In this document: one piece after another, positions 1 to 48,210 of the stretch
Numbering within the stretch: position 1 is the first letter of the stretch
Layout of the letters: every line of letters begins with the position of its first letter
Assembly: GCA_002729315.1 (NCBI GenBank)
Contig: PBTW01000116.1
Location: 1 to 48,210, forward strand
From: Gammaproteobacteria bacterium
Lineage (GTDB): Bacteria; Pseudomonadota; Gammaproteobacteria; Pseudomonadales; Pseudohongiellaceae
Direction of reading: 5' to 3'
DNA: 48,210 nucleotides
Program-made: the position numbers and the translations under genes
Notes under the pieces: model-generated
The model's input: only the letters and a program-made list of their open reading frames with translations
Database searches by the model: none
Told to the model about the DNA's origin: nothing

Positions 1-21
1 CTGCCTATCAGCGAAAACATC

Positions 22-426
22 TCAATAGCTCGCGAGCAGTTCGAGACGTTCTTTGATGGGGTCTTTCATCGGGCGCTTTCGACCCTCTATGACTTCTGCT
101 GCTGTAAAAGGCGGAGAGTATGTCTCTCCCTGATAAAAAGTGCCCACAATCCAGTTAAGCAAATCTGCTACTTCTTCTGCCGATCCCGGCGCACCAGTGA
201 CTCCGGGGACCCGCAGCATAAAATCGCGGCCAGCCGGGCTTCCAATCAAATAGCTTAGATCGTCTCGCAGGCTCGGCACTTCAGGGGGCAGCCCGGAACC
301 ATCATACTGATGACATCCCACACAGAATTGAAGAAAGAAAAATTTGGGGCTGGTTTGGGCCCCAACCGTCTGTGCCCCCATCATGAGCAGGTAGGCGACC
401 GCTGACGTTACTAGAACCCTGTGCAC
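22..426 (-). CDS. Periplasmic monohaem cytochrome c of the amine dehydrogenase operon
   Basis: Last gene of the amine dehydrogenase operon. The chosen start is a GTG two bases after the small-subunit stop codon, preceded by AGGA; it gives a clean signal peptide (about 24 residues ending VGAQ) and a 134-residue precursor. A longer ATG reading begins at 516 but would overlap the small-subunit gene heavily and put a non-signal-like stretch in front. The mature protein opens almost at once with one CVGCH haem c site, followed by a short helical domain with candidate Met axial ligands (FMLRV, RPMKD). By position and size it probably accepts electrons from the TTQ enzyme; no amicyanin or azurin gene is present, so the role as direct acceptor is inference. 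A small c-type cytochrome downstream of the dehydrogenase genes recalls aromatic amine dehydrogenase clusters. Confidence 0.82.
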   Translation of the reverse strand: MHRVLVTSAVAYLLMMGAQTVGAQTSPKFFFLQFCVGCHQYDGSGLPPEVPSLRDDLSYLIGSPAGRDFMLRVPGVTGAPGSAEEVADLLNWIVGTFYQGETYSPPFTAAEVIEGRKRPMKDPIKERLELLASY

Positions 427-428
427 CG

Positions 429-992
429 CTACTGTCCTGCGACGTTGCTTTCTTCCACACCCATGATGCGCGCCAGCGTACAGTGATAAGCATGGCTGGT
501 TGAGCCAAAACACCACAATATACTGTTCGATTTGCCCGGATAATAAACCGGGCGATCTCCCTCAGAGCGATGACAGCCACAGCGCCCGCAGGCCGACTTG
601 CCGCAGCAATCATTATAGGAAATCAGATAATCGCGCCCATCACCCGGATTGTGACAGGTACCGACCCACGCGACTGTTGCAGTTTCTGATCCCGGAGGGC
701 ACTGGGTCACAGTGCCGCCGCAGCAGCTGCATGCCTGCCCGCTGAAAGCACAATATCGCCAGTATTCACAGGAATCGGGATTACCCATATCAGGAATATC
801 ATCAGAGCTTTGTGCGTGTGCATCGCGCACCACCGGCAGTATGGGTAGGGCGCCCATGCCGGCGAGAAACGTCCCAAATTTACCCAAAAACGAGCGACGT
901 GATGTGCGCGAGGAAATGAACCGCACTGCACCATTGGTGGCGGCATCGAGATCCTTCAGTAACTGGTCAATCAACTGCTCACGCTTGTTCAT
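429..992 (-). CDS. mauA: TTQ amine dehydrogenase small (light) subunit, aromatic-amine type features
   Basis: Catalytic subunit that carries tryptophan tryptophylquinone and oxidises primary amines to aldehyde and ammonia in the periplasm. The 187-residue precursor has a Tat signal (SRRSFLGK, residues 31-38) and AHAQ cleavage region near 61. The two Trp that form the cofactor are W109 (VAWVG) and W160 (ILWCF); the likely catalytic Asp and Thr are D128 (YNDCC) and T172 (HCT). Fourteen cysteines follow the signal, including CSCCGG and CGKSACGRC, as I recall for aromatic amine dehydrogenase (AADH), whereas methylamine dehydrogenase has twelve. The Trp-to-Thr spacing of 12 also matches AADH rather than methylamine dehydrogenase (14). 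The segment DRPVYY to WCFG looks more like methylamine dehydrogenase. Substrate is therefore probably an arylalkylamine but unproven. The start overlaps the mauD stop by four bases (ATGA). Confidence 0.95.
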   Translation of the reverse strand: MNKREQLIDQLLKDLDAATNGAVRFISSRTSRRSFLGKFGTFLAGMGALPILPVVRDAHAQSSDDIPDMGNPDSCEYWRYCAFSGQACSCCGGTVTQCPPGSETATVAWVGTCHNPGDGRDYLISYNDCCGKSACGRCGCHRSEGDRPVYYPGKSNSILWCFGSTSHAYHCTLARIMGVEESNVAGQ

Positions 993-1594
993 GCCTGTTC
1001 TCCGAGTAATTCTTCTTTTACTAAGTAATCTTGTATCGATTCATAACCAGAGCGCATCGATTCAACAAGACTCTCAAGATGTTCACGGCTGTTAACCAGC
1101 CCTTTTGAGCGTAATATGCCCTGCTCATCAATCAGCACTGCATAAGGCAGTTTGCTGACTTCAAACTTCATTCCTAATTCCAATGAAACGACATAGGGGT
1201 AATCTTCGATATTCATTTTGGTGACATAATCTGCGTGCTTTTGCACTTCTCCACCATCACTGCCAAAAACCAGAGAAAGTTTCTCACTTCTTGCCATAGA
1301 TCTGGCTGTTGGCACCAGTTCCTGACAAACCGGACAGGTAGGTGAGACAAATAGCAGGAGCTGGGGCAGCTTTCGTGTACCTCCTAACTCCAGCCGGGCG
1401 CCATTCAGGTCGGGTATCGATAATAAGGGTGCCGGTTCACCTACTTTAGGTCCAGCTGTCGTCATCAGCGCACCCGCCGGCGCGAGTCTTGTGTGCAGAA
1501 CGCCAATTTGGCGCGCCAAAGCAAATACCGCAACGACTAGAACCAGAACGACCAGCGCTAACATAATGACTATCTCGGCAAGATAATTATCCAT
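989..1594 (-). CDS. mauD: MauD, thioredoxin-fold maturation protein for TTQ amine dehydrogenase
   Basis: 201-residue membrane-anchored, periplasm-facing thioredoxin-like protein. A single N-terminal membrane helix (about residues 5-28) is followed by a thioredoxin fold with the redox motif SPTCPVC (C87 and C90). MauD is needed, with MauE, for stable small subunit, which has many disulfide bonds; that role is established for mau operons and transferred here by synteny. The gene overlaps the 3' end of mauE by eight bases and the start of mauA by four, which implies translational coupling in the order large subunit, mauE, mauD, mauA. Nothing is missing or truncated. Confidence 0.93.
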   Translation of the reverse strand: MDNYLAEIVIMLALVVLVLVVAVFALARQIGVLHTRLAPAGALMTTAGPKVGEPAPLLSIPDLNGARLELGGTRKLPQLLLFVSPTCPVCQELVPTARSMARSEKLSLVFGSDGGEVQKHADYVTKMNIEDYPYVVSLELGMKFEVSKLPYAVLIDEQGILRSKGLVNSREHLESLVESMRSGYESIQDYLVKEELLGEQA

Positions 1595-2123
1595 GGCTTA
1601 TCCTCCTGCTTTTGGAGAAAGTCTGATTACGGACCAGCTGTTCAACGAGCAGATATGTACCGCAGAGCGCGGCAAGCATCAGCGTTAGCAGTATAAAGTC
1701 TGCCCAAACCAAAGCTCTATCAGTACTGGGTATGACCAAAAGCAGGCAGCCAATAATGAGCGCGGCATTCCGCAAAAGAAGCCAGTATGAGAGGATTTGC
1801 TGTAGACCACCGCAGCCGCAATCGATGTTATCCCTGCCCCGCAGGATATTCATTGCCATAGCAACTGTGTATGAAGTGAGCAGTCCAGCCGCCAGAACCG
1901 CTGCCCACGTTCTAGTAAAGGGCATCAGAATCAGAAAAAAAACAGCCATTTCCGCTAAGGGTATCGCCCGCGCCAGACTAGGGAGAATGGCAGACGGCAC
2001 GAGCTCATAGGCTGCGAGCTGGGCCCTGAACCGGCCCGGCGAGTTCAGCTTATGCTTTGCAGCCGTGAAAAATAGCAGGGCAAGTGATGCGGATAGTACA
2101 AGAACCGTCAAGGAATCAATCAT
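1587..2123 (-). CDS. mauE: MauE, integral membrane maturation protein for TTQ amine dehydrogenase
   Basis: 178-residue polytopic inner-membrane protein with about four to five hydrophobic segments (starting near residues 5, 48, 73, 117 and 145). A conserved loop DNIDCGCGG (near residue 97) supplies a vicinal-type cysteine pair, in line with the DoxX/MauE family and with a job in passing reducing or oxidising equivalents to MauD during disulfide formation of the small subunit. It starts 13 bases after the large-subunit stop and overlaps mauD, so it belongs to the same transcript. The detailed redox chemistry of MauE is not settled in the family. Confidence 0.9.
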   Translation of the reverse strand: MIDSLTVLVLSASLALLFFTAAKHKLNSPGRFRAQLAAYELVPSAILPSLARAIPLAEMAVFFLILMPFTRTWAAVLAAGLLTSYTVAMAMNILRGRDNIDCGCGGLQQILSYWLLLRNAALIIGCLLLVIPSTDRALVWADFILLTLMLAALCGTYLLVEQLVRNQTFSKSRRISHG

Positions 2124-2136
2124 TTACAGCTTACCC

Positions 2137-3276
2137 TTAGTCTCCGTAAAGATTTTGAATGGTGCCTGACAGATCTTCAATGGTTCTGATCAGCCGGCCG
2201 GTGACCGGTTCGCGGACCTGAATGGTGCCGCTTACTGCAAGCAGAAGCAGGGGATTTTCATCTTGAGTCATTTGGACGCTGGTAACAGTCTCGTCGTCAT
2301 CGAGTGTGATTCGGTAACCGCGACGCTGCGAGCGGGTTGAGAACACCCAGACTTCGGTACCTGAATCTTCAAAGGATTCTTGCCCGCCTCCCTGATGCAT
2401 TACCACTGCGAGAACCTCCGCTTTGCTGTTCACTGCGTAGACTTGATTGCCACCCAGACGCCAGTCGTCGTCACTAGACAACGGCATCCCGTTACGGTCG
2501 GTGGCGTCAGTATCTGGCGGATTAATTGACCAGCCGTCACTAATACTTATTTGTCCGTTTTCAACCGCCGCTTCATGGACCCTTCCGTTCATGGTCATGA
2601 AAACCCATCCGTCGTCGCTCGGCACGGCATAGTCAAGCACGGGGTCCTCGAACAGATCAAAGAAAACCTCGCTGCTTGAGCGGGAAGTTTCTTCACCGTT
2701 TTCATTCAGTCCCACATATTGCACAGTGCCATCTGCGCACGAGGAAATAAAGCCACGATCGGCCGGGTAAATACCGGCACAGTTAGGTGTTGAAATCTCG
2801 GTGACGAATTCACTGCTGTCCAAATCCACGATCGACACTGAAATCGCCGGCGTGATGTTCCAGACGCCAATAAACTGCTCGTTGATAAGGCCAATCATGC
2901 CGGGATTTCCGATGCCGGCTGCCTTGGGCGGAATTTCAACCTCTTCAACAGGGAGGGTGGTAGCGGTGTCGAAGCCAATCACAACATCAGTGCGGTCGCC
3001 GTAGGTGCCGCGGCTGTAAAAAGAGCCATAGGCGTAGATCCGATCACGTGTCATCGCGGGACGGACGGCAGGGGTAAAGTTAGAGATGTCCAGGGTGCCG
3101 CCGACTTTGCCGGTGTCTGCGTTCAACAGGTAGGCGATCCCGCGGCCTCTCACGGATACCCAGTGCGGGCCAGTTTCCGGCATATCGAGGGCATCTCCAA
3201 GAACCGTATCCCACTGTGCACTGGCGGTTGCAGCCGAAGTCAGAACGAGAATCGCAGTAAGCAGACGCATTGCCAT
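2137..3276 (-). CDS. mauB: TTQ amine dehydrogenase large (heavy) subunit
   Basis: First gene of the operon; 379-residue precursor with a Sec signal peptide (about residues 1-20, ASAQ). The mature chain is expected to be the seven-bladed beta-propeller that holds the TTQ small subunit. Recognisable stretches include HWVSVRGRG, YLLNADTGK and SFYSRGTYGDRTDVV near residue 85-100, which resembles the aromatic amine dehydrogenase heavy chain more than the methylamine enzyme. A strong ribosome site GGAGGA lies five to six bases before the first ATG and fixes the start there rather than at Met3. The protein is periplasmic and forms an alpha2-beta2 enzyme in the known family. The upstream gap should hold the operon promoter, but I cannot identify it with confidence. 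Confidence 0.92.
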   Translation of the reverse strand: MAMRLLTAILVLTSAATASAQWDTVLGDALDMPETGPHWVSVRGRGIAYLLNADTGKVGGTLDISNFTPAVRPAMTRDRIYAYGSFYSRGTYGDRTDVVIGFDTATTLPVEEVEIPPKAAGIGNPGMIGLINEQFIGVWNITPAISVSIVDLDSSEFVTEISTPNCAGIYPADRGFISSCADGTVQYVGLNENGEETSRSSSEVFFDLFEDPVLDYAVPSDDGWVFMTMNGRVHEAAVENGQISISDGWSINPPDTDATDRNGMPLSSDDDWRLGGNQVYAVNSKAEVLAVVMHQGGGQESFEDSGTEVWVFSTRSQRRGYRITLDDDETVTSVQMTQDENPLLLLAVSGTIQVREPVTGRLIRTIEDLSGTIQNLYGD

Positions 3277-3646
3277 GTTGTTCCTCCGAAAAAGTGGTTC
3301 ATCAACACTGAGCCGAGCTGTTCAAACCTCAACCAGCGGACGGGATGCCAAGCATAGTTTTTACGCTCATACCTAGTGCTGGAAATTCAGCTCTTGGCAG
3401 ACCCCGACCTCCATTTGAAGACCTGAGCGGATGAGTGTCAAGGTTATCAGCGCGCATCCGGATTAATTTATCCGAAGCCTAACCCTTGGCATCTGCTGAA
3501 AAAGAGCGATTTTTGTTGCTCTGCGGCGCTAACCCCACTCATCTTTCAGAATCTAAAGCAAACCCGGCCAAATTTGTTCTGGTTAGCAATACGGCCGATA
3601 CTTCGACTATTATCGGCAGCATATTTACCTCGCGCGAACCAGGGAT
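3277..3646. other. Intergenic region between divergent amine dehydrogenase operon and acetyltransferase
   Basis: 370 bases separating two divergently transcribed genes, so both promoters should lie here. I see no convincing reading frame, no clear -35/-10 pair, no sigma-54 element and no long inverted repeat. No mauR-like regulator gene is adjacent; regulation of the amine operon is therefore unknown. Confidence 0.5.
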
Positions 3647-4141
3647 ATGACTGTGTGTATTCGGCAAGCGACGGATTCAGATTTTGATCAGATCTGGCCG
3701 ATTTTTAGCGACGTGGTGTCCGCAGGCGAGACCTACGGGTACCGAACTGATATCGACAAGGCACAGGCAAAACATCTGTGGATGCAGTACCCGAGAGTCA
3801 CCTATGTTGCTGAAGAGGGCGAGCGTATTCTGGGCACTTATTACCTAAAAACCAATCATGATGGCCCGGGGGGGCATGTCTGCAACTGCGGTTATATGGT
3901 GGCATCAGCGGCGCGTGGCCGCGGTCTCGCGACGCGAATGTGTGTGCACTCCCAGCAGGAAGCAATCAGTATGGGTTACCGGGCGATGCAGTTTAATCTT
4001 GTGGCAGCCAGCAATGAGGGGGCTGTCCGGCTCTGGACTAAGCTCGGCTTTGCGACGGTAGGCCGGCTTCCTGGCGCCTTTGCGCACCCGAAGTTAGGGT
4101 ATGTTGATGCCCTGGTTATGTACAAATGGCTTGCGGCATGA
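3647..4141 (+). CDS. GNAT family N-acetyltransferase
   Basis: 164-residue cytosolic acetyltransferase of the Gcn5-related fold. The acetyl-CoA pyrophosphate loop is visible as ARGRGLATR (near residues 88-96) after the beta-strand GYMVASA, and the later strand-helix NEGAVRLWTKLGFATVGR (two overlapping halves of motif B) is typical of small-molecule and antibiotic-type GNATs that end in a hydrophobic strand (DALVMYKWL). The acceptor substrate cannot be read from sequence. The gene stands alone; 59 bases separate it from the next start. The start ATG has an AGGGA-like element close upstream. Confidence 0.85.
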   Translation: MTVCIRQATDSDFDQIWPIFSDVVSAGETYGYRTDIDKAQAKHLWMQYPRVTYVAEEGERILGTYYLKTNHDGPGGHVCNCGYMVASAARGRGLATRMCVHSQQEAISMGYRAMQFNLVAASNEGAVRLWTKLGFATVGRLPGAFAHPKLGYVDALVMYKWLAA

Positions 4142-4200
4142 CAGTGCGGAAGTAGTTTAAAAGAACTGAAAGCAATTGAAGTTAATAAAGGATAATGGCC

Positions 4201-4527
4201 ATGAAGCCTGTGGATATCAATCAGATACTCCAATCCCTGAGTGAGGGGCCAGCGGAGGGAGTGAGTCTAATGGCGCTCGCCCGGAGCACGGGGAAAAGAC
4301 TACCAGAGCTTCAAAAGTTCCTGCAGACACACCGGGTCTGCTTCATTGAGACGGGTCAGACCAAATATAAACTCAATCCCAATCCGCCTATTAATGGGCT
4401 TGTGAAAAGTGCGCAGCTTGATATCAAGAGACAGAGCGCAAAGAAGCGGCAGCAACAAATACTCATTTGGGTGGTGGTATCGGCAGCTATCTTGGTGGCT
4501 TTCACGCTGCTCGGCGGCTTTGCCTGA
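4201..4527 (+). CDS. Small tail-anchored membrane protein, function unknown
   Basis: 108 residues. Two ATGs lie six bases apart; AAGGA at 4188-4192 is eight bases before the second ATG (4201) but only two before the first, so I start at 4201. Residues 1-60 are soluble and helical with a pattern like a small winged-helix or MarR-type fold (SLMALARSTGKRLPELQKF, then a strand pair); a basic, Gln-rich linker (KRQSAKKRQQQ) leads to one C-terminal membrane helix (ILIWVVVSAAILVAFTLL). This predicts a cytosolic domain anchored in the inner membrane by its tail. I do not recognise a family. Confidence 0.6.
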   Translation: MKPVDINQILQSLSEGPAEGVSLMALARSTGKRLPELQKFLQTHRVCFIETGQTKYKLNPNPPINGLVKSAQLDIKRQSAKKRQQQILIWVVVSAAILVAFTLLGGFA

Positions 4528-4678
4528 TTGGACAGCACTCTGCCTGCGGGAGCAGAGGTCAATACCGATCATCAAGCGCGCCTTGAGTCTTGCGTTTCGA
4601 GACTGACAATTGCTCAGTTATTTCCGCTAAAATGCTCCGTAACTAAAGCGCTTATTGAATTTTCGAGGGACAGGGCCC

Positions 4679-5203
4679 GTGAACAAGCTTTATCAACTCG
4701 GTCAAAACCGCCTTTTCTGGATTGCCGGAGCTGCGTACTTGGTGCTCATGGAAGGAATCGCGCTGTACTATCAATATGGCCCGGGCATGTGGTACCCCTG
4801 CGCGCTCTGTGTGCAGGTCAGAGCCTGGGTGATGGGGTCTTTGATCTTTTCTGCCACCGGCTTGAGTCTGGTGAAGAAATTTTGGTGGCGCTGGATGTCG
4901 CTTAACCTCACTATTGTGATGATGGTTGGCGCGCTGTATACCAGCTACTACGCCTATGGCGTGGAGCAAGGTACAGTGATCTCAAGTTGTACTATCGGAG
5001 CCGGATTTCCAAAATTTATGCCCCTTGACCAATGGGTGCCCTTTTTGTTCGAGGCTCAGGGAATGTGCGGACAATCTCCACCGATGCCGCTAGGCGTTTC
5101 CATGATCGAAGCCTTGCTGATTACACTGTCTGCGCCGCTGCTCGTTCTGGTCGCTCTGTGGGGAGTACACGTGCAGAAAATTGTGGCTGGTGAGGTGCGT
5201 TGA
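4679..5203 (+). CDS. DsbB-like disulfide bond formation protein
   Basis: 174-residue four-helix inner-membrane protein that should oxidise a DsbA-type partner and pass electrons to quinone. The first periplasmic loop carries WYPCALC (C41, C44) and the second has C104 and C130, the two Cys pairs of DsbB. The start is GTG at 4679 with GAGGGA eight bases upstream; an alternative TTG at 4655 precedes the ribosome site and is unlikely. Length matches DsbB (about 170). No dsbA is adjacent. The enzyme would be useful for the disulfide-rich TTQ small subunit encoded 4 kb away, but that link is inference. Confidence 0.85.
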   Translation: MNKLYQLGQNRLFWIAGAAYLVLMEGIALYYQYGPGMWYPCALCVQVRAWVMGSLIFSATGLSLVKKFWWRWMSLNLTIVMMVGALYTSYYAYGVEQGTVISSCTIGAGFPKFMPLDQWVPFLFEAQGMCGQSPPMPLGVSMIEALLITLSAPLLVLVALWGVHVQKIVAGEVR

Positions 5204-5233
5204 ACCGGTTGTTTACACAGGTTTAAGGGCAAG

Positions 5234-5252
5234 CCCCGGCGCTTCGCCCGGG
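5234..5252 (+). terminator. Hairpin downstream of dsbB-like gene
   Basis: An eight-base-pair stem with one mismatch (arms 5234-5241 and 5245-5252, loop CTT) begins 31 bases after the dsbB-like stop codon. It is GC-rich but has no T-run, so it is at best a weak or factor-dependent terminator. Confidence 0.3.
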
Positions 5253-5492
5253 TCATCCTGTGAGACGATAAGGGTATAGGGTCAGCCTGCCAGCTGCGCT
5301 TCTGGTTTGTTTAGATTCAGTTTTTGAAGTGTTGCCCGGCATAATGGCAATAACGAGATTGCTGCTCATGCCTATGGAGGAGGGTATCCCGGTTCTGCTC
5401 AGCGAGAAACTATCGGCCGTCGCGGGACACAGGGAGGCACTCGTTTTTTGTGCTGTTTTGGGCTCGCCGACCTGCCATTCAGAGGAATATGT

Positions 5493-6332
5493 ATGACGCT
5501 GGAGCCCAGCGTGCGGCTGCTCAGGGACTTTATTCTTGAGCACCCTCGGCTCATGGTGTTGACCGGAGCCGGTATCAGCCAGAGCTCTGGCATACCGACC
5601 TATCGTGATGCGACTGGTGCATGGACTTCCAGTCAACCAATCCAGCACGGTGAGTTTTTGCGTGATGCTGCTGTACGCAAAAGATACTGGGCGCGCAGTT
5701 ACAAGGGGTGGCCCAACGTCGCGAGCGCCCGGCCCAATTCGGCTCATCTGGCGTTGAGCCAACTGGAAGCGCAGGCCTATGTTCAGTATCTCGTGACCCA
5801 GAATATAGATCGTCTCCACCAGAAGGCCGGTCATCAAAGGGTGATTGATCTGCACGGGCGTCTCGATCAGGTGGTTTGTATGGATTGTGGAGAAATTGCT
5901 GCGCGTGCGGATATCCAGCAATGGTTAGCGGCCCACAACAGCCACCTTGATCATCTCAGTGTCACGCAGCGACCCGATGGTGATGCAGAAATTGAAGGTG
6001 CTGCGCTGGAAGAGATGCAGCTACCCAGCTGTGTCCATTGCTCCGGTTTGATCAAACCAAATGTGGTTTTTTACGGTGGTTCGGTCGACAAAAAAATCAT
6101 CAGCCGGGTATTCGAGCAGCTAAGTCAGTGCGATGCCTTGCTAGTGGTAGGGTCTTCGCTCATGGTGTACTCCAGTTACCGCTTCTGCAAATTCGCCCAT
6201 GATCATGACATACCTATTGTGTGCATTAATCAGGGTCTCACCCGTGCTGACGAATTACTGAGCCTGAAGGTCCTTTTGGGCTGTGCAGAAACGCTGAAAC
6301 AGCTGGCTGAATCCCTGCCTGCGCGTGGATGA
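5493..6332 (+). CDS. Sir2 family NAD-dependent protein deacylase (sirtuin)
   Basis: 279-residue cytosolic sirtuin that removes acyl groups from lysine using NAD. Visible motifs are GAGIS (25-29), IPTYRDATGAW (34-44), TQNID (102-106), catalytic H121 in LHGR, the zinc site C129/C132 and C180/C183, and KPNVVFYG (188-195). The RDATGAW and FYGG motifs resemble class II (SIRT4-like) enzymes more than E. coli CobB. Start ATG 5493 has AGAGGA eight bases upstream; the upstream open frame to 5448 lacks a site. The last six codons lie inside a degenerate palindromic repeat (6309-6333), so the natural C-terminus may have been altered by repeat insertion. Acyl preference cannot be told from sequence. Confidence 0.92.
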   Translation: MTLEPSVRLLRDFILEHPRLMVLTGAGISQSSGIPTYRDATGAWTSSQPIQHGEFLRDAAVRKRYWARSYKGWPNVASARPNSAHLALSQLEAQAYVQYLVTQNIDRLHQKAGHQRVIDLHGRLDQVVCMDCGEIAARADIQQWLAAHNSHLDHLSVTQRPDGDAEIEGAALEEMQLPSCVHCSGLIKPNVVFYGGSVDKKIISRVFEQLSQCDALLVVGSSLMVYSSYRFCKFAHDHDIPIVCINQGLTRADELLSLKVLLGCAETLKQLAESLPARG

Positions 6333-6516
6333 CAAGCGACCGCTTTTGCTCCGCTGACCTGGCGCTGTTTGCCGGCGTGACTGAACCAATCGCAAAACCG
6401 ATGACAAGCAGAACCAGAAGCTCAAGCTTGCGGAATAAACTGGTTGGAATGCCGGTGCACGGGTCAATGGCTGTTAAGTCGTCGGCCATGAAAGGCTGAG
6501 CGTCGTCACGCGCCAC
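6238..6516 (-). CDS. Possible small membrane protein antisense to the sirtuin 3' end
   Basis: 92-residue reading frame with a GTG start and a good ribosome site (GAGGAGG as read on the minus strand, 6521-6527, four bases before the start). Residues about 29-50 form one hydrophobic helix (ELLVLLVIGFAIGSVTP). The last third crosses the sirtuin gene and the palindromic repeat, where it reads VIHAQAGIQ, a phrase seen in spurious translations of repeats in many proteobacteria. The first 60 residues may be real and the tail repeat-derived, or the whole frame may be debris; I favour low confidence. Confidence 0.25.
   Translation of the reverse strand: MARDDAQPFMADDLTAIDPCTGIPTSLFRKLELLVLLVIGFAIGSVTPANSARSAEQKRSLVIHAQAGIQPAVSAFLHSPKGPSGSVIRQHG
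6309..6333. repeat. Degenerate palindromic (REP-like) repeat at the sirtuin stop codon
   Basis: The arms ATCC (6311-6314) and GGAT (6327-6330) with an interrupted GC-rich stem between them match the common form of dispersed palindromes that translate as VIHAQAGIQ on one strand. The sirtuin stop codon lies in its right arm. Only this copy is evident in the window. Confidence 0.4.
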
Positions 6517-6572
6517 CTTGCCTCCTCGTTGCTGTCGAGTAGCACAATACGTTAATTTGGGAAGTGGGCGTG

Positions 6573-6659
6573 CTAGCTCTTGGCGATAGCGAGGCCAGTT
6601 TAGCCTTCCCCAATAATGGCGACATCAGCGTTGACCCGCGAGCTTTGAGCAGGAGATGG
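6573..6659 (-). pseudogene. Remnant of a Rossmann-fold (FAD/NAD) oxidoreductase N-terminus
   Basis: On the minus strand one frame reads NADVAIIGEG, then a TAA stop, then TGLAIAKS and a second stop. This is the beta-strand, GxGxxG loop and following helix of an FAD- or NAD-binding oxidoreductase with a nonsense codon at a variable loop position. The frame is open upstream but no further family signature is visible, and downstream there is no continuation. It lies directly downstream of the epoxide-hydrolase-like gene. The 388-base stretch 6333-6720 otherwise holds only the small frame and the repeat listed here. Confidence 0.4.
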
Positions 6660-6720
6660 CGTGCGCCGCGTCAGCAGCGTCCTCCATCCACAAAGAAGAT
6701 GATGATCAGGAATCGAAGAT

Positions 6721-7662
6721 TTACTCGTGCAAGCTCAGCCAGGCCCGCATCATATTGGTCACCATGTCGGGCTTCTCATGATGCGGCCAGTGTCCAACAC
6801 CTGGAATGGTCACTAGAGTCCAGTCCTGATCCAACTCTTCCCAAGTGTTGTTGAGAGCAGGTGCCAGCAGTGCACTATCGTTGAGCCCATGAAACTGGAG
6901 CACAGGCGCCTGTATTCGGGGTAACTCCGTCCAGGGGCCACCAACATAAGGCTCGCGGGGATAGTTGCGACGGTAGTAGTTCATCATTGATTCAGTGCTC
7001 GAGTTTTCGAAGGCTGCAAGATAAATTTCACGCAGAGCTTCGTCTCCTTGAGAGAGCGCCATTGCCAGGCCGCTAGGACTGACATTTTCATGGGAGTCTG
7101 GCTGCTGGAAATTACGCGCATATTGGGAATTACTGTGCTGCTGACCCATGCTGGCCAGCTCTCTCTGCAGTCCTTTAACATGAGGCAGGTTCATGATGAT
7201 CAGCCGGTCGGTCATTTGCGGATAAGCGGCAGCAAAACTCCAGGCGATGCCTCCTCCCCAGTCATGACCGACGACGACCGCGCTGCTTTCGCCTTCCGCC
7301 CTGATGACTGCAGCGACATCAGCAGTCAGCAGCGTCATGTCGTAATTCGCTTCACCCTCAGGCTTTTCGCTCAAGTTGTAACCTCTGGTGTCCAGGGCGG
7401 CGACAGTATACTGGTCTGCCAGTCCGGCCATTTGGTGACGCCAGGAGTACCAGAAATCTGGAAATCCGTGAATTAGCACCATCAGAGGACCGCTACCCAT
7501 CTTGGCATAGTGAATCGAGACTCCGTCGCTGTCGGCATACTTATGTTCAACCTGATCCATGACAGCCTGTGCGCTAATCAAACTGGCGAACAGCAGGGCG
7601 GGTATCAGCAAAAAAAAAGGCAAGGCAAATACGCTCCGACGTGAGCGGCAATAAATTCTCAT
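6721..7662 (-). CDS. Exported alpha/beta hydrolase, epoxide hydrolase-like
   Basis: 313-residue precursor with a signal peptide (about residues 9-32, ending SAQA). The oxyanion motif HGFPDFWYSW (65-74), nucleophile elbow GHDWGGG with D134, the cap with YYRRNYPREP, and the charge-relay His in GVGHWPHHEKP (about H291) match epoxide hydrolases and haloalkane dehalogenases; a nucleophilic Asp excludes ordinary esterases. The HGFP motif and cap Tyr residues favour epoxide hydrolysis. Export is less usual for this family and suggests action on environmental or membrane-derived epoxides. I start at 7662, where GGGGA precedes the ATG; a longer frame to 7701 has no site. It is divergent from the symporter gene with about 100 bases between starts. 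Confidence 0.85.
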   Translation of the reverse strand: MRIYCRSRRSVFALPFFLLIPALLFASLISAQAVMDQVEHKYADSDGVSIHYAKMGSGPLMVLIHGFPDFWYSWRHQMAGLADQYTVAALDTRGYNLSEKPEGEANYDMTLLTADVAAVIRAEGESSAVVVGHDWGGGIAWSFAAAYPQMTDRLIIMNLPHVKGLQRELASMGQQHSNSQYARNFQQPDSHENVSPSGLAMALSQGDEALREIYLAAFENSSTESMMNYYRRNYPREPYVGGPWTELPRIQAPVLQFHGLNDSALLAPALNNTWEELDQDWTLVTIPGVGHWPHHEKPDMVTNMMRAWLSLHE

Positions 7663-7765
7663 GGCGATTTCCCCACTAAAAAAGGTTCGACATGCTAACA
7701 CAGCTAAATGCGATCAGCAGATTCTGTCCCTTTGCGTTAGACTGACGCGTTGGTTAACAATAACA

Positions 7766-9514
7766 ATGGATTTGCACTGGATTACAGCATTGAACCTCAC
7801 TGAACTAACGCTAACTCTCTCAAGCTGCATTTTCTTTATGGCATTGGTCGCTTTTATTTCTTACCAGAAAACAAAAGGGGAGGTCAGTACCAAAGATGGT
7901 TACTTTCTGGCAGGTCGAGGGTTGAGTGCAGTTTTTATTGCAGGATCATTGCTGCTTTCGAACCTGTCAGCGGAACAGTTGATTGGTCTGAACGGTTCCG
8001 CTTATGGCTTCAACCTCAGTAGCATGGCCTGGGAAGTCACTGCAGCTTTTGCTACCGTGTGCATGGCTTTCGTGTTCCTCCCCCGTTATCTCGCCGGCGC
8101 GTTTACCACCTTGCCGGAATTTCTGTGCGACCGATATGATGACGGTGTACGCCGCATGACCGTCGTGCTGTTTATGGTGGGCTACGGACTGGTCACCATT
8201 CCGGGCGTGCTGTATTCCGGATCGATTGCCGTACTGCAGCTGTTTGACGTGCCGGGGTTACTATCGGTGAGCTACAGCACAGGATTGGCAACGACTATAG
8301 CGATGATCGGCTGTATCGGAGCTTTTTACGCAGTATTCGGTGGGCTCAGAGCCGTGGCTGTATCAGATACGCTTAACGGCTTGGGTTTACTGATTATCGG
8401 CATAGCCGTACCGCTTCTTGGATTTTCAGCGCTGGGTGAGGGCAGTGTTCTGCGGGGCCTGGAAATCGTGGTGACCACAAACACTGATAAGCTCAACGCC
8501 ATCGGATCGGCAGAAGATCCCACGCCATTTCCCACACTTTTTACCGGGATGGTTTTCGCGAATCTTTTCTACTGGTGCACTAATCAATATGTGATCCAGA
8601 GAACTCTCGGGGCCAAAAATCTGGCGGAAGGTCAAAAGGGCGTTTTGCTTTCGGGCTTCTTCAAAGTCTTGGTCCCATTCATGATGATGATTCCCGGCGT
8701 TATAGCCTTCCATTTTTACGGTAGTAGCCTGGAATCTATCGATCTGGCTTACCCGCAACTGATCAGGGATGTGTTGCCGGTGTATGCCACTGGATTCTTT
8801 CTTGCAGTGCTGCTGGGTGCGGTATTTAGTTCTTTCAATTCTCTTCTAAACAGTGCGGCGACGCTATTCTGCTTGGATATTTATGCGCCGCTTAAAGGTG
8901 AAACGCTCAGCGATAGCGAGATGGTGACGATCGCCAAGCGTGCCAGTGTCTGTATTGCGCTGTTCTCTTTCATTGTTGCACCGCTTCTGCAGTACGCTCC
9001 CGAAGGGCTGTGGCAAATTATTCGTATCTTTACCGGGTTTTACAATATTCCGGTGATTGCGATAGTGATGGTGGGTCTGTTTACACGGCGTGTTCCTGCC
9101 ATGGGCGCGAAGGTTGTGATCTGTTTTCATGTAATTACCTATGGTTTGCTGCAGTTCGTCTTTGTCGAGGCTATTGGCATTCACTTTTTGCATCTGTACG
9201 CAATTTTGTTTGTTGCGGAAGTTGTCCTCATGCTGGCGTTTGGTATGCTGAGGCCGAAGGCTCAGGCATGGACGTATCGCCCTCGAGAGTTGGTGAATCT
9301 GACCCCCTGGCGCTTCGCAGTCCCCTGTGCCGGCACGCTGCTGTCCTGCGTGGTCGGACTCTATCTGCTGTTCTCGCCTCTGGGGTTGGTTGGTGGAGTG
9401 AGCGAGTGGTTCCTGCCCTTGGTGGTGCTGTTACTCCTGACTAACCTAGTCAGCTGGGCTCGGTACGCGGGTAAACATGCTGCTTCTATTGACCACGTGC
9501 GTGAGGCGTCTTGA
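7766..9514 (+). CDS. Sodium:solute symporter (SSS family)
   Basis: 582-residue inner-membrane transporter with about 14 hydrophobic helices, the usual length for SSS members that carry sugars, inositol or similar solutes. The early motif GYFLAGRGLS (45-54) and the helix SNLSAEQLIGLNGSAYG (65-81, unwound sodium and substrate site) are characteristic. The start at 7766 places the first helix at the N-terminus; the ribosome site is weak, and an open frame runs further upstream to 7661 without support. It is the first gene of an apparent operon: the dehydrogenase gene begins seven bases after its stop. The neighbours (Gfo/Idh/MocA, aldo/keto reductase) suggest a polyol or sugar-like substrate, but this is inference. 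Confidence 0.88.
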   Translation: MDLHWITALNLTELTLTLSSCIFFMALVAFISYQKTKGEVSTKDGYFLAGRGLSAVFIAGSLLLSNLSAEQLIGLNGSAYGFNLSSMAWEVTAAFATVCMAFVFLPRYLAGAFTTLPEFLCDRYDDGVRRMTVVLFMVGYGLVTIPGVLYSGSIAVLQLFDVPGLLSVSYSTGLATTIAMIGCIGAFYAVFGGLRAVAVSDTLNGLGLLIIGIAVPLLGFSALGEGSVLRGLEIVVTTNTDKLNAIGSAEDPTPFPTLFTGMVFANLFYWCTNQYVIQRTLGAKNLAEGQKGVLLSGFFKVLVPFMMMIPGVIAFHFYGSSLESIDLAYPQLIRDVLPVYATGFFLAVLLGAVFSSFNSLLNSAATLFCLDIYAPLKGETLSDSEMVTIAKRASVCIALFSFIVAPLLQYAPEGLWQIIRIFTGFYNIPVIAIVMVGLFTRRVPAMGAKVVICFHVITYGLLQFVFVEAIGIHFLHLYAILFVAEVVLMLAFGMLRPKAQAWTYRPRELVNLTPWRFAVPCAGTLLSCVVGLYLLFSPLGLVGGVSEWFLPLVVLLLLTNLVSWARYAGKHAASIDHVREAS

Positions 9515-9521
9515 CTAAACT

Positions 9522-10715
9522 GTGCGTTTTTACCATGAAACATCATCACAGCGTTCTGCCAGAGTAGTAGATTTCGCTGCCACTGGTAGGCCCGTTTGCA
9601 ATTTGCTAATCGTCGGCTGCGGGATGATCGGGCGTGAACATATGCGGGTGGCAACCCTGCTCGGCCGAGCCCGTGTCCACGGACTTTTTGATCCGGAGCC
9701 AGAAAGTGTTCGTCAGGCGGTCGCTGAATTTGCGAGTTATTCTGCGGGAAAACTAATTGTTTATCGGGATTTGAGATCAGCGGTTGACGATCCCGCTATC
9801 GATGCAATTTTTGTTTGCTCGCCGAATTTCACGCATTTTCAGATCCTGCAACAGATCAAACACACCGCAAAGCCATTGTTTATTGAAAAACCCATGGCTA
9901 TCCGACTCGATGATGCCCGATCTATGCTACTGCTGGCCGACGAGTATCCAAGTTTCATCCAACTGGGCATGCAATACCGGTTTAAATCCCAGTACGTGGA
10001 GGCCTTTCATGAGATTAAAGAAAGAAACAGCCTTGGCGCAATCAAAACCATTGCTATGAGCGAGTACAGGCCGCCTTTTTTGAATAAGGTTAAGCAGTGG
10101 AATAAGTTCAATGCATTCTCAGGTGGGACTTTGGTTGAGAAGTGTTGTCATTATTTCGATCTGATTAACCTGATGGCAGAAACCCGTATAGACAATGTTT
10201 ATGCAGTAAGTGGTCAGGCGGTGAATTTCATCGATTTTACTTACGAAGGCAAAGACTCTGACATTCATGATCACGCTTTTGTCGTCATGCAATTTGCAGG
10301 CGGAATCAGCGCATCATTTACGCTCAACATGTTCAGCCGGGAACTCTACGAAGAACTCAGCGTAACGGGTAAAAACGGCAGGCTGTTGGCTTCAGAACAT
10401 TCGAGTTTTACTCCGGGCAGCCGTTCTCGAGCCGAGATCATGGTAGAAGTGGATGGGCATCCTGCCTATCAGGGGAAAGAGGTTACCTATCCAGCACAGA
10501 TCGAGGCTAGCGGCCATCAAGGTGCGACCTTTTTTGAGCATGAAGCTTTTATTGATCAGCTTGAGGGAAAACCTCACGACAGCGCCAGCTGTGAACAGGG
10601 AATGTGGGCAATTCTGATAGCCAGCGCTGCTCAGCAATCCGCGGCCGCGGGACAGTTGATTTCAGTTAAAGACTTTGCCGCTGAGCAGGGTCTCAATGAC
10701 GTGTTAAGCTGGTGA
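9522..10715 (+). CDS. Gfo/Idh/MocA family NAD(P)-dependent oxidoreductase
   Basis: 397 residues. The N-terminal Rossmann domain carries GCGMIG (32-37), and the family signature IEKPM (121-125) with the catalytic-region Lys is present, followed by the C-terminal alpha/beta domain with KCCHYFDLINL (about 205-215), where the His aligns with the active-site His of inositol dehydrogenase relatives. Members oxidise hydroxyls of sugars, inositols or related compounds. I use GTG 9522, seven bases after the symporter stop; the first 25 residues before the Rossmann strand are unusual and the true start may be later. Operon with the symporter upstream and the aldo/keto reductase 42 bases downstream. Confidence 0.85.
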   Translation: MRFYHETSSQRSARVVDFAATGRPVCNLLIVGCGMIGREHMRVATLLGRARVHGLFDPEPESVRQAVAEFASYSAGKLIVYRDLRSAVDDPAIDAIFVCSPNFTHFQILQQIKHTAKPLFIEKPMAIRLDDARSMLLLADEYPSFIQLGMQYRFKSQYVEAFHEIKERNSLGAIKTIAMSEYRPPFLNKVKQWNKFNAFSGGTLVEKCCHYFDLINLMAETRIDNVYAVSGQAVNFIDFTYEGKDSDIHDHAFVVMQFAGGISASFTLNMFSRELYEELSVTGKNGRLLASEHSSFTPGSRSRAEIMVEVDGHPAYQGKEVTYPAQIEASGHQGATFFEHEAFIDQLEGKPHDSASCEQGMWAILIASAAQQSAAAGQLISVKDFAAEQGLNDVLSW

Positions 10716-10757
10716 CTGTCAGCACTACGCATCAATGCAAGACACAAGGAACAGGAT

Positions 10758-11735
10758 ATGTCCTCAGATTTTTTAATTGGAGAAGATGCATTCCCAGCGG
10801 TCGGATTCGGCTTGTGGAAGATAGATCGTGAAGAGACTGCAGATATGGTCCATTCAGCGATCGCAGTCGGCTACCGGCATCTGGACAGCGCTGCAGATTA
10901 TGGTAACGAGCGGGAGGCCGGAGAAGGAATCAGGACCGCGATTGAAGCCGGGTGCTGTCGGCGCGAAGATCTGTGGGTGACATCGAAGCTCTGGAACACC
11001 TATCACCGACCGCAGCATGTGCGACCTGCCTGTGAAAAGACGTTGAGTGATTTGGGTCTGGACTATCTGGACCTGTATCTAATCCATTTCCCCATATCGC
11101 TGGAGTTTGTCGATTTCGACCGGCGCTACCCGCCGGAGTGGTTTTTTGACCCCGATGCGGCGGAACCTCGGATGCAGATCGATCCCGTGCCCCTGCACGA
11201 AACCTGGGCGGCTATGGAAGAACTGAAACAGTCTGGGCTGGTGCGACACATCGGCGTGTGTAACTACAGTTCGGCGCTACTGCATGACCTAATGGCCTAT
11301 GCAAAGTTGCAGCCTGAGGTGTTGCAGATCGAATCTCATCCCTTCCTGACCCAGGAAAGGCTCATTCGACTGGCCAAATCCTTTAACATGACCGTGACGG
11401 CCTTCTCTCCTCTTGGCGCCTTGTCCTACCTATCCCTAGACATGGCGACAGAGAGCGAATCCGTTCTGGAGTCTGCCGCAGTCAGGCGGGCAGCGAAGAG
11501 AACCGGAAGATCGCCGGCTCAGGTTGTTCTGCGTTGGGGTCTGCAGCGCGGTACTGCCATCATTCCCAAAACCGCTCGCAAGGAGCGTCTGCAGGAAAAC
11601 CTGGCGCTGTTTGACTTTGCACTGACTGATGAGGAAATGTCGGCGATTGCCGAACTCAACTGTGACCGGCGCTTCAATGATCCCGCTTTGTTCTGCGAAG
11701 CTGCTTTCAACACTTTTTATCCAATCTATGACTAA
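10758..11735 (+). CDS. Aldo/keto reductase
   Basis: 325-residue cytosolic NADPH-dependent reductase with a complete catalytic tetrad: D43, Y48 (HLDSAADYGNE), K77 (VTSKLW) and H110 (YLIHFP). The later motifs IGVCNYS, IESHPFL and IPKTARKERLQEN (NADPH-binding loop) place it in the classical AKR superfamily, and the long WFFDPDAAEPR insertion after LIHFPIS resembles xylose reductase-type enzymes. A clear ribosome site (AAGGAACAGGAT) precedes the ATG. The next gene starts within the last codons (overlap ATGACTAA), so translation is coupled to the dioxygenase. It likely acts on the same metabolite stream as the preceding dehydrogenase. Confidence 0.9.
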   Translation: MSSDFLIGEDAFPAVGFGLWKIDREETADMVHSAIAVGYRHLDSAADYGNEREAGEGIRTAIEAGCCRREDLWVTSKLWNTYHRPQHVRPACEKTLSDLGLDYLDLYLIHFPISLEFVDFDRRYPPEWFFDPDAAEPRMQIDPVPLHETWAAMEELKQSGLVRHIGVCNYSSALLHDLMAYAKLQPEVLQIESHPFLTQERLIRLAKSFNMTVTAFSPLGALSYLSLDMATESESVLESAAVRRAAKRTGRSPAQVVLRWGLQRGTAIIPKTARKERLQENLALFDFALTDEEMSAIAELNCDRRFNDPALFCEAAFNTFYPIYD

Positions 11736-12717
11736 TACCGTGATTCCATACGTTCAGGAAGTGCAGCTTTCTGGGCAAATTTGTTGTGACTCACCATTTC
11801 CAGCGGTCTTTCAGGCCGGGGCAAAGCTCGAACAAGACATGGAGCTGGTCGCTGACTGGTTTCGAGCTCATCGACAGGCGCTGCTTGAGCTGCTTGCAGA
11901 AAGTGGTGCCCTGCTGCTGCGGGGTCTGCCCATTCGCTCCGATCAAGACTTTGATCTGGTGATGCGAAGCCTTGATCAGGAAAATTTCAGTTATGGTGAG
12001 TCCCTGTCAAATGCGGTGCGTCATAACCGAACGGAACGCGTATTCACCGCTAATGAAGCTCCACCAGATGTGGAGATTTATTTTCATCATGAGATGGCGC
12101 AGACGCCGCTGTTTCCGAGCAAGCTAGCATTTTACTGCGAGCAGGCACCCGCAAAGGGGGGCGCTACTCCGCTGTGCCGTTCAGATGCGCTGCTGTCCGA
12201 AATGGCCGAACGGGTACCCGAGTTTGTTCAACGCTGTGACGAACTCGGTTTACGCTATACCAACGTCATGCCTGCAAGCGCAGATCTGGCTTCCGGACAG
12301 GGGCGATCGTGGTACAGCACGCTGTCGGCTGATACGAAAGAGGAAGCCGCTGGTCGATTGGCCGAACTGGGCTACGAGTTTGAATGGTTGCAGGATGGCA
12401 GTCTGAAAGCGACCACGCCGGTTTTACCTGCCATCAGGGATTTGCCGGATGGCAGGCGGGTTTTTTTCAATCAACTGATCGCTGCCTTTAAGGGTTGGCA
12501 GGATGCCCGTAACCAGGCGAACAGATCGGTCTGTTTCGGCGATGGCAGCGTGCTCGCTGATAGAGACATGGAGACCGTCTGCGCGATCAGTGAAGAGCTG
12601 GCTTTCGATTTGCCGTGGGTGGCAGGCGATATCGTGCTGGTCGATAATTTTCTAGTCATGCACGGGCGCCGCCCGTTCGAGGGACAGCGGCGCGTGCTCG
12701 CCTCATTGCTGGTCTGA
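11728..12717 (+). CDS. TauD/TfdA family Fe(II)/2-oxoglutarate dioxygenase
   Basis: 329 residues. The ATG at 11728 overlaps the reductase stop by eight bases; earlier Mets in this frame lie inside the reductase gene. The iron site is H120-x-E122 (YFHHEMA) with distal H312 (FLVMHGRRPFEG), and the Arg-rich strand RRVLASL would bind 2-oxoglutarate. HxE in place of HxD is known from the clavaminate synthase and SyrP-like branch, which modifies amino-acid-like substrates, so the substrate need not be a sulfonate or phenoxyacetate. It ends the symporter operon and faces the next gene tail to tail. Confidence 0.87.
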   Translation: MTNTVIPYVQEVQLSGQICCDSPFPAVFQAGAKLEQDMELVADWFRAHRQALLELLAESGALLLRGLPIRSDQDFDLVMRSLDQENFSYGESLSNAVRHNRTERVFTANEAPPDVEIYFHHEMAQTPLFPSKLAFYCEQAPAKGGATPLCRSDALLSEMAERVPEFVQRCDELGLRYTNVMPASADLASGQGRSWYSTLSADTKEEAAGRLAELGYEFEWLQDGSLKATTPVLPAIRDLPDGRRVFFNQLIAAFKGWQDARNQANRSVCFGDGSVLADRDMETVCAISEELAFDLPWVAGDIVLVDNFLVMHGRRPFEGQRRVLASLLV

Positions 12718-12728
12718 GCAGCTCGGCC

Positions 12729-13202
12729 TCAGTCGCCGGAAGCCTGGACAGATTGCTTGAGTATGCCAAAGTTAAGTACCAGACGAAGCGGTGTCACGTG
12801 ATTGATCTTCTGTAATACCTTGTTGACCTGTCCATGATTGAGCCCGCGTTCCAGCGCAAACTGTTCAATCCGTTCAAGTGCTGCTGAGAAGTCTGCCGTC
12901 TCTTCGTACTTCGCACTCCACGCCGCGAGATAGATTTCACTCGCCAGCATGGCTTCCTCAAAACGATTGGCACTGAGCTGAATTCGAGCGAGCCCGTAAA
13001 GGGGCTCTCCAAGCTGAATGTGGTGTCGACCGAGTGCGTCCCGCAAGCGGTCTACTGAGTCCGCCCGCTGTCGGATTTGCCTGCTCAAGTCGCTGAAGTC
13101 CGGTGTTTCGGCGCTGGCCGAAATTCCAGATACGATCATGGCGCAGCAAAGCAGGAGGGGAACAAGATCACGCAGGGGCTTGGTCAATTTTGCAAAAATC
13201 AT
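12729..13202 (-). CDS. Exported TPR-like protein, function unknown
   Basis: 157-residue precursor. GAGG sits nine bases before the ATG at 13202; another ATG at 13223 has no site. Residues about 1-33 form a signal peptide (PLLLCCAMIVSGISASAE). The rest is helical, with repeats suggestive of tetratricopeptide units (LYGLARIQLSANRFEEAM, then AALERIEQFALERG). A periplasmic scaffold or assembly role would suit TPRs, but I recognise no specific family. It faces the dioxygenase gene with only 11 bases between stops and no visible terminator. Confidence 0.6.
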   Translation of the reverse strand: MIFAKLTKPLRDLVPLLLCCAMIVSGISASAETPDFSDLSRQIRQRADSVDRLRDALGRHHIQLGEPLYGLARIQLSANRFEEAMLASEIYLAAWSAKYEETADFSAALERIEQFALERGLNHGQVNKVLQKINHVTPLRLVLNFGILKQSVQASGD

Positions 13203-13887
13203 GGTCACGAACCTCACGCACAAACAATAAAATGCATTTGATCCTGGACTTTGCGTTGTTGAGTGTCGTGCGGAACGCGCGCAGTTATGTGGCTCTTAAA
13301 GGGCTTTCCAGGCAGCCAGAGAAGCTCTGCAGTTTTATTATATTCGCCTGATCGGGGTCAACCTAGACGCCTAGCATGTAAACCCAGGTGGAGGGTCGTC
13401 TCGATAAGGGGCAAAGGAATCAAACTGGTGCTCGATGCTCCTTCGCAAACCCTGTGCCAATCTGCAGGCTGAGGAATAGACCGGCGATACCCCGTTAACG
13501 GGGCATTCTCTGGGTTCCGCAACTGGCTCTGAATCACGCCAAGTCGCTTTTGCGCCTCATGTTGGCGCGGTCAGGTCGATGCTGCGCCGACACCCTTATC
13601 CGGCTCAGCTGCAGTGCTTTCGTCGACAGGCAGGGTTATAAGAGAACACCTGTGCCCATAATGGAAAGTACACTCGCCGCATGTAGCCTACTGCGGCCAT
13701 GCTTAAAAGCCGTTCGTAATCATTCCCGATCCGGGGTTTAATGGACCTGCTGTCAGCGGGTCGCTTCGTGTTACCTCTTACCGGGTCGAAGGAGCGGCTG
13801 CTGCACTCAAAGATCACCCCGAAGAGGGAGGGATCAGAAGGGGACTGAATGCAGCCAGTTTGAGTAAGATGACGCTAGGAGAGCTTC
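13203..13887. other. Long gene-poor stretch, probably decayed sequence
   Basis: About 680 bases without a convincing gene. Short frames occur on both strands, the longest about 70 residues, but none has a ribosome site, signal or recognisable motif. It contains a perfect 14-base palindrome (13490-13503). The part 13630-13800, including a phrase beginning GTGCCCATAATGG, resembles remnants of dispersed non-coding repeats in marine gammaproteobacteria; this is an impression, not a match. Confidence 0.45.
13490..13503. repeat. Perfect 14-base palindrome
   Basis: CCCCGTTAACGGGG, self-complementary over its whole length, in the gene-poor region. It could be an operator-type dimer site; it has no loop bases, so it is less likely a terminator. 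Confidence 0.5.
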
Positions 13888-14496
13888 TTGAAACTTTATC
13901 ACTGCTTTAATTCAAGGTCCTTGCGACCGCTTTGGTGTCTTGAAGAGATGGGTCTTGAGTATGAGCTGGAAGTGATGCCGTTTCCGCCGCGCTCTGAACG
14001 GGAAGGCTACCTCGATATCAATTCCCTAGGGACGGTTCCTACCTTCATCGATGGCAATCGGACCCTGACGGAATCGACTGGCATCTGTCAGTATCTGGTC
14101 GAACAGTACGGACCCACAACTCTTGCTATTAGGCAGGATGAAAAGGATTACGGTGACTATCTTAATTGGTTATATCGAAGTGATGCGACATTTACCTTTC
14201 CGCTGGCGCTGATCCTAAGATATACCCGACTCGAACCCGAGGATAGGAAGAATCCCCAGATCGTGGAGGATTACACCATCTGGTTTTATTCCCGCATCCG
14301 CGCCGTGGAAGCGGCCCTTCAGGATAAGGAATTCCTGGTAGGCGGTAGATTCACTATTGCCGATATCGCAGTGGGCTATGCACTGCATTTCGGCAAGCGT
14401 CTGGGTCTGTCCGAACGTTACAAGCCGAATACTGCCCGCTACCTTGCAGCTCTGATGTCTCGGCGGGCGTTTGAGAAAACACAAAAGATCAAATGA
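13888..14496 (+). CDS. Glutathione S-transferase family protein
   Basis: 202 residues with a TTG start supported by AGGAG at 13877-13881, six bases upstream. The N-terminal thioredoxin-like domain begins at once (MKLYHCFNSRSLRPLWCLEE) and has the glutathione-contact motifs VPTFID and ESTGICQYL; the C-terminal helical domain includes the conserved N-capping motif TIADIAVGYAL. The activating residue is probably one of the Ser near residues 9-11. The stop is 13 bases before the start of the Baeyer-Villiger monooxygenase, so the two are probably co-transcribed and may act in one detoxification or degradation pathway. Confidence 0.88.
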   Translation: MKLYHCFNSRSLRPLWCLEEMGLEYELEVMPFPPRSEREGYLDINSLGTVPTFIDGNRTLTESTGICQYLVEQYGPTTLAIRQDEKDYGDYLNWLYRSDATFTFPLALILRYTRLEPEDRKNPQIVEDYTIWFYSRIRAVEAALQDKEFLVGGRFTIADIAVGYALHFGKRLGLSERYKPNTARYLAALMSRRAFEKTQKIK

Positions 14497-14509
14497 GAAA
14501 AAGGGTGCT

Positions 14510-16000
14510 ATGAACTCAGCAGGTGCGCAGCTTTTAGATGTTGTGATTGTTGGCGCGGGCATTTCGGGGATCAGCGCCGCCTGCTACTTGAAAATGCAAT
14601 GTCCGAAAAAGCGATTTCGCATTATTGAATCGAGAGGAAGTTTAGGTGGGACCTGGGATCTTTTTCGCTATCCCGGCATACGCTCCGACAGTGACATGCA
14701 CACCTTTGGTTTCAAGTTTAAGCCTTGGACCCGGGCGAAGTCGATTTCTGACGGACCATCGATCCTCACGTATCTTAATGAAACGGTGGATGAATACGCA
14801 GTGAGGGACAGCATCGACTTCGGCGTGCGCGTGACTTCCGCCCGCTGGTTAAGCGCAGAATCAGTCTGGGAGACTGTTGCGCGGGACGGTCGTGGCCGCG
14901 AGATTCGGTATCGATCGCGCCTACTATTTATGTGCACTGGCTACTACCGCTATTCGTCGGGCTACACGCCGGAACTTCCCGGCCTTGAAGAATTCGCTGG
15001 CACGGTCGTGCATCCCCAGCTGTGGCCCGAGGATCTAGATTACAGTAACAAACGGGTCGCCGTCATTGGCAGCGGCGCCACAGCAGTGACCCTGATTCCG
15101 GCCATGGCGGATAAAGCCTCCCATGTCACAATGGTGCAGCGTTCGCCGACCTATATCGTGTCAATGCCCGGCAAGGACAAACTGGCCAATTTTTTAAGTC
15201 GTCTGTTGCCCACAACCTGGGCCTATGCAAGCATTCGCTGGCGCAATATTCGATTCCAAAATTATTTCTATAAGCAAGCTATCGGGAGGCCAGCAAAAAC
15301 CCGAGCTTATATCCTCAAACGACTGCGTAAAGCGCTTAAGCCTGAAATTGATATAGAAAAGCATTTTACCCCAAGCTATGATCCGTGGACTCAGCGGCTC
15401 TGCCTGGTGCCGGATTCCGATCTTTTTCATGTCTTGAATTCCGGTAAGGCAAATGTGATAACTGGCACTATCGAGCGCATCACTTCAGATGGCATTGAGA
15501 TGCAGGACGGAGAAAAGATTGAAGCAGAAGTGCTTGTCACTGCAACTGGCATTCAGCTGGAGCTGCTTGGGGGCGTTGACTTTTTCATGGATGATAAAAA
15601 GCTGGATTTCAGTCAGCGGTTCTTTTATCAGGGTATGATGTTCTCGGGTGTGCCAAATCTGATTCAGACTTTCGGCTACATCAATGCTTCCTGGACCTTA
15701 CGAGCCGATCTGAATTCAGAATTTGTTTGCGCCCTGTTAAAACGAATGGATGAAACGGGCACTACCCAGTGCGTACCACTGCTGCGTGATTTTGAACTTG
15801 AGATGGCCGGTCAGGACTGGGTTACTGATTTCAATCCGGGCTATCTTAAGCGTGGTAACCACTTGTTTCCTCGGCAAGGTTCGCATTCTCCCTGGCACAA
15901 TACACAGGACTACCTGTTGGACCTCAAGCTGCTGGCCGGAGGGCCACCGGATGACGGGGTGTTGCAGTTTCAGAAGACTGGCAAGGCCGACTCGGCGTAA
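14510..16000 (+). CDS. Flavin-dependent Baeyer-Villiger monooxygenase, EthA-like
   Basis: 496 residues with two dinucleotide-binding motifs, GAGISG (15-20, FAD) and GSGATA (187-192, NADPH), and between them the type I Baeyer-Villiger fingerprint FAGTVVHPQLW (F162, G164, H168, W172), complete. The segment GGTWDLFRYPGIRSDSDMH (46-64) is very close to that of the EthA group, which converts ketones to esters or oxidises sulfur of thioamides. AAGGG precedes the ATG; a frame extending to 14471 lies in the upstream gene. A soluble cytosolic enzyme. It is convergent with the TonB receptor gene, 39 bases between stops. Confidence 0.93.
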   Translation: MNSAGAQLLDVVIVGAGISGISAACYLKMQCPKKRFRIIESRGSLGGTWDLFRYPGIRSDSDMHTFGFKFKPWTRAKSISDGPSILTYLNETVDEYAVRDSIDFGVRVTSARWLSAESVWETVARDGRGREIRYRSRLLFMCTGYYRYSSGYTPELPGLEEFAGTVVHPQLWPEDLDYSNKRVAVIGSGATAVTLIPAMADKASHVTMVQRSPTYIVSMPGKDKLANFLSRLLPTTWAYASIRWRNIRFQNYFYKQAIGRPAKTRAYILKRLRKALKPEIDIEKHFTPSYDPWTQRLCLVPDSDLFHVLNSGKANVITGTIERITSDGIEMQDGEKIEAEVLVTATGIQLELLGGVDFFMDDKKLDFSQRFFYQGMMFSGVPNLIQTFGYINASWTLRADLNSEFVCALLKRMDETGTTQCVPLLRDFELEMAGQDWVTDFNPGYLKRGNHLFPRQGSHSPWHNTQDYLLDLKLLAGGPPDDGVLQFQKTGKADSA

Positions 16001-16039
16001 TCATCCCTTTGGATCGGACTCCGGCAATCTCGATATGCT

Positions 16040-18238
16040 TCAGAAGTTGCCGGTTATGGTCAGGCTTGGTTGTGTGCCGCCGTGGGTGCAGCGGTATTCC
16101 AGCTCCCTGAGCCGGCCATCAGATCGACGCCCATCGTACCGCCAACGCTCGCGGCATTGAGAACCGTCGGTGAGCTGCCTGACATCAAGACGGTAAGTGA
16201 TACCGCGGCGGTCCCGGATTTCCGCAAAGATGCCAAAAAAAGGCTCTCCTACCGAGAATTCGAAATCTTTGATGTCGTATTGAAACATGCCGCCGTCAAG
16301 CCGATCGAAATATTGCGTTCCCCAGTTAAATCGCCATTCGGGAATATCGTGTCGGGTAGTCAACGTGAAGCGGCCGCGCTGGTAATTGCGAAAGCGCCGT
16401 TTCCTGCCGTCGAACGGGTCGGTGACCTGCGAGTCCTGTATGCTCAGCGTCGAATTCACTAGCAGGTTTGGAAGTGCGATCATTGCCATGCGGATACTGG
16501 CAGTAAGGGTCGCTCCGTATTCAACTCCATCCCCAAGATTTCCATTGGCCGAGGCGAGCGCGTCCTCTGAAGTCGATGCATCAATCCAGTCGATGACATC
16601 CTGATGGTCAGCGTAGAAAAATTCCGCGCTGACCACGCCAATGTCACTCGGGAGACGGTATTCGCTGTTCAAAGTGTAGCGCCACTGGGTTTGCTGACGC
16701 AGTTCGGCGTTACCTCTCAGCGTGTTGGCATCGTTGTCCTGCTCGTCATTGGCTGCTACGAAATCAGCGAAGCTCAACTGGTTGACGATACGTTCGGCAG
16801 AACCTCTTACCTGAAACATTGGTGTGATGTTGTAGCGTAGATCGATCTTCGGTTTAATAAATTCGAAGCTTCTTGAATTCTGTGCGTCACCAGTCTGATT
16901 GATCTCTGAGGTTTCGTATAACAGCGTCGATTCCAGAGTAAGTTTCGGATTGATGCGCCAGTTGTGGATGGCGAACGGCTCATAACGAATTTCTTCCACC
17001 TCAGAGTTGGCGAGACCGAGGTTCACAGGCACTAGCCCCCCAAGCGCAGTTGACGGAGCACCGGAAGCATTGAGCAGGCCGAGCGCTAGGGCGGAATTCA
17101 GAGTGGTCTGCGCACGTTCGCCGCCTAGTTCCACGCTCTGACTCTGAAGAAAATCGAATGTGTAGGAACCTCGGACAATACGCTCTTTGGTTATCGAGTT
17201 GGATTTTAGAATCAGGTTGAGCTCTTCAGTGTTGTCCGCGAAGCGCTCGAATCGTTGCCGAATTCGCAGGTTTTCATCCTGATTGGCGATACCAAGTAAT
17301 TTAAACCGAGCGCCGTTGTCAAACGTGTATTCATAGTCAAATCCACCCTCCCAGTTGTCTCTAGGGTTCGGGTTGGTCTCGCGCTCGACGAGATGTGCGA
17401 CTGGATTGCTGCGAAGATTGCTGGTTACGCGGTCAATGTCTGTGGGGGCATCCCTCTCGGCAAGCAGTCCGTTGAGCTGCAGTGTGCTTTTGCTGTTGAT
17501 TGCGTAGGCCAGATTAAAGCTCAATTCGTTGTTAGCGCCATCGGTGGTGACTTCCTCGGTAACGGTGTCGTTGGGGGAAAAATCACCCAGAATGCTGCTC
17601 TCATTGTTCAGGCTGTTGCGGTAGCGCGGCTGGCTGCGCAGAGTCATCGTGTAGTCTATTTCACCACGTTGGCCGTTTACCGCGAAAGTGCCGCCCGGTT
17701 GAATTGCATCGTCCTGTGAATAGTTGAGGGATCCTTGATAAGAAAAGCTGGTCGAGGAAAGCTCCTCAAACAGAACCACGTTGATGATCTGTCCGCTGCC
17801 TCTGACATCCAGATCTCCGGAAGTGCCGCGAATGATCTGTATTTCCTGAACCTGCGAAGAGGCGATGCGCTGGAGCATTTGCTGCGTCGAGTTGTTTTTA
17901 CCCGCGTTGCGTTTGCCGTTGATCAGAATTTCTGTAGACCCTGCGCCACTGCCAAGTCCTCTTCCGCCGCGAGACGGGCTTCCCGAAAAGCCCCCGGGCC
18001 CGCCGAATCCGCCTCCTCCGCTGCCGCGTCCGGTGGTATCTTGACCTGGGATTCTGGCCAGCATGTCACCTGCGGTGATGGGTTGCCATTCCGTGAAGTA
18101 AGCTGCCGGATAGACTACTGTAGAGCCGTCCTCCAATGCGTCTTGCGCGCGGTTTATTTCGGATGCAATAAGACCAAGCAGCAGGATGCTCGCTGCAATG
18201 AGTTTTCGCGCCGCGCGGTACTGGATGTTCCCTGCCAT
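16040..18238 (-). CDS. TonB-dependent outer membrane receptor, paralogue of the one at 36.7 kb
   Basis: 732 residues. Signal peptide to about residue 31, TonB-box-like STVVYPA (39-45), plug domain about 45-170 with EILINGKR, SQVQEIQIIRGTSGDLDVRG, and a 22-stranded-type barrel ending in Phe, as needed for outer membrane assembly. A glycine-rich insert (about 69-100) interrupts the early plug. The protein is closely paralogous to the receptor at 36725: shared stretches include YPA-YF, DML-RIPG, IIRGTSG-LDVRG and AIHNW in the same order. No STN signalling domain. It is divergent from the Tat-aminotransferase unit, so both probably serve one substrate. The ligand is unknown; length is typical. 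Confidence 0.9.
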   Translation of the reverse strand: MAGNIQYRAARKLIAASILLLGLIASEINRAQDALEDGSTVVYPAAYFTEWQPITAGDMLARIPGQDTTGRGSGGGGFGGPGGFSGSPSRGGRGLGSGAGSTEILINGKRNAGKNNSTQQMLQRIASSQVQEIQIIRGTSGDLDVRGSGQIINVVLFEELSSTSFSYQGSLNYSQDDAIQPGGTFAVNGQRGEIDYTMTLRSQPRYRNSLNNESSILGDFSPNDTVTEEVTTDGANNELSFNLAYAINSKSTLQLNGLLAERDAPTDIDRVTSNLRSNPVAHLVERETNPNPRDNWEGGFDYEYTFDNGARFKLLGIANQDENLRIRQRFERFADNTEELNLILKSNSITKERIVRGSYTFDFLQSQSVELGGERAQTTLNSALALGLLNASGAPSTALGGLVPVNLGLANSEVEEIRYEPFAIHNWRINPKLTLESTLLYETSEINQTGDAQNSRSFEFIKPKIDLRYNITPMFQVRGSAERIVNQLSFADFVAANDEQDNDANTLRGNAELRQQTQWRYTLNSEYRLPSDIGVVSAEFFYADHQDVIDWIDASTSEDALASANGNLGDGVEYGATLTASIRMAMIALPNLLVNSTLSIQDSQVTDPFDGRKRRFRNYQRGRFTLTTRHDIPEWRFNWGTQYFDRLDGGMFQYDIKDFEFSVGEPFFGIFAEIRDRRGITYRLDVRQLTDGSQCRERWRYDGRRSDGRLRELEYRCTHGGTQPSLTITGNF

Positions 18239-18588
18239 AAGTCAGCTAAAATCTGCTTGCAGTCGACCGGAGTCCGACCAGAGAGCCCTTTAAACTCAGG
18301 GCGAGCGGCAGTTTACTGATAATGAGGCGAAATTCCTCGCATCTGTTACAAACTGACAAGATTAAAATGGCTTGGGCGAAGTCTGCGCACTGAGCCAGAA
18401 CCGCAGCGCCGCCTTTCGGGGGTCAGCTGGGCGTCGTTAAAGGAGTAGGTTTCGAGCCCGGTAATTTTTTGGCAATTGCCAGATACTGACGCTATGATGG
18501 CGTGAGGAATCCAGACAGCCCTCGAATGAAATTGCAGCACCTCGGGCGCTCTAATGCACAACGGTTTGGTCGATTGAGGAGGACTATA
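18239..18588. other. Divergent control region of the TonB receptor and Tat-aminotransferase unit
   Basis: 350 bases between divergent genes. It holds the promoter candidate listed next; no gene-like frame other than short unsupported ones. The aminotransferase start is preceded by GAGGAGG, a strong ribosome site. No promoter for the receptor could be singled out. Confidence 0.5.
18469..18498 (+). promoter_or_regulatory. Sigma-70-like promoter with palindrome over the -35 box
   Basis: TTGGCA (18469-18474), an 18-base spacer and TATGAT (18493-18498) point towards the aminotransferase gene 90 bases downstream. The perfect palindrome TGGCAATTGCCA (18470-18481) overlaps the -35 box and could be an operator for a dimeric repressor. 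Confidence 0.5.
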
Positions 18589-19737
18589 ATGAAAACAACA
18601 CGTCGCGGCTTTTTCAAAACCGCCGGTCTTGGCACTGCAGCTGGACTGATTGGTGGCACTACACTCATTACCCCCAGCGTACTTGCACAGACACGCCATA
18701 ACCGCAGCGCGGGTGTTTTTGACAACGGCATCATCCAGCTCAGCCAGAATGAGAGCGGCAGAGGGCCTGGCCCTCGCGTTCTGGAAGCTATCAGAGCACA
18801 CACCTCTAAGCGAGTTGGCCGGGGCTACGCTCCGGATTATGTGCCGGAGCTTCAGGATGCCATTGCCTCTCATTTCAACATCGACCGCAGCAACGTAATT
18901 TTGGCTTCGGGCTCCACTTGGCTGTTACAGGGATCAGTACACGCTTTTGTAAGCGAGGATAAACCGCTGGTCACTGCGGGCCCCACATTTTCTACCAGTG
19001 AAGCCACCGCTCGAGGAGCCGGCCTTCCGGTTAAACTGGTCCCCCTGAACTCCGAAGCTAAACTCGATCTGCCAGAGATGGTCAAAGTCTCCAAAGGAGC
19101 TGGTCTGGTGTATCTGTGCAACCCCAACAATCCGTCTGGGACGGTCCATGGTCCCAAGACTGTCGATGCCGTGGTCAGGGCAATCTTGAAGGAATCTCCC
19201 GATACCTATATTCATCTCGATGAGGCTTATATCGATTACGGCGATCCAGCAAAAATCCAGACGGGTCTAGCGCTGACTCAGGAGTTCAGCAATGTCTTCA
19301 TTACCCGCTCATTTTCTAAAGCCCACGCTCTGGCCGGCATGCGTATCGGTTATGCCATGGGGAACCGGGATACGCTAAACGCCATTCGCAATTCTTGGGG
19401 CATGGGAGATGTCAGCATGCTTGGCGCCATTGCTGCGCTGACGGCATTTGAGGATCGTGAGCATATTGAGTGGGAACGCGAGGAAAACAACCGGGTTAAG
19501 GCTTTTACGGTCGGCGCTCTGAATGATCTGGGTTTTGACGTTCCTGAGTCCCACACCAACCATTTATTTGTCGATCTGCGCGCACCTGCTCGCGGATTCC
19601 GCGAGGCCTGCATGGAAAGGAAAGTCGCTGTAGGCAGGGATTTTCCACCCTGGGAAAACACGCACTGCCGCATTTCTCTAGGCAGCATGGAAGAGATGGA
19701 AGTTGCGGTTAGAGTCTTCCGTGAGGTGCTTGGCTAG
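18589..19737 (+). CDS. Tat-exported HisC-like PLP aminotransferase
   Basis: 382 residues. A twin-arginine signal (TRRGFFK, residues 4-10, hydrophobic stretch to about 32, ending VLAQ) precedes a complete class I/II aminotransferase domain of the histidinol-phosphate type: NPNNPSGT (178-185), DEAY (211-214), PLP lysine K244 in SFSKAHALAG, and the phosphate-contact Arg in MRIGYAMG. Strong ribosome site GAGGAGG. Tat export fits a PLP enzyme, which must fold around its cofactor in the cytoplasm before transport; PvdN of Pseudomonas is the known precedent for a periplasmic PLP enzyme. All active-site residues are kept, so it should be catalytic. Substrate unknown; co-located with a TonB receptor and a second Tat-exported PLP enzyme. 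Confidence 0.9.
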   Translation: MKTTRRGFFKTAGLGTAAGLIGGTTLITPSVLAQTRHNRSAGVFDNGIIQLSQNESGRGPGPRVLEAIRAHTSKRVGRGYAPDYVPELQDAIASHFNIDRSNVILASGSTWLLQGSVHAFVSEDKPLVTAGPTFSTSEATARGAGLPVKLVPLNSEAKLDLPEMVKVSKGAGLVYLCNPNNPSGTVHGPKTVDAVVRAILKESPDTYIHLDEAYIDYGDPAKIQTGLALTQEFSNVFITRSFSKAHALAGMRIGYAMGNRDTLNAIRNSWGMGDVSMLGAIAALTAFEDREHIEWEREENNRVKAFTVGALNDLGFDVPESHTNHLFVDLRAPARGFREACMERKVAVGRDFPPWENTHCRISLGSMEEMEVAVRVFREVLG

Positions 19738-19758
19738 GGTTGCCGGCATCAATAGCAT

Positions 19759-19791
19759 CGCGACTGTTGGGCTTCGGTGCCCGCAGTCGCG
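19759..19791 (+). terminator. Stem-loop after the Tat HisC-like gene
   Basis: Outer stem of eight pairs (CGCGACTG 19759-19766 with CAGTCGCG 19784-19791) encloses an inner GGGC/GCCC stem with loop TTCGGT. No T-run follows, so it may act as an RNA-stability or attenuating structure inside a three-gene transcript rather than a true terminator. Confidence 0.4.
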
Positions 19792-19851
19792 GACGCACGC
19801 CTTGACCCTGTCACCCGCTTGATGACCTGTAGTTAAAAGAACGATAACAAC

Positions 19852-20880
19852 ATGACTCATACAAAGCATTCAAAATCCCTCTTGTTCTGCCTGGTACTAA
19901 CTCCAGCCATTTGTCTGTCTGCAGCGCTGAGCGCTCAGAATGAATATCAGGCGCCTAGAACAGAATGGGGGCAGCCGGATCTCCAGGGTGTCTGGAATTT
20001 TTCCTCCAGTGTGCCCATGCAGCGTCCCGCACAATACGGTATTCGTCAGTTCCTGACGCCAGAAGAAATCGAGCAGATTCAGGCACGTCGTGCCGCTGCC
20101 GATGCCAATTCTGACTCGGCGCTTGCGATAGAGGGTGTTGACGAGTCTTACAACGACTTCTGGATAGAAAACGCCGGGATCGGCGACTTGGTGCGTACCT
20201 CGCATATTGTGTATCCCGATAACGGCCAGCTCCCCGGCCTTGTGACCGGCGCCGTTGCGCGGCAGGGGGTCTACGGTGGTGCGACCACGGGAGAAACAAG
20301 GCCCGTGCGCATTGCAGCAGGCGGCATTGGCACGGACGGTCCAGAAGATCGTGGTCTATCGGAGCGCTGCATTATCGGGTTCAATGCCGGCCCGCCATTT
20401 GTTCCCAGTCTCTACAACAACAACGTGCAGATCTTTCAGTCGAAAGACACGGCAGTCCTGATGACCGAGATGATACATGACGCCCGTATAGTGCCTTTAT
20501 ACGAGTCGTTGGACGATTTGCCGCCGCTGAACGATGATGTGCGCCTGTGGACTGGGGACTCAAAAGGCTATTGGGATCATGACACTTTGGTAGTGGTTAC
20601 GCGCAATTTCAATGGATTGGCAGCAAGCTTTGGTCAAGCCGGGACATCTACTCATAAAGTGCTCACGGAGCGCTTTACTAGGGTAGATGAGCTTACCGTA
20701 GACTATGAATTCACCGTTGATGACCCGGCAACTTTTAGCGACCGCTTTATCGGTGTCGTGTCGATGACCAAGGTCGGCGGCTTGCTTTACGAGTATGCCT
20801 GCCATGAAGGTAACTACGGCATGGTTAACATTCTCCGGGGTGCCAGAGTACAGGAGCGAGTGAATGCTTCGGGCTCTTAG
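19852..20880 (+). CDS. Exported protein of unknown function with PDLQGVW motif (copy 1)
   Basis: 342-residue precursor with a Sec signal (about 1-28, ALSAQ). The mature protein opens with WGQPDLQGVWNF (39-50) and MQRPAQY, then has the conserved blocks ERC (C173), PPFVPSLYNNNVQIFQ, MIHDARIVPL, DTLVVVT and YEYACHEGN (C317). It is predicted to be rich in beta strands. The paralogue at 31740 has the same blocks and both Cys at corresponding places. I recognise it as a widespread family of uncharacterised secreted proteins but know no function. It lies between two Tat-exported PLP enzymes in the same direction (114 and 136 bases from them), so it is probably a periplasmic partner of the same pathway. 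Confidence 0.72.
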   Translation: MTHTKHSKSLLFCLVLTPAICLSAALSAQNEYQAPRTEWGQPDLQGVWNFSSSVPMQRPAQYGIRQFLTPEEIEQIQARRAAADANSDSALAIEGVDESYNDFWIENAGIGDLVRTSHIVYPDNGQLPGLVTGAVARQGVYGGATTGETRPVRIAAGGIGTDGPEDRGLSERCIIGFNAGPPFVPSLYNNNVQIFQSKDTAVLMTEMIHDARIVPLYESLDDLPPLNDDVRLWTGDSKGYWDHDTLVVVTRNFNGLAASFGQAGTSTHKVLTERFTRVDELTVDYEFTVDDPATFSDRFIGVVSMTKVGGLLYEYACHEGNYGMVNILRGARVQERVNASGS

Positions 20881-21016
20881 TCCCCACTTTTAGGGATTTC
20901 ACCAAATCGGTTGCACTCAGCCTAAATGAGGCTTATCCTGATTTTGTTGGTGTTTCATAGGACATCATAAAACTCATTAAAAACAGTAAGATAAGAGAGC
21001 GAAAAGAGGTTATCCC

Positions 21017-22381
21017 ATGAGCAAAAACGCAGGTCTCAATCGAAGATCCTTCATGAAGAATGCTGGCTTTACAGCCCTTGCTGGCGCAACCGGCTCCCTA
21101 GCCGTTGGTGCTTCTCAGGCAAATGCTCAAGGCGGTAGCCCTTCCCAATCTTATCCTCGACACGCGAGCGGCAAGTATGACTTTGGCGCCGTTTACAATC
21201 GCGCCGGACACAATTGCGCGCGTTGGGATTCTCCACCGCGTAACTACCCCGGTGGGGAGTTCAAGTTCGGGATGGGTGTCGCTTCTATGGACTTCGAATG
21301 TGCACCCTGTATCACCGAAGCCTTGATGGAGCGGGTTCAGCACCACAGTTGGGGATATCTCGCCAGCACTGCTGAACTGACTAGCGAAATCGTGAAATGG
21401 AACGGTGAGCATCACAACAACGATATCGACGCCAGCATGGTAACACTGTCAGATGGAGTCTATCCCGGCATGATCGCTGCGATGCGTTCATTCGTGCCGC
21501 GTGGCGGCAAAGCGCTGATTATGTCTCCCGCTTACTCCGGCTTCTATACCATGGCAGGTGCGGCAAACATTGAGACCGTTGATAGCGAATTGAAATTAAT
21601 AAGCGGTCGGTATGAAATCGACTACGAGGATCTTGAGGCCAAGATGACTTCAGACGTGCGCATCTTGATTGTCTGCAACCCGCAAAACCCAACAGGTAAC
21701 GTGTGGCGCGAGGAGGAGCTGTTGCGCATTGGCCGCCTGGCTCTGGACCATGGTATCGTGGTGCTGTCGGACGAGATCCACTCTGATGTTATTCGCGGCG
21801 ATCAGAAGTTTACGCCGTTCTCTGCGCTGCCTGACCGGGATGTCGTTAGCAACAGCCTGACTTTTAACGCAATTAGCAAGACGTTTAATCTGGCCGGCAT
21901 GAAAAACGCCTACTACTACTCAAAGTCCCCAACCATGCTGCAGCGCGTGAATCAGTACCATCGCGCTGAGTTGAGCACCCTGGGCGTGGTAGCCAATGTT
22001 GCGGCCTATAAGTATGGTTGGGAATGGTTTGATCAGGCGAATGCCTACATGGATAGAACGCACACCATGATTGAGGAATATGTCAAAGCTAACATGCCCA
22101 GTGTCGGATATGTGCGCAATGAGGGTACGTACATGACATTCCTTGATTTCAGTCAGACAATGGCTTCAATCGGTGCCGATGTGCAGTATGAGTCCCACGG
22201 TAAGAGAACCCCAGAGCACTACTTCCAAGACTGGATGGTGCATAACTCCGGTGTCTATCTCAATCCGGGTTCCGTGTACGGTCAGGGCGGCGCCGGTCGC
22301 ATGCGGATGAACATTGCTTCCTCGCAAGCTGTTGTCAAAGATGTACTGGACGCGATGGCTGCTGCGGTCAACAAGGTCTGA
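21017..22381 (+). CDS. Tat-exported MalY/PatB-type PLP enzyme (aminotransferase or C-S lyase fold)
   Basis: 454 residues. Tat signal NRRSFMKN (8-15) with hydrophobic region to about 38 (ANAQ), then a complete fold-type I PLP domain: GMGVASMDFECAPCITEAL (entry motif similar to MalY and PatB), NPQNPTG (221-227), SDEIHSD (251-257) and PLP lysine K288 in NAISKTFNLAG. SDEIHxD and the MDFxxP motif favour cystathionine beta-lyase or C-S lyase relatives over ordinary transaminases. GAGG precedes the ATG. With the HisC-like enzyme at 18589 it makes two exported PLP enzymes in one unit. The gene is followed by a strong intrinsic terminator, which ends the unit. Confidence 0.9.
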   Translation: MSKNAGLNRRSFMKNAGFTALAGATGSLAVGASQANAQGGSPSQSYPRHASGKYDFGAVYNRAGHNCARWDSPPRNYPGGEFKFGMGVASMDFECAPCITEALMERVQHHSWGYLASTAELTSEIVKWNGEHHNNDIDASMVTLSDGVYPGMIAAMRSFVPRGGKALIMSPAYSGFYTMAGAANIETVDSELKLISGRYEIDYEDLEAKMTSDVRILIVCNPQNPTGNVWREEELLRIGRLALDHGIVVLSDEIHSDVIRGDQKFTPFSALPDRDVVSNSLTFNAISKTFNLAGMKNAYYYSKSPTMLQRVNQYHRAELSTLGVVANVAAYKYGWEWFDQANAYMDRTHTMIEEYVKANMPSVGYVRNEGTYMTFLDFSQTMASIGADVQYESHGKRTPEHYFQDWMVHNSGVYLNPGSVYGQGGAGRMRMNIASSQAVVKDVLDAMAAAVNKV

Positions 22382-22416
22382 GCCAGCAATCCTATCGATT
22401 GAGTAAGGTGAGAGAC

Positions 22417-22450
22417 GGGCGGATCAGTTATGCTGGTCCGCCCTTTTTTT
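22417..22450 (+). terminator. Rho-independent terminator of the Tat-aminotransferase unit
   Basis: Eleven-pair stem (22417-22427 with 22433-22443, one G-T wobble), loop TTATG, followed by seven T (22444-22450). It begins 36 bases after the stop codon. The remaining 200 bases up to the amidase start hold no gene. Confidence 0.92.
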
Positions 22451-22661
22451 GCACCCCTCTCCTGTGCAGTCTCTGGCGTAGCGGGTGATTTGGTGGCCGC
22501 AGATGCGACGCGGGTGCTGTTGAGGTGGCGTTTGATGCCTAAAGATGAGTCTAAATCAGAGTGAGGCTAGTTTTGTGTCCGGTCTAGTTTGAAGCAGACT
22601 CGGGCACGGAAAACTGGGCAGCCATATCTGTTGAACAAAGCTAATTTCCACGGGGAAGGTG

Positions 22662-24074
22662 ATGTCAGAGCCACTGCACTATCAGTCATTGATGTCAGTC
22701 GCACAGCAGCTGCGATCAAAAGAGTTATCTGCGCACGCCCTGACTGAGCATATGCTCACCCGCATTTATGGGCTTGACAACGAGTTACTCAGCTATGCGA
22801 CCGTTACTCCAGAACTGGCCAGGGCGCAGGCGCAGCGTGCCGAAGAAGAGATACAGGCTGGCCGGTATCGGGGTTTTCTGCATGGTGTGCCTGTCGCGAT
22901 AAAGGATCTGTGTTGTACCGCCGGCATTCGAACCATGGGAGGATTAAAAGTACGGCAGCAATTCGTGCCAGATTTTAACGCAACGGTAGTGCGGAAACTT
23001 GAGGAAGCAGGAGCAGTGTTACTGGGAAAACTCAACCTGACCGAAGGCGCTCTGTCTGCCTACAATCCTGAATTTCCGATTCCCAAAAACCCCTGGGGAA
23101 AAGAGCTGTGGGCGGGCGTGTCTTCTTCCGGCTCGGGCGTGGCCGTGGCGGCAGGTCTATGTTTCGCCGCTATCGGCACTGATACCGGCGGCTCTATACG
23201 TTATCCAGCTATGGCCAACGGTGTGACGGGTCTTAAACCGACCTATGGCAGAGTGAGCCGCCATGGGGTGCTCGCACTGGCGGAGTCACTTGATCACGTT
23301 GGCCCCATGGCTCGTTCCGTGGCCGACGCAGTAGCCCTGTATAACGCCATAACCGGTTATGATGAGAACGATCAAACTTCGCTGAATCGTGAGGACGCGC
23401 AGATTGCTCAGCCTGCTGCAACGAATCTAGATGGTTTGCGTCTGGGAGTAGATGCCGACTGGTTCAGCTACGGTACTGATCCGGGTTTACTCGCTGCACT
23501 CGAACAGGCGATTGGCGTGTTCAAAGCGCTCGGCATGGAATGTGTTCCGGTGGAGATGCCCCGCGAAGGCCCGACGCAATACCGAAACCTCTGGCTACCG
23601 CTGACGGGGTACGAAGCCTATCGCGCCCACCGCGAATACTTTCCTGCCAGAGAAGCTTGCTACGGAGATTATCTGGCCGATGTTCTGCGCATGGGCATGC
23701 AGATGACGGAGAAAGAATACGCCGCAGCGGTGAGGAAGCGTTCAGAATTCAGCGCACGGTTTGAAGCGGCGCTCAGTGAAGTTGATGCTGTCATCTGTCC
23801 TTCCGGAGGCATGGTATTTTCAGTCAATGCGGTCGCACAACGGGGCGACGCAAAGGCTATGAAGGAGGTGATAAAAAATTTTCAGGGCCAGTTCACTATA
23901 CCGGCAGACCTTGCCGGCACGCCCACGCTGTCGCTGCCCTGCGGATTCAATGATCGAACGCAGCCTTATGTGATGCAGTTGATGGGCAGCAAATTCGCCG
24001 AAGCCATGCTTTGTCGCATCGGCCACGCCTACCAGTCAGAAACCGATTGGCATCACCGCCATCCTGATCACTGA
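22662..24074 (+). CDS. Amidase signature family hydrolase
   Basis: 470 residues, cytosolic, no signal. The Ser-cisSer-Lys triad is complete: K81 (VAIKDLCC), cis-Ser S154 in GVSSSGSG, and nucleophile S178 in GTDTGGSIRYPA, the 24-residue Ser-Ser spacing being the one known from malonamidase. Members hydrolyse carboxylic amides, aryl acylamides or carbamates. GGGGAAGG overlaps a GTG at 22659, so I use the ATG at 22662. It lies after the terminator of the Tat-aminotransferase unit and needs its own promoter. It is not a GatA: no gatB or gatC nearby and the length is slightly short. Substrate unknown. Confidence 0.9.
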   Translation: MSEPLHYQSLMSVAQQLRSKELSAHALTEHMLTRIYGLDNELLSYATVTPELARAQAQRAEEEIQAGRYRGFLHGVPVAIKDLCCTAGIRTMGGLKVRQQFVPDFNATVVRKLEEAGAVLLGKLNLTEGALSAYNPEFPIPKNPWGKELWAGVSSSGSGVAVAAGLCFAAIGTDTGGSIRYPAMANGVTGLKPTYGRVSRHGVLALAESLDHVGPMARSVADAVALYNAITGYDENDQTSLNREDAQIAQPAATNLDGLRLGVDADWFSYGTDPGLLAALEQAIGVFKALGMECVPVEMPREGPTQYRNLWLPLTGYEAYRAHREYFPAREACYGDYLADVLRMGMQMTEKEYAAAVRKRSEFSARFEAALSEVDAVICPSGGMVFSVNAVAQRGDAKAMKEVIKNFQGQFTIPADLAGTPTLSLPCGFNDRTQPYVMQLMGSKFAEAMLCRIGHAYQSETDWHHRHPDH

Positions 24075-24378
24075 AACTGGACTGATGGAAGCGAGGCCTC
24101 GGCTTGCGCTCGCGTCAGGCGATGAATCGTTGAGTTCGTAGACTTGGAGAATGCTCGATTAACTCCACGCTAGTTCCTGCCGGAGCTGGGCGGGCAAGGA
24201 GAGCGGCCACGGATGAGCTACCGGGCCGAGCCTGCCGGATTCACTGCCGGTGATCAGCCGCTCGCCATGCTTCGACAATGCGTGTGTCGTCTTAAGCCAT
24301 GACTACCTTGGACTGACCATGGTTGCGGTCACAGGCGCCGCCCATCGACACCGTGCCTTATCGGATTAATCGGCGGTA
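24075..24378. other. Intergenic stretch between convergent amidase and PQQ dehydrogenase genes
   Basis: 304 bases. Short open stretches exist on the minus strand but have no start, ribosome site or family motif. No T-tailed hairpin for either gene is evident. I see nothing I can name. Confidence 0.5.
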
Positions 24379-26100
24379 CTAGTCTGGCAGTGCGAATACC
24401 CAGATAACCCCACCCTGAGGGACAAAGGTTCGGGTGCCCCGCACCATATCAAGGCGAGCGGTCATACCCGCTGCGTCGACTCCCCAGCCGGCCTGCACTG
24501 CAACGTACTGTTTGCCGTCAACCGAAAAGGTGGAAGGCACCCCGATAATCCCGGAGTTCGTTTTGAATTCCCACAACAACTCCCCCGTGGACGCATTATG
24601 CGCTCTAAACATTCGGTCACTGGTGCCGCCGCTGAAAATGAGATTGCCGCTGGTCGTAAGAATGCCGCCCCAGTTGTGTGAATCGAATTCACGGGTCCAG
24701 ACTTCTTCGCCGGTGTTCATATCCCAGGCCTGAATTTCGCCGATATGATCGGCCCCTTCTGGCACCGTCATTTGAGTGCGAGCGCCCATGTACGCGCTTC
24801 CGGGCATGTAGGTCACTTCTCGGCCCTCGATCACGCCGCAGTGGTTATCGTTGGCCGGTATGTAAAGCAGTCCACTTTCTGGATTATAGGCGGCTGGAGG
24901 CCAGTCTTTGCCACCCCACAACGAGGGACAGAAAGAAGTGGTGCTACCGGTGGTTGGTTTGTGTTCCGGATCGTAGGTCGGACGCCCAGTTTCAGGGTCG
25001 AGGCTAGCGAAGGCGTTCTGATAAACATAGGGCTCAGCGTCAACGAAGCTGATATCGTCGGCAGATCTTTCGAGTGTCCACAGGTAGCCGTTGCGGCCCG
25101 GGTGCACCAGCGCGTCAATCATCCGGCCCTGCCGCTCGACTGGCATCAGGATCGGCGTAGAAACCTCATCCCAATCCCATGAGCCGTTCCAGTGGTACTG
25201 ATGATGTGCCTGGATTTCGCCTGTTTTGATATCAAGCGCCAGCACTGAGTTGGTGTAGAGATTGTCTCCTGGTCTTTGATCCCCGATCCACGGTCCCGGA
25301 TTGCCGGTCCCGAAGTAGGCGAGGCCGAGCTCCGCGTCATAGTGGCCCGGAACCCATACTGCTGCACCACCGGTTCGCCAAGACTCGCCCGGCCAGGTTT
25401 GATTTCCTGGTTCGCCAGGAGCTGGAACTGTGTAGGTCCGCCAGACTTCCTCTCCGGTTTCTGCGTCCAGTGCCACGACGAACCCCCGAATTCCCAATTC
25501 CCCTCCAGAAGTGCCGACCAGGATCTTACCGTCAATGGCCAATGGTGCCATGGTGATGTAGTAGCCGAAATTATTATCCTGAACGGTGCTGTCCCATACC
25601 TTGCGGCCGGTTGGCGCGTCGAGCGCCACGACACGTGCATCCAGTGTTGCGGTATAGACCTTGTCTCCATACAGAGCGACGCCGCGATTAGTGCGATGGA
25701 ATGCGATGTAAGTTTCTGGCAGATCATGTTTATAGCGCCAAAGTAAATCGCCGCTGGCGGCATCGATAGCATAGACGAGGTTCCCCGGCGTGGTAACAAA
25801 CATCACGCCATTGTTTACTATCGGGGGAGCCTCATGCCCACCGAGTACTCCGGTTGAAAAACTCCAAACTGGCTCCAGCTGCTGGACATTGCCGTCATCG
25901 ATTTCGTTCAGTGTGCTGAAACCCCAGCCATCAAGCGTGCCGCGATAGGACAGCCAGTTGTGTGCTTCCGGATTCAACAGACGCTCGTCGGTGACTTCCG
26001 TGTAATCGGGCACCAGAACCGGTTGCGCTGTGCTGTAAATCGGCGTCAGCCCGGTGCCCAGAAATAGCAATAGCGCGATTGGGTGGAAGCGGGTTTGCAT
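24379..26100 (-). CDS. PQQ-dependent alcohol dehydrogenase-like quinoprotein, with lanthanide-type Asp
   Basis: 573-residue periplasmic precursor; TGGAGAG precedes the ATG at 26100 and the signal peptide ends near STAQ (25). Eight-bladed propeller with repeated W-motifs (LDAETGEEVWRT, LDIKTGEIQAHH, WDMNTGEEVWTR). Cofactor and metal residues: GTSGGELGIRG with E201, GNPGPW with N267, and catalytic D309 in GSWDWDEVS. D311, two residues on, is the position that marks lanthanide-using enzymes such as XoxF and PedH. The vicinal Cys pair of methanol and ethanol dehydrogenases is absent (the corresponding place reads HRTNRG). No haem c domain, so a separate cytochrome is required; none is adjacent. 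Substrate could be an alcohol or aldehyde. Confidence 0.9.
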   Translation of the reverse strand: MQTRFHPIALLLFLGTGLTPIYSTAQPVLVPDYTEVTDERLLNPEAHNWLSYRGTLDGWGFSTLNEIDDGNVQQLEPVWSFSTGVLGGHEAPPIVNNGVMFVTTPGNLVYAIDAASGDLLWRYKHDLPETYIAFHRTNRGVALYGDKVYTATLDARVVALDAPTGRKVWDSTVQDNNFGYYITMAPLAIDGKILVGTSGGELGIRGFVVALDAETGEEVWRTYTVPAPGEPGNQTWPGESWRTGGAAVWVPGHYDAELGLAYFGTGNPGPWIGDQRPGDNLYTNSVLALDIKTGEIQAHHQYHWNGSWDWDEVSTPILMPVERQGRMIDALVHPGRNGYLWTLERSADDISFVDAEPYVYQNAFASLDPETGRPTYDPEHKPTTGSTTSFCPSLWGGKDWPPAAYNPESGLLYIPANDNHCGVIEGREVTYMPGSAYMGARTQMTVPEGADHIGEIQAWDMNTGEEVWTREFDSHNWGGILTTSGNLIFSGGTSDRMFRAHNASTGELLWEFKTNSGIIGVPSTFSVDGKQYVAVQAGWGVDAAGMTARLDMVRGTRTFVPQGGVIWVFALPD

Positions 26101-26428
26101 GCGACACTCTCCAGAAAATTCTTTGAATTGATTGAGGCAAAGGTATGTCTTCAACTGGTCTTTGTCCAGTGTCGCCCGGCGGAATTAGCTAAGAAGCGTC
26201 ACACTGTCTGCGACACCCTTTTATTGAGAGAGTCAATGTGTAAGTTTAGGTAGGGTCGTACGAACTACAAGCAGCGAATTGTCCTCCGCTGCTGTCGAGC
26301 AAGTCACCGATTCGTCTCTGATCATTCAGCGACAGGATACCGAGTGAGTTGGAAGATTTAGGAGAACGAGCCTCCGGATGAACTTGTCTCTCACTCCTTG
26401 GTAGACTGTTCTAAAAGAGGAGTCAGTC
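26101..26428. other. Divergent control region with recurring GCGACAC motif
   Basis: 328 bases between the PQQ dehydrogenase and FG-GAP genes. GCGACAC or its complement occurs three times: 26101-26107, 26169-26175 (reverse) and 26210-26216; the latter two form a widely spaced inverted pair. No reading frame of note. The FG-GAP gene has the ribosome site AGAGGAG. Confidence 0.4.
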
Positions 26429-27880
26429 ATGATCATTCAACTTTTTATTAGGGCCGCATCACTCAGCGCTCTGTGTCTTTTCAGCAGCAGTTTTCGGCCA
26501 ATCCATGCCCAGACGCCTGTCGGCGACACCCTTACACAAGCGCAATCTGTAAACGGCGAGTACATAAGCTGGCGGGAACATCTGATCGACGATCCCGTGA
26601 CTGCTAACGTCAATTTCAGCGGCAGCGATGGCTTTGTCCTAGGTGATATTGATAGGGATGGCATAGAGGACATCGTGTCGGTCCATGAGTCAGATGCTGA
26701 ATACGATTCCGCCTCATTTCTCGAAGATTTTGTGCCGCCGGTGGCTGGCCATGTGCGTATCCATTATGGATCGAGTGATCCAAATCTTTGGTTTAATGTA
26801 ACGGTGGCTGAAGCGGAAGACGTTCCCGCGCCTGAAGATGCAGTTCTGGTGGATTTGAATAGGGATGGGTGGTTAGACATTGTCGCTGCTGCTGAGCGAT
26901 CTCATTTGATCTATCTTCAAAACCCCGTCAGCAATAGGCGCGGTTCACAGTGGCCGCGATTGATTCTGCCGCTGACCAGGGACAAGGGTTCCTACATTCG
27001 GGTATTCGCAGCGGACTTTAATGGAGACGGCGTGCCCGAGCTGACCGCCGCCAATAAGGGAGCCCAGACTCCCGGACCTGAGGATTATGCACGATCAACA
27101 CCGGTTGAGCTCCACACGCTCCATGGCGATCCACTGCTGGCAGAAAGCTGGCAAGTACACATCCTCGGAAATTACAGCATCCCGCAGAATGCTGAACCCG
27201 TTGATATCGACAGCGATGGTGATATGGACATTGTGGTGGGTACTCGCGGCGAATCGCGCCTAATCATCTTTGACAATCCCGGCGATGGCACCCTGAATTT
27301 TACTGAGCGAGCTGTCGGCATTTACGGTGCTAGCATGGCCGGTTTCAATCTAGAATATACGGATCTCAATGGTGATGGTCGGCTGGACATCATCGGTACT
27401 GCGCCACGTGGGATTGTATGGATCGAGCAACCCGAGCGTAAGGGAGACGCGTGGAATGCCAACTATATCGGCAGCTTTGCGCCAGACAGCCATACCGGCT
27501 ACGCTTCTGCGGACATTGATGATGATGGTGACATCGACTTGATCGCGGGCAGCTACAGTCGTGGCGATCGCACCGGTGACGACGGTTCCGTGAGCGTCGA
27601 CGCGGCTCTCGGTCGGATCGGCTGGTTTGAAAACCCGGGCGTGGGCAATGTTTATGGTGAATGGAGACGCCACGATATCTCACGCCGTAAACGTGGCATG
27701 TTTGATAAGTTCATGGCGCGTGACCTAGATGGTGACGGTGATGTGGATTTCATTGGCACCCGGGGCAACAGCTACCCCTACGACGGTGTGTTCTGGTTGG
27801 AGCAAATTCGCTCAGCCGGCCCGCGCGCTGCGTTTGAGCGGGCCCGCGAGGTGGAAAGCGAAGAGATGCAACTGCCATAG
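26429..27880 (+). CDS. Exported FG-GAP/VCBS repeat beta-propeller protein
   Basis: 483-residue precursor with a signal peptide ending near HAQ (28). Seven calcium-binding loops of the DxDxDGxxD type are visible in order: DIDRDGIED, DLNRDGWLD, DFNGDGVPE, DIDSDGDMD, DLNGDGRLD, DIDDDGDID and DLDGDGDVD, each at the end of a propeller blade, so a seven-bladed integrin-like propeller is expected. Such proteins are extracellular or periplasmic and bind ligands or polysaccharide; no catalytic domain is seen. Divergent from the PQQ dehydrogenase and convergent with the SulP gene. Confidence 0.82.
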   Translation: MIIQLFIRAASLSALCLFSSSFRPIHAQTPVGDTLTQAQSVNGEYISWREHLIDDPVTANVNFSGSDGFVLGDIDRDGIEDIVSVHESDAEYDSASFLEDFVPPVAGHVRIHYGSSDPNLWFNVTVAEAEDVPAPEDAVLVDLNRDGWLDIVAAAERSHLIYLQNPVSNRRGSQWPRLILPLTRDKGSYIRVFAADFNGDGVPELTAANKGAQTPGPEDYARSTPVELHTLHGDPLLAESWQVHILGNYSIPQNAEPVDIDSDGDMDIVVGTRGESRLIIFDNPGDGTLNFTERAVGIYGASMAGFNLEYTDLNGDGRLDIIGTAPRGIVWIEQPERKGDAWNANYIGSFAPDSHTGYASADIDDDGDIDLIAGSYSRGDRTGDDGSVSVDAALGRIGWFENPGVGNVYGEWRRHDISRRKRGMFDKFMARDLDGDGDVDFIGTRGNSYPYDGVFWLEQIRSAGPRAAFERAREVESEEMQLP

Positions 27881-27978
27881 GCCGCGAGTCAGATTGGTTG
27901 TTGGCCTGGCCCTGAAATCTCCAGTTGAACTTCGTTGAACGCTTGTCATTGATTCCACTACGCTTGAGAGCACAGTAC

Positions 27979-29721
27979 CTAGGGCTTTTCAGACAAGGCG
28001 CTAGAATGAAGGCGTGCACATATGTCTGTGAAGGCCTGATGTTGGGTAAAGTAAAGACCGCCGGACAGCCGATCCATGAAGGCCATTCGGTGCAGTCGAT
28101 CTAGAACCGGCCCCTTGACCTCAGAAAGATGGAGCGCCAATCCTTGTTCTTCGAACCGCCTGTTCAGTTCCTCGAGCACTTCCAAGGCACTAAAGTCGAC
28201 TTCGTTCACTGCGCTACACATTAAGATGACGTGCCTGATAGCGGGCTGGCTAGTGAGTTTCATGAAAATCTCATCTTCAAGAAAGCTTGCGTTTGCAAAA
28301 AATAGACTTTCGTCAACCCGCAGAGTCAGGATCTCCGGGACGGTCTTAACCTCATAACGGCGAACATTGCGAAAGTGCTCCGTTCCCTCGACCAGACCAA
28401 CTTCGGCGATGTGTGGCCTTGACGTACGATAAAGGTGAAGTGCAAGAGAGGTCACCACACCAAAGCTTACACCTGTTTCCACTCCAAAGCCGAGGGTTGC
28501 GCAAATAGTCATCAGTAGTGCGAGGTTGTCGCTTCTCGAATAGCGCCAGGTTTTTCTAATAATGGATAAATCGACCAGTGACAGGACAGCGACAATGATC
28601 GTCGCGGCGAGTGTAGCTTTCGGCAAAAAATATAGAGCTGGTGTCAGGAACAGGGATGCCAGCGCGATAAGAATAGCCGTATAGATACTGGCGCCCTGAG
28701 TGACGGCGCCGGCATCAAAGTTCACGACGGACCTGGAGAAGCCTCCGGTTACCGGCAGCGCGCCTGAGAAAGCCGAGGACAGGTTTGCCGCTCCAAGACC
28801 GACCAATTCCCTGTTGCTGTCCACTCTTTCTTGCCTGCGTGCGCCTAGGGTTCTGCCGACAGAGATCGACTCGACGTATCCGATAATGGAAATAAGCGCT
28901 GCTGGAATGAGCAGTATTTCAACTAGCTCAAGGGAAAAAGTAGGCACCGCGAACATGGGCAGACCTGTCGGGATTTCTCCGACAATCGCGACTCCACGAT
29001 CAGCGAGTTCAAATCTGAAAGTAACCAGAATCGAAGCAATTACGCCTATAACGGGTGCTGATTTAGCGGCCAGCTCGGCGGTTCGTGCAGACAGACCCGC
29101 TTTCTGCAGCACACCGACACCCCAGGTTCTCACGGCAAACAGAAAGGTCAGCGTCGCAAGGCCGATCAGCACGGTATAGAGATTTGCATCACTCGACTGA
29201 ATGCCGATGGCGTGAACCAACTCGAACAGGTTATCGCCCTCGGCTTCTATTCCGAGCACGTGACGAACCTGACTGAGTGCAATGATCAAGGCTGACGCCG
29301 TTATAAACGCTGAGACCACCGTGTGAGACAGGAAATTGGCCAGGAAACCTAGCCGCAGCAGGCCAAACCCCAACAGCATGATGCCGGAAAGCGTAGCCAG
29401 CGTGATGGCGCCGGTCAGATAGCCGGCCGTGCCCTGCTGGGCCACCTCCGCCAACGCAGCGCTGGTCATTAAGGAGGTGATCGCGACCGGCCCCACGGAC
29501 AGAGTGCTGCTCGTACCAAGCAAGGCATAGGCAATCAAAGGAGCAGTGCTGGCATACAGACAAACTTCCGGCGGTAGCCCCGCCAGCATGGCGTAGGCAA
29601 GCGACTGAGGTATCAGCATGATGGCCACGATCACCGCAGCAATTAGGTCGCTCAGGAAGCTTTGCTTGTTGTAGTGCTTCACCCATCCGGCAACAAGGAA
29701 TGATGCCGCGTGTTTTGCCAT
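27979..29721 (-). CDS. SulP family anion transporter with STAS domain
   Basis: 580 residues: about 10-12 membrane helices beginning QSFLSDLIAAVIVAIMLIPQSLAYAMLAG (the family signature, split here as two halves around AAVIVA and LIPQSLAYA), then a cytosolic STAS domain (about 450-570) with MCSAVNEVDFSALEVL. Family members move sulfate, bicarbonate or other anions. The ATG is three bases after the stop of the phosphatase-like gene, so the two are co-transcribed. A sulfate or related sulfur oxyanion is a reasonable guess because Blh-like partners occur with sulfur detoxification genes, but bicarbonate is equally possible. Confidence 0.9.
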   Translation of the reverse strand: MAKHAASFLVAGWVKHYNKQSFLSDLIAAVIVAIMLIPQSLAYAMLAGLPPEVCLYASTAPLIAYALLGTSSTLSVGPVAITSLMTSAALAEVAQQGTAGYLTGAITLATLSGIMLLGFGLLRLGFLANFLSHTVVSAFITASALIIALSQVRHVLGIEAEGDNLFELVHAIGIQSSDANLYTVLIGLATLTFLFAVRTWGVGVLQKAGLSARTAELAAKSAPVIGVIASILVTFRFELADRGVAIVGEIPTGLPMFAVPTFSLELVEILLIPAALISIIGYVESISVGRTLGARRQERVDSNRELVGLGAANLSSAFSGALPVTGGFSRSVVNFDAGAVTQGASIYTAILIALASLFLTPALYFLPKATLAATIIVAVLSLVDLSIIRKTWRYSRSDNLALLMTICATLGFGVETGVSFGVVTSLALHLYRTSRPHIAEVGLVEGTEHFRNVRRYEVKTVPEILTLRVDESLFFANASFLEDEIFMKLTSQPAIRHVILMCSAVNEVDFSALEVLEELNRRFEEQGLALHLSEVKGPVLDRLHRMAFMDRLSGGLYFTQHQAFTDICARLHSSALSEKP

Positions 29722-29724
29722 TAA

Positions 29725-30153
29725 TTAATCTTCCCCGACACCAGCATAGTAGGGCCTGATGAGTTGCGCGATGTCGAAGCCGAACTCTTGCGACATCGCT
29801 GTGATTTCCCCTTCGGGTCTGCCTGTGCTGGCATGAAATGCTGCATAAAGGCAAAAAGATCGGTTGCCCGTTCGACAATAGGCATGTATTTTTTTGCCAG
29901 TGTTGAGTAAGCGCGTAAATGACTCAATGTGTTCACGGCGCATCTCACCGGTTTTAAAAGCGATTGAGACCGCTTCCATACCGAGTATCTTTGCTGATTG
30001 TTGAATAACACTAAATGCAACCTGGTCGGCGGATTCGTCGTCCGGTCGATTGCAGATCACTAACTCAACGCCGTTATCAGCCAGGCCCTTCAGATCTGGT
30101 TCACTTAATTGAGCTGATAGGGTCACTTTGGGTGACGCTTTCATTAGTTTCAT
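29725..30153 (-). CDS. Blh-like (DUF442) phosphatase-fold protein
   Basis: 142 residues; the ATG at 30153 has GGAGA close upstream, and the longer frame to 30204 has none. The core is the beta-lactamase-hydrolase-like (Blh) N-terminal domain: VTLSAQLSEPDL, VICNRPDDE near 33-41, and the active-site loop AYCRTGNRS with C93 and R98. This domain is a dual-specificity-phosphatase relative that in sulfide-response operons is found alone or fused to persulfide dioxygenase. Here it stands alone, directly upstream of a SulP transporter. Its role may be sulfur or phosphoester related; I cannot decide. Confidence 0.82.
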   Translation of the reverse strand: MKLMKASPKVTLSAQLSEPDLKGLADNGVELVICNRPDDESADQVAFSVIQQSAKILGMEAVSIAFKTGEMRREHIESFTRLLNTGKKIHAYCRTGNRSFCLYAAFHASTGRPEGEITAMSQEFGFDIAQLIRPYYAGVGED

Positions 30154-30271
30154 GTCAGTTTCTCCACAACCTTCGCCAGAAACAAATTCACGCAGGCAAA
30201 CCACTTTGCCTGAGCCTATTGATTATTGAACTGGCCTTCCAGACTAATGCAGCGCTTTTTGACAGGGACCT

Positions 30272-31342
30272 TCACTGCTCGAGATTCGGTACGGAGAACT
30301 TAGAGTCAGGGTCATTCCACTGCCGGAGCGCGAAGACATTTCCATCAATGTCATGCGCATAAACCTGATGGTAGTCGCCCATATTTACCGGTTCACTCAC
30401 AAACTCTACGCCGAGGCTGCTCATTCGACCGACTTCCGCAGCAATATCCCCCACCTCGATTGAATAGGAGTATCCAAAGTCAGTGACGCCCTTTTTGCTA
30501 GCAGGCTCCGGAGTGATTGGATCACGGTATTGCCAGAGCTCAATGGTCTTGGCGCGCGAGTCCATACGAAACCACGAGGCGAGCAAAGACAGATAGGGCT
30601 CACCTGCGACTTCGGCCATGCGTGGATGGCCTTCGTAATCGCCCGTTCGATAGGGCATAAACGCCATGACGTCGGCATACCAATTAGTCAACCTTTCAAT
30701 ATCATGGGTGACCAGAGCAACCTGAGTCATCCACATACTGTGCCCTTCATCGATCCAGCGCAGCTTAGCTTCGACCTGTGCCAAAGGTTCAGGGTCGAGC
30801 TGTTCCATCTCGAACATATTGCCTTCAGGATCATAACCGTACGCATAGGTGACCCCATAACCACCGAGATCTATTGGCCGGTTACTGTATGAGAGAATGG
30901 CCGCGCCGGCGTCGCCGAATTTTTCATATCCTGAGTCATACGATGCGGATTGAAAACAAGTATGCGTCATACCCGGACCATTTACCGGCATTTTCCTCAT
31001 CGGCTTATCGGCGTTGTGTTCGAATTCAATGAACTCGAACAGCATATTAGGTGCCTCAAGCACAGCAATTTCATAGGCGACGCCTTCGAAACCATAGAGT
31101 TGATCAGCAGCAGCACTGTTGCGAACCGATTGCCGGGAGACCAGTTCAAAGCCGGAAACGCTTTGATAAAAATCCAGTGTTCTATCCAGATTTTTGACCG
31201 AAAGGCCAATGTGATTGATTCCCATCAGAGTCGCAGGGGAGTCATAAATGGTGGCATCAGGATCAATTTCTATTTCTGCCCGGACATTAAGTGCGAGCAG
31301 CGCGCAAGCGAAAGCACTTGCCCCGCTTAATGTTATTTTCAT
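30272..31342 (-). CDS. Exported two-domain VOC (glyoxalase/dioxygenase fold) protein
   Basis: 356 residues with a signal peptide (about 1-22). Two vicinal oxygen chelate domains: the first at about 38-185 begins MGINHIGLSVKNLDRTLDFYQ with metal-type H44, and the second at about 200-345 begins MTQVALVTHDIERLTNWY and ends VYAHDIDGNVFALRQW. The second DPEGN or DIDGN turn carries the usual final metal strand in each half. Such proteins can be lyases, dioxygenases or binding proteins. A periplasmic location is uncommon. Ribosome site GAGG precedes the ATG. Same direction as the SulP pair, which begins 118 bases downstream. Confidence 0.8.
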   Translation of the reverse strand: MKITLSGASAFACALLALNVRAEIEIDPDATIYDSPATLMGINHIGLSVKNLDRTLDFYQSVSGFELVSRQSVRNSAAADQLYGFEGVAYEIAVLEAPNMLFEFIEFEHNADKPMRKMPVNGPGMTHTCFQSASYDSGYEKFGDAGAAILSYSNRPIDLGGYGVTYAYGYDPEGNMFEMEQLDPEPLAQVEAKLRWIDEGHSMWMTQVALVTHDIERLTNWYADVMAFMPYRTGDYEGHPRMAEVAGEPYLSLLASWFRMDSRAKTIELWQYRDPITPEPASKKGVTDFGYSYSIEVGDIAAEVGRMSSLGVEFVSEPVNMGDYHQVYAHDIDGNVFALRQWNDPDSKFSVPNLEQ

Positions 31343-31473
31343 GGGGACCTCTTCTTTCGAGTTGCCGTTATCCTAGCACAGAAAATGTACCACAAAAGAA
31401 CTGCGCGGTAGTTTAGAATAGGACAACCGCACCGAAAGAAATCGCATAAATGACAGAAGGCGAAACGCCATGA

Positions 31474-31599
31474 CTCAAATTTCACGATGTGCTTCTAGGA
31501 CAGGGAGCTCTGCCGCTAGAACTGCTTGAGCGCATCATTGATGATTGGATTAAGCGTGAATTAAATCCGAAGCATTCGAAGCAGCACGCCTTTGAATGA
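31474..31599 (+). pseudogene. C-terminal remnant of a DUF885-type peptidase
   Basis: Within the 397-base gap 31343-31739 one plus-strand frame, with a stop codon just before it and no start, reads KFHDVLLGQGALPLELLE followed by RIIDDWIKREL and a stop at 31597-31599. The motif FHDxxLxxGALPLxxLE is how DUF885 (M3-like metallopeptidase relatives) proteins usually end. The rest of the gene is absent, so this is the tail of a deleted gene. Nothing else is recognisable in the gap. Confidence 0.5.
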
Positions 31600-31739
31600 T
31601 CTTTGGCCCTGTTGCGTCGCAGCGAATTCTATGGCAAAGGAATAAGCATCTTAACTACAATCATTTTTACTGTTTTCCTACATCCGGCATCAAACTTGTG
31701 AGACTCTATCAAACTTATACCTAATCTGGAGTAATTCCG

Positions 31740-32741
31740 ATGCTCAACACAATGAATAGGAGCGCTCTAAGTCTGACTCTGGCTGGGCTGCTCGTTTCAG
31801 CGGCTGACGGTCAGATCGAGTACTCCCCTCCAACTCTGGATTTTGGCGTGCCCGATCTACAGGGCACTTGGAGTTATGAAACACGCACAGGCCTGCAGCG
31901 GCCCGCCCAATACAGCGAACTTGAGATTGACGAAGCCACCATGCTGAGCACACTCGAGCCTACCTCCAAGATTCTTGATGATTACCAAAATTTTGGTACC
32001 AACCGACAAAATGACCCTGCCAATGTGGGCGGTTACGATCCTGAATATTTCAGCATTGGGGAGTCCCTCGCACTGATTGACGGTAAATACCGCACATCAA
32101 TTATCATTGATCCGCCGGATGGACGAATTCCCTATCGTGAGCAGGGTGCTGCGATCCGACGTCGGCAGGGCAGTGCGGTATTTCAGTTTCCCGATTCCCT
32201 TGGTCGAAGCGACGGCCCCGAGGGAAGGCCGCTCTCTGACCGCTGCCTGAAGGCTTTTTCGTCGAGCACACCGTTCATCAGCAGCGTTTACAACAACAAC
32301 CTCCAAATCATCCAGAGCCCTGACCATGTTGTCCTGGTAGTCGAGATGGTTCACGACGCGCGGATCGTGAAAATCGACGAGGGGCACCGTGACCTCCCAT
32401 ACAACAAATGGCTGGGAGATTCTGTGGGTTACTACGACGGTGATACCTTGGTGGTGATCACTAAAAATTTCAGCGAGTGGGAAATTGCACAAGGCTATGG
32501 CACAAATGCCTCGATGAATATGGTGCTCACAGAGCGTTTCCATAGGGTGGCCGATGATGAACTCCGCTACGTTTTCACTATAGAGGATCCTGAGCTTTAC
32601 ACGCAGCCATGGACAGGTGAAATGCCAATGCGGCCTTCTTCTGGTTTATATGAATACTCCTGTCATGAAGGTAACCACGCCCTGCCTGGCATTCTGGCGG
32701 GGGCCCGGCGTCTTGAGATTGAAGAAGAGATAAAACGTTAG
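31740..32741 (+). CDS. Exported protein of unknown function with PDLQGTW motif (copy 2)
   Basis: 333-residue precursor, signal peptide to about residue 24; GGAG lies eight bases before the ATG. It is a paralogue of the protein at 19852, sharing PDLQGTW (38-44), LQRPAQY, GPEGRPLSDRC (C169), PFISSVYNNNLQIIQ, MVHDARIV, GDTLVVITKNF and YEYSCHEGNH (C308). The spacing of blocks is the same, and both cysteines are kept, which hints at a structural disulfide or metal site. Unlike copy 1, it is followed by a membrane methyltransferase-like gene and an acylase lipoprotein rather than PLP enzymes. Function unknown. Confidence 0.72.
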   Translation: MLNTMNRSALSLTLAGLLVSAADGQIEYSPPTLDFGVPDLQGTWSYETRTGLQRPAQYSELEIDEATMLSTLEPTSKILDDYQNFGTNRQNDPANVGGYDPEYFSIGESLALIDGKYRTSIIIDPPDGRIPYREQGAAIRRRQGSAVFQFPDSLGRSDGPEGRPLSDRCLKAFSSSTPFISSVYNNNLQIIQSPDHVVLVVEMVHDARIVKIDEGHRDLPYNKWLGDSVGYYDGDTLVVITKNFSEWEIAQGYGTNASMNMVLTERFHRVADDELRYVFTIEDPELYTQPWTGEMPMRPSSGLYEYSCHEGNHALPGILAGARRLEIEEEIKR

Positions 32742-32750
32742 ATGCGATTT

Positions 32751-32771
32751 TTGCGACACTCGGTGTCGCAA
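32751..32771. repeat. Perfect hairpin TTGCGACAC/GTGTCGCAA
   Basis: Nine-pair perfect stem with a three-base loop (32760-32762), starting nine bases after the stop of copy 2. No T-run. The arm sequence GCGACAC also recurs in the 26.1-26.2 kb control region, so a protein-binding site is as likely as an RNA structure. Confidence 0.55.
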
Positions 32772-32828
32772 TCTTCTGTCGTAGTTGGTAACTTGGATGC
32801 GAGAATAACAACAATAGAGGTCGCGTCG

Positions 32829-33464
32829 ATGACTCTGGCAGTCACCAAATTCGTAGCTATGTTCCTCGCTGCATTTTACAGCGCAGTTGCGCTCTTTTAC
32901 CTTATGTTCGCAAAGCTCCTCAAGCGCAATCACCAGGGTCAATCAATGATTCACATGGGTGAACGCTTCTCACGGCACTGGTGGAACCATCTGACGTTTC
33001 GGCTTTTCCGAATCGCGATCTGGGCTGCTTGTGGGCTGCGCTTAATGTTTCCGGAGATGGAGCGCTGGTTGCTCCCCGTGGCAAGCTTGCAAGTTGACTG
33101 GATCGCGCTTGGGGGGATCGGTTTATTGTGTTTCGGCTTTGCTTTTGCGGTCTGTGGTAGTCTGAGCTTGGCAGGGGCCTGGCGCTCGGGTATTGACGAA
33201 GCTGCCACTGAGCAATTGGTAACGACTCAACTTTACGCGTTTACCAGGAATCCGACCTTCGTCGGTGTGCGCCTCGCTCAGCTGGGGTTCTTTCTTGCTT
33301 GGCCCACCGCGTTCTCTCTGGTTTGCCTGATCGTCGGATGGACCGCTGTCAGTGTGCAAGTCGAATTGGAGGAAGCGCATCTTCAAAAGCGTTTCGGCGA
33401 TGGCTACGCAGATTATCAACGTGCAGTGGGGCGCTGGTTTCTGGTTGGCAGGCAGACAGCCTAA
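32829..33464 (+). CDS. Isoprenylcysteine methyltransferase-like membrane protein
   Basis: 211 residues with about five hydrophobic segments. The C-terminal catalytic region has YAFTRNPTFVGV (RNPxxxG motif that binds S-adenosylmethionine) and VELEEAHLQKRFGDGYADYQ, the paired Glu and terminal motif of the ICMT/phospholipid methyltransferase (PEMT) fold. In bacteria such enzymes are often of unknown substrate. Start ATG 32829 has GAGGT eight to nine bases upstream; an earlier ATG at 32742 would run through the hairpin at 32751. Same direction as the neighbours on both sides, 100 bases before the acylase start. Confidence 0.78.
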   Translation: MTLAVTKFVAMFLAAFYSAVALFYLMFAKLLKRNHQGQSMIHMGERFSRHWWNHLTFRLFRIAIWAACGLRLMFPEMERWLLPVASLQVDWIALGGIGLLCFGFAFAVCGSLSLAGAWRSGIDEAATEQLVTTQLYAFTRNPTFVGVRLAQLGFFLAWPTAFSLVCLIVGWTAVSVQVELEEAHLQKRFGDGYADYQRAVGRWFLVGRQTA

Positions 33465-33564
33465 AGCACCTCATAAGTCGCTTCGCGTCACCAACTGGAC
33501 AAGATTTAGGATAGGGAATAGCCTTTGGGCTTCTACAGTTACTCTGAGTCTACTGGGGGAAGTG

Positions 33565-35865
33565 ATGACACGCCTTGATTGTAATAAACCGCTGGCTATT
33601 TTTCTGCTCACTGCAATCGTCCTTGGTGTTACTGCCTGTTCTGAGGCGCCCACCTCCAACGCTGTCGGTGCTCAATCCGAGCCTGGGGCTTTTAGTACTT
33701 CGCAGAGTACGTCCCGGAACGAAGTAAAGCTGCGCTGGACGAAGCACGGTATTCCGCACATCAAGGCCAACAGCTGGGAAGGTCTCGGTTATGGTTTTGC
33801 CCACGCTATTGCCGCTAATACCATCTGCGTCCTGGCGAGAGAGTTTGCGACGGTTCGTGGTGAGCAAGCAAAATACTTTGGCGCGACTGACGCGAACATC
33901 AATCAGGATGCCTTCCATCGTGCCCTGTTAAACCAGGACAAACTGGATGAGTATCTAAATTATGGTTCAGCGGATTCGGCCGCGATGGACGCGGGCTATA
34001 TCAAAGGCTACAACGATTACATTGAGAAAAATCGTGGTGCCATGCCCCAGTCCTGCAATAACGAACCGTGGATTACCCCGATTGATGAAAGTGACCTGGC
34101 CCGTATAACACTTGGTGTTGGAATTCGCTATGGTCTTGGTCGGGTTGCGAACCAGATTGCCAGCTCCGAGCCTGGCCTGGAATTGGCACAGCTGCAGCCG
34201 CTCGACCTGGGAATCGATCGCGATATGATTGGCAGCAACGCACTCGGATTCGGCGGCGCACTGACCGAAAGCGGTCGTGGCATGCTGATGGGGAATCCGC
34301 ACTACCCATGGCAGGGGTCCTCCCGGTTTCACATGGCACATTTGACCTATCCCGGTGAGTTAGATGTGATGGGTGTTGGTTTGATCTCTACCGCCCGCAT
34401 CGCCATTGGTTTTACTCGGCATGTAGCCTGGTCCCACACGGTATCCACTGCGCTACGATTCACCATGTTCCGTCTGGACCTGGTACCTGGTAATCCCATG
34501 GTCTATCGCTTGGGTGATGAGGTGCGCAACATCGAGTCGATGGAGATTCAGGTTGAGACGTCCGAAGGGATGGCAACGCGCACGGTTCACATGACCCACC
34601 TGGGTCCGGTGGTAGCAGGGCAGGGTACACCCTGGACGGACGAGTATGCGTATGTGATCCGCGATGTGAACTATGAAAACTATCGCTCCGGCGATCAGTA
34701 CCGAGACATCAGTAATGCACGCAATGTGGAGGAGCTGCGCACGGCGTTGGCGACCCACCAGGGTGCTGCGTTCGTCAATACTATCGCAGCGGATCGTGAT
34801 GGCGGTGCGCTCTACGCCGACATGTCTGCTATTCCCAATGTCTCTGCTGAACTGCTGGAGCGCTGCGCAGTAGACACGGGCAATCCAAGGGTCATTACCC
34901 TGAATGGTTCAGATCCTAGCTGCGATTGGCAGGTCGATCCCGCTGCGGCTTATCCGGGCTTGATGCCGCCAACCGAACAACCCAGTCTTATCACTGACAC
35001 CTTTGTGAGTAACAGCAATGACTCCTACTGGCTGTCCAATCCCGACAGCAGGTTGGAAGGCTTCTCGCCGATCATCGGTGACGAGCGAACCACCCGTTCG
35101 CTGCGCACACGCGCTGGTCTGGTTATGGTGGATGAGGTCATTAGCAGCGGCGAGAAGTTCACTCAGCAAAAGGTGAAAGATTTGCTGTTCAATCATCGCC
35201 ACTATGGCGCCGAGCTGCTACTGGATGAAATTCTTGAGGTCTGCGCTGATCAGGTCAGGCTTGCCGAAGCCTGCGCCATCCTCGCTAGATGGGATCGGCG
35301 ACAGGATATAGATAGTGTCGGTGCACACATCTTTAATCAGTTCTGGGTCAACGCGCGTGGTCTGTCGGATCATTTTGCCACTCCTTTCGATCTGGATGAC
35401 CCGTTCAATACGCCAGCGGGATTAACGATAGAAAATGAAGACACCCAGGCGCTGATTGTCGCCGCTCTAGAAGCGGGCGTGGCTTCTCTGCAGGAAGCCG
35501 GTATTGCTCTGGATGCCCCTTGGGGTGACGTTCAGTTCGCCATACGCAATGGAGAGAAGATTGGAATCCCTGGCGGTTCCGGTGGGCAGGGGCTGTTCAG
35601 CGTTATCACTGCGCGCTTCAATCCAGAAATCGGCGGTTATACCCCGATCACTCACGGTAACAGTTATATCCAGACCGTTACCTGGAGCGAAAATGGCGTG
35701 CCGGATGCTGATGCCATCCTGACTTATTCTCAGTCTCCGGAACCAGATTCGTCTTATTACTCTGATCTGACTAAGGTGTATTCGCAAAGTGGTTGGGTGG
35801 ATTTGCCTTTTACTGACGAGCAGATTCAGGCTCAGCTGGTGAAGGAAGAAATGCTTCGATTTTGA
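33565..35865 (+). CDS. Penicillin acylase family Ntn-hydrolase, lipoprotein (acyl-homoserine lactone acylase-like)
   Basis: 766 residues. Lipobox VTAC with Cys 25 predicts an outer- or inner-membrane lipoprotein; GGGGGAA precedes the ATG, while a longer frame to 33352 lies in the upstream gene. The proenzyme is expected to cleave at G223/S224 (MIGSNALGFGG), making the beta-chain Ser nucleophile; NPHYPWQGSSRF and DVMGVGL follow as in AHL acylases such as PvdQ, and the central beta-chain motif HGNSYIQTVTW is typical. Substrate may be an N-acyl amino compound; quorum-signal degradation is possible but not shown. Length is normal. The lipoprotein form is less common than a free periplasmic one. 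Confidence 0.88.
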   Translation: MTRLDCNKPLAIFLLTAIVLGVTACSEAPTSNAVGAQSEPGAFSTSQSTSRNEVKLRWTKHGIPHIKANSWEGLGYGFAHAIAANTICVLAREFATVRGEQAKYFGATDANINQDAFHRALLNQDKLDEYLNYGSADSAAMDAGYIKGYNDYIEKNRGAMPQSCNNEPWITPIDESDLARITLGVGIRYGLGRVANQIASSEPGLELAQLQPLDLGIDRDMIGSNALGFGGALTESGRGMLMGNPHYPWQGSSRFHMAHLTYPGELDVMGVGLISTARIAIGFTRHVAWSHTVSTALRFTMFRLDLVPGNPMVYRLGDEVRNIESMEIQVETSEGMATRTVHMTHLGPVVAGQGTPWTDEYAYVIRDVNYENYRSGDQYRDISNARNVEELRTALATHQGAAFVNTIAADRDGGALYADMSAIPNVSAELLERCAVDTGNPRVITLNGSDPSCDWQVDPAAAYPGLMPPTEQPSLITDTFVSNSNDSYWLSNPDSRLEGFSPIIGDERTTRSLRTRAGLVMVDEVISSGEKFTQQKVKDLLFNHRHYGAELLLDEILEVCADQVRLAEACAILARWDRRQDIDSVGAHIFNQFWVNARGLSDHFATPFDLDDPFNTPAGLTIENEDTQALIVAALEAGVASLQEAGIALDAPWGDVQFAIRNGEKIGIPGGSGGQGLFSVITARFNPEIGGYTPITHGNSYIQTVTWSENGVPDADAILTYSQSPEPDSSYYSDLTKVYSQSGWVDLPFTDEQIQAQLVKEEMLRF

Positions 35866-35959
35866 CGAGTATCTTGATTCAACTATAGAGCAGTTGCACG
35901 GGTGCCTTGCTGCGTTTTTGATATTCGCTCAAAGCAGTGGAGAGCTACAGCCAGGCCGG

Positions 35960-36062
35960 TTAATCCATACCCCCGGTGAGCAAATGTAAAACCCCTGCTG
36001 CAATACCCTGAACTACAAGCACAATCGTGGCTGTTAACACTGCCTTGTCAAAAGGGTCTCAT
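35960..36062 (-). other. Possible small membrane peptide gene interrupted by a +1 shift
   Basis: On the minus strand ATG AGA CCC TTT TGA C opens a frame; after one skipped T the next frame continues as DKAVLTATIVLVVQG and IAAGVLHLLTGGMD to a stop. The joined product would be a 33-residue single-helix membrane peptide. The junction TTT-TGA-C resembles the RF2 recoding site CTT-TGA-C, but no Shine-Dalgarno-like stimulator precedes it. It may be a decayed gene, a homopolymer error or coincidence. The rest of the 238-base gap 35866-36103 shows nothing. Confidence 0.25.
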
Positions 36063-36103
36063 GGTCGGTTGATTGTCAGGATGTGATATGAGAACTGGCG
36101 GAA

Positions 36104-36532
36104 TTAACCCGCAGCTTGATTGACGGGACGAACCTGAACTCGCCCATCAGTATAGTACCAACGCCCTTTGTGGCGCTCGAATACTGAAACTTCGTGATGG
36201 CGCTGCAACTCTCCTTTGTTGTCGATAAAATCTGCGATAAATTCAACGCCACCCCTGTTGCCCTGCTGCCCGGACTGAAGAATCTGGAGGTTTCGCCAGT
36301 CGTGGGTCTTAAGGGATAAAGAATTGGCGGTGTTGCCACGCACGTAGGCGGGGTGCCAAGTATCCACTAAATATTGGCCATGTCCACCCATTGTGTATGC
36401 TGTGAAACGTGACCGCATCACCTGTCTTGGCGTTTTTGGTACGTTTTTGCCCTTTAAAAATGGCTGGCAGCACTTCGCGAATGGCTTGCCGGAGCAGCAG
36501 GGGCACGGGTCCAAGGGACTTACGTCAGACAT
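36104..36532 (-). CDS. YchJ family protein with SEC-C zinc motif
   Basis: 142 residues, cytosolic. N-terminal SEC-C motif CPCCSGKPFAKCC (residues 10-22) would bind zinc; the remainder is the YchJ/NTF2-like domain with SRFTAYTMG, DTWHP, FIADFIDNKG and HEVSVFERHKGRWYYTDG. The family is common in gammaproteobacteria and its function is not established. It is divergent from the second TonB receptor, with about 190 bases between starts, and is probably unrelated to it. Confidence 0.88.
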   Translation of the reverse strand: MSDVSPLDPCPCCSGKPFAKCCQPFLKGKNVPKTPRQVMRSRFTAYTMGGHGQYLVDTWHPAYVRGNTANSLSLKTHDWRNLQILQSGQQGNRGGVEFIADFIDNKGELQRHHEVSVFERHKGRWYYTDGRVQVRPVNQAAG

Positions 36533-36724
36533 GTTAGTTATATAGAAGTAGCTTCGTCAATATTCTGTCCTGGGTATCGTTTACCAGGCTCAATGCTTTA
36601 GTATAAAGCGCGTTTCAAACATCTTCGGGCTGCCAACAATTTGCAAAGCTCCCTTCTTCTTCAGCCTACAATGAACTCCTGTTATTTGCGCTTTGTAATA
36701 ATTTGACACGATTTTCTAAGGCTA

Positions 36725-38965
36725 ATGAGGCGTGAAAAAGGCATAATCCGCAACGATCATCTATACGTCCATCGCATGAAGGCACTGCTTTTGCGGCTCC
36801 GGGGAACCAATCGAATCGTGAATAACAAAAACATAGGATTTTCTTACATTTGCTTTTTCGTGCTCATCCTGGGTGTCCCGTACGTTTGTGCACAGGCCCC
36901 AGAGACCGCTAGCGACGCGACGGTGACTTATCCCGCTGAGTACTTTGCCCAATTCAACCCCTATTCAGTCAACGACATGTTGCAACGCATACCGGGAATC
37001 TCTCTCGCGCGCAGCGGTAGCCGCAGTCAGAATCGGGGCGGTGGCCGAGGTCTTGGTGCAGGCGGAGAGCAAGTATTAATCAATGGTCGACGGATAGCAG
37101 GCAAAAGCAACGAAGGAGATTCTCAGCTTTCACGCATCCCTGCATCAGAAGTGCGCTACATTGAAATTATTCGGGGGACTTCAGGCGAGTTAGATGTCCG
37201 CGGGGGAACGCAGGTCATCAATGTTGTCCTTAATGATGCTCTCTCAAGCGTGAGTTTTGCTTACGAGGTAAATATGGATAGGGCCCTTGATGGGACTCTT
37301 ATTCCGGGTGGTAAGATCTCGGCAACGGGGCAATACGGGGCGTTGAACTACTTTCTCAGTGCCGAGCGCGAGCCCCGTTATGACTTTCGTGACGGCTTTG
37401 AAAGAGCGCTCAACCGATATGGAGAGCTCGCCGAGACGGTGAAGCGTGATGAAACCACAGACGGCTGGCCGATATCATTAACCGCAAACTTTGGCTATGA
37501 GTTCTCTCCGACCGATACGGCTAATCTGAATTTTTCATGGACCGGGAATGATATCGAATATGACACGGACCGGGTTATTACCCGATACCAAGCCGACGTG
37601 GTCGCAAGCCGGATCTTTGAGCGGGATACTCAGCCAAGTGAATCCACCGGATTTGAGGTTGGCGGCGACTACATGCACGTCTTCGATAACGGGAGTAGGT
37701 GGAAAACGATTGCCATCGTCAATGAAAAAGAGAACGAGTTCGAACGCAGTCGTTTTAAGGTAGATCCCTCCGCATATTCGGAAGAAAAAGATCTTTACCT
37801 GTTCAATTATGAAAAGTATCAGGAACGCATAATTCGCTCGTCATATATCTTCGACCTATCTAAAGGCCAATCTATTGAGGCAGGTGTTGAAAGAGCCCAA
37901 ACCATTGTAGATACGTCTTTACGACTCGGCCTGCTCACTGGAGTGGCCGGCGGGCAAGAGTTTGGCGGTCTCACGCCGGTGACTAGTTCATTAGGAACAG
38001 TAGAAGAGATGAGGCTGGAGTACTTCGCGATTCATAACTGGTCAGTGAACGACAGAATGACGCTAGAGACTACATTGCTTGTTGAGGATAGCTCAATATC
38101 TCAAAGTGGCACATTGGAAAATACACGCGACTTTTCATTTTTCCGGCCTAAGATAGACTATCGATTTGATATCACGCCGAGCGTTCAATTCAGAGGCATC
38201 GTTCAGAAAATAGTGAATCAACTGAGCTTCAGGGATTTTACGGCGGGCGTAGATCAGCGGGATGATGAACAGAATTCTTTTGAAGGGAACTCAGAAATTC
38301 AGCAGATGTCTTGGTGGAATTATGAAGCGAACCTCGAATATCGACTCCCCAATGATGCAGGTGTAATAAATACTCAACTGTTTTATCAAACCGTGTTTGA
38401 TGTGATCGATAATGTCGATGTTTCGCGCGACGGAGGAACCCTATCTGCCCGGGGAAATACAGGAGATGGTAGACGCTATGGACTGAACCTCAACAACAGC
38501 CTGCGCCTAGGATTCTTGAATCAGCCTAATATGTTGTTGACTGCCGGCCTTAGTCTCGAGGAAGCGACTCATTATGATTCTATCCTTGGAAGAGACCGGG
38601 AGCGCTCGATGCCCGGCAATGCGGGGGGGAGCAGATATGCAGTTGGTTTCCGTCATGACATTCCTAGATTAAACAATACGAACTGGGGTTTTAATGGCAA
38701 CAAAAGGTTTCTGAACGACTTCATGGGCTGGGATATCGATAAGACCGAGCATTACTCCCCGGATTGGTCTTGGTTTGCCTGGGCAGAAACGCAGGCTTGG
38801 GGTGGTCTTGTATACAGGTTCGAGGCTCGAGACTCTGGCGAACGCTGTCGCTTGCGCACGCGCTATGCGGGCGGTACGACCGTTACGGGATATGTAAACG
38901 AAGTAGAGGACTCCTGCTCTATTAACGGACCTACCTTAGCCATTAAGGTACGAGGCACATTTTAA
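36725..38965 (+). CDS. TonB-dependent outer membrane receptor, paralogue of the one at 16.0 kb
   Basis: 746 residues as given; the signal core SYICFFVLILGVPYVCAQ lies at residues 39-56, so the real start may be ATG 36776 or GTG 36818, which would give a normal-length leader. TonB-box-like ATVTYPAEYF, plug with EQVLINGRRIAG, and IIRGTSGELDVRG; the barrel ends VRGTF. A shorter Arg/Gly-rich insert replaces the glycine-rich stretch of the paralogue. It leads directly into the HisC-like gene (74 bases) and permease gene, so it probably serves the import of their substrate or a precursor. TTGACA at about 36704 may be part of its promoter but has no matching -10. Confidence 0.88.
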   Translation: MRREKGIIRNDHLYVHRMKALLLRLRGTNRIVNNKNIGFSYICFFVLILGVPYVCAQAPETASDATVTYPAEYFAQFNPYSVNDMLQRIPGISLARSGSRSQNRGGGRGLGAGGEQVLINGRRIAGKSNEGDSQLSRIPASEVRYIEIIRGTSGELDVRGGTQVINVVLNDALSSVSFAYEVNMDRALDGTLIPGGKISATGQYGALNYFLSAEREPRYDFRDGFERALNRYGELAETVKRDETTDGWPISLTANFGYEFSPTDTANLNFSWTGNDIEYDTDRVITRYQADVVASRIFERDTQPSESTGFEVGGDYMHVFDNGSRWKTIAIVNEKENEFERSRFKVDPSAYSEEKDLYLFNYEKYQERIIRSSYIFDLSKGQSIEAGVERAQTIVDTSLRLGLLTGVAGGQEFGGLTPVTSSLGTVEEMRLEYFAIHNWSVNDRMTLETTLLVEDSSISQSGTLENTRDFSFFRPKIDYRFDITPSVQFRGIVQKIVNQLSFRDFTAGVDQRDDEQNSFEGNSEIQQMSWWNYEANLEYRLPNDAGVINTQLFYQTVFDVIDNVDVSRDGGTLSARGNTGDGRRYGLNLNNSLRLGFLNQPNMLLTAGLSLEEATHYDSILGRDRERSMPGNAGGSRYAVGFRHDIPRLNNTNWGFNGNKRFLNDFMGWDIDKTEHYSPDWSWFAWAETQAWGGLVYRFEARDSGERCRLRTRYAGGTTVTGYVNEVEDSCSINGPTLAIKVRGTF

Positions 38966-39039
38966 TGGGCCGTTAGCGCTGGGAGAAACGTCTTGCTCAT
39001 GTCAGAATACTGATCATTTCTCATTCCCTGTCTACATCT

Positions 39040-40107
39040 ATGTCGCTGGCGAATAAACTGGTCGTAACGGCCCTCAAAGACTTGGCCCCTTACCAATCAG
39101 CACGCCGGATAGGCGGGATGGGTCAGATCTATCTGAACGCAAATGAATCGGCTTTCCCTCCATACCAGATGCCTGAGAACGAAACCTGGAATCGCTATCC
39201 TGATTTTTTGCCGACCGAGCTGGCGAAAGCCTACGGTCGTTATGCAAATGTGAGCCCTGACAACGTGCTGGCGGTTCGGGGGGCTGATGAAGCGATTGAT
39301 TTACTGATCAGGACCTATTGCGAGCCGCACCAGGATGCCATTCGAATTCAGAGTCCGACCTATTCGATGTACGAATTTGTCGCTCAAGCTCACGGGGTGG
39401 CGGTAGAGACGGTGCCGCTGAATGATCAGTTCGCTCTGAATGTCGACGCAAACCAGCAGGCCGCGGCTGACCAAAAGCGCTTGAAGATCTTGTTTATTTG
39501 TAATCCCAATAATCCCACTGGCAATCTGATGGCAGTGTCGGACATTATCCGCATCGCGGAGGCGCAGCGTGATCAGGCATTCGTCGTCATTGACGAGGCA
39601 TATATCGAGTACACCCCGTCCGACACCTTGCTTCCGATGCTTGCTGACCATCCCAATCTGGTGATCATTCGCACTCTATCCAAAGCATTTGCTCTGGCTG
39701 CCATTCGGGTTGGTTTCATTATCGCCGCAGAAGAGGTGCTTGAGCAGATCAACAAACTCATTCCTCCGTACCCCATGCCAGATGATAGTGCGCGGATTGG
39801 CATTAATGCACTTTCCGATCCGGGCATTGAGTACATGCGGTCCTGCTGCGAGCGGGTTATTGCTTTGAGAGAGCAGGCTCGCAAGGAATTGATTCTGCTG
39901 GATGCTATTGAGCAGGTGTATGAAAGCATGACAAATTTCCTGCTGGTGCGCTTTAAAAAGGCATCTGACGCTATGAAGCATTTATTGAACGCTGGCGTTG
40001 TTATTCGCGATCAAACTCATTTTGAACAGCTACCGCAGCATCTGCGTATTTCAGTAGGTGTTTCGAAAGATATGCAGGAAATTTTGAATCAACTGCGCCG
40101 ACTCTGA
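39040..40107 (+). CDS. HisC-like PLP aminotransferase, cytosolic
   Basis: 355 residues, no signal peptide. Histidinol-phosphate aminotransferase motifs: NANESAFPP (33-41), CNPNNPTGN (154-162), DEAY (185-188), PLP lysine K215 in TLSKAFALAAIRVGF, and C-terminal LRISVG. It is not in a histidine operon; its context is a TonB receptor upstream and a YjiH-type permease 22 bases downstream. It could be the housekeeping HisC or a catabolic relative that acts on an imported amino compound. Compared with the Tat-exported relative at 18589, the core is similar but the location differs. No clear ribosome site before the ATG. Confidence 0.88.
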   Translation: MSLANKLVVTALKDLAPYQSARRIGGMGQIYLNANESAFPPYQMPENETWNRYPDFLPTELAKAYGRYANVSPDNVLAVRGADEAIDLLIRTYCEPHQDAIRIQSPTYSMYEFVAQAHGVAVETVPLNDQFALNVDANQQAAADQKRLKILFICNPNNPTGNLMAVSDIIRIAEAQRDQAFVVIDEAYIEYTPSDTLLPMLADHPNLVIIRTLSKAFALAAIRVGFIIAAEEVLEQINKLIPPYPMPDDSARIGINALSDPGIEYMRSCCERVIALREQARKELILLDAIEQVYESMTNFLLVRFKKASDAMKHLLNAGVVIRDQTHFEQLPQHLRISVGVSKDMQEILNQLRRL

Positions 40108-40129
40108 GCAGGCAGAACAGAACCTACTG

Positions 40130-41488
40130 ATGCAAAAGGAACGGAATATTAAAGAGCTGCCAACTGCCAACTGGCTGAAGTTCCTGCTACCGTCCGGTAT
40201 CGGCATCGTGTTTTTCCTCACGCCTCTGGTGATTGATGGCCAGGTAACGGTAGGTATGGCTTGGTTCGGTGACCTGTTTATCGATAATGGAAAGACCCAG
40301 TTGCAATGGATGGCGGGCATGTTCACTGTAATCTCAGTCCTGCTTACCCTCATTTTTCAGGTCTCTGAGCCGGTCCGCGTTAGGTTTTACTGGCTGGCGG
40401 AGGGACTGGCTCTTTGCTCTGTCTGGTTTCTGCTGAGGCTATTCGGTTGTGTGGCCGCCTTTTGTTATCTGTTTCAGATCGGTCCGGGCTGGCTCATCGG
40501 TGGCGCCACCGCCGGCACGACCCTGGGTAGCCTGATACCGATCACCATGACCTACATGGCTATCGCGACAGTGTTTCTTCCCCTGCTGGTTGAGTTCGGA
40601 TTGATGGAGATGGTTGGTGTCTTGCTGAGCAAGGCATTCGACAAACTGTTTCGTCTTCCCGGCCGGAGCGCGATTGATGCTCTGGCTTCTTGGATGGGGT
40701 CCGGTCCAGTGGGCGTGCTGATTACCCTCCAGCAGTATGAACGTGGTTATTACACAGCCAGAGAGGCGGCTACCATCTGCACCAATTTCTCGGTAGTGTC
40801 TGTCTCCTTTGCGCTGGTGGTCGCGAACGCCATTGGCATGGGGGATTATTTCCTGCCGATGTATGCCTGCGTCATCGGTGTCGGCTTTGTTTGTGCGCTG
40901 ATCACACCAAAACTTCCTCCATTGAGCAGGTTGAAAGACGAATTCTGCCCCGGCGTCGAGCCTCAGGGATTGCGGGATTTCAGTAACTATCAGTCACTCT
41001 GGAGTGCGGCGGTGCATGAGGCCCTGGCAAGGGCTGGCGGGGCGCCCACCATCGGTGAGCTGATACCTCGCATCGGGCGTGGCATTGCAGAGGTCTGGTT
41101 ATCCCTGATTCCGGTGGTGATGGGGCTCGGCACAGCTGCGCTAATACTGGCGGAGTACACGCCGCTGTTTAACTGGTTAGGTCTTCCCTTGATTGCTGTA
41201 CTCAATCTTTTTGGATTAGCAGAGTCTGACACAGCCGCGCCGCTGATGTTCGTCGGCTTCACCGATATGTTTTTACCTGCACTGGTGGGGGGCAGCATAG
41301 AAAGCGAGCTGACCCGATTTGTCGTCGCTACAGTTTCCGTGTGTCAGCTAATTTATATGTCAGAAGTCGGTGCACTTATTGTCAAGTCGAAAATACCCCT
41401 GGGTTTTGTGCACATTGGCGGCATCTTCCTTATTCGGACAGCGATTTCCCTCCCGCTGGCTGCCCTGATCGGTCATGCGCTTTTCTAG
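40130..41488 (+). CDS. YjiH-type multispanning permease with nucleoside-recognition (GATE) domain
   Basis: 452 residues with about ten to twelve membrane helices. Features include the GATE-type helix SAIDALASWMGSGPVGVLIT, and the tandem half ESDTAAPLMFVGFTDMFLPALVGGS; these recall YjiH family proteins and other nucleoside/small-solute gate proteins. The transported solute is unknown. Start 22 bases after the HisC-like stop suggests one transcript with it. The stop codon shares the CTAG tetramer with the stop of the convergent gene on the minus strand. Confidence 0.8.
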   Translation: MQKERNIKELPTANWLKFLLPSGIGIVFFLTPLVIDGQVTVGMAWFGDLFIDNGKTQLQWMAGMFTVISVLLTLIFQVSEPVRVRFYWLAEGLALCSVWFLLRLFGCVAAFCYLFQIGPGWLIGGATAGTTLGSLIPITMTYMAIATVFLPLLVEFGLMEMVGVLLSKAFDKLFRLPGRSAIDALASWMGSGPVGVLITLQQYERGYYTAREAATICTNFSVVSVSFALVVANAIGMGDYFLPMYACVIGVGFVCALITPKLPPLSRLKDEFCPGVEPQGLRDFSNYQSLWSAAVHEALARAGGAPTIGELIPRIGRGIAEVWLSLIPVVMGLGTAALILAEYTPLFNWLGLPLIAVLNLFGLAESDTAAPLMFVGFTDMFLPALVGGSIESELTRFVVATVSVCQLIYMSEVGALIVKSKIPLGFVHIGGIFLIRTAISLPLAALIGHALF

Positions 41489-41937
41489 TCAGAGCGGGTC
41501 TCACGAAAGCACAGCGCTAGACCGATCATTGCGGCAGCAATGAAAAACAGATTGCCCGTGGCGCCCGGCGGTGTTGCCAGCGTTGGGAGTGGCTTGCCGA
41601 TACCGATGGCCACGCGGCCCAGGTATTCCACCAGAATTAATAAGTACATGGCAGGAATCAGCCCACGGTAGCGAACCGCAACCAGCACCATGACCACTGA
41701 GAGCAGCAGTTGGGATAGACCCCACAGTGCGAAACTGGTGATGACAGCGGCAGAGCCTTCCCCGCTGAACTGATCCAAAGGGACTGTAGCTATCGACTGC
41801 GCACCCCCATCCGGAAGCAGGATGTGAGCCAGGCTTCTGCCCACCGTGACCGCGGTAACAAGGCAGAAAAGCCACAGTGCGACCGGATTTCCGGGGCACT
41901 CGTTACCAAGTTGCCTGGGCAGGATTTTTTGCCACAT
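41485..41937 (-). CDS. Four-helix membrane protein, function unknown
   Basis: 150 residues with hydrophobic segments near 20-40, 65-85, 85-110 and 125-145. Motifs such as SFALWGLSQLLLSVVMVLVA and YLGRVAIG resemble small uncharacterised integral membrane proteins; I can give no function. Convergent with the permease: the two stop codons overlap in a palindromic CTAG (41485-41488). Ribosome site weak. Confidence 0.65.
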   Translation of the reverse strand: MWQKILPRQLGNECPGNPVALWLFCLVTAVTVGRSLAHILLPDGGAQSIATVPLDQFSGEGSAAVITSFALWGLSQLLLSVVMVLVAVRYRGLIPAMYLLILVEYLGRVAIGIGKPLPTLATPPGATGNLFFIAAAMIGLALCFRETRSD

Positions 41938-42079
41938 GATTCAGGCCAGAGCTATATCGAAAATAAGCGTGATTAAGTGTTTCATTGAGCATTCTCGGAA
42001 CAGAGTGAAAGGGGCACGACCGTGTCGGCATTGAAAGCGTTAGCTCACTGTCACAAGGCGTCGTCCCGGGCGCGTCAGA

Positions 42080-42247
42080 CTAGTTCGTTGGCTGGAAGTC
42101 TTCTTTGTACCTGACAGAGCAGTCCGGGCACACCCAGTCTTCCGGTAACTCGCTAAAAGAGGTGCCCGGGGCAAGCCCCTCATGTTCATCGCCGAGGTCC
42201 TGATGATACCGATAGCCGCAGCATGGGCATTCATAGACTGAGCTCAT
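42080..42247 (-). CDS. Rubredoxin (electron carrier to AlkB)
   Basis: A 55-residue protein, too short for routine length cut-offs. It has both rubredoxin knuckles: CPCCGY (C7 and C10) and CPDC (C40 and C43), with PGTSFSELPEDWV between. Such rubredoxins pass electrons from rubredoxin reductase to alkane 1-monooxygenase. Its ATG overlaps the alkB stop by one base (TGATG), giving tight translational coupling. The second knuckle is CPDCSV rather than CPxCGV, a mild change; DWVCP is conserved as in AlkG-type rubredoxins. No reductase gene is nearby. Confidence 0.93.
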   Translation of the reverse strand: MSSVYECPCCGYRYHQDLGDEHEGLAPGTSFSELPEDWVCPDCSVRYKEDFQPTN

Positions 42248-43473
42248 CAGACTGCCTTTGTGGCGGGTATGTTTTCAATGTGGCCTGCCACTCCGTATTT
42301 CGCATACAGCGCTTCTTTCTTTTCGGGGTCGATGTTGATCCGGGTCATATCTCCGTCAATGTGAGGTAGAGCCATTAGTCTCGGGTCCATCACCCTAAAC
42401 CACAGTGAAGGTACGTAGGCTAGCGGGAACATGCCGTTGTAGCCGTTGGGCAAGCGAGGCACATCTTTGAAATTTCGCAGCGATTGATAGCGCCGAGTCG
42501 GATGGGCATGATGATCGGAATGTCTCTCCAAGTGGAACAAGACCAGATTCGTGTATTTATGATTGCTGTTCCACGAGTGATACGGTTGGCAGCGTTCGTA
42601 CCTTCCATTCGGTTCTTTCTGACGCAGCAATCCATAGTGCTCAATATAGTTTGCACTGGTCAGTTGCCACCAGGCGAGAAAATTATGAATGGCCAGAAAG
42701 GGAATCATCATCCAACCAAATGTCGCGATGAGTGCAATCTGCAAGACAAATGTCACCGCGTAGGACTGTAAAATTTCATTTTCCCAGCTCAATACCGAGA
42801 CTCCCTTCCGGGTCAGGCGTTCATCCTCAACCGCCCAGGCTCGACGGAACGCGCCGGGAATCTCGCGTCTGGCGAACTTATAGATGCTTTCGCCCATTCT
42901 CGAAGAGGCAGGATCTTCCGGTGTGGCGACGTCGCGGTGATGGCCCCGATTGTGCTCGATACTAAAATGCCCATAAGCCGGTACGGCTAAAACAATCTTT
43001 GCCAAGTTGCGCTCCAGTTGCGTCTTTTTGTGACCCAACTCATGACCGGTGTTAATTCCCAAGCCGTTGGCGATCCCCGCTGAGATCGCAAGCAGGAGTA
43101 CACCCCACCATGAAAGCGCTTGCGTGCTCGCCCAATACGCCGCACCGATCAGCGAGGCAAAATGCAGCGGAACGGTTAGCACGGGTAGCAGTCGGTAATA
43201 AGAATCTGCCTCTAGCAACGGAACGATTTCCTCCGGAGGGTTGTTTTCATCCTCTCCCAGCCACCAGTCCAGAACCGGTCCGACAACATAAGCAACGAAG
43301 AGTGGTAACGCCAGCCATGCCTGGTGACCGAACAATGCGTGAGTCCCAATGCCAAGAAAAGGAATGAGGGCATAAGCCAGAGAGGCCATCCAGAGATAGC
43401 GCTTGGTGTCGATGTAGGAGATATCGCCGGCATCAGTAGCAAGTGTGTAGGTTTTCATGTTTTGCTTAGCCAT
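42247..43473 (-). CDS. alkB: Alkane 1-monooxygenase (AlkB), diiron membrane hydroxylase
   Basis: 408 residues, inner membrane, about six helices. All histidine boxes are present: HELGH (144-148), EHNRGHHRDV (173-182) and LERHSDHH (315-322), with the AlkB signature NYIEHYGL (275-282). The enzyme hydroxylates medium or long n-alkanes at the terminal carbon using O2 and rubredoxin electrons. The rubredoxin gene follows in overlap. The start has a weak ribosome site; Met6 is an alternative. Length is typical. No alkane regulator or transporter gene is adjacent, so induction is unknown. Chain-length preference cannot be read with confidence. Confidence 0.95.
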   Translation of the reverse strand: MAKQNMKTYTLATDAGDISYIDTKRYLWMASLAYALIPFLGIGTHALFGHQAWLALPLFVAYVVGPVLDWWLGEDENNPPEEIVPLLEADSYYRLLPVLTVPLHFASLIGAAYWASTQALSWWGVLLLAISAGIANGLGINTGHELGHKKTQLERNLAKIVLAVPAYGHFSIEHNRGHHRDVATPEDPASSRMGESIYKFARREIPGAFRRAWAVEDERLTRKGVSVLSWENEILQSYAVTFVLQIALIATFGWMMIPFLAIHNFLAWWQLTSANYIEHYGLLRQKEPNGRYERCQPYHSWNSNHKYTNLVLFHLERHSDHHAHPTRRYQSLRNFKDVPRLPNGYNGMFPLAYVPSLWFRVMDPRLMALPHIDGDMTRINIDPEKKEALYAKYGVAGHIENIPATKAV

Positions 43474-43542
43474 CGGCTTGCTGATAGGAATTTAGTTTAG
43501 CCTATCTTTTGTCGTTTATTAACAAATCACCGTGTTTTTAGC

Positions 43543-45258
43543 TTATCTCTCAATAGCCGCGGCAAAAACTTCACCAACTCCCCGGTCTCTCGGATCAGCC
43601 GCGGGTCGTAAGGTGTCTCCGTCTCGCCAGATCAGCTGAACATCGCCGAATTCCCAGTCATGTGGCTGCACCCGGTAGCCACGCTCCCTGAGTGCCGATT
43701 TGGTCTGATCTGGCAAAGGGTTGGCAATGCTTGTGGTGATTAAATCCGAAGGTAGAAGCTGATGGTGAAAGCGTGTGGCGCCGACTGCTTCTAGAGGCGT
43801 CATGCCAAAATCGGTAATGTTGATGATAGTCTGGAACACGGTGGTAAAAATGGTTGAGCCCCCGGGGGTTCCGACCACCATCATAACTTTATCACCTTCC
43901 AGCAGAATTGTCGGTGACATAGAGGAGAGTGGCCGCTTGCCCGACTGAATCTCATTGGCATTGCTTCCGACAACGCCATAGATATTAGGAACGCCCGGCT
44001 TGGCGCTAAAGTCATCCATTTCGTTATTGAGCAGAAACCCGGCACCTTCAATAATTACTCCACTGCCAAACGCCCAGTTGATCGTGTAGGTATTGGACAC
44101 CGCATTACCCCACTGGTCGATAATAGAATAATGCGTTGTGTTCGGTGACGTGAGGCCGGGGCTCACACCGTCAAGCCTGGAAATGGTTTTCGGGTTGACT
44201 TCCCGGGCACGGCGCTCCACGTAGCTGTCCGAAATCAGAGTCTCAATATCAATATCGACAAAATCGGAGTCACCCAGATACGCTCCCCGATCAGCGAAAA
44301 CCCGCTTTTCCATCTCTGACACGAGATGCACATACTGAGGTGAATTGTGTGCAACGCCCTCAAAATGAAAAGCTAGCGCGTCTTTCATTTTCAACAGCTG
44401 AATGACCCCGAAACCGCCTGAACTGGGCGGAGGCGAGGACAATACCTGATAATTGCGCCACAGGGCTTTTAGTGGCTCGCGCCAGACTGCCTCATAACTT
44501 GCCAGATCCTCCAGGCTGATGAGGCCATCGTCCTTTGCCATTTGCGCTACGATGAGTCGGGCTGTTTCGCCGCGATAGAAGTCTGCAGAGCCCTGATCGG
44601 CGATCCGCTCGAGAGTCGTGGCCAGCTCCGGCTGTCGGAAAAGCTGCTCGGCGCTGATCTGCGAAAAATAATCTTTGAAGTTGGTTTTATTGCCAAACCA
44701 ATCAAGATTGGCGTGAATCTCATCAACCAGGGCTGGGGCTGGTATAAACCCTTCCCGCGCAAGTTTGATCGCGGGCTGGAGGAGCCCTCGCCAGGGTAGC
44801 GACCCGTAACGCTGATGCGCAGCCCACATCCCGGCAACTGTTCCCGGCACGGCAGCGGCCTTAGCACCAATCAGGGTCGCATTTTCAATCACCTCACCCT
44901 GTTGGTCGAGGTACATATCGCGATGCGCGGTAAGGGCAGCTTTTTCGCGGTAATCAAGAAACGCGCTTTCACCCTCCATGTGGGTAAGCATGAACCCGCC
45001 ACCGCCAATGTTGCCGGCGTCAATATAGGTCACTGCCAGAGCAAACCCTGTGGCGATAGCGGCGTCCACTGCATTGCCACCGCTTAGCAATATTGCTTTG
45101 GCGACTTCTGCGGCGTACGGATCCGGGATCGCGATGGCTGCCTGGGCTGTTTGTGGCGCCGGCTCTCCCGTTTGTGCTGAAAGCCTGCCCGCCAAGAGGC
45201 ACGCGCAAAGCAGGTGCAGGCGGGTAGAGCGTCCGGTCAAAGTCAAAATAGAAGTCAT
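43543..45258 (-). CDS. ggt: Gamma-glutamyltranspeptidase, exported
   Basis: 571-residue precursor with a signal peptide ending near SAQT (29). The proenzyme should cleave before T374 in PNTTHYSI, the Thr nucleophile of the small subunit, as in E. coli (T391). Other motifs: NIGGGGFML, AAVPGTVAGM, SGGFGVIQLL and GSGVIIEGAGFLLNNEMDDF (split as GSGVIIEGAGFLL and NNEMDDF), and GTPGGSTIFTTV that makes the oxyanion region. It hydrolyses or transfers gamma-glutamyl groups in the periplasm, for example of glutathione. A cyclophilin lipoprotein gene lies 131 bases upstream in the same direction; AlkB is downstream. Confidence 0.94.
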   Translation of the reverse strand: MTSILTLTGRSTRLHLLCACLLAGRLSAQTGEPAPQTAQAAIAIPDPYAAEVAKAILLSGGNAVDAAIATGFALAVTYIDAGNIGGGGFMLTHMEGESAFLDYREKAALTAHRDMYLDQQGEVIENATLIGAKAAAVPGTVAGMWAAHQRYGSLPWRGLLQPAIKLAREGFIPAPALVDEIHANLDWFGNKTNFKDYFSQISAEQLFRQPELATTLERIADQGSADFYRGETARLIVAQMAKDDGLISLEDLASYEAVWREPLKALWRNYQVLSSPPPSSGGFGVIQLLKMKDALAFHFEGVAHNSPQYVHLVSEMEKRVFADRGAYLGDSDFVDIDIETLISDSYVERRAREVNPKTISRLDGVSPGLTSPNTTHYSIIDQWGNAVSNTYTINWAFGSGVIIEGAGFLLNNEMDDFSAKPGVPNIYGVVGSNANEIQSGKRPLSSMSPTILLEGDKVMMVVGTPGGSTIFTTVFQTIINITDFGMTPLEAVGATRFHHQLLPSDLITTSIANPLPDQTKSALRERGYRVQPHDWEFGDVQLIWRDGDTLRPAADPRDRGVGEVFAAAIER

Positions 45259-45389
45259 TTTAAAAGTCTCTGCTGACAGGTAGCGTAATCATCGGAAAGT
45301 CGAGCCAGTCAAGAGGCAGACCCACTCTGGTGAACAGGGACATCTCGGTACCGTCACGTGCGCATGATCGAACTCCATCCTGAGTGCTC

Positions 45390-45971
45390 TTACTCCGGAA
45401 TTCGAAATCCGCTAGCTTCTATTTCTGCGCGGGTCATGTTGATCATGTTGATATCGAGGCTGATGGTCTCGACGGGTTCATCCGATTCGTCAGTCTCTAC
45501 AGCAACGATCTGATCAATCACCTCCATACCGGAAAATACGAAGCCATAGATTGTGTAATTGTCATCGAGCCTTGCGATGCCATTGGCATCATGCACGACA
45601 TAGAACTGACAGCCCGCGGAGAGCTTGCCGGGATTGTTGTCCCTACCGGCGGCAAAGGTGCCATATACATGCCGTAGTTGAGGACGAAACTCGGGCTCAA
45701 GTAAGTGGATGGAGTAAGCAAAGCCTTCAGGCGTATCTGGGCAGCCGCCCTGCGCGACAAATCCTTCGATTACCCGATTAAAGGAGTAGTCATCGAAGTA
45801 TCCTGAATTGGTTAGATCGATAAAGTACTGTCGATGGACGGGTACTTCTTCGTAGAGCCAAACAAAGAGATCGCCAAGGCGGGTGCTGATTCGGACCACC
45901 TGATACGTGTCTGATAAGGTTGTACAGCCGCCGACCGTGGCAACGAACAGAGCTAACAAAAATTTTCGCAT
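45390..45971 (-). CDS. Cyclophilin-type peptidyl-prolyl isomerase, lipoprotein
   Basis: 193 residues. Lipobox VGGC with Cys 16 predicts a lipid anchor. The cyclophilin domain is complete, with YSFNRVIEGFVAQGGCPD (active-site Arg, Phe and Gln), CQFYVVHD and YGFVFSGMEVID. It would catalyse proline isomerisation during folding of exported proteins. Between it and the gamma-glutamyltranspeptidase start are 131 bases with a short unsupported frame and no terminator, so co-transcription is possible. Starts with GAAAG near the ATG. Confidence 0.9.
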   Translation of the reverse strand: MRKFLLALFVATVGGCTTLSDTYQVVRISTRLGDLFVWLYEEVPVHRQYFIDLTNSGYFDDYSFNRVIEGFVAQGGCPDTPEGFAYSIHLLEPEFRPQLRHVYGTFAAGRDNNPGKLSAGCQFYVVHDANGIARLDDNYTIYGFVFSGMEVIDQIVAVETDESDEPVETISLDINMINMTRAEIEASGFRIPE

Positions 45972-46126
45972 GATCTTTCGATTCTTCCCGACTTGATGGA
46001 AAAGGGTTTAAAGATGCGGTTTGGCGGCAAGGCAAGAAGAACTCAGACCGAAGCCAGGCAGCCGTTGGCCTCTGAGCTTTGTCGGAATCCTTGACGTTTG
46101 TGGGCTCCGAAGGGCGCTTTCACTGG

Positions 46127-47851
46127 TTAGTGCCGGTATCTCGTCTGATCGACATACTTCCAATCTACCGCGCCGAAGAACATTTCATCCATGCTCTGCA
46201 AACCCCAGGGCACTGAACGGGATGGATCAGGGTTCATCTGGTTTTGTTCCGAGTTGTCAAATGCGCCAACCGCAGTGAATTTAGTCCCTGCGGGCACGAA
46301 GCGTGGCTCTTTCAATGTGTAAGCGAGTTGCCAGTTATAGTTATAGTTGGCAATGTTCAGCATTTCCTCGGTTGTGCCATCGGGGAAAGTCGCATAGAAG
46401 CGCATTCGCTTGCCGCGAAAATGCATGTGAGGCGTGAAGCTGTAAACGTATGCGTCATCATCAATAACAATAGACTGAGTCATCTCGTAGTCGGGATCAT
46501 AGGGCGGGATGTTGACCCAGGTCGACGTGAAGTGGCAGGCGCAGGCGCCGCTGGTCCGCTCCTGGGGCACAAAGTTTTTTGGGTAGAACCATACTCCAAT
46601 CCGGCTCTCATCTACTGCAGCTCTCCCCGTAGTCGTGTAGTGCATTTGCATGGTAATCTTTGTGCCCGCCCGCAGCAGACCGCCGGTATTTGGAGGTTCC
46701 ATGCGTGGTGCCTGACCCGGAATATAAGGCGCAATACCGGGACGATCTTGGTCATCTCCGCCGAGCAATGATCCGCCCCGAGCTGCACCTGGTGGGATGA
46801 TGCTGTGCAGAGTGTGATGGAGCACAGTGCGATCTCCGGGAATATATTGGCTTGCTCGGACCCAACGATCTTCTTCAAGATCCACGTCAACCATTACATT
46901 GTAATAATCAAGCACACCCGTCGCGGGAATTTCTTGCGGTGGAATATCAATGATCAAGTCTGGTTCGCCAAATGCCCATTCGGACTCAGGCCAGGAGAGA
47001 TGTGCTAGCGGGTCGGTGGTCCCGTCGCGAGGGGCGCCGGCCTCAATCCAGTGCATAAGTGTTTGCTGCTCTGAATCTGTTAGAAGCATATCATTCTCGA
47101 ATGAACCAATATGTGGGTCGATTTGTCCTGGTGGCATACGCTTGGTCATTACCACTTCCCTGATCATGGGCGACCACCCCCGTATCATGGAGTAACTGTC
47201 CATAGCAAATGGTGCTATGCCGCTCTCCCGGTGGCACGATGCGCAGTTTTCTTTAATTATCGGGGCGATATCCTTTTCATATGCTGGCGCATGTTGCCGA
47301 TGATTGTTCGCCGCAGCATAGTTGATGGCTTGTCCAACTTCGAGAGTTTTTGGGGCTGTAAACTTTTCTCCAGCGACTATGGAATTGAGGATGCTCTCGG
47401 TCTCACCGGTGAGTGAGCCGCGGTGTATCACGGTGAAACTAGAAGGGTCGAACAAAATAAACTCAGCAGAGCGCTGTATCCCCAAGGCCTCACCAATGAT
47501 TTGGGAGTCATCCATCAGGACCGGTATTTGTGTCCCTAGGCGATCCATCTCAGCTTGAACTTCCTCTCGGTTACGCAGACCCATTGAATTGATCAGGAAG
47601 AATTGGATCTTCTCGGCTGAGAATGCCTTTGCCAATCGTGTAAATTCAGGGATAGCATCCGCTACAGATTCGTCATGGTTGGCCTGTGCTAGAAACGCAA
47701 TCGCCTTGTTATCGTCATACCAACTCATCTGGTGGAAGTATCCAGCTTGGTCGAGTAGGGAGAAGTCCCCGACTCGCTCTTGGCCGAGCGCAGAAGATGC
47801 TATCAGTGCAAATAAGGTGAATACGAAAGTTTTTACAGGCGAAGAAAACAT
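46127..47851 (-). CDS. Three-domain redoxin / cytochrome c / type II copper monooxygenase-like protein
   Basis: 574-residue precursor, signal peptide to about residue 23, ribosome site AAAGGG. Domain 1 (about 25-160) is a thioredoxin-like (AhpC/TSA-type) fold that has no Cys in the place of the redox centre. Domain 2 (about 185-275) is cytochrome-c-like with CASCH (C203, C206, H207) and Met residues for the sixth ligand. Domain 3 (about 300-570) resembles peptidylglycine alpha-hydroxylating and dopamine beta-type copper monooxygenases: HHTLH with H345/H346, QMHYTT with H404, and TPHMHF with H475/H477, plus Met residues near 539 for the second copper. The set covers both copper sites. The haem may deliver electrons to the copper centre. 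Periplasmic; substrate unknown. Confidence 0.8.
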   Translation of the reverse strand: MFSSPVKTFVFTLFALIASSALGQERVGDFSLLDQAGYFHQMSWYDDNKAIAFLAQANHDESVADAIPEFTRLAKAFSAEKIQFFLINSMGLRNREEVQAEMDRLGTQIPVLMDDSQIIGEALGIQRSAEFILFDPSSFTVIHRGSLTGETESILNSIVAGEKFTAPKTLEVGQAINYAAANNHRQHAPAYEKDIAPIIKENCASCHRESGIAPFAMDSYSMIRGWSPMIREVVMTKRMPPGQIDPHIGSFENDMLLTDSEQQTLMHWIEAGAPRDGTTDPLAHLSWPESEWAFGEPDLIIDIPPQEIPATGVLDYYNVMVDVDLEEDRWVRASQYIPGDRTVLHHTLHSIIPPGAARGGSLLGGDDQDRPGIAPYIPGQAPRMEPPNTGGLLRAGTKITMQMHYTTTGRAAVDESRIGVWFYPKNFVPQERTSGACACHFTSTWVNIPPYDPDYEMTQSIVIDDDAYVYSFTPHMHFRGKRMRFYATFPDGTTEEMLNIANYNYNWQLAYTLKEPRFVPAGTKFTAVGAFDNSEQNQMNPDPSRSVPWGLQSMDEMFFGAVDWKYVDQTRYRH

Positions 47852-47988
47852 TTTGATGGCCCTTTCTTAATTGCTCTGACTTTCATTATGGCCAAATTGA
47901 TAGCACCTCACCACCGAAAAATGACCAGCGCGCACTTTCAAATGCTTCTTTGTGACTGAGTGTAGAGGGGGGAAAAGTTATGAAGGAC

Positions 47989-48023
47989 AAAAAAAAGGCT
48001 TCATCCGTCGGATGAAGCCTTTT
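47989..48023 (-). terminator. Rho-independent terminator of proteorhodopsin gene
   Basis: Twelve-pair perfect stem (AAGGCTTCATCC 47995-48006 with its complement 48010-48021, loop of three), followed on the minus strand by a run of about eight T (plus-strand A 47989-47996). It lies 32 bases beyond the proteorhodopsin stop. The 137 bases between it and the start of the copper protein hold that gene's promoter region. Confidence 0.93.
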
Positions 48024-48054
48024 CAATGTTAACACCGATCGGTGTGGTGTTGGT

Positions 48055-48210
48055 TTATCCGTGGCTGCTGGAAGTGTCTTCGTTTGCTGCATACCAGATG
48101 AACAGGCCAAACGCGATCTTGTTCAGCAAGTCGGCGAGGTTGTACACAATGTTGACTGTTTCAACGTTGGTACCACCTGCCAGATAGCCGAGGAAGTATC
48201 CAATTGGATA
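48055..48210 (-). CDS. Proteorhodopsin, C-terminal 51 residues (gene continues beyond the window)
   Basis: The minus strand reads YPIGYFLGYLAGG, then NIVYNLADLLNKIAFGL and FIWYAANEDTSSSHG to a TAA at 48055-48057. This is helices F end to G of proteorhodopsin; the retinal Schiff-base lysine is the K in LLNKIAFG (fragment residue 31). The protein is a light-driven proton pump in the inner membrane. The part that would show spectral tuning (residue equivalent to 105) and the Asp/Glu pump pair are outside the window, so colour and pump type cannot be read. A strong terminator follows. The frame is complete to the edge, with no break. Confidence 0.93.
   Translation of the reverse strand, partial: YPIGYFLGYLAGGTNVETVNIVYNLADLLNKIAFGLFIWYAANEDTSSSHG

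Follow-up and report, generated by a model that had tools for sequence, protein, structure and literature searches.

Exported PLP enzymes have been found in pseudomonads, according to the accessible passages of the literature. PvdN is a PLP enzyme exported in folded form through the Tat pathway (PMC6206403; PMC6085387), PtaA of Pseudomonas fluorescens is a periplasmic transaminase which is exported through Tat with its PLP and tailors pyoverdine (PMC6206403), and a study of Tat substrates lists PA2531 of Pseudomonas aeruginosa as an aminotransferase with a Tat signal (PMC6085387). PvdN, put forward in the original prediction as the known periplasmic PLP enzyme, is therefore one of several. In the accessible part of the review, periplasmic PLP is described as being "somehow regenerated" (PMC6206403). 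The open-licence literature, in its accessible portions, yielded no exported lyase of the PatB/MalY type and no exported pair resembling the one described below.

The two genes described here, HISC and MALY, lie in a stretch of 48,210 nucleotides (the window) from a member of the Pseudohongiellaceae, referred to as the source family. The computational comparison showed that each enzyme is complete in its active site and carries a conserved Tat leader, and that the two genes are kept together.

Organization of the locus and predicted export

The annotation of the locus is provided in Table 1. The PLP lysines (K244 and K288) were found exactly where the original prediction had placed them, and the secreted protein between the enzymes, the strong terminator after MALY and the divergent receptor gene were likewise recovered. 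The terminator consisted of a 12-pair stem followed by seven T, no longer stem being found, and a promoter scan gave 5 candidates when 5.5 were expected. The listed ORF of HISC begins upstream, at 18502; the ATG indicated in Table 1 was preferred, which is preceded by GAGGAGG and opens the leader MKTTRRGFFK. The leader of MALY is MSKNAGLNRRSFMK. The cleavage sites of both leaders were judged by eye.

Table 1. Features annotated in and around the HISC-MALY locus (positions in the window)
Feature	Position	Strand	Remarks
Flavin monooxygenase-like protein	14471-16000	+	Near the pair in closest relatives
Divergent outer-membrane receptor gene	16040-18238	-	732 aa, Plug domain
HISC, HisC/PtaA-like PLP aminotransferase, predicted Tat leader	18589-19737	+	382 aa, PLP lysine K244
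HISC Tat leader (predicted), residues 1-33	18589-18687	+	TRRGFF, hydrophobic core, V-L-A before Q
MID, predicted secreted protein, PDLQGVW motif	19852-20880	+	342 aa, multicopy family
MALY, MalY/PatB-like PLP lyase, predicted Tat leader	21017-22381	+	454 aa, PLP lysine K288
MALY Tat leader (predicted), residues 1-37	21017-21127	+	NRRSFMK, hydrophobic core, A-N-A before Q
Intrinsic terminator 3' of MALY	22417-22450	+	Stem 22417-22443
Amidase, without signal peptide	22659-24074	+	Amidase PF01425

Judged by their leaders, HISC and MALY are predicted Tat substrates, in agreement with the twin-arginine signals originally noted on both. Given that a crude Tat flag over-calls, the leader counts rest on a strict motif, which was present in 39 of the 40 HISC and in all 42 MALY ORFs picked in source-family loci, the single HISC exception being a broken copy (G035). 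The homologues also keep their leaders, and both alignments showed an invariant RR with an equally invariant F two positions later. In addition, the source genome encodes TatC (219.8 bits, cut-off 25.1), and none of the four other HISC-related PLP enzymes found in it has such a leader.

Identity of the two enzymes

In profile searches HISC and MALY matched Aminotran_1_2 and not Aminotran_5. PvdN is a class V aminotransferase; it resembles the pair as a Tat-exported PLP enzyme, an export that is predicted for HISC and MALY, and differs from it in this family assignment. The PLP lysine, the pyridine aspartate and the carboxylate arginine were intact in all 87 rows of the MALY alignment and in the 94 rows of that of HISC, save one gap in the arginine column.

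The best curated model for HISC was the PRK09105 subfamily (NF006580), yet with 231.2 bits HISC fell short of its cut-off, 444. HISC resembles PtaA as a HisC-like class I/II aminotransferase with Tat export, which is predicted from the leader of HISC and reported for PtaA (PMC6206403, accessible part), but it reached only 203.2 bits with the PtaA model NF051461, whose cut-off is 500, and it is linked to a MALY gene whereas PtaA is linked to pyoverdine. PA2531 can be likened to HISC by its description as a Tat-signal aminotransferase in the passage available (PMC6085387). A role in histidine biosynthesis was ruled out, given that HISC scored 197.5 with the histidinol-phosphate transaminase model TIGR01141, below the cut-off of 276.55, and that two other genes of the source genome exceed this cut-off (337.6 and 303.1).

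The closest solved and curated relatives of MALY are PatB-type C-S beta-lyases (TIGR04350), with which it shares the fold, the PLP lysine and aspartate, and the arginine; however, it scored 289 bits, below the cut-off of 340. None of the 37 PatB-type rows compared carried an RR leader, and in the quick tree, whose support is SH-aLRT only, they were separated from 50 exported MALY rows by a branch with support of 100. By sequence, the exported MALY proteins are a single family, separate from the leaderless PatB-type enzymes. Exported PatB-like lyases were found in Pseudomonadota, Acidobacteriota and Gemmatimonadota, together with one record each from Verrucomicrobiota and Chloroflexota. Since MALY is below the cut-off of PatB and HISC below those of PtaA, PRK09105 and HisC, their reactions may differ from those of these models.

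Linkage of the pair and its neighbourhood

Among the 99 source-family genomes, a sample in which the association test ignores shared descent, HISC was present in 42, MALY in 44 and both in 41. The conserved neighbourhood expected from the original prediction was borne out for the two enzymes, which lay on the same contig and at most 3,392 bases apart in 39 of these 41 genomes; in the remaining two (G070 and G088) they were on separate contigs. The linked pairs were arranged as MALY-then-HISC (17), HISC-then-MALY (14) or divergently (8), and the divergent ones carry a distant kind of MALY that is only 36-37% identical. It is well supported that the true unit is the HISC-MALY pair, which has been retained through rearrangements. 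Genes were called with a simple ORF picker, so that the lists of neighbouring genes are approximate, and a few HISC matches were left unpicked.

The four-gene system that had been proposed did not hold up at family scale. MID lay between the enzymes in 5 of the 41 two-enzyme genomes and the receptor diverged near the pair in 4, although contig ends may hide a few cases, and neither of them is more than a local partner of the pair. The MID family had 24 matches in the source genome, with no Pfam or NCBIfam match, and its predicted fold was weakly similar to a retinol/fatty-acid-binding-like barrel, with nothing at E<=0.001. The receptor matched the Plug domain PF07715 (27.0 bits, cut-off 23.9) and no barrel model in the profile search. 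The route originally envisaged, in which an amine- or sulfur-containing ligand taken up through this receptor would be deaminated or cleaved before it crosses the inner membrane, is conjectural.

The amidase gene, omitted from the original prediction, has relatives in 14 other source-family loci (56-71% identity), and amidases were found repeatedly beside MALY; these neighbours recur more widely than MID or the receptor. Lacking a signal peptide, the amidase would be a cytoplasmic enzyme. C-N hydrolases made up 33 of 285 genes near the pair versus 3 of 248 far from it in family loci, and 10 of 182 versus 1 of 152 in loci elsewhere, a count that is partly circular because all seeds but the amidase were drawn from these same neighbourhoods. 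Only the closest relatives (L066, L067 and L069) keep the flavin monooxygenase-like gene close to the pair.

Beyond the family, adjacent HISC-MALY pairs were found in two genomes of Acidobacteriota, and both of their proteins nest within source-family sequences in the quick SH-aLRT trees. Four genomes of Gemmatimonadota have a close HISC and three of them have MALY, adjacent in all three. Of the 49 genomes in the same phylum that carry exported MALY, 46 lack a close HISC, so MALY can function without it. It must be noted that not every exported HISC-like subfamily is a partner of MALY, an idea rejected on Gemmatimonadota co-occurrence: the subfamily at about 305-365 bits (E<=1e-90) occurred with MALY in 1 of 35 genomes, when 6.1 were expected. 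Across several phyla, 27 of 31 MALY genomes contain one or more exported members of the HISC family, most of which are even more distantly related (G474, G476 and G483 had no HISC-family match and G492 was left out); the control for this figure is a single class, in whose 229 genomes a leader-covering HISC match at E<=1e-40 was found, among the matches listed, in the source genome and G110 alone.

A wide distribution in the class was rejected, as HISC at E<=1e-50 was found in 1 of 369 genomes, the source genome itself. MALY-like matches at this threshold occurred in 6 of 369, and the five outside the source genome begin at query residue 52 or later, leaving out the leader; at E<=1e-110, MALY was found in 1 of 229 class genomes, again the source genome. 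An apparent HISC-MALY fusion (a 1151-aa open frame in G486) was dismissed, since the HISC frame starts and stops independently and is followed by MALY.

Possible function of the pair

It is very probable that HISC and MALY are an exported functional pair acting in one pathway, and the retention of the pair through rearrangements, together with its occurrence in other phyla, points to an undescribed amino-acid chemistry between the two membranes. We infer its substrate and chemistry as follows. By analogy with what is reported for PvdN and PtaA, each enzyme would fold around PLP in the cytoplasm and be exported with its cofactor, and the pair would act in the periplasm on a compound bearing a free amino-acid terminus, for instance cysteine or serine substituted at S or O, or the terminal residue of a larger molecule. 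MALY would split the beta bond and free the leaving group, a thiol or another moiety, along with pyruvate and ammonia; beta-elimination as its main reaction is slightly favoured. HISC would act as a transaminase on that compound or on a partner of it, and the pyruvate from MALY would convert PMP back to PLP. The remainder of the molecule may be handled by products of neighbouring genes, namely the amidases and further C-N hydrolases.

Taken as a two-enzyme periplasmic PLP module for amino-acid-bearing compounds, this proposal is tentative. A coupling of MALY pyruvate to the turnover of HISC is rather doubtful, and a self-supplied periplasmic transamination cycle, in which beta-lyase pyruvate lets the exported partner regenerate its PLP, is a little more doubtful. 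If true, such a cycle would account for the turnover of a periplasmic aminotransferase that has no cytoplasmic keto-acid pool to draw on, and would do so in a module that has moved between phyla. With exported PatB-like lyases, bound in the source lineage to an exported transaminase, periplasmic PLP chemistry looks more general, and HISC-MALY offers a concrete pair for testing cofactor turnover.

Alternatively, the pair could serve export and not the processing of a compound taken up: like PvdN and PtaA, which tailor pyoverdine, it would modify a siderophore or another peptide that the cell makes and secretes. PtaA is among the closest curated models for HISC and acts on pyoverdine in the periplasm (PMC6206403, accessible part), but the scanned family-locus neighbours include no peptide-synthetase domain, and those with family matches comprise hydrolases, oxidoreductases, GST and housekeeping genes. 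This reading is unlikely.

MalY/MetC-type enzymes can have a side racemase activity. In a second alternative, MALY would racemise or deaminate amino acids in the periplasm and HISC would transaminate D-amino acids, the two together managing D-amino acids of the wall or the environment, a reading consistent with the hydantoin racemase, hydantoinase and Tat M20 peptidase genes beside an exported MALY in Woeseiaceae (L135). It is considered still less likely, because the closest solved relatives of MALY are C-S lyases and no racemase or peptidoglycan enzyme was found among the scanned family-locus neighbours.

That unrelated exported PLP enzymes became adjacent by accident, in lineages with many Tat-led proteins and where a further exported HISC subfamily meets MALY less often than expected, is highly improbable in view of the linkage, which never exceeds 3.4 kb and persists across three arrangements and two kinds of MALY in 39 of 41 genomes, the nesting of both Acidobacteriota proteins in the source family, and the adjacency in every Gemmatimonadota genome with both a close HISC and MALY.

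Predicted export and identity of HISC and MALY

The window genes HISC (a Tat-led, HisC/PtaA-like PLP aminotransferase) and MALY (a Tat-led, MalY/PatB-like PLP lyase) very probably encode an exported functional pair, the computed support being that the PLP active sites of both are complete, their Tat leaders conserved and their proximity kept. The source genome (2.68 Mb, 136 contigs) is 91.4% complete and the window is one entire contig. Between both genes lies MID, which encodes a secreted protein with a PDLQGVW motif.

Features of the HISC-MALY region
Feature	Position	Remarks
Receptor gene (Plug-domain, outer membrane)	16040-18238	Divergent from HISC-MID-MALY
HISC	18589-19737	Same direction as MID and MALY
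MID	19852-20880	114-base gap after HISC
MALY	21017-22381	136-base gap after MID
Terminator, 12-pair	22417-22443	Closes the HISC-MID-MALY run
Amidase gene	22659-24074	Downstream of the terminator

HISC is a class I/II aminotransferase (PLP lysine K244) whose three best curated models all scored below their cut-offs (PRK09105, 231.2 bits vs. 444; PtaA, 203.2 vs. 500; HisC, 197.5 vs. 276.55), its top solved relative being 3ly1, a putative HisC (1.2e-55). For MALY (PLP lysine K288), the closest curated model was that of the PatB C-S lyases (289 vs. a cut-off of 340) and the nearest solved structures were PatB-type lyases, such as 6qp3 (1.5e-96).

Textbook Tat leaders were present at the N-terminus of both proteins. 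Neither the RR pair nor the F two positions after it varied in either alignment, and identity was lower in the leader than in the mature part (0.57 vs. 0.62 in HISC, 0.54 vs. 0.64 in MALY). Among the ORFs found by the gene picker in loci of the family Pseudohongiellaceae, 39 of 40 HISC and 42 of 42 MALY showed the strict Tat motif with an AxA-like site, the sole failing HISC being a broken copy in genome G035. TatC is encoded in the source genome, and from their leaders both enzymes are predicted to be exported by Tat. Four other HISC-related PLP enzymes of the source genome (contigs C46, C27 and C51, and the window gene at 39040) had no Tat leader, so export is no general habit of such enzymes there. 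Two of these four passed the HisC cut-off that HISC does not reach, and a role of HISC in histidine biosynthesis was therefore rejected.

The original prediction cited PvdN as the known exported PLP enzyme. PvdN is indeed one, but the account was incomplete, since PtaA had already been described as such (PMC6206403) and PA2531 is given as an aminotransferase with a Tat signal (PMC6085387). HISC is like PtaA in predicted compartment and enzyme class but fails the curated PtaA test. MALY resembles PatB in its fold and active site, yet it falls in a distinct lineage of exported enzymes. Excerpts of open-licence papers retrieved by a literature search on exported PLP enzymes described neither a HISC-MALY pair nor an exported PatB-type lyase.

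Linkage within Pseudohongiellaceae

HISC was found in 42, MALY in 44 and both in 41 of the 99 family genomes (Fisher p 4e-23, in a test that ignores shared descent). HISC occurred without MALY only in G035, where it is broken by an internal stop (C20:30661-31599, locus L107), and MALY without HISC in G015, G087 and G094, the last two copies lying at contig ends. Both genes shared a contig in 39 of the 41 genomes, always within 3,392 bases and in 28 within 500; they were on separate contigs in G070 and G088. The order was MALY then HISC in 17, HISC then MALY in 14 and divergent in 8, and the MALY of the divergent loci, Tat-led too, was only 36-37% identical to that of the window. That the linkage survived both rearrangement and a switch to another type of MALY is an argument for a common function of the two enzymes.

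MID lay between HISC and MALY in 5 of the 41 pair genomes (G000, G074, G093, G029 and G012) and the divergent receptor was nearby in the first four of these; receptor relatives (58% identity) occurred more distant from the pair in G038 and G090. MID matched no Pfam or NCBIfam model, and its PDLQGVW family had 24 matches in the source genome, including window positions 31767-32714 and contigs C109, C53 and C41. Its structure model was poor (pLDDT 64.8), with retinol- and fatty-acid-binding barrels as top fold matches (E 1.7e-3), a hint and no more that MID may be a ligand-binding barrel.

The pair and exported MALY in other lineages

Scanning of named genomes gave at least 592 stretches related to MALY (582 confirmed), of which the best 80 were taken as 79 loci. 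Among the matches listed were relatives with 32-46% identity in Acidobacteriota, Gemmatimonadota, Woeseiaceae and Alphaproteobacteria (Emcibacteraceae, Kordiimonadaceae), as well as one Verrucomicrobiota and one Chloroflexota record; the latter, placed among Gemmatimonadota in the tree, may be misplaced. Outside the family the RR leader was present wherever the start of the gene was covered. In the MALY tree (87 rows), a branch with support 100 separated the 50 exported rows, one of which (L154) lacks its start, from the other 37, which had no RR leader. The first D of the VADMDF-like motif (MALY residues 86-93) was replaced by S in 10 and by T in 1 of the exported rows, and kept in the other 39 and in all 37 leaderless rows.

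Two Acidobacteriota genomes, G482 and G486, carried adjoining HISC-MALY pairs in which both proteins nest inside those of the family, and the trees show that the pair reached Acidobacteriota together. Contig C15 of G482 (190,121 bases; L230 and L146) carries the family-type pair and appears to hold, at some distance from it, a second exported MALY of Acidobacteriota type, the record with this second MALY being of identical length, which makes misbinning unlikely for this pair; that of G486, on a 25 kb contig, may be misbinned.

Among 279 Gemmatimonadota genomes, 49 had MALY (E<=1e-110), 4 had a close HISC (495 bits or more) and 3 had both (chance 0.018), adjacent in all three (two tandem, one divergent). 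In one of the Gemmatimonadota (G473), MALY groups with Gemmatimonadota and HISC branches as the closest outgroup to the HISC of the family, so HISC appears, from these placements, to have become linked to MALY of more than one lineage.

Other results do not fit a simple pair story. Close HISC was absent from 46 of the 49 MALY-bearing Gemmatimonadota, and another exported subfamily of HISC, scoring about 305-365 bits (E<=1e-90), rarely accompanied MALY there (1 of 35 vs. 6.1 expected). Across the class, HISC at E<=1e-50 was found in 1 of 369 genomes, the source genome itself, and the pair is thus lineage-bound. Exported MALY must also function without close HISC, perhaps alongside other exported PLP enzymes; at least one exported HISC-family gene, mostly a distant one, occurred in 27 of 31 MALY genomes.

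Candidate pathway and neighbouring genes

In the proposed scheme, MALY would release pyruvate by beta-elimination from a compound ending in a substituted cysteine or serine. HISC would use this pyruvate as the acceptor when transaminating an amino-acid end of that compound or of a related one, and hydrolases would handle the amide bonds left over. The pyruvate coupling itself is a tentative proposal. Alternatively, the pair might tailor a secreted product, or a racemase role might be involved. According to excerpts of a review (PMC6206403), PvdN and PtaA are translocated across the membrane in folded form together with PLP, and the mechanism of periplasmic PLP regeneration is an open question.

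C-N bond hydrolysis is a recurring theme around MALY, although the supporting count is partly circular. The window amidase was common to 14 other family loci (56-71% identity), other amidases (24-36%) lay close to divergent-type MALY (e.g. L080, L091 and L093), and in three Acidobacteriota that are close relatives of one another an amidase of 32-33% identity directly followed MALY. In L089 the neighbours of MALY include an M20 amidohydrolase whose start is signal-like, and in L135 (Woeseiaceae) a hydantoinase gene and a hydantoin-racemase gene accompany a Tat M20 peptidase near MALY.

In Woeseiaceae loci L135 (9995-15874) and L142 (599-6447), exported MALY adjoins a Tat M20 peptidase, a dihydropyrimidinase and a DapA-family gene, the hydantoin-racemase gene being present in L135 only. 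Acidobacteriota loci L144 (10001-15673) and L143 (10001-15726) hold Tat-MALY in a run with a Tat-led protein of 91 aa, an amidase, a deacetylase-type metallohydrolase and a DgaE-like PLP lyase, the last two also Tat-led. This lyase, below the curated cut-off in L144, adds a third type of exported PLP enzyme next to MALY. A Tat-led class V aminotransferase (L136:6221-7450) lies three genes from exported MALY. Tandem arrays of Tat-led HISC-family genes, all of one clade, were found in Emcibacteraceae, Kordiimonadaceae and a related alphaproteobacterium (L243-L249; G497, G491, G493, G495, G494 and G490), with sizes of 8, 6, 6, 6, 5, and 3+3 on two short contigs. In Gemmatimonadota, a Tat-led protein that by eye looks like a VOC/glyoxalase protein follows HISC (L368:5299-5955, L370:7264-7800), in L368 between HISC and MALY.
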